Source: a virus | Virus record (IMG/VR): IMGVR_UViG_3300029319_000502 | Span: 1-24,249 of that record | DNA length: 24,249 nt | Strand: one strand, 5' to 3' | Notes under the pieces: model-generated | What the model was told of the DNA's origin: nothing | The model's database searches: none | Seen by the model: only the letters and a program-made list of their open reading frames with translations | Position numbers and translations under genes: made by a program | Part shown: one piece after another, positions 1-24,249 of the stretch | Layout of the letters: each line of letters opens with the position of its first letter | Position numbering within the stretch: the first letter of the stretch is position 1

Positions 1-509
1 AAATAGTTAGAACCAACTTTGAAATGTTGACCGCTTAAATAATTAATTCTAGCACTATCGATTGCAAGCAAGCCAGTGTGAGGATAATCAGAATCGCCTG
101 GCACTGAATCACCTGGACCAACATAGCCAGGTGGTGGTAACCTGTGTTGAGGTATAGGTACTATAAGTTGATCGCCAGTTAAGTTATCAAAATAAGCGCT
201 GTCAACAACTAACTTACTATTTTCCAAGTTAGGTGGCAAATTTGAAAATAGTAAGTAAGAGAAAAACTGTCCTTTGTTGTGTAAGAAGTTAACTTCACGT
301 ACAGCATCGTGCGTCAGAGGAGGCACGTCTAAAGGATCGTAAAATGTGTTCTTAGGATTATTGACTCTAGAATTAAATCTTGCTGAACCTGATAAAGGTG
401 TGTGATTAACGCTATCTAGGTTTCCTAGAAAAACGTTTATCTGATTTATATTATCGATAAAGACGCCGATGGAGTCATCAATAAAACTACTATCTGCTAT
501 TCGTGCCAT
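1..509 (-). CDS. Tail fibre-like virion structural protein, partial (C-terminus outside window)
   Basis: The frame opens at an ATG at 509 and stays open to the left edge, giving about 169 residues of an incomplete protein. It begins MARIADSSFIDDSIG and later shows the short motifs VVDSAYFDNLTG and AIDSARINYLSG. These 'DSAxxxxL(S/T)G' units resemble the repeats seen in tail fibre and baseplate-fibre proteins of marine T4-like phages. A proline/glycine-rich loop (RLPPPGYVGPGDS) lies between the two motifs. The start overlaps the end of the 73-residue gene upstream by 20 nt, consistent with the same late operon. The exact role (fibre, short fibre or baseplate decoration) cannot be told from this fragment. 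Confidence 0.6.
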   Translation of the reverse strand, partial: MARIADSSFIDDSIGVFIDNINQINVFLGNLDSVNHTPLSGSARFNSRVNNPKNTFYDPLDVPPLTHDAVREVNFLHNKGQFFSYLLFSNLPPNLENSKLVVDSAYFDNLTGDQLIVPIPQHRLPPPGYVGPGDSVPGDSDYPHTGLLAIDSARINYLSGQHFKVGSNY

Positions 510-711
510 CGAGTTTACCTACAATTTGATTTAGCAGTAACTTTATATCATTGACATCCTGCTTTAGTGATTCAAGTTCCGCGTCTTTTTCTTTTCTTAA
601 TTTTTTTCTTAACTTAGCTTGTTCAATAGCATTATTATCATTACTTAATATAACACCGTTTTCATTTCTAACTAAGCTAGACTCACCCTCAACTTTAACA
701 TAATTCATCAT
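490..711 (-). CDS. Small coiled-coil protein, probable virion/tail accessory protein
   Basis: This is a 73-residue protein. The N-terminal third (MMNYVKVEGESSLVRNENG) resembles small conserved proteins I associate with T4-like cyanophage structural clusters; this is recalled resemblance only. The rest is a strongly charged heptad-like helix from about residue 28 to 66, containing KLRKKLRKEKDAELESL and then VNDIKLLLNQIVGKL, so it probably oligomerises as a coiled coil. Two consecutive ATG codons (711 and 708) could start it; the upstream 524-residue gene ends in a TGA at 710-708 that overlaps both, so translation is probably coupled. No catalytic motif is visible, and a structural or chaperone role is inferred only from position. 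Confidence 0.65.
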   Translation of the reverse strand: MMNYVKVEGESSLVRNENGVILSNDNNAIEQAKLRKKLRKEKDAELESLKQDVNDIKLLLNQIVGKLDGTNSR

Positions 712-2282
712 ACACTCAATGCAATAACTCTTAAATCTTTAATAAAAGGTTGCTTTGATTTATCAGTAGATCTCATAACTATTTTAATTTGAAACTTAGT
801 AAACTCTTCAAGTTGACCGCCATCGCCACCAGGCAAGAATTCATAATCTCTGAAAGTTACGAGATTTTCATCAGTAGGATTGTTTGTTGTTTCTGGTGTT
901 AAGATATAACCTTGGTCTTCAATATTTTGATCTGAAGTAGCAGTTCTAAAATAAACTTGAAAATCACAACCCGGTGGTCTTTGTGCGGCGAAAGCTATTT
1001 TTAATCCAACTGCCGGATTAATAAGAGTCACAGCCTTTGTAATATGTTTAGTAGCTGATGATCCACCTCTTGCTGCAGTTTCATCTACGTATGTAAGTGG
1101 GGCGTTAAATCCTGTAGAAGCAGCTGAATCTTGCCTATCTATTAGTGCATCAACTAGTGTTATAGAAGATCTTTGCATGTCTAGCATTGGTGTCACAAAA
1201 TCATTAAGTGATTGAAAAGAGTATTGCGCTTCTAGAGATTTTATGTTTGCACCAAGTTCACTAGTTTCAATCGCAGTATTCGCTACCACGTGCGCTTTTC
1301 TTGTGTAAAGAGTAATATTTGGTCTTGAGTGTACAAAGTTATTAGATTTTTGATATGGCGTTTCAGTACCGGCAAACGATTTACCAGTTGTTAATTTTAA
1401 AGCTGATGCCATGGCAGTTTGAGGTGGGTTCAACGTTTGAGAATTTTTAAAGTAAATAGAGAAAGGTATGTTCTTAGTTACTTTGACATTAATTCCACCT
1501 CCTATGCCATCACTATCAGCAGCAGCACCAGCATTGAATTTATATCCTGTCCAGTCAACTGCAGTGATTGTTCTAGGACCTAGAATGTTTGGACCCGTGA
1601 TACCACCAATATTGCTAGCCGAATCTACACCTTCAATACGCACTGGATCATTGACAACAAATCCATGACCAGGATCAAAGACTTGTACTGAATTACTTCC
1701 TTTAGTAACTGTGATAGGATCTATGTCTAAAAGTTTTAAAGGCAACTCAGCATTTTGTAATATTGCTGCACCTTCGGTTGATGTATCAAATTTTGCCCTA
1801 TAGATTTCAAAAGTTAAGTCTTGCTCTTGTGAAGGTGTAAATGTTCCACCGTTTTGAGAATAGAACAGTGTGCCTAGTGCAGGATTTTTAGCAACACGGC
1901 CGGCAGTAGTTCCTATTTCAAATTCATCGATTTGTGCAATAAATATTTGATAATCTGGTGAGTTAGTGATAGCTACGATAGCATAGTCACGGTTACCTTT
2001 CAAGTACAATGGCTCTTCAAAAACAAAACTTGTAGCAACTGTTGCTTGATCTGATACATTTACTGAGCTTCCATTAACGTACACAACTGAGCCAGGCAAA
2101 ATAATATCTGTTGAAGGAAAGCCGTCAACCATAGGTCGTATTTGTAAACATACGGGATCGCTAGTAGCTTTACTCTTAAAGTATAAATCTACCTTAGTGA
2201 TAAAGCAACCCGTGTCTTGCTCAACGTAGAAAGACTGTGCTATCGGGTGTCTATCGATTTGATAACCTAGTGAAGTTCCCAT
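708..2282 (-). CDS. Virion structural protein, baseplate/fibre region (cyanophage-type, 524 aa)
   Basis: The N-terminus contains PIAQSFYVEQDTGCFITKVD followed by a 'KSKATSDPVCLQIRP' stretch, a pattern typical of large structural proteins in T4-like cyanophages, where it often lies next to or is fused with DUF4815-type proteins. A middle segment (about residues 180-270) has a beta-rich 'DPGHGFVVNDPVRIEG ... GIGGG' pattern that looks like an inserted small domain. The C-terminus (about 405-524) contains HITKAVTLINPAVGLKIAFA and looks like an all-beta domain. The start is supported by AGGAAA about 7 nt upstream of the ATG. It follows the 1217-residue gene after 16 nt. It probably belongs to the baseplate periphery; T4 has no obvious sequence equivalent. 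Confidence 0.7.
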   Translation of the reverse strand: MGTSLGYQIDRHPIAQSFYVEQDTGCFITKVDLYFKSKATSDPVCLQIRPMVDGFPSTDIILPGSVVYVNGSSVNVSDQATVATSFVFEEPLYLKGNRDYAIVAITNSPDYQIFIAQIDEFEIGTTAGRVAKNPALGTLFYSQNGGTFTPSQEQDLTFEIYRAKFDTSTEGAAILQNAELPLKLLDIDPITVTKGSNSVQVFDPGHGFVVNDPVRIEGVDSASNIGGITGPNILGPRTITAVDWTGYKFNAGAAADSDGIGGGINVKVTKNIPFSIYFKNSQTLNPPQTAMASALKLTTGKSFAGTETPYQKSNNFVHSRPNITLYTRKAHVVANTAIETSELGANIKSLEAQYSFQSLNDFVTPMLDMQRSSITLVDALIDRQDSAASTGFNAPLTYVDETAARGGSSATKHITKAVTLINPAVGLKIAFAAQRPPGCDFQVYFRTATSDQNIEDQGYILTPETTNNPTDENLVTFRDYEFLPGGDGGQLEEFTKFQIKIVMRSTDKSKQPFIKDLRVIALSV

Positions 2283-2298
2283 TTCTATTTCCTATATA

Positions 2299-5200
2299 TT
2301 ATGTCCACTGACCGCCGCCAGAGAAGCTGCCACCGCCGTGTATTCCAGTATCATGGTGACTCAGACTACCGCCGCCCCATGTAGTTGTCTTACCTGGAGG
2401 ATCATCCCTACCGTTGTGCTGTTGTTGAGGTTGAGGTTTATGGTGTACACTTCTTGAATGTTGGATTCCAAGTACTCTTGTAGACTTCCACTCTTGATCT
2501 ACTGTATCTAAGAATCCAGTTGCGGCGTACAATGTACGAGCTACTGTCGTAGATTTCTTTTCTTGATCGGCTGAAATATCTAAAATTTTAAATTCTACAG
2601 TACCTGTTCTAAATCTAATTTGATTAGTGTTCGGTATAAAGAACGATCCTTCCACATGCCCGTTGGCATCACTTGTTATCGCAGATGATGATTCAGGGTG
2701 TGATACAATATTGTTGTGTATGTTGCCGAATTCTGTTGGATCTTCGGAAATACGCTTAAATGTTTCTTCTCTAACAAAATGTTCTACATTTACACCATCA
2801 AAGAAACAAAACACTGTGGAGTTAGGTCTTAGTCCATTGGCTCTAAAGTAAATTTTACGTGATCGGCAGAACGGTAATAAAGCAACGTGTACTACTGTTT
2901 GGTTAATTAGTTCTTCTACTATTTCATCAGACACAACTTTATTAACGTCAGTCACAATCTTAGTAGCCTGATCTGATGTTTTTGAATTTGTAGTACTACC
3001 AACTGCCAGATCTTCTATTTTAGTTCCACCCCAGTTCCATTGCCAATTGTTCCATAAGTAAGCCTGAGTTGTATCTAACTTTATTCCTCCATCGATAACT
3101 TTCTTTGTTCTAACTTTTGTTTCTCTCCATTCATCTGACGCCGGAGATATATCAATGTCACCATGATAAATTACAACTTCAAAAGGATTAATCTTTTGGA
3201 ATCTCGAGGCTTGCGTTTGTTTTTTATAGGACACTTCTTCATAGTTGAGATATAAGTTATCACCTCTACGAACAATGTTTGTTGAGTTAGCAGAATCAAA
3301 AATTAATCTTATATTGTCTTCATTAAATGCTGTTGTCAGCAAGTTAACTTGTGGATCGATAGAAGCACGATAATCTGGTTGTTTTGTATCAGACATTTCT
3401 TGTGTAGAGAAATTATCTACAAAGAAGCCTGATTTAGTTCTATTCAACCCAGCAGAATCTAAGACTTCAAAGTTTTTAGTGTCTATTTCTAATAAACTTA
3501 ATGCCGTTACTTCTTCTAGTTTATCGATTCTTTTTTCTACTTGCGCAATGTCTCGCATAGTGTAGCGTTTATGATCTAACTTCTCCATAGTCAAATCAGA
3601 ATCATTAAGAGTGTTACCGTTAAATATAATTCTGTATAAAGGCAGAGAACCTATTTCTAGTTCTGGATATTGAGGTATGAAACTTGGGTTGCCTTTATTA
3701 AATGTTGTTCTTCCGTCCCTCGTTACAGCCACAACTGCAGCTTGTGGAAGATAATAATTTATGTCAGCTTGTACTGTATCATTCACTTGTAGATGTTCAT
3801 GTATGCGCGCACCTTTTGTCGAATTTGTGAATTCTCCAGCAGAATCCATTATTGATCTAAAGTCTATGCAATCTCTTAATTGAAGAGTTTCACCCATTCC
3901 ATCGCGAAATGATGGTATTTCATCATAGTCTACTTGTCCAGTGTATGAGTTAACTGCAAAGAAGTCACCGTCACCAGCACCATGTTGAAAGAATTTGTAT
4001 CTTACGTGTACTGGATCTGCAGGTGCCGCGAAACCATCTTTACGTATAAGTCTACCGAGACCATAGAAGTTATCTCTTTGTCCATTGTCTAATTCATATC
4101 TATTTAAAAGATCAATACCGTCAGAATCACCTTCTCTTACTCGCAACAATCTAAATATATCAGCTTTAGCTAAGTTAATGATACCGTTCACATCTTGTAA
4201 AACTTGCGTTTCTTCTACTAATGTTTTACTTCTTATAATACCAGTTGCTTTATTTACGAAAGCTAACACTTCCATTCCTGTCACATTGGCAGGTGCACCT
4301 GTAATGGCAGCAGATGTCGTGCCGGTACCGGCTACTCCAATCGGGTGTTGCCATACTGCACTATCTTCTTTTGCAAAAATCCAATCACCAGTGTTTGCAA
4401 AAGTTTCACCTGCTGCAGTCAGTGAAATAGATCCAGCGCCGGCGCCATCAGTGTTAAATGAAAATCTTCTTTGAGTTTGAAGTGATATATCATCCAGTGC
4501 TTGAGGTCTTTGCCTAGGTATTTTAAATATAGATGTGTTTTTTTCAGGCTCGAATAACACAGCCTTATTGTTTGGTCTGAATAGATTAAAGTAAGATGAG
4601 GTAGAGTTACCTATACTGACAGTATTTCTAAAGTTCTGTCCAGTATTCATTTGTATGTCCATAAGATAATATCTTAGGCTATTGCTTGCTTCTCTGTGCA
4701 CTGCTTTTACACGGCACGAACCTATAGAGTCTCCACCAAAATCTGCGCCATTCATAAGTGCTAGCTTTTGAAATCTATCAATATCAGGTAAACCCTTTGT
4801 ATTTCCTGATAAACCAGCTGCAGCGCCATTTGAATCAACATTTACAGTTACGAAGTTTCCGTAATCTGCAGGTGTTACTTCATTTTGTATTTCTACTGTT
4901 GAAGAAGGTTTTGTAATTCTAGAAGTAAAAGGTGCTAAAACTCTTGAACGATACCCATCAACTACTGCAATACCATCACTAAGTTTCATTAGAAGGTTAT
5001 CTTTATCAGAATCTAATTCAAATCTCAACCTAAATGGTTTAACTAAATAGTCACCTGAATTTTCTTTGATTCGAGTTGCAACAAAATCTCTTACAACATT
5101 ATATGAATTCATTTGATTTTTATTTGATACAACTATACCTTCACTAATATTCACAAGTGGTACAAAGTTATCAGCAGCTTCTAAATCAGATTCATTTGAA

Positions 5201-5952
5201 AGTGTCAAAGTTATACGAAATCTATCCGCACCTGGCGCAGAAGTGTTAGGTACAGCACCTTGATTGTCGTATAGACTTGCGTCATCATCAACATCTACAA
5301 TATCTTCTACAACTTTAAAGCCAACTGTTTCAGAAGGTGAATCACTGTACTTAGAAACTATGATAGCCTGTGGTAATGTAAATACAAAAAACCCTTTCAC
5401 AAAATAAACACCACTATCTACAGAAAATCTAGTGCCTCTACCAACAGCAGGATTTGTATCAGTGTTCGTGGTCTGCACAGCTAATGTAGTTGAACCGTTT
5501 GTAATGTTTTCACCGGCTGTAAATCTAACTGCGTTTAATCCCGCTAGAGATGCCGGTGCATTAGTATATGCTACATAAATTGTAGCTGGGTCTGAACCCG
5601 ATGCTTCCACGACTTCAATTACACGTGCTGTTACTCCACTCGTTGCACCTGTAAACGTAGTACCCAACAACGTAGACGTAGTTGTAGGTAACGCCAGTGA
5701 AGTCGTATTAAGTTTTACAAATTCGTATGCTGTATTAATTTGAGTTGTTCCAGGCTTTACAACTCCACCCTCTTTAAATATGTTACCACCAAATCTTTTG
5801 ATTTGCTGCTGAAGCATTGTTTGTAGTTGTGTAAGCTCACGTGCCTGCAATACTCTACCACTATTAAATAGAATACGTAGGTATCCATCACTGTCCCTAA
5901 AGTCATCTTTGAACTTTGTAGGTATGAGGGTTGAACTAAGAGTAGTAGCCAT
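2299..5952 (-). CDS. Large DUF4815-type baseplate/tail structural protein (1217 aa)
   Basis: The N-terminus (TLIPTKFKDDFRDSDGYLRI, then LFNSGRVLQARELTQLQTML and FGGNIFKEGG) is characteristic of the DUF4815 family of tail proteins found in many marine T4-like phages. Residues about 96-150 hold a small beta insertion (GATSG ... FTAGENI). The C-terminal third has an Ig-like pattern (GLRPNSTVFCFFDGVNVEHF, then SDANGHVEGSFFIPNTNQIRF), also known from these proteins. The last 60 or so residues are very rich in His, Gln and Gly. A good ribosome site, AAGGA, sits about 8 nt before the ATG. It lies between gp8 and the 524-residue structural gene. It may occupy the place of T4 gp10 or another peripheral wedge protein, which is inference; the family assignment is firmer. 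Confidence 0.8.
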   Translation of the reverse strand: MATTLSSTLIPTKFKDDFRDSDGYLRILFNSGRVLQARELTQLQTMLQQQIKRFGGNIFKEGGVVKPGTTQINTAYEFVKLNTTSLALPTTTSTLLGTTFTGATSGVTARVIEVVEASGSDPATIYVAYTNAPASLAGLNAVRFTAGENITNGSTTLAVQTTNTDTNPAVGRGTRFSVDSGVYFVKGFFVFTLPQAIIVSKYSDSPSETVGFKVVEDIVDVDDDASLYDNQGAVPNTSAPGADRFRITLTLSNESDLEAADNFVPLVNISEGIVVSNKNQMNSYNVVRDFVATRIKENSGDYLVKPFRLRFELDSDKDNLLMKLSDGIAVVDGYRSRVLAPFTSRITKPSSTVEIQNEVTPADYGNFVTVNVDSNGAAAGLSGNTKGLPDIDRFQKLALMNGADFGGDSIGSCRVKAVHREASNSLRYYLMDIQMNTGQNFRNTVSIGNSTSSYFNLFRPNNKAVLFEPEKNTSIFKIPRQRPQALDDISLQTQRRFSFNTDGAGAGSISLTAAGETFANTGDWIFAKEDSAVWQHPIGVAGTGTTSAAITGAPANVTGMEVLAFVNKATGIIRSKTLVEETQVLQDVNGIINLAKADIFRLLRVREGDSDGIDLLNRYELDNGQRDNFYGLGRLIRKDGFAAPADPVHVRYKFFQHGAGDGDFFAVNSYTGQVDYDEIPSFRDGMGETLQLRDCIDFRSIMDSAGEFTNSTKGARIHEHLQVNDTVQADINYYLPQAAVVAVTRDGRTTFNKGNPSFIPQYPELEIGSLPLYRIIFNGNTLNDSDLTMEKLDHKRYTMRDIAQVEKRIDKLEEVTALSLLEIDTKNFEVLDSAGLNRTKSGFFVDNFSTQEMSDTKQPDYRASIDPQVNLLTTAFNEDNIRLIFDSANSTNIVRRGDNLYLNYEEVSYKKQTQASRFQKINPFEVVIYHGDIDISPASDEWRETKVRTKKVIDGGIKLDTTQAYLWNNWQWNWGGTKIEDLAVGSTTNSKTSDQATKIVTDVNKVVSDEIVEELINQTVVHVALLPFCRSRKIYFRANGLRPNSTVFCFFDGVNVEHFVREETFKRISEDPTEFGNIHNNIVSHPESSSAITSDANGHVEGSFFIPNTNQIRFRTGTVEFKILDISADQEKKSTTVARTLYAATGFLDTVDQEWKSTRVLGIQHSRSVHHKPQPQQQHNGRDDPPGKTTTWGGGSLSHHDTGIHGGGSFSGGGQWT

Positions 5953-5963
5953 TCTTTATATCC

Positions 5964-7316
5964 TTAGAATTGTACGACAACTTTAATGTCTTCATTTTGT
6001 GCCAGCGCTCGACTCACAGGTTTTCTGTTATCTATATAGAGCACAGCACCAGTCTCTGGATCAACTTCTGGAGCTACAAGTGCTGAATCAATAACACCAT
6101 CACCTGCACCATTTGTTTCTGTTATAAGCTCACCATCTTGGAAAGACAGGAATCCAGTGTCAGCATTTTGATGATAAAAGATTTGATTGGAATCAATTTC
6201 ATCTACGAGTGCTTGCGCATTACTGGTTGAACCTTTAATTGTTTTATCAGCGGTAAATCCTGTGACTATGCTTGAAAGTGTCATGCTTTTTAGTGCATTA
6301 CCTGTGGTCGATAAAAACGCCGCGCCAAGCGAAGACTTTGGATCTCGTATAAGTCCTACTTGTCTAAAATCTTGATTTACTATTAGATCTGAATCAGTGC
6401 CTAACAAGTCAGCATGGAACATGACAGACGTTGATCTAAGATCTTCCCTAGGGTCTTTACCAATACCTGAGTCTGGCCCTAATACTGCACGTGCTGTAGC
6501 GTTTTGTGTTGCTCCACCTCCAGTTATAGATACAATCGCTCTTGTATAACCAGTACCAAAACCCTTGACGTCACCATTACTCGAATCTTCAGCGCGTATT
6601 CTCACAACTTGTCCGGTCGCTGAATCGATAGTTGGTATGAAACTTGCATTTTGACCGGTACCTGTTATGGTAATCGTAGGTAGAGATGTATAACCCGCGC
6701 CTCCATCAGTAATAACTAAGTTAAGTATTTCCCCAGCTTTCGCATTATTTTGTACTTCTTCTTGTTTCAATTGTATACCAGTAGAATTTGAATCTGTTGC
6801 ACCTTGCACCTGAGTAGGCATAAAATTAGATGACATAAAGTTATTTGCATTAGCAGCGCTTATAGTATATAAAAATTTCCAGACATAACCATCTGATAAT
6901 CTACGTGCATCGATATTAGAAAATGTTGGTTCAATTGTTGATGGAACTGCTGTGCCATTAGCGTTTCTTCCAACTTCTAAACATACATAAACTTGATTGG
7001 CTTCGTTCTTTACGTAATAAGGCTGTGTTGGATAACCAGATTGTTGATCATCAAATTGAGAATATATAACTCCAGACGCCCAGTTGTTTCTTGGAACAAC
7101 AAGCGATGTTGCAGCCACTTTTTTTACACCCTGTAAAGCATTACGAAAACCTTGAATTTGTTGTGGTGAGTTTGTTGGCGTTGGTACTGTTTCAGATGAA
7201 TCCCATTGCTCTGATCTGCCGATACCAATATAGTACTTCCTTGTGTCTTCAGTAAACTGATCAAAGAAGTCCTGTGCTATTTGTCTTCGTAAGGCGTCTG
7301 TTACTATTGCTGGCAT
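5964..7316 (-). CDS. gp8: Baseplate wedge subunit gp8
   Basis: gp8 is a peripheral wedge protein that helps hold the T4 baseplate together. Hallmarks match T4 gp8: GIGRSEQWDSS at residues 31-41 (T4 has a 'FGRSEPWSS' stretch), VPRNNW at 74-79, SDGYVWKFLY at 141-150, and the C-terminal YIDNRKPVSRALAQNEDIKV, which parallels T4's 'MENRPPIIMAMDQTEEINI'. At 450 residues it is longer than T4 gp8 (about 334). The surplus includes a segment at about 198-280 with two 'GxGYT...ITG' units and a small beta insertion at about 355-400 (TIKGSTSNAQALV ... FQDGELI). A ribosome site AGGAT precedes the ATG by about 6 nt. The DUF4815-type gene follows after 11 nt. Confidence 0.92.
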   Translation of the reverse strand: MPAIVTDALRRQIAQDFFDQFTEDTRKYYIGIGRSEQWDSSETVPTPTNSPQQIQGFRNALQGVKKVAATSLVVPRNNWASGVIYSQFDDQQSGYPTQPYYVKNEANQVYVCLEVGRNANGTAVPSTIEPTFSNIDARRLSDGYVWKFLYTISAANANNFMSSNFMPTQVQGATDSNSTGIQLKQEEVQNNAKAGEILNLVITDGGAGYTSLPTITITGTGQNASFIPTIDSATGQVVRIRAEDSSNGDVKGFGTGYTRAIVSITGGGATQNATARAVLGPDSGIGKDPREDLRSTSVMFHADLLGTDSDLIVNQDFRQVGLIRDPKSSLGAAFLSTTGNALKSMTLSSIVTGFTADKTIKGSTSNAQALVDEIDSNQIFYHQNADTGFLSFQDGELITETNGAGDGVIDSALVAPEVDPETGAVLYIDNRKPVSRALAQNEDIKVVVQF

Positions 7317-7327
7317 ATCTTATCCTA

Positions 7328-8209
7328 TTAAGTACTTACTGCTGCACCAAGCGCGATTCTGAGGAAATTACCTGAAGCACTATCAAACACAGCTAAACAC
7401 GGATTCCCTGATGCTCCATTTCTAACAAATATCAGTGTACCATGATCTGGGTTGTTTGGTTTACTAGCCACAGTGTAGGGATTCAAATTTACTTGTGTGG
7501 CTCTCGTTAAAATATAATCTGAATCTACAAGTGTTTCAACTGCCCCGGAATCTACGTAATTAAAATTACTTAACTGTTTTAGTCTAACGTAATCCGAATC
7601 TACTATCGTGGTTACTTCTGCAGAGTCTAAGCCACGATTCGAATCAATCATCTTTTGCACTTCAGAAGAATCCAAACCGCCGTTTGAATCAATCATCTTT
7701 TGTACTTGCGCTGAGTCTAAAGTAGATGTAACCGGCGCGCGTGATGTCACATATGCAGAGTCAATAAGCGCAGTTGCTAAACCTGAGTCAATTGAGTTAG
7801 CTCTTACAATTAGAAGTGTTTGTGATGAATCTTGTGCAATGCCACTTCGTAATGCAATATAAGAAGAATCAACAATTCCATTTATTGAACTAACGACTGC
7901 ACCACCAATAGTTGTATCAAGCAACACAGTACCTGAAGAATCTGGCAGTGTTATTGTGTTATCTTTTGTTGGATCAGTTATAGTAAAAGTAGTTTCAAAA
8001 GAATCTGCAGTAGCACCCTCAAACACTAAAGAATTGCTATCAAACGAAACACCAAGATTATTGGCTGCACCACCTGTAACAACTTGTAACGCTGAAACAT
8101 CGTTATACAACTCAGTAAAGTTATCATTTATTTTACCACCAGCAGTGCGCAGGTCATCCCCTGTTCCGTCATTGCCGCTACTGCCGACACCTATTACTTG
8201 TTTAGCCAT
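7328..8209 (-). CDS. Repeat-containing virion structural protein (293 aa)
   Basis: The N-terminal VIGVGSSGNDGTGDDLRTAG plus KINDNFTELYND is a conserved opening found in structural and fibre-like proteins of T4-like marine phages. The middle is built of repeated DS units (IDSAYV, IVDSDYV, LVDSDYI), including a 15-residue tandem repeat at residues 164-208. The C-terminus (NPDHGTLIFVRNGASG, then CLAVFDSASGNFLRIALG) looks like a compact beta domain. The start is supported by AGGAT about 7 nt upstream, and a TATAAATA late promoter lies at 8236-8243, so this gene may head its own transcript. It sits between a wedge-like protein and gp8, so a peripheral baseplate or fibre-attachment role is inferred. 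Confidence 0.7.
   Translation of the reverse strand: MAKQVIGVGSSGNDGTGDDLRTAGGKINDNFTELYNDVSALQVVTGGAANNLGVSFDSNSLVFEGATADSFETTFTITDPTKDNTITLPDSSGTVLLDTTIGGAVVSSINGIVDSSYIALRSGIAQDSSQTLLIVRANSIDSGLATALIDSAYVTSRAPVTSTLDSAQVQKMIDSNGGLDSSEVQKMIDSNRGLDSAEVTTIVDSDYVRLKQLSNFNYVDSGAVETLVDSDYILTRATQVNLNPYTVASKPNNPDHGTLIFVRNGASGNPCLAVFDSASGNFLRIALGAAVST
7586..7720 (-). repeat. Three-copy 45-bp in-frame tandem repeat
   Basis: Within the 293-residue protein, residues 164-208 read as three 15-residue units: LDSAQVQKMIDSNGG, LDSSEVQKMIDSNRG and the diverged LDSAEVTTIVDSDYV. The first two units are also nearly identical in DNA. Such repeats may change copy number by recombination; that is inference. Confidence 0.85.
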
Positions 8210-8235
8210 CTTATATCCTACACATTAGTTGCTAT

Positions 8236-8243
8236 TATTTATA
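8236..8243 (-). promoter_or_regulatory. T4-type late promoter TATAAATA
   Basis: The minus strand reads TATAAATA, the exact T4 late consensus recognised by gp55-type sigma factors. The predicted start (about 6 nt downstream, near 8230) leaves a leader of about 21 nt carrying the AGGAT ribosome site of the gene starting at 8209. The motif contains the TAA stop of the upstream 324-residue gene (GTA TAA ATA). Confidence 0.75.
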
Positions 8244-9213
8244 CCGAACTTACCATTGAATTCGAATATCTTTTGAATTCTCTCTGATCAAACGTATCGA
8301 ACGTATTATCGAAAGTAATGCCGTTTCCTAGTGGTGTGCCGGCATCATCAAACGATATTCCGTATCCTGCTAACTCATCTAGATTATTATAAATTTTTGC
8401 TAAGAATAATAAGCTAACACCTCTTCCTCCAAAGAAGTTAGTAGTTCGATATGGGTGATACCTTTGCTCTGCAGAATCTGCATCTTGATCATCTGGTAAA
8501 ATTAGTGATACTTCTCTATCGCCAGTCATACTAAATGATGCAGCCTCAATTATTTTGACTCTTGGATCAGGATCTGTAATTGACTCTGCGGTAATAATTG
8601 AAACTTGGCCTTCTGCCACTATCTCAACTTCTGCACCTAAGAAAAATCCTGCAGGATGTACAAAGTTTCTGTAAAGTATTTCCCAGTCGACTAATGCTAA
8701 GGGTGATTTTATTAGTACCGAAAATACTTGAAATATTCTTCCATCTTGTAAAACTAAAGCATCTTCAGGCCCAATCTTACCTTGCACTGGATCGCCAACA
8801 GTCAATAATGATTTCTTTGGGTATGTTATTTGTGTTGTGTTTTCATTGAAGAATGCACGAAAAAAGCCTTCACCAGAATATAATGATCCCTTTACGCGAA
8901 AGAAGTTACCAAAATTACGTAGTGCTTCTCTAGGAAAAGTAAATTGTGTGTGTGATACACCAAGTGCTATTTCATCTAATACAAAATCTAGTCTTTTTAA
9001 TGTTACATCTTCAACATCACGTATGGTAAGCAACTCATTAATTATGCCACCAAAATTTTCATCTGAATCTAAATGATCATAGTATGCTTCTAAGAATGTT
9101 ACTAGATTAGGATATGACGTAGTAAAATATTCAGGCAGCACTTTCCGCACTACACTAAGTTTATAGTTAGTAGCTAATCTATCATAATCTCTTAGTGTTT
9201 CGAAATCTGCCAT
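8239..9213 (-). CDS. Probable baseplate wedge protein (324 aa), next to gp6
   Basis: The protein begins MADFETLRDYDRLATNYKLS and has a helical N-terminal region with TSYPNLVTFLEAYYDHLD and then INELLTIRDVEDVTLKRLDF. This 'YPNLV-FL-AYY' pattern is one I associate with structural proteins encoded next to gp6 in T4-like cyanophages. A middle section (NFGNFFRVKGSLYSGEGFFR) and a beta-rich second half follow. Its ATG overlaps the gp6 stop by one base (TAATG) with no clear Shine-Dalgarno, so it is probably translated by coupling from gp6. In simpler contractile tails the partner of the gp6/J protein is the gpI/gp7-core protein. A gp7-like core role is therefore plausible but is inferred from position and not shown by sequence. 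Confidence 0.65.
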   Translation of the reverse strand: MADFETLRDYDRLATNYKLSVVRKVLPEYFTTSYPNLVTFLEAYYDHLDSDENFGGIINELLTIRDVEDVTLKRLDFVLDEIALGVSHTQFTFPREALRNFGNFFRVKGSLYSGEGFFRAFFNENTTQITYPKKSLLTVGDPVQGKIGPEDALVLQDGRIFQVFSVLIKSPLALVDWEILYRNFVHPAGFFLGAEVEIVAEGQVSIITAESITDPDPRVKIIEAASFSMTGDREVSLILPDDQDADSAEQRYHPYRTTNFFGGRGVSLLFLAKIYNNLDELAGYGISFDDAGTPLGNGITFDNTFDTFDQREFKRYSNSMVSSV

Positions 9214-11054
9214 TATGAAGTCACTGTTAATGATTGTGTTTGTCTATCGACTTCGGCTGTTGTAGATGAACGCGCAGTGTCAATTTGCAATATATAATTA
9301 CGAAGAGGCTTAATTACACTTTCATTCTGTGGTGTAACTTTTATAGGTAAAAATGTTTGACCAGATATAATTTGTGTAGGTCTAAACCCTACTAAGCTTA
9401 CTTTACCTGTGGCCGCAGTATATTGTCCTACATTATCTAAAAGTACATTACCATCTAAGTCGACTATTTCTAACGTAGTAGATCCTAGACGATTTTTAAT
9501 CTGACAAACTAAACCATTAAATTCAAACACATCACTTTGTACCCTAAAGAATATGTCATCTGGAGTTGCAATAGCAGTTGGGAAATTTACGTCTAGAGTA
9601 TTTAAAGTGTTTATAGTAATAGTTGGTCTCATTTGAACACTGACTTCCATACTGCTGGATAATATAGAATCATCTAGTGCATCAATTTCTGTAAGCAAAT
9701 TTGATTTTCTAAATATGCCACCAAATGTAGAAACGTTACGAGTAAAGAAAGAATTCATTAAATTAAAAACTCTTTCTTCAGCAGAAATCAATGTTATACC
9801 TGTTTTGCCAGGATCATAAGAAAACCTTGTACTTAGCTCTAGGAATACATCTTCAGGATCAGTAAATTTTGTAGTCATAGACATTACAGATAGGTTGTCT
9901 GTGTAATTAGTTACTATTGCATCTTTAACAGATTGCTTTACAGCATCACTAGTATTTTTTTGGAATTGCAGTGAAATGTAAACAGCACCATAATCAATTG
10001 GTTCGTTTTGATCACCGCTCCATACTGAAGCACTTTGTACTTGAGGAAAGTTAGTTTCTACAGTCGCCTTATAGTCAAGTGCAGTCACCAATCTTTTTTG
10101 CGAGGCATATGCTATTGGTGCAAGTTGTTTTACAGAATCTATGGATTGCTTAAATGCACCACCAGTCGATTCAGTTACTGTAACAACATTTAGAGAATAG
10201 TCAACTCCATTTACAGTAACATCTGTTGCTGGAGTAAATACTGTGCCATTGTTCGCAACTGGACCTACAGTAGATAAGTATCTAACTTCTACTTTTTCAC
10301 CAGGCTCAGGTGCTTTACCGAACGATAGACCGTCACCAAAATTTAATTCATAAAAACCGTTAGGTGCTTCATTTATAGCGAAGTGTGTTGAGTTTTGATC
10401 TACTGTTATTGCTAAGGTTAGTGGAGTGTAAGAAATAAAAGATGTAGAACTAGGTGATTCAAAAACGTCAACTTCTGCAGTTGATGTATCCATGGTCGTA
10501 TCTGGAATTACATATATTTGTCTTTCATTTTTTTCAGGCACAAAGAAAGTTTTAGTTTTTTCTACACCTTCAACAATTGGTAAAGCGTCTGACTCTTCTG
10601 TAGTCTTAAAAACATATAAACCTGTTCCATCGTCAGATGCAAAGAAAGTTTCACGAGTTCTAAACGTATGAGTTACACCGTCAATAGAAGAAGTAAACTT
10701 TGTGCCTTTGACTAACTGCAATTTTGCAGGTCTACCTACTACACCAGCTAAGTTTACGTTTAAATTGACTGTTGCAGTAGCAGCTTTTCTTGATACTACT
10801 TCGTATCCCAATGTTTGTGCATGCGATACGACTGAACTTCTTAATTGTGCTGTACTCAAAAAAGCTTCATTCAATGAGAAGTTTGCAGTCAAAGCATTGA
10901 TATGCGTATTATAAGCTAATACGTCTAGAACATTTGATATTCCTGAAGCTTCAAAGTCGTAATCTGAAAATTCACTTTTACTTTTAAAAAAGTTTTTTAA
11001 ATTATTTTTTATTAGAGTAAAATCAAGATCAGACGATTTTATTTGTGCTGTCAT
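9213..11054 (-). CDS. gp6: Baseplate wedge subunit gp6 (baseplate J-like)
   Basis: gp6 forms the core dimers that close the inner ring of the baseplate and opens when the sheath contracts. The N-terminus IKSSDLDFTLIKNNLKNFF and then FEASGISNVLDVLAYNTHI is the typical gp6 opening of T4-like phages. Further on, NEAFLSTAQLRSSVVSHAQT and LGYEVVSRKAATATV are the conserved stretch that positions the J-like domain. At 613 residues it is close to T4 gp6 (660). It starts immediately after the gp25 stop codon, with a weak GAGG about 11 nt upstream, and ends in the TAATG junction with the next wedge gene. The neighbouring gp25 and wedge-like gene give the usual contractile-tail wedge set. Confidence 0.95.
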   Translation of the reverse strand: MTAQIKSSDLDFTLIKNNLKNFFKSKSEFSDYDFEASGISNVLDVLAYNTHINALTANFSLNEAFLSTAQLRSSVVSHAQTLGYEVVSRKAATATVNLNVNLAGVVGRPAKLQLVKGTKFTSSIDGVTHTFRTRETFFASDDGTGLYVFKTTEESDALPIVEGVEKTKTFFVPEKNERQIYVIPDTTMDTSTAEVDVFESPSSTSFISYTPLTLAITVDQNSTHFAINEAPNGFYELNFGDGLSFGKAPEPGEKVEVRYLSTVGPVANNGTVFTPATDVTVNGVDYSLNVVTVTESTGGAFKQSIDSVKQLAPIAYASQKRLVTALDYKATVETNFPQVQSASVWSGDQNEPIDYGAVYISLQFQKNTSDAVKQSVKDAIVTNYTDNLSVMSMTTKFTDPEDVFLELSTRFSYDPGKTGITLISAEERVFNLMNSFFTRNVSTFGGIFRKSNLLTEIDALDDSILSSSMEVSVQMRPTITINTLNTLDVNFPTAIATPDDIFFRVQSDVFEFNGLVCQIKNRLGSTTLEIVDLDGNVLLDNVGQYTAATGKVSLVGFRPTQIISGQTFLPIKVTPQNESVIKPLRNYILQIDTARSSTTAEVDRQTQSLTVTS

Positions 11055-11495
11055 TTATCTTAGCCTCGCTAAATTTAAGTCAAGTGTTACTGTTTCACCT
11101 ACACTTAATACTTCAAACGTTACACTAATTCTTACAGTGTTTTGGTCAGGTAATAAGTTAACATCTACGTCAATCACTTGAGCTCTAGGTTCGTGTAAAT
11201 CTACAGCTTCAAAAATATTATCTGCAATAATATCAGCTTCATCGCCAGTTTCTAACTCAAACAGAAAATCACTTAGGTCACCACCAAACGTGGTATCAAA
11301 CGGTTTTTCATTTCTATTAGTCATAAGCAAATTCTTTACAGATTGCTTAACTGCGGCAATAGCTGTTTTCTTAAAAATATCACCCGAAGGTTTTGCATTG
11401 AAAGTTAAATCAATGTCAGAATAATCAATACTTCGAGAGCCAATAATCGAAGTACCAAATATATTACCGTCTTCTATAGAAAATGCTTTTGCCAT
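11055..11495 (-). CDS. gp25: Baseplate wedge subunit gp25 (GPW/gp25 family)
   Basis: This 146-residue protein matches the gp25 family in length and pattern: a helical middle (AAVKQSVKNLLMTNRNEKPF), a FGGDLSDFLFE stretch, and the family's EPR motif at residues 102-104 (LHEPRAQVIDV). gp25 joins the gp6 ring and nucleates sheath assembly. It sits directly upstream of gp6 with no intergenic base. No good Shine-Dalgarno precedes the ATG; instead a perfect TATAAATA lies only 5 nt upstream, so a leaderless late transcript is possible. The first downstream Met is far into the protein, so the ATG at 11495 is the only reasonable start. Confidence 0.95.
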   Translation of the reverse strand: MAKAFSIEDGNIFGTSIIGSRSIDYSDIDLTFNAKPSGDIFKKTAIAAVKQSVKNLLMTNRNEKPFDTTFGGDLSDFLFELETGDEADIIADNIFEAVDLHEPRAQVIDVDVNLLPDQNTVRISVTFEVLSVGETVTLDLNLARLR

Positions 11496-11500
11496 GTTTC

Positions 11501-11508
11501 TATTTATA
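11501..11508 (-). promoter_or_regulatory. T4-type late promoter TATAAATA abutting gp25 start
   Basis: The minus strand reads TATAAATA then GAAAC then ATG. Using the usual T4 late spacing (start about 6 nt after the motif), the first transcribed base would be the A of the gp25 ATG at 11495. The motif contains the TAA stop of the upstream spike gene (GTA TAA ATA). The match is exact, but the function is inferred. Confidence 0.6.
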
Positions 11509-13525
11509 CCACTTCTACTAACTCATTAGTGCTTTGTACAAAGTTGTTAAATCGTGTTTCAATCTCATTATTGTATGAAACTTTATAGTCACTATTAACT
11601 TCAGGCATTACCAAAATTATTTGTGCTGTTAACGATCCGTCAATGTTAAAAGTATCATAAGTAAGAATCATTTTTTCAAATTGCAAAGAATCTTTCCACC
11701 AAACTGCAAGATCAAAAGTTTTCTTTTTGTCAATTTTACCTTGTCTATTTCTTAACTCATATACTACACATCTTCCTTTTGACTTTAAATCGTTTATTCC
11801 ACCCACAGTAACTGTTTCACCTTTACCAGCTTTGTAAATACCTTCAGCCACAACTAAGCGATATTCATCATATTCGTCATCATCTATCATTATAGACTTC
11901 ATAACTTGACCATGCAAGTATAGATTACGTGCAATTTTTATTCTATCTTCTAGTGCAGTGACATGGTCAAAGGTTATTGAATCACCATATCCACCTAAGA
12001 ATTTTGCTATTGTTATGCCTTGGTCAACTTCAGTTCTTGATGTTATGTCAGCTTGATTTTCAGGTTTATACTTTGGGTGTGGAACAAATTCTATTTCTGC
12101 ATTGATAACACTACCAGAAAATCTTTGTGCTTCAGCTCCAACAATTTTACCTAACACACTTTTAGATCTTACACGTCTAGGCGTTGCTTCATTAGATATA
12201 ACTCTATCAACACCAGGCGGCACACTATTAGTAAAAGTAGCTGATATAGTATTTTCACCTATGAGTGTACCAATAAAAGTTGTTTTCTTTTGATTTAAAG
12301 GATCACGTAATTTTGATCGAGCTTCCGTGGTACTTAATGTTCTGTCAGACACACCTTCATAGTCTGCATTTCTGTTTACCTGATTGAATAATACATTACC
12401 CTGATCAATAGTCACAGTTCTGAAAGCAAATTCAGATTGGTTTAAATACTTTGTCATTACCTGTGACGTTGGTTCTACAGTTTCTTTATTAGTTGCAGGA
12501 TTCAAAGTAACAGTAGCTTGTGCGCTACCTGCTGATGCGCCTAACGCTGCTGTACCCGCAGTACCCGCAGTGCTAGCATTTCCTGATAAGTTACCATTGA
12601 ATGTAGGTGCTTCCATTCCTACACTAGCATGTACACTATTAGATGCATGCATAGAAGTAGAATTTACACGATCACTGTGCGTAGTGTTTGCGTATATTAC
12701 CATGCCATCACCACCCATAGTTCCATTCTCACCGATTACTGTCATGTCAGTTGCTGCAATATTCATATTAGGTGCAGTGATAACAGTTTCTACTTGCGAT
12801 GTTTGTCTCATAGTTCCTTTAGATAAAAACTCTGCAGAGTCACCATATAAATGCGAAGTAGTACCTTTTATAAACTCATTGTTATCACCGTGTGTAAGTC
12901 TCGTTTCATTTTTTATTATCTGCTTATATACGTTTCCACCGATCAACGATTGTACATTTTTACCTATGTCTTGCCTGTAACCACCTTTTATATCTTCTTC
13001 ATGATCACCAAACACATCAACGTTAAAGTTACCGCCGACACTTAAATCGTAGTCACCGTCAACCCTCATCTTTACATTACCATGATATGTTATATCGCCA
13101 TCACCTTCAATAATAATTTTTTCATCACCAGCACCAATACGTACAGTATTCTTAGTACTGTATATCAGTATCGTACCATCAGGTTGCATCTCAATACCGG
13201 TACCTTTTCTATGTTTGAAAAGTATACGTTCACGACCTGGCGTATCATCAAACTCACTCACATGTCCTGAAACAGTTTTACGCACTTGATTGTATGGATA
13301 TTCAGAAGATGCAAAATCTTGAAATTCTAAGTTAGTACCTATATCACCTCCACCGTATGGCAAAGTGTTTTCTTCTATACCACGCGCTTCCAGGTTTGTA
13401 GTTTGCCTGCCTGCATATTGTCTGAAAGGATAAGTATTACTAGGATCTACGTATCCATCTTGTTCTCTTTCAATATCAACAGGTACACCTATTTCTCTTA
13501 AAGTTTTATCTGATATACCACTCAT
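11504..13525 (-). CDS. Central spike protein: gp5-type beta-helix with C-terminal peptidase M15-like region
   Basis: The N-terminal 80 or so residues are unassigned. Residues 86-97 (SGHVSEFDDTPG) and the following RILFKHRKGTGIEMQPDGTI are the hallmark lead-in to the triple-stranded beta-helix of gp5/VgrG spikes. From about 128 to 265 short glycine-punctuated repeats (MRVDGDYDLSVGGNFNVDVF and on) form the helix. Residues about 308-336 resemble fibre repeats (FNGNLSGNASTAGTAGTA). The C-terminal 160 residues carry VVAEGIYKAGKGET and FDLAVWWKDSLQFEKMIL, a faint match to peptidase M15A folds without the zinc ligands. In T4 this helix is the C-terminal part of gp5; here it is a separate gene. The ATG overlaps the preceding stop by 4 nt and GAGGA lies upstream. 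It should be the hub needle. Confidence 0.8.
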   Translation of the reverse strand: MSGISDKTLREIGVPVDIEREQDGYVDPSNTYPFRQYAGRQTTNLEARGIEENTLPYGGGDIGTNLEFQDFASSEYPYNQVRKTVSGHVSEFDDTPGRERILFKHRKGTGIEMQPDGTILIYSTKNTVRIGAGDEKIIIEGDGDITYHGNVKMRVDGDYDLSVGGNFNVDVFGDHEEDIKGGYRQDIGKNVQSLIGGNVYKQIIKNETRLTHGDNNEFIKGTTSHLYGDSAEFLSKGTMRQTSQVETVITAPNMNIAATDMTVIGENGTMGGDGMVIYANTTHSDRVNSTSMHASNSVHASVGMEAPTFNGNLSGNASTAGTAGTAALGASAGSAQATVTLNPATNKETVEPTSQVMTKYLNQSEFAFRTVTIDQGNVLFNQVNRNADYEGVSDRTLSTTEARSKLRDPLNQKKTTFIGTLIGENTISATFTNSVPPGVDRVISNEATPRRVRSKSVLGKIVGAEAQRFSGSVINAEIEFVPHPKYKPENQADITSRTEVDQGITIAKFLGGYGDSITFDHVTALEDRIKIARNLYLHGQVMKSIMIDDDEYDEYRLVVAEGIYKAGKGETVTVGGINDLKSKGRCVVYELRNRQGKIDKKKTFDLAVWWKDSLQFEKMILTYDTFNIDGSLTAQIILVMPEVNSDYKVSYNNEIETRFNNFVQSTNELVEVV

Positions 13526-15222
13526 CCGTCTTCATCCTCACTATATCTTTTTAGATAATCACTAACATCAAAACCTACGCCCATAGCCTGATCATCTAAT
13601 AAATCATCGCCGTGTGAATAACCTTCTACATATGGGAATACATTTACTATTGTACGCAGTACAACATCTAAAGTTTTCCATGCTTCATCAGAAATTGATT
13701 TTTTACTGTATGTCTGTTGTGTAACTTCACTTTGTGCAACCGCATGGCCTGCATCAATTATAATGCTTATACCATTTTTTAACTGTTCATCTGCAAATTC
13801 CAAGTTTACATTAGCCTCTTCTAATCCTAAATTAAAAGAACTTATTAATCTACCCGTTGACTCTTTTATAGATGCATAATCTTTCGTGTTTGGAAAAGTT
13901 TCGAGAGGCATCACTCTTTCTAATGTGCCATCTTTTCTAATAAAATAATGCATCCAAGCTGCACGTTCTCTCTCTGGTACATCATCAACTGATATACCTA
14001 AGACACCATATGAAAGCTTTTTAGCTGCTATAATATTTTTATTATATTGTTTAGCGTCTTTATACTTAACATCTGCTGCTGATCCCGTCCAACCAATATT
14101 TACGTTAGTGATTTTTCTTTTTATTGTTCTTAATTCAAGTTCTAAGGCCTGAGCTCCTGGCACTCGAGTATAAATGAAATCACCAACTTGACCTGATGTT
14201 ATACCTATTTTTTCAATAGGCGTGGTAGGTGAGGCATCCATAGGTAAAGAACCCTTTTGCAAAGAGTTTTTTAAATCAGTAAACCCTTGTTCATTAATGA
14301 TATTTGTTGGTATCTCTACATCTGGTGCTTGTCCTAATTCAGGTATTATTTGACCTATTTCTTTCGATGTATCACCGCCTATTGACTTACTACCTATGTT
14401 ACCTAAAATGTTGCCAAAGTCTACTCCCATATTTCCAAAAGGATTTCTTTCTACTAAATCATTAATATTTAAACCTTTAGTCTCTGCTAATTTTTTCTGT
14501 ATAGCACCGGCGTCAGGTGCTGTTGGTGTGTCAATAGGGAAATTGTCTACAGGAATTTTCATTTTGAAAGAACCGAGTGGATTGTCTAGTTGCTCCATTT
14601 GTATAGTGGATGTTAACTTTTGATCCACTACTATTTTATTAACAGGGTCGTTAGTAGGATCTAAAACTGTATCTAATTTTTCTGGTAAGTCATCAACTAA
14701 CTGTGTAATTTCATCACCACTGAAACCCATGTTACGTATTGCTTCTTGAAAACGTGGATCTTTGTTTGCTTCTTCAGTAGCTTTTTTTAAGTTTTTATCA
14801 ATGTCTGCTCGATTTAATTCATACGCATCAGCCAAGGTAGCACGTATTGCTTTAGGATTTGCACCTGAAATTGCAGGATGTGTTACAGTATCTTGTTTTA
14901 TTGTTTTACCGGTAAGTGTTTCTATATTAGTTTTATCAGTACCAGTAATAGTCTGAACGTTTGATGTTTCTCCAAGTGTGCTAGTAGCTTTCGCTGGTGT
15001 AGGGCTAGGTTTATTTTTCTTTTCTGCTGCTTTTGCTTCTTCGGCTAAAGTTTTAAAACCACCTACCATAGTGCCAATATCTGATGCACCACTCGTAAAA
15101 TCAGAAAACAACTTGATAGCTTTATTTTGACGCGCCTTAGTTTCAGCGTCTTCTGCTGCAGAAGCTTCCTGTATTTGCTTTATTGTATTTTCTAATCCAA
15201 GCCTTGTAATACCCTCAGCCAT
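13522..15222 (-). CDS. Baseplate hub-region protein with degenerate amidase_2/PGRP-like C-terminal domain
   Basis: The N-terminal 330 or so residues are rich in Lys, Glu, Asp and Thr, with helical stretches and no recognised domain. The C-terminal segment (about 365-556) resembles type 2 N-acetylmuramoyl-L-alanine amidases such as T7 lysozyme. HYFIRKDGTLE at 425-435 aligns with T7 'HFIIKRDGTVE', and the end (EGYSHGDD, then GVGFDVSDYL) aligns with the 'GHrdi..DPGpgFDw' region. The first zinc His is replaced by a GWTG stretch (377-380), the catalytic Tyr position by Met424 and the last zinc ligand by about Ala546; only His537 remains. The domain is therefore probably not catalytic and may bind peptidoglycan or be structural. 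It lies between the lysozyme and spike genes, overlapping both (8 nt and 4 nt). Confidence 0.65.
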   Translation of the reverse strand: MAEGITRLGLENTIKQIQEASAAEDAETKARQNKAIKLFSDFTSGASDIGTMVGGFKTLAEEAKAAEKKNKPSPTPAKATSTLGETSNVQTITGTDKTNIETLTGKTIKQDTVTHPAISGANPKAIRATLADAYELNRADIDKNLKKATEEANKDPRFQEAIRNMGFSGDEITQLVDDLPEKLDTVLDPTNDPVNKIVVDQKLTSTIQMEQLDNPLGSFKMKIPVDNFPIDTPTAPDAGAIQKKLAETKGLNINDLVERNPFGNMGVDFGNILGNIGSKSIGGDTSKEIGQIIPELGQAPDVEIPTNIINEQGFTDLKNSLQKGSLPMDASPTTPIEKIGITSGQVGDFIYTRVPGAQALELELRTIKRKITNVNIGWTGSAADVKYKDAKQYNKNIIAAKKLSYGVLGISVDDVPERERAAWMHYFIRKDGTLERVMPLETFPNTKDYASIKESTGRLISSFNLGLEEANVNLEFADEQLKNGISIIIDAGHAVAQSEVTQQTYSKKSISDEAWKTLDVVLRTIVNVFPYVEGYSHGDDLLDDQAMGVGFDVSDYLKRYSEDEDG

Positions 15223-16129
15223 CGTATGCGGTCATCCTTCTAAATAAATCATTTGCAGCATCAATTCTTTTTTGTTGTTTTTTTAACTTAGGATTTTCAA
15301 ATCTATCTTCAAATATAAGGCACGCTTCTTCAGGTGTTTTTGCACGTTTTAATTCGTTGTATCTGTAATATTCTTTATGATCATTAAGTTCTTTTATTGT
15401 AAATAAAAGTTGTGCATATAAGCTTTGCCATCTTAAATTTTTATTTGAAGCGAACTGCACTAAATTTTGGTACCTTGCTACACTTGGCGCAGAGTTCCAT
15501 TGTGCAATACCAAACGATCTTTCTGGTGGTGCAGACTGGGCTACCGTGTTTAAATCACCTGTTATTTGAGCACCTGACTCTATGTAAAAGTTGCCTAGTA
15601 TTCCACACGCCTGTTCAGGGGTGAAACCTCCACCCTCTTGTGTTATAAAGAAATTAAATGCTTTTTCTAAATTACTTGATCCACTTAAAAATTCTTCATC
15701 AGTTTCTTTAGCAGACTTTGGTATTGTAAGATCCACATTATCAATTCCACTCGCGTGTTGCAATTCATCAGGTATGCTAGCATAATCTACAAAGTACTGA
15801 TTATTCACGGGTCTTTCATACTTAGGTATTGACCCAAGTATTAATGGTAACTGCGAATTTTTTCCATCTAAAAAGATACCCCACACCTGAGCTTGAGGTT
15901 TTATTCCTAAATTAGTACCTAGACCTGATGATCCTCCTTCTGTTACAGGTATTACTACTTGAGCCCAAGGCAAATCACCTTCAGGCACGTCGTCTGTATT
16001 TTCGCTGTGCACACCAAAGATTCGAACTTTTACCCTTCCAAGTTCTAAAGGATCATTTAAGCTTTTAACAGATCCTACAAACCATCTAGTCTCATCGCCA
16101 TAATAGTCTTTATGTGTATTTGGAATCAT
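15215..16129 (-). CDS. gp5: gp5-like baseplate hub protein: OB-fold plus phage tail lysozyme
   Basis: Residues about 10-105 (DETRWFVGSVKSLNDPLELG, then RVKVRIFGVHSENTDDVPEG and DLPWAQVVIPVTEGG) are the OB-fold of gp5/VgrG hub proteins, which docks onto the gp27-like ring. Residues about 152-300 form a lysozyme of the phage-tail lysozyme (Phage_lysozyme2) type: GGFTPEQACGILGNFYIESG with probable catalytic Glu184, then SFGIAQWNSAPS. This domain should open peptidoglycan during injection. T4 gp5 instead carries a T4-lysozyme-like domain followed by a beta-helix in one chain that is later cleaved; here the helix is in a separate gene two positions downstream. The GAGGA ribosome site is 8 nt upstream, and the ATG overlaps the hub gene by 4 nt. 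Confidence 0.87.
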   Translation of the reverse strand: MIPNTHKDYYGDETRWFVGSVKSLNDPLELGRVKVRIFGVHSENTDDVPEGDLPWAQVVIPVTEGGSSGLGTNLGIKPQAQVWGIFLDGKNSQLPLILGSIPKYERPVNNQYFVDYASIPDELQHASGIDNVDLTIPKSAKETDEEFLSGSSNLEKAFNFFITQEGGGFTPEQACGILGNFYIESGAQITGDLNTVAQSAPPERSFGIAQWNSAPSVARYQNLVQFASNKNLRWQSLYAQLLFTIKELNDHKEYYRYNELKRAKTPEEACLIFEDRFENPKLKKQQKRIDAANDLFRRMTAYDG

Positions 16130-17469
16130 CCGGCATTCCTCAAAAATTTATCATCTTTATATGACGTTAACTTTGCGCACTGTAAATGCAAATCATACTT
16201 TTCACTTCTTATAGAATGCTTGCATGAATAGATAATATAATCACCGGATTTTTTTAAATCAAACGCTATGTCTTGATCACTCGGTCTATTCGCTTTGAAG
16301 CCTAATCTAATAACATTGCCGACTGTGCGATGGTATCCACCTTGTAAAAATCCTGACCCTGAGATTCTTATACTTATATTGTCTTTCAGAAGCGCATGTT
16401 TTAAAGATCTGTTTTTCACTTTTTGCATATGTGAAGTTTGGAAAGCTTCTTCATCGTAACTTTTAAACCTTCCTGTACCATCATCGTAAACTCCTGATTG
16501 CGATAGTTGATATATTTTTCTTGCAGAGTTAACCGATATTGGATCTAGATCATCCCGTATTTCTAAATCAACTGGTAGGTTTACTTTTTTATTTTTATCA
16601 TCATTCACATTTACTAAAGTAGAATTGATATTAAATTTTTGTTTACTAAACTTGCCTGAATTTGAATCGTAATAACTATATGTTGCACCTACTAAACCAT
16701 TCCCAACTAAATCATATAAATTATCTGTGTCGACGTGACTGTAATTCATAATAGGATAATATCTAAATGCACCCTGTTCATTTTCAGTGTATAGATTATT
16801 AACACCATGCATAAAAGGCGACCTAGGATTCACTGGTGTTGCGTTAATCATTGATTTCAAATCTATTAAATGTAATTTTTTTCCTATAAAACTAGAAAAT
16901 AAATAGAAGGGCATACCTTCACTGGTTGTCATTCTATTTTTAATCCATGACATAGCAGCTATTGGTTCTAAGTTAGGCACTATGACCTTCATTTTATTTT
17001 CAAATACATCTTCATTTATAAGATCTATATCTTTCTTAAGATATTCATTACTAATTTTTTTTATTATGCTATCGGGTGAGCCGCTGTAACTTCGATTTAC
17101 ATTTAAGAATCTAGATATAAAAGCTATATCTTCCATAAAATGTAATGTAATAAGTTCAGACGTTTCATTAATTTTTGCAGTAGCAATCATAGAATCGATA
17201 AAAAATGTTTTAGTAATTGTATTATCGTTGTTAGATTGTTTCATAGTAATTGTAAGAGATTCGCCGCCGTCAAACATTATTCTATCGAGCAATCTTTCTG
17301 TGTCTACAAATGCAATCTGACCTGTTATATAAGGTAAGTCCATCTGTTCAAATATTTCGATGTCTGTCACTAAGCCGTAAATGTTTATGCCAGCAGGGTT
17401 TATAAACCTACTAGAATTGATAACAACAGACTCTAGTTCTACACCGCGTGTTACTCTTTCTTGTGCCAT
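16126..17469 (-). CDS. Probable gp27-like baseplate hub protein
   Basis: The 447-residue protein has the order expected for a gp27/gpD/VgrG-type hub. An N-terminal beta region contains NIYGLVTDIEIFEQMDLPYI and TGQIAFVDTERLLDRIMFDG, then a 'FLNVNRSYSGSPDSIIKKI' segment typical of the helical region before the second tube-like domain, then a beta-rich end with IRISGSGFLQGGYHRTVGN. T4 gp27 is about 391 residues. The gene lies directly before the OB/lysozyme protein (ATGA overlap), which is the natural partner of gp27. Its own ATG overlaps the gp53 stop by one base with no Shine-Dalgarno, suggesting coupled translation. The assignment rests on architecture and position more than on close sequence identity. 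Confidence 0.72.
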   Translation of the reverse strand: MAQERVTRGVELESVVINSSRFINPAGINIYGLVTDIEIFEQMDLPYITGQIAFVDTERLLDRIMFDGGESLTITMKQSNNDNTITKTFFIDSMIATAKINETSELITLHFMEDIAFISRFLNVNRSYSGSPDSIIKKISNEYLKKDIDLINEDVFENKMKVIVPNLEPIAAMSWIKNRMTTSEGMPFYLFSSFIGKKLHLIDLKSMINATPVNPRSPFMHGVNNLYTENEQGAFRYYPIMNYSHVDTDNLYDLVGNGLVGATYSYYDSNSGKFSKQKFNINSTLVNVNDDKNKKVNLPVDLEIRDDLDPISVNSARKIYQLSQSGVYDDGTGRFKSYDEEAFQTSHMQKVKNRSLKHALLKDNISIRISGSGFLQGGYHRTVGNVIRLGFKANRPSDQDIAFDLKKSGDYIIYSCKHSIRSEKYDLHLQCAKLTSYKDDKFLRNAG

Positions 17470-18224
17470 TATGTATCGATTGCTTGTTTAAATATAGAAA
17501 CTATTTCTTCTATATTTTCTGGTTTTATAACACGTATTAATCTTAAATCTTCATTGTCTTTAAAGTATCGATCTATGTTTGTAACTTCAGTGAGTAAAGC
17601 TCCAGGTGCTGATAAGGGATCTATATCTTCACGTTCACCAGATGCATTAGTAAAATGATGAGACGCTAAGTGTTCATCACCTGTTGATTGCACTATAATT
17701 TCACCTGTGTCACCAGCCACTAGCGATACGTTTCGCACAACTTCACCTGCAATAAATTTTGTTGTTGTCTTTAGATCTATTATAATATTTCCTAGATCTA
17801 AATGTCTTCGAAGCACAATACCTCTTGCACCAGATTGTAATCCTTCTACTGTCTGGCCAGGTAACATTATTCCTGTTAATAAATTTCTTGTGTTAATAAA
17901 CGTATGTGGAAAATCTTTTTTTACTTTTTTTTCTAAATCTTCGTTTGATAGTGGCCAGCCTTTTTCTTTTATTTTATCATTTACTAATGAAAATGTCCAG
18001 TGATATATTGGTGTGTCGTAAATAAATGTAGAAGTTTGATCTGGTCTATCGCCGTCTTGTACATTATACAAAGTGTAGAATGATGAATTATTTTTTATAT
18101 CTTCAAAAATGTCTACTGATGCTGAAATATTTTGAAATATTTCACTTGTAACTTTTTCTCCACCAACTTCAATTTTATCACCAAATATATAAGGGATTCT
18201 AGGGAAATGTCTAAAGTACTGCAT
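17469..18224 (-). CDS. gp53: Baseplate wedge subunit gp53
   Basis: gp53 joins wedge sectors around the hub in the T4 baseplate. The N-terminus (MQYFRHFPRIPYIFGDKIEV) and the central DRPDQTSTFIYDTPIYHWTF at residues 59-78 match the family motif seen in T4 gp53 as 'GSPRPEELANAIYGNPQLYW', followed by LVNDKI. The protein has 251 residues against 196 in T4. Part of the surplus is a small beta insertion at about 122-165 (GQTVEGLQSGARGIV ... FIAGEVV) also seen in gp8 and the DUF4815-type protein of this window. A short helical end (RLIRVIKPENIEEIVSIFKQ) matches T4's C-terminal helix. It is coupled to gp48 by a one-base overlap, with only an AGG upstream as ribosome site. Confidence 0.9.
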   Translation of the reverse strand: MQYFRHFPRIPYIFGDKIEVGGEKVTSEIFQNISASVDIFEDIKNNSSFYTLYNVQDGDRPDQTSTFIYDTPIYHWTFSLVNDKIKEKGWPLSNEDLEKKVKKDFPHTFINTRNLLTGIMLPGQTVEGLQSGARGIVLRRHLDLGNIIIDLKTTTKFIAGEVVRNVSLVAGDTGEIIVQSTGDEHLASHHFTNASGEREDIDPLSAPGALLTEVTNIDRYFKDNEDLRLIRVIKPENIEEIVSIFKQAIDT

Positions 18225-19462
18225 TAGAAACCTGCCAAAACATCTTGTCTACTAAGAGCTCTATACTCTTGGAATATAAGAGTAATATCAACTTCAGTAG
18301 GTTGTCCGTCAAAATGAAAAACACCAGAAGCACCATTAATAGTAGTTGTCATATCACGTAAATGTGAAAATAATATCTTTGGTACTTTAAGTCTACCACC
18401 TTTGAAATTAAACTCGATCTTATACACGTTAGGAAACTTAAAACCTATAGGCAACCCTGCACCAATGTCTATAGTTGCAGGATACAATTCTTTTCTAAAT
18501 GATTTAATAATTTTTTCTATTACCAGTGCTTCAGCCTGCGAGGTTGCAATTAATCTAAACTGAAATGTAAAGTTACGTATGTTAGGCTTATCAAAAATCA
18601 AACGTGAACCTGGGTTAATGCCAGTTTGAGTTGCTGTTTGTAATGCAGCTCTAACACCTTCGCGTGGCACATATTGTGTGGCACGTGCTGCAGCCACCTG
18701 GGCAGCTTGATCAGTTAGTGTACCGCTTACTAAACCAAATATGCTTTCTATTCCTTCAGTAACTGACCTTCCAACAGCACCTAATAAAGAACCACCAGAG
18801 TTAGCTGCACCTAGAGCTGCTTGACCAGCCGGGCCTAACTCTACTGGATTATAGTTTACACCATCTTGATATACAACACCGGGTGGAAAATGCAAAAATA
18901 TAATGTCAGCCGATTTATCACGTTGAGTTCTTAAGTTAGTAGCTCTTTGTGATGTTGCACCACTTGCAGCATCTTGTATAAACTTTGATTCTTTTACCTT
19001 TTTAGAGCTAGAAGACGTCACACCTGCAACAGTTGAGAATTGACCTTCATTCCTAGGATCACCTGTAGGACCACCTACAGCTTGTGTATCTGTAGTAATG
19101 GCTCCACCCATAGCACCCGGAGATTGACCCATAGGAGCAGCATCTTCTTCATCTTCTATTTCTTCTCCACCAAATCCTAACAATGGTACGTCGAGTTTAT
19201 CAATAACAGACTTAGGGTCAATTTGATATGATTGTATCTTGTGTACTGTAAATCTCATTCTTGCTGGTATGTTAGCAACATTCTCAAGTGGATAGGACAA
19301 TATCTCTGACTTAGCTCTACCTCCAATACTTACATCATTTATTTTTGGAGCACTTTTACTAGCTAATTTTATACTAGTATCTTCACTACCCGTTACAACC
19401 TGTGAAGGATCGTTAGCTCTTGCAGCTTGTCGCATGTAAAATTGCTTTTGTCCTGATGCCAT
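18224..19462 (-). CDS. gp48: Baseplate tail tube cap gp48
   Basis: gp48 caps the hub and, with gp54, starts the tail tube. The C-terminal part (about 270-412) has the tube-related pattern: FDKPNIRNFTFQFRLIATSQ, AEALVIEKIIKSFRKELYPA, then FPNVYKIEF, a GRLKVPKILF stretch and EVDITLIFQEYRALSRQDVL. The middle contains an acidic and Gly/Ala-rich linker around residues 99-180. It is 412 residues against 364 in T4. It is the first gene of the minus-strand block, with AGGAAA about 5 nt before the ATG and a TATAAATA promoter at 19494-19501, so it probably leads the late baseplate transcript. The sequence SPGAMGG at 114-120 recurs in the tape-measure candidate. Confidence 0.88.
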   Translation of the reverse strand: MASGQKQFYMRQAARANDPSQVVTGSEDTSIKLASKSAPKINDVSIGGRAKSEILSYPLENVANIPARMRFTVHKIQSYQIDPKSVIDKLDVPLLGFGGEEIEDEEDAAPMGQSPGAMGGAITTDTQAVGGPTGDPRNEGQFSTVAGVTSSSSKKVKESKFIQDAASGATSQRATNLRTQRDKSADIIFLHFPPGVVYQDGVNYNPVELGPAGQAALGAANSGGSLLGAVGRSVTEGIESIFGLVSGTLTDQAAQVAAARATQYVPREGVRAALQTATQTGINPGSRLIFDKPNIRNFTFQFRLIATSQAEALVIEKIIKSFRKELYPATIDIGAGLPIGFKFPNVYKIEFNFKGGRLKVPKILFSHLRDMTTTINGASGVFHFDGQPTEVDITLIFQEYRALSRQDVLAGF

Positions 19463-19471
19463 GGTGTTTCC

Positions 19472-19479
19472 TATAAATA
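19472..19479 (+). promoter_or_regulatory. T4-type late promoter TATAAATA driving gp4
   Basis: An exact late-promoter consensus lies 29 nt before the gp4 ATG, predicting a start near 19485 and a leader of about 24 nt. It faces the minus-strand promoter at 19494-19501. Confidence 0.8.
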
Positions 19480-19493
19480 AAAATATCTGAAAC

Positions 19494-19501
19494 TATTTAT
19501 A
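19494..19501 (-). promoter_or_regulatory. T4-type late promoter TATAAATA driving gp48 and the baseplate block
   Basis: The minus strand reads TATAAATA. The predicted start is near 19488, giving a leader of about 26 nt that includes the AGGAAA ribosome site of gp48. Confidence 0.8.
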
Positions 19502-19508
19502 ACGAAAA

Positions 19509-20003
19509 ATGCCGTATTCTGGAAAGTATAAACCAAACGTGAGTAAGTACAGAGGTGATCCCAGTAAAGTGATATATCGATCACACTGGGAAAAGCTTTG
19601 TTTCATGTGGTGCGACAACAATCCTAATGTAAAACATTGGAGTTCAGAAGAAACTATAGTGCCTTATCTTTGGGAAATAGATAAGAAGATGCACAGATAT
19701 TACGTTGATTTAAAAATTACATTCAACGACGGCAAGACAATCTTAGTTGAAATCAAACCTGACAAAGAAACAACACCGCCCAAGAAACCTGATAAATCTA
19801 AAAGGTACATTGGCGAAGCGTTGACATACGTTAAGAATATGAATAAGTGGGAAGCTGCAACTAAGTATGCTAAGGATAGAGGCTGGGACTTTCAAATATG
19901 GACTGAAAATACGTTAAAAAGTATGGGTATTATGAAAGAACAAAAAGGTAAGTTAAAACCTTTGGCACCATTGAAGCCTTTCCGCAAAAAGCGTAAAAAA
20001 TGA
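19509..20003 (+). CDS. gp4: Head completion protein gp4 (gp50/gp4 family)
   Basis: The 164-residue protein matches T4 gp4 along its length: GKYKPNVSKYRGDPSKVIY, RSHWEKLCFMWCDNNPNVKH, then VPYLWEIDKKMHRYYVDLKI and ILVEIKPDKETTPP. It has the layout of a PD-(D/E)XK nuclease-like fold (Glu28 in HWE, Asp67 in YVD, Glu81 and Lys83 in EIK). In T4 it is needed to finish DNA-filled heads before tail joining. The C-terminus is very basic (KPFRKKRKK), suiting DNA contact. It heads the plus-strand block under its own late promoter; no strong Shine-Dalgarno is visible between the predicted transcript start and the ATG. It is followed after 13 nt by an unrecognised gene. Confidence 0.92.
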   Translation: MPYSGKYKPNVSKYRGDPSKVIYRSHWEKLCFMWCDNNPNVKHWSSEETIVPYLWEIDKKMHRYYVDLKITFNDGKTILVEIKPDKETTPPKKPDKSKRYIGEALTYVKNMNKWEAATKYAKDRGWDFQIWTENTLKSMGIMKEQKGKLKPLAPLKPFRKKRKK

Positions 20004-20011
20004 TATAAATA
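20004..20011 (+). promoter_or_regulatory. T4-type late promoter TATAAATA abutting the 20017 start
   Basis: The sequence reads TATAAATA, CTTGT, ATG, directly after the gp4 TGA. With standard late spacing the transcript would begin at the A of the ATG at 20017. This is the same geometry as at gp25. Confidence 0.62.
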
Positions 20012-20016
20012 CTTGT

Positions 20017-20607
20017 ATGTCTAATCTATTTCAAAAGTTAGAGTTTGAAGCTTTCCGTGCTGGCATCAACCCGCGTACTAAAGAAGCACAAGATTGGTTT
20101 CGCAAAAAAGCACAGTCTATGCGTAGAATTAATAGACAAGATCTTTTACAAGATGAACAGGTAAAACTTGTCAACAGACAGAATCCTTTGATTGGTTCTA
20201 TGAATATGTTTTTTTATGATCCTAAACATAAAGAAACGTTACCATATTATGACAGGTTTCCTTTAGCCATTATCGTTAAACCTGCACCAGGTGGATTTTA
20301 TGGATTGAACTTACATTATCTGCCAAATGTTTTAAGAGCAAAATTTTTAGATGCTCTATTAGAAATAACAAACAACAATAAGTACGACGAGTCAACTAGA
20401 TTCGGAGTTACTCTAAAGCTTTTGCAGTCATCAAGTAAGATGAGATTTTTTAAACCTTGTTATAAACACTATCTTACTAGGCACGTGAAATCTAGACTTG
20501 CTCGAGTTATGGCGCCTGAATGGGAGATAGCTACGTTCTTACCAACTGCACAGTTTGAGAAAGCTAACAAAGGTGCTGTGTATGCAGATTCAAGGAAAGC
20601 AATATGA
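20017..20607 (+). CDS. Conserved phage protein of unknown function (196 aa)
   Basis: I do not recognise this protein with confidence. It starts MSNLFQKLEFEAFRAGINPR and has a distinctive core TLPYYDRFPLAIIVKPAPGG, then FYGLNLHYLPNVLRAKFLDA, that has the look of a conserved family motif. It is basic overall (RKKAQSMRRINRQ near the N-terminus) with a C-terminal HYLTRHVKSRLARVMAPEWE. There is no signal peptide or membrane segment. It sits between gp4 and a tube-initiator-like gene, overlapping the latter by 4 nt. In T4 the neighbour of gene 4 is gene 2 (DNA end protector), so a DNA-terminus or packaging role is one possibility and a tail-assembly role another; neither is shown. No Shine-Dalgarno precedes the ATG, only a late promoter 5 nt upstream. 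Confidence 0.75.
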   Translation: MSNLFQKLEFEAFRAGINPRTKEAQDWFRKKAQSMRRINRQDLLQDEQVKLVNRQNPLIGSMNMFFYDPKHKETLPYYDRFPLAIIVKPAPGGFYGLNLHYLPNVLRAKFLDALLEITNNNKYDESTRFGVTLKLLQSSSKMRFFKPCYKHYLTRHVKSRLARVMAPEWEIATFLPTAQFEKANKGAVYADSRKAI

Positions 20608-21284
20608 GTACTGTAGATCAACTTAAGTCACTAGCATCATCTAAACTAGGCTTCGCTAGAACTAATCAGTTTTTAGTAGAGTTACCAACTACTTTTGAAG
20701 GTTCAAGTGGATTTTTAGGTAGACTTACAACATTACTTACAAGTGGCGTTGGTCTAGGTTCTGGCGGAGGTGACCTTAATTTACTTTGTTCATCTGCTAC
20801 ACTTCCTGGTAAACAAATATTAACACACGATCGTGTAGTTGGTATGGAAAGACAAAGGACTGCGTATGGATATGCAGTTGACGATGTAAATCTATCTTTC
20901 TACACTCTGAACGACTATGGCACTCGAAAGTATTTTGACGAATGGAGGAAGAATACTTTAGATGAAGAGGGTGGAACTGCGAGGTATAAAAATCAATACG
21001 CAAAAGATGTTAAGATACATCAATTAAGAAAACCTGTATTAAATCTTGGTACGGATGCTGGGCTTATTAGAGTTAACGTTGGTATTGGCGGCGGTAGTGT
21101 ATACACAGTACGATTGAAAGATGCGTTTCCTACTACGATTGTACCAGTAGAATTAAATAATGAAATGGACGGTCTAGTACTAGTTTCTGTACAGATGTCT
21201 TACACTAATTGGGAATCCGTGTCAAGTGGGCAAGGTTGGATTCAAGCAACAGGCGGTATTGGATCTATAGGAACATTTATATAA
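20604..21284 (+). CDS. Tail tube-like protein, probable gp54-type tube initiator
   Basis: The 226-residue protein has the tail-tube fold pattern of gp19/gp54: LGFARTNQFLVELPTTFEGS at the start, then LLCSSATLPGKQILTHDRVV, AVDDVNLSFYTLNDYGTRKY, FDEWRK, and a C-terminal AFPTTIVPVELNNEMDGLVL with VQMSYTNWE. T4 gp54 is larger (about 320) and gp19 smaller (163). The main tube protein gp19 normally lies beside the sheath gene gp18, absent here, while this gene sits with gp26, a gp51-like frame and the tape measure, so the baseplate tube initiator is the better fit. AAGGAAAG precedes the ATG by about 5 nt, and the start overlaps the preceding stop by 4 nt. Confidence 0.72.
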   Translation: MSTVDQLKSLASSKLGFARTNQFLVELPTTFEGSSGFLGRLTTLLTSGVGLGSGGGDLNLLCSSATLPGKQILTHDRVVGMERQRTAYGYAVDDVNLSFYTLNDYGTRKYFDEWRKNTLDEEGGTARYKNQYAKDVKIHQLRKPVLNLGTDAGLIRVNVGIGGGSVYTVRLKDAFPTTIVPVELNNEMDGLVLVSVQMSYTNWESVSSGQGWIQATGGIGSIGTFI

Positions 21285-21293
21285 GGAGAAGAA

Positions 21294-22007
21294 ATGGCAC
21301 TGCCAAGATTGAATGAAAATCCACAATATGAGTTAGTTATACCTTCAACAAAAGAGAAAGTAAATTTCAGGCCTTTCTTAGTTAAAGAACAAAAAGTATT
21401 ACTGATTGCATATGAATCACAAGATCGTAAACAAATCTTATCAGCGATGTTAAATACTATCGATCAGTGTATACATCAACAAATAGATGTAAAAAAACTT
21501 TCTACGTTTGACGTAGATTATATGTTTACAATGATCAGATCTAAATCTGCTGGAGAAACTACAACACTTTTATTCAAGTGTAAAGAATGCCAAACTGAAA
21601 ATGAAGTGATAATAAAATTAGATGAAATTGTGGTCGACGTAAAAGAAAGAGATATGAGAATTGAGCTAACTGATAAGATAGCTGTAAAAATGCGTTATCC
21701 AAATTATGAATTCTTTTTGAATAATTCTGTATTAATGACGGAAGGTAAGTCACAATCTGAAATGTTACTTGCATCTATCATAGGTTGCTTAGAAGCGGTA
21801 GAGACAGAAGATGAAAGAATTGACTTAGCAGATGAAAGTGAAGAAGAAGTTAATCAATTTTTAGAATCACTCACAGGTGCACAATTTGAAAAAATAAGTC
21901 AGTTTGCTTTAGAACTACCTGTGATGCAAAAAAACATAGAATATAAATGCAAAAATTGTGGAGCAAATAACGAAAGGATGCTGAGGGGGCTTGAGGATTT
22001 TTTTTAA
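21294..22007 (+). CDS. gp26: Baseplate hub subunit / assembly chaperone gp26
   Basis: The 237-residue protein matches gp26 of T4-like phages (T4: 208 residues): MALPRLNENPQYELVIPSTK, FRPFLVKEQKVLLIAYESQD, ILSAMLNTIDQCIHQQIDVK, FDVDYMFTMIRSKSAGE. It has two CxxC pairs, Cys96/Cys99 and Cys219/Cys222, a likely zinc site. In T4, gp26 acts with gp51 in hub assembly. A strong AAGGAGAAGAA lies before the ATG. The last two sense codons are TTT TTT inside a run of eight T residues (21998-22005) and the stop is TAA, which forms a perfect -1 slippery site leading into the next frame. The standard product therefore ends GLEDFF; a minority extended product of about 297 residues is predicted. Confidence 0.9.
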   Translation: MALPRLNENPQYELVIPSTKEKVNFRPFLVKEQKVLLIAYESQDRKQILSAMLNTIDQCIHQQIDVKKLSTFDVDYMFTMIRSKSAGETTTLLFKCKECQTENEVIIKLDEIVVDVKERDMRIELTDKIAVKMRYPNYEFFLNNSVLMTEGKSQSEMLLASIIGCLEAVETEDERIDLADESEEEVNQFLESLTGAQFEKISQFALELPVMQKNIEYKCKNCGANNERMLRGLEDFF

Positions 22008-22117
22008 TTAACCTCTCCCATGATAATCTAGAAAACTTTTATACGACTAACTATCAGTTACTACAAAACTTTCATTATTCACTTAGCGATCTAGATTATA
22101 TGATACCTTGGGAGAGG
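21998..22117 (+). promoter_or_regulatory. Predicted -1 ribosomal frameshift element at gp26/gp51
   Basis: The slippery heptamer T_TTT_TTT (21998-22004) is in the correct zero-frame phase of gp26, immediately before its TAA. Seven nt later CCTCTCCCA (22012-22020) can pair perfectly with TGGGAGAGG (22109-22117). Inside this, ATAATCTAGA (22023-22032) pairs perfectly with TCTAGATTAT (22090-22099). The result is a long two-part stem with a 57-nt apical loop. Both the spacing and the GC-rich lower stem are those expected of a frameshift stimulator. Slippage would give codon TTA at 22004-22006 and continue into the gp51-like frame. Confidence 0.8.
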
Positions 22118-22186
22118 GAAATATACCTTAGCATGCTAATTAACGAATTAAAAGAAAAAGAAGAAGCACAGGCTCGAGGAAAGTAA
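22004..22186 (+). CDS. gp51: gp51-like hub assembly protein, probably translated as -1 frameshift extension of gp26
   Basis: This frame encodes about 60 residues: it begins LINLSHDNLENFYTTNYQLL, passes through DYMIPWEREIYLSMLINELK and ends KEEAQARGK. The IPWEREIYLSMLI core resembles the short gp51-type proteins of T4-like cyanophages and, more generally, the C-terminal extension of tail chaperones. There is no ATG, GTG or TTG between the in-frame TGA at 21992 and the internal ATG at 22100; starting at 22100 would drop the first half. An ATT at 22007 is the only marginal alternative. Reading it as a -1 extension of gp26 gives a 297-residue fusion. Its TAA overlaps the tape-measure ATG (TAATG). 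T4 gp51 is much longer and independently translated. Confidence 0.72.
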   Translation, partial: LINLSHDNLENFYTTNYQLLQNFHYSLSDLDYMIPWEREIYLSMLINELKEKEEAQARGK

Positions 22187-23850
22187 TGGCTGAACGTACT
22201 TTATCAGACTTAAATATAGAACTAGAGGCCGTCAACAAAACTTTGGACGAACAAACAGTAGGCCAAGGTAGATTGATTGATGCAGTTGAAGATTTAGTGG
22301 CACTTCAACGTAGAAATCTGGACGACTTAGAAGCAGATATTGAAGATAAAGATGCTGCCCAACCTACTGCTCAACCACGTGGCGCGGGTGGAGGTGGAAC
22401 TGGAGGCGAAAGTTTCGCTTCAGGTGTTTTAAGTAAAGTACCTAGGTTAGCAGGTATACCCGGTGCAGCAGTAAGCGCTGTGCCAAAATTATTAGCTGTC
22501 ACAATGGCTGATGAAATAGGAGAATACGTTACAAGTCAAACTGGCAGTGAAGAGGTAGGTAGTGCGGTTGAGAGAGGCTTAGTGGCTGGTGGCATAGGTT
22601 CCTTCTTTGGAAAAAGAATAGGCCTAATTGCTGGCGTCATCGGGGCTGGATTGACAGAAGAAAACCAAGATAAACTTACAAAATTAGGTGAAGCTTTAGC
22701 ACCAACATTCGATAAATTAAAGAATGCTGTAACAGACTTAGTTGATGTACAGCTTCCTACGACGGAACAAGTGCTTGACGGTGTATCGGACACTTTTGGA
22801 AATGCAATAGATGGTTTAACACAATTAGCAACAGGTGATTTTAAAGGGCTCACTCAAAATCTTGATGATATTGCTCTTAGCGCGGCAGGATTATTTGCAC
22901 TAGTAAAACCTGGCAAATCATTAAGTCTAGCATTTAGCGCTTTAAAAGCACCATTTACAGCTGCCAGTACTGCGCTAACTTCTATGGCTGGTCTTGGTGC
23001 AGCAACTACCGCCACAACTACTGCAGCAACAGCTGCAGCAACCGGTTTGACACCAGGCACTGTAAACAAAGCAACTGGAAACATTGTAGGTGTTGATGGT
23101 AAAGACACTACTGTGAAAGGTACAGATCCAAAAGCTAAAGATTTAATGAAAGAAATAAAAGGAAAAGCAAAAACTTCAGCTCCAAAGGTGCCGGCTACCG
23201 GTAGACTTGCTAAATTTTTAAAGATATTGAAAGGAGGCGGTCCTTTAGCAGGAATTATTTCAGCGGCACAAATTGGATTGATATTATCTTCACCTGGATC
23301 TATAGATGATAAAATAGGCCTGTTAGGTGGTGCTATTGGCAGTGGGCTCGCTGGATTGGGTGGAGCTGCACTTGGAACTATGTTGGGAGCAGTTGGTGGC
23401 CCATTTGGTGCGGTAGCCGGTGGTCTAGGATTAGGATTGATAAGTGGTTTTGCTGGTGATGCAATTGGTATGGCCATAGCTCAATATCTTTTCGATAAAA
23501 AAATTACAGCTTTTGGCGATGGCTTTTTAGGCAGATTAATCAACAAAGCCGCGGGTTCACCTGATACAGAAGCACCGCCAAGTATACCTACTAGTTCTTC
23601 AGGTGTGGATGGTGGACTTGCTGCAGCAGCGGCAGGTGGTGGTATGTCTACAATACCTCGCAACACTGGCGCTTCTGTTGCACAAAGTGTTACGGCAATG
23701 TCACCCGGTGCAATGGGTGGTAGTGCGCCATCAGTTGTGAATGCGCCCACAACAATGGCTATAGGCTCGTCACAGACTACATATGCAGGAGGAGGCGTAA
23801 GTACTACTGACCCACGCCGTCCTTTATTTACTGGTGGTACTTCTTATTAG
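22186..23850 (+). CDS. Probable tail tape measure protein (gp29-like position)
   Basis: The 554-residue protein opens with a coiled-coil-like stretch (LSDLNIELEAVNKTLDEQTV to LDDLEADIEDK, about 1-56) and continues with Gly/Ala-rich hydrophobic helices: VERGLVAGGIGSFFGKRIGL, GLAGLGGAALGTMLGAVGGP and FGAVAGGLGLGLISGFAGDA (about 345-430). The tail end is low complexity. Long helical character with membrane-compatible segments, and a position right after the tail chaperone pair, are typical of tape measures; T4 gp29 has 590 residues, so a tail of roughly T4 length is implied. GAGGAAAG precedes the ATG by a few bases and the start overlaps the gp51-like stop. The gene ends convergently with gp32. 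I saw no sequence motif that proves gp29 homology. Confidence 0.62.
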   Translation: MAERTLSDLNIELEAVNKTLDEQTVGQGRLIDAVEDLVALQRRNLDDLEADIEDKDAAQPTAQPRGAGGGGTGGESFASGVLSKVPRLAGIPGAAVSAVPKLLAVTMADEIGEYVTSQTGSEEVGSAVERGLVAGGIGSFFGKRIGLIAGVIGAGLTEENQDKLTKLGEALAPTFDKLKNAVTDLVDVQLPTTEQVLDGVSDTFGNAIDGLTQLATGDFKGLTQNLDDIALSAAGLFALVKPGKSLSLAFSALKAPFTAASTALTSMAGLGAATTATTTAATAAATGLTPGTVNKATGNIVGVDGKDTTVKGTDPKAKDLMKEIKGKAKTSAPKVPATGRLAKFLKILKGGGPLAGIISAAQIGLILSSPGSIDDKIGLLGGAIGSGLAGLGGAALGTMLGAVGGPFGAVAGGLGLGLISGFAGDAIGMAIAQYLFDKKITAFGDGFLGRLINKAAGSPDTEAPPSIPTSSSGVDGGLAAAAAGGGMSTIPRNTGASVAQSVTAMSPGAMGGSAPSVVNAPTTMAIGSSQTTYAGGGVSTTDPRRPLFTGGTSY

Positions 23851-24249
23851 TCGTCGTTTGCAAGCTTTGCAAAGTAAGACATTGTATCGTCGGTATCGTC
23901 CAACTTAACTTCTTCGGCAGTTACCGGTTCAGCTACTCGATACTCGGGTGCTGGTGCAGGAACATTCATTTGAGATTCCTGTGCCATGGTTGGTGCACCC
24001 ATAGACATTTCCTCACCTAGAACTCGAGCCAACTTAGTCTTTAGTTCATCATATGTCTTGTAGTTCTTAGGATCAGTAAACTCTGTGAGTGAGTGCATTT
24101 GATTATATACTGATTCTAGCTTTGCTTCATCGCCACCGTGTAAAGGTGATTGAGAAGCAAACTCTGATTTATCATAGTTACGATAACCTTCAACCTGACG
24201 AATCTTTAGTTTAAAGTCTGCACCATCCCAGAAGTCAAATGGGTTGACC
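23847..24249 (-). CDS. gp32: Single-stranded DNA-binding protein gp32, C-terminal part only
   Basis: The frame is open from the right edge to a TAA at 23849-23847, giving about 133 residues of the C-terminal half. NPFDFWDGADFKLKIRQVEG followed by YRNYDKSEFASQSPL matches T4 gp32 ('[29 protein letters not shown]'), and MHSLTEFTDPKNYKTYDELK matches its 'MVDLSEMTSKDKFKSFEEL'. The end is acidic (EEVKLDDTDDTMSYFAKLAN, then DD), like the acidic tail through which T4 gp32 recruits replication proteins. The N-terminal DNA-binding core with the zinc site lies outside the window. It is the only replication gene here and is transcribed against the late plus-strand genes. Confidence 0.92.
   Translation of the reverse strand, partial: VNPFDFWDGADFKLKIRQVEGYRNYDKSEFASQSPLHGGDEAKLESVYNQMHSLTEFTDPKNYKTYDELKTKLARVLGEEMSMGAPTMAQESQMNVPAPAPEYRVAEPVTAEEVKLDDTDDTMSYFAKLANDD

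Follow-up and report, generated by a model that had tools for sequence, protein, structure and literature searches.

T4-type late promoters five nucleotides before the start codon point to leaderless late transcripts in marine T4-like phages

The leadered mRNAs of T4 late transcription are textbook knowledge, and leaderless mRNAs are also well known. The gp55-dependent T4 late promoters (PMC1524935, PMC2988020) place their octamer at −13 to −6 relative to the transcription start (PMC1524935), and the marine phages described here share with them the octamer TATAAATA, the start register (as judged by base composition) and a position in front of late structural genes. The difference lies in the distance to the gene: the T4 sites located here all stand at least 13 nt from the ATG and are leadered, whereas the marine phages have a class at exactly 5 nt. 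In bacteria, leaderless genes are conventionally recognised by a −10 element lying about 12 nt upstream of the start codon (PMC3160421). Like such genes and the lambda cI mRNA (PMC9031893), the marine class has a −10-type element one helical turn before the AUG and lacks a Shine–Dalgarno sequence, but it uses a phage late-type promoter and recurs across many late genes of one group. An unusual translation start is also known from T4 gene 25, whose ribosome-binding site is split, with a Shine–Dalgarno sequence 27 nt upstream that a hairpin brings near (PMC3014915); the gene 25 studied here shares the unusual start, but has a late promoter at its ATG and no Shine–Dalgarno sequence. Late promoter prediction failed in a previous pelagimyophage study (PMC7029224), and the paper on phage Melnitz gives 15 late promoters and mentions leaderless transcription only in the title of a reference (PMC9004378). 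We found no published leaderless T4-type late transcripts in the open literature, most subscription journals lying outside the scope of the search; both ingredients, T4 late promoters and leaderless mRNAs, are known, and their combination is apparently unreported in that literature.

We analysed a 24,249-base IMG/VR virus record, hereafter the window (Table 1). The first-pass annotation had read a late octamer 5 nt from the ATG of a 196-aa gene (20004–20019), with no Shine–Dalgarno sequence upstream, and had proposed a leaderless transcript for that gene. The octamer at this spacing and the missing Shine–Dalgarno sequence are confirmed: TATAAATA, CTTGT and ATG (20017–20019) follow one another directly on the + strand, and the window has no Shine–Dalgarno sequence upstream of this ATG. 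Beyond the earlier reading, the gene can be identified as gp2 (phrog_429). The gp4 stop codon (20001–20003) abuts the gp2 octamer, leaving 13 nt between the gp4 stop and the gp2 start, and downstream of gp2 lie a tail-tube-like gene and then a baseplate hub gene. The hub gene is followed by a 554-aa ORF (22186–23850) with no Pfam or PHROG match.

Table 1. Late promoters and associated genes of the window; transcription starts are predicted.
Feature	Position	Strand	Basis
T4-type late promoter octamer TATAAATA of gene 2 (−13 to −6)	20004..20011	+	sequence; position fixed in 77/78 gp2 loci
Spacer CTTGT, 5 nt (−5 to −1)	20012..20016	+	length constant, 23 sequences among relatives
Gene 2, DNA end protector, 196 aa; predicted +1 at 20017, the A of the ATG	20017..20607	+	phrog_429, E=2e-49; A peak in leadered promoters
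Gene 4, head completion, TnsA-like fold	19509..20003	+	phrog_218, PF08722
Leadered late promoter of gene 4, 29 nt leader	19472..19479	+	octamer and distance to start
Leadered late promoter of gp48-like gene, 31 nt, AGGAAA motif; comparator	19494..19501	-	octamer and distance to start
Late promoter octamer, 5 nt before gene 25 ATG	11501..11508	-	sequence
Gene 25, baseplate wedge, 146 aa, second leaderless candidate; predicted +1 at 11495	11055..11495	-	PF04965, phrog_261
Leadered late promoter of gp10-like gene, 26 nt, AGGA motif; comparator	8236..8243	-	octamer and distance to start

The same arrangement, hereafter N5, begins gene 25, where the minus strand reads TATAAATA-GAAAC-ATG (11508–11493). 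Each of the five exact octamers in the window precedes a late structural gene, two of them at 5 nt and the others at 26, 29 and 31 nt. The number of bare octamers is not unusual (5 versus 2.9 expected); the two TATAAATA-N5-ATG sites, however, compare with a mean of 0.03 in 100 dinucleotide shuffles, none of which produced two. That the geometry recurs at gp25 had earlier been taken to argue against coincidence, and both the shuffles and the relatives agree. Between gp4 and gp48, the divergent TATAAATA promoters at 19472 (+) and 19501 (−) face one another; transcription of either leader therefore runs across the opposite promoter, and the leaders are complementary in part.

Measuring the distance from TATAAATA to the ATG of the next ORF in twelve genomes gave 17 sites at exactly 5 nt and none at 1, 3, 4, 6 or 7. 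In the ten marine T4-like genomes that form the set once Melnitz and the window are added, 19 sites lie at 5 nt and none at 3, 4, 6 or 7, against a mean of 0.78 (maximum 4) at 5 nt for 55 permuted octamers of the same composition; the Poisson p of about 4e-20 is only a guide, because relatedness among the genomes leaves their sites partly dependent on one another. The first-pass annotation had suggested searching related phages for enrichment of TATAAATA-N5-ATG, and such enrichment proves very strong, with single-nucleotide precision. Nine sites at 5 nt remain when gp2 is left out as a check on selection by that gene, and 11 further sites at 5 nt, with none at 4 or 6, come from the variant octamers [ACG]ATAAATA, whose sites form a set of their own. 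A further 114 contigs, for which HTVC008M gp2, a tape-measure-like protein and a CsgF protein served as queries, have 18 of their 38 dereplicated TATAAATA sites at 5 nt (control mean 0.38), several of the 18 being divergent members of the query families themselves. The gp2-free count, the variant octamers and the contigs fetched by other genes argue against a bias from fetching by gp2. Separate from the spike at 5 nt is a second, broad class of leadered sites, with 16–40 nt from promoter to ATG. A minority of sites falls at 6 to 9 nt (gene 25 of L009 and Mosig, gene 2 of L096 and L134, and CsgF loci such as L358 and L379), so leaders of 1–4 nt must sometimes be tolerated.

Conservation is closest at gene 2, for which 78 IMG/VR loci code for gp2 homologues and have enough upstream DNA: NATAAATA stands exactly 5 nt before the gp2 ATG in 77 and at 8 nt in one. 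Since the spacer takes 23 different sequences at a constant 5 nt, its length, not its sequence, is under conservation. Three loci (L016, L025 and L065) carry unrelated DNA upstream of gp2, yet the promoter and the 5-nt spacing are present. Early gp2 codons, from codon 2 onwards, vary synonymously (Ser TCT/AGT, Leu TTA/CTA, Asn AAT/AAC), so the ATG is the true start; these amino-acid-preserving changes rule out a misassigned start codon. N5 at gp2 is retained at 36–40% protein identity in the Pelagibacter phages HTVC008M and Mosig and in the Methylophilales phage Melnitz. In C48C1 and G007, gp2 is 62% identical to that of the window and is leadered instead, from which it follows that the leadered and N5 states interchange. 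The gp25 homologues likewise span several states, being N5 without a Shine–Dalgarno sequence in the window clade, HTVC008M and L142, having the octamer at 8 nt in G001 and Mosig, and otherwise being leadered, mostly with motifs of the AAGAG or GAGG type. Members of an 84-aa ORF family stand behind an N5 late promoter in C48C1 ((−) 104644) and G007 ((+) 2429), whereas those in G001–G006 lack N5 and have a Shine–Dalgarno-like motif.

Pelagibacter-type phages commonly carry N5, with nine such sites in HTVC008M against six leadered ones. Genes that repeatedly carry it in pelagimyophage-like genomes include gp2, gp25, gp48, CsgF and a tail-tube-like gene, among others. No N5 gene was found in T4, Syn9, XG4 or BUCT-ZZ01, and in T4 (35% GC, 32 octamers) all located sites are at least 13 nt from an ATG. 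P-SSM2 and S-PM2 have one variant-octamer N5 site each, which is the background level, and the pattern is absent from KVP40, S-SSM7, phiM12, DLP_6, phage OC, X1 and SRB7757. Absence or background levels in T4, the cyanophages examined and the others rule out N5 as a general T4-like trait. Far from being confined to the window phage, the layout recurs as a class of promoters among marine T4-like phages. In one contig, L361, a gene for a 93-aa membrane-like protein (1240–1518) has a strong terminator directly upstream and is accompanied by a CsgF-like gene (2118–2594, PF10614); in both, 5 or 6 nt separate the octamer from the ATG, and many loci in L343–L422 are similar.

Leadered promoters provide evidence on the start site that is independent of the N5 genes. 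Of 222 different leadered promoters of the clade, 77% carry A and 9% carry G as the sixth base beyond the octamer, and the bases flanking that position are A in 28–55%; in the N5 class, the sixth base is the A of the ATG. Judged by base composition rather than mapped RNA, the sixth base marks the transcription start. The A peak thus matches in this clade the T4 late register that had earlier been used to put +1 on the A of the gp2 start codon. Translation signals separate the two classes as well. The median anti-Shine–Dalgarno energy is +0.4 kcal/mol for N5 genes versus −4.7 kcal/mol for leadered genes (p=3e-10), the Shine–Dalgarno sequence being missing at N5 partly because the octamer occupies its place. 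N5 start codons are ATG in 139 of 143 cases (GTG in 3 and TTG in 1), as expected for leaderless initiation, which is strongly AUG-dependent in E. coli and Caulobacter (PMC9031893).

These results support the leaderless transcript proposed for the 196-aa gene, and we consider it highly probable that late transcripts of the N5 class start at the initiation codon itself and undergo leaderless translation, the 5′ ends and 70S initiation being inferred from sequence and from known systems. Gene 2 would then have a T4-type late promoter whose +1 is the A of its start codon. Late in infection, a phage-modified RNA polymerase (by analogy with T4, the gp55/gp33/clamp system) would start at that A and yield an mRNA opening 5′-AUG, and ribosomes, most likely 70S as on known leaderless mRNAs, would initiate on the terminal AUG without a Shine–Dalgarno sequence. 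Gene 25 of the window appears to follow the same design, and these phages would possess two late promoter classes, one leaderless (N5) and one giving a 16–40 nt leader with a Shine–Dalgarno sequence.

The octamer could work as a late promoter while ribosomes that terminate at gp4 and re-initiate on a gp4–gp2 mRNA account for most translation of gene 2, with little from the N5 transcript. The 13 nt between the two genes and gp4's own late promoter at 19472 would suit such an arrangement; a read-through mRNA from that promoter probably also carries gp2 in the window, and the leaderless transcript is therefore perhaps not gp2's sole mRNA. We nevertheless judge this account decidedly unlikely, for it would leave the exact 5-nt distance without a reason for conservation, and N5 is kept at HTVC008M gp2, which adjoins a divergent gene, at Mosig gp2, just behind a terminator, and in L016, L025 and L065 despite their unrelated upstream DNA. 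Strong intrinsic terminators lie at most 70 nt upstream of the promoter at Mosig gp2, the HTVC008M 2OG-oxygenase gene, the G002 tail-tube gene and the 93-aa gene beside CsgF; a terminator just upstream accompanies 21 of the 180 unique N5/N6 contexts, compared with 12 of the 372 leadered contexts. Barring a leaky terminator, most of the mRNA at such sites must come from the N5 promoter. In relatives with terminators or a divergent neighbour, read-through can be rejected as the only origin of the mRNA.

Transcription might instead start a few bases off the ATG, giving very short leaders of 1–4 nt rather than none. The minority of sites at 6, 8 or 9 nt fits this idea, but the spike at 5 nt alone and the A peak at the sixth base of leadered promoters make it very improbable as the general case. 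Chance occurrence of TATAAATA near an ATG in AT-rich DNA is consistent with the octamer alone not being enriched in the window; against it, permuted octamers of equal composition show no spike (0.78 versus 19), distances of 3, 4, 6 and 7 nt are empty, and T4, for all its octamers, has no N5 gene. The permuted controls and the empty neighbouring distances refute a chance origin of N5, whose probability we regard as negligible.

If N5 transcripts are leaderless, the advantage may lie in compactness, or in holding expression at a modest level where a protein is required in few copies. The proteins gp2, gp25 and gp48 are virion parts of which few copies are needed. Low output is just one idea, because the N5 set also holds a tail-tube-like gene, CsgF and a 2OG oxygenase. 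A gene for ribosomal protein bS21 occurs in HTVC008M (W03 91237–91392), Mosig (W04 9983–10132) and Melnitz (W13 35461–35619), and none was found in the other 17 records searched, including G006 (142 kb), which has N5 genes. The HTVC008M protein has been reported to enter E. coli 70S ribosomes (PMC9723584). It is conceivable, though unlikely, that pelagimyophage-like phages run a late translation programme in which many late mRNAs are leaderless and phage bS21, by changing the ribosome of the host, leads late in infection to different translation of leadered and leaderless mRNAs. The link between bS21 and N5 is a correlation in three related isolates and a lead only.

The same promoter seems to have been shifted onto the start codon repeatedly, in phages of very abundant ocean bacteria such as SAR11. 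With N5 as a simple criterion, late promoters can be located in pelagimyophages and start codons corrected, and gp2 and gp25 supply paired leadered and leaderless homologues useful for testing the effect of leaderless translation. The bS21 programme, if true, would amount to dedicated late translation in pelagimyophage-like phages.
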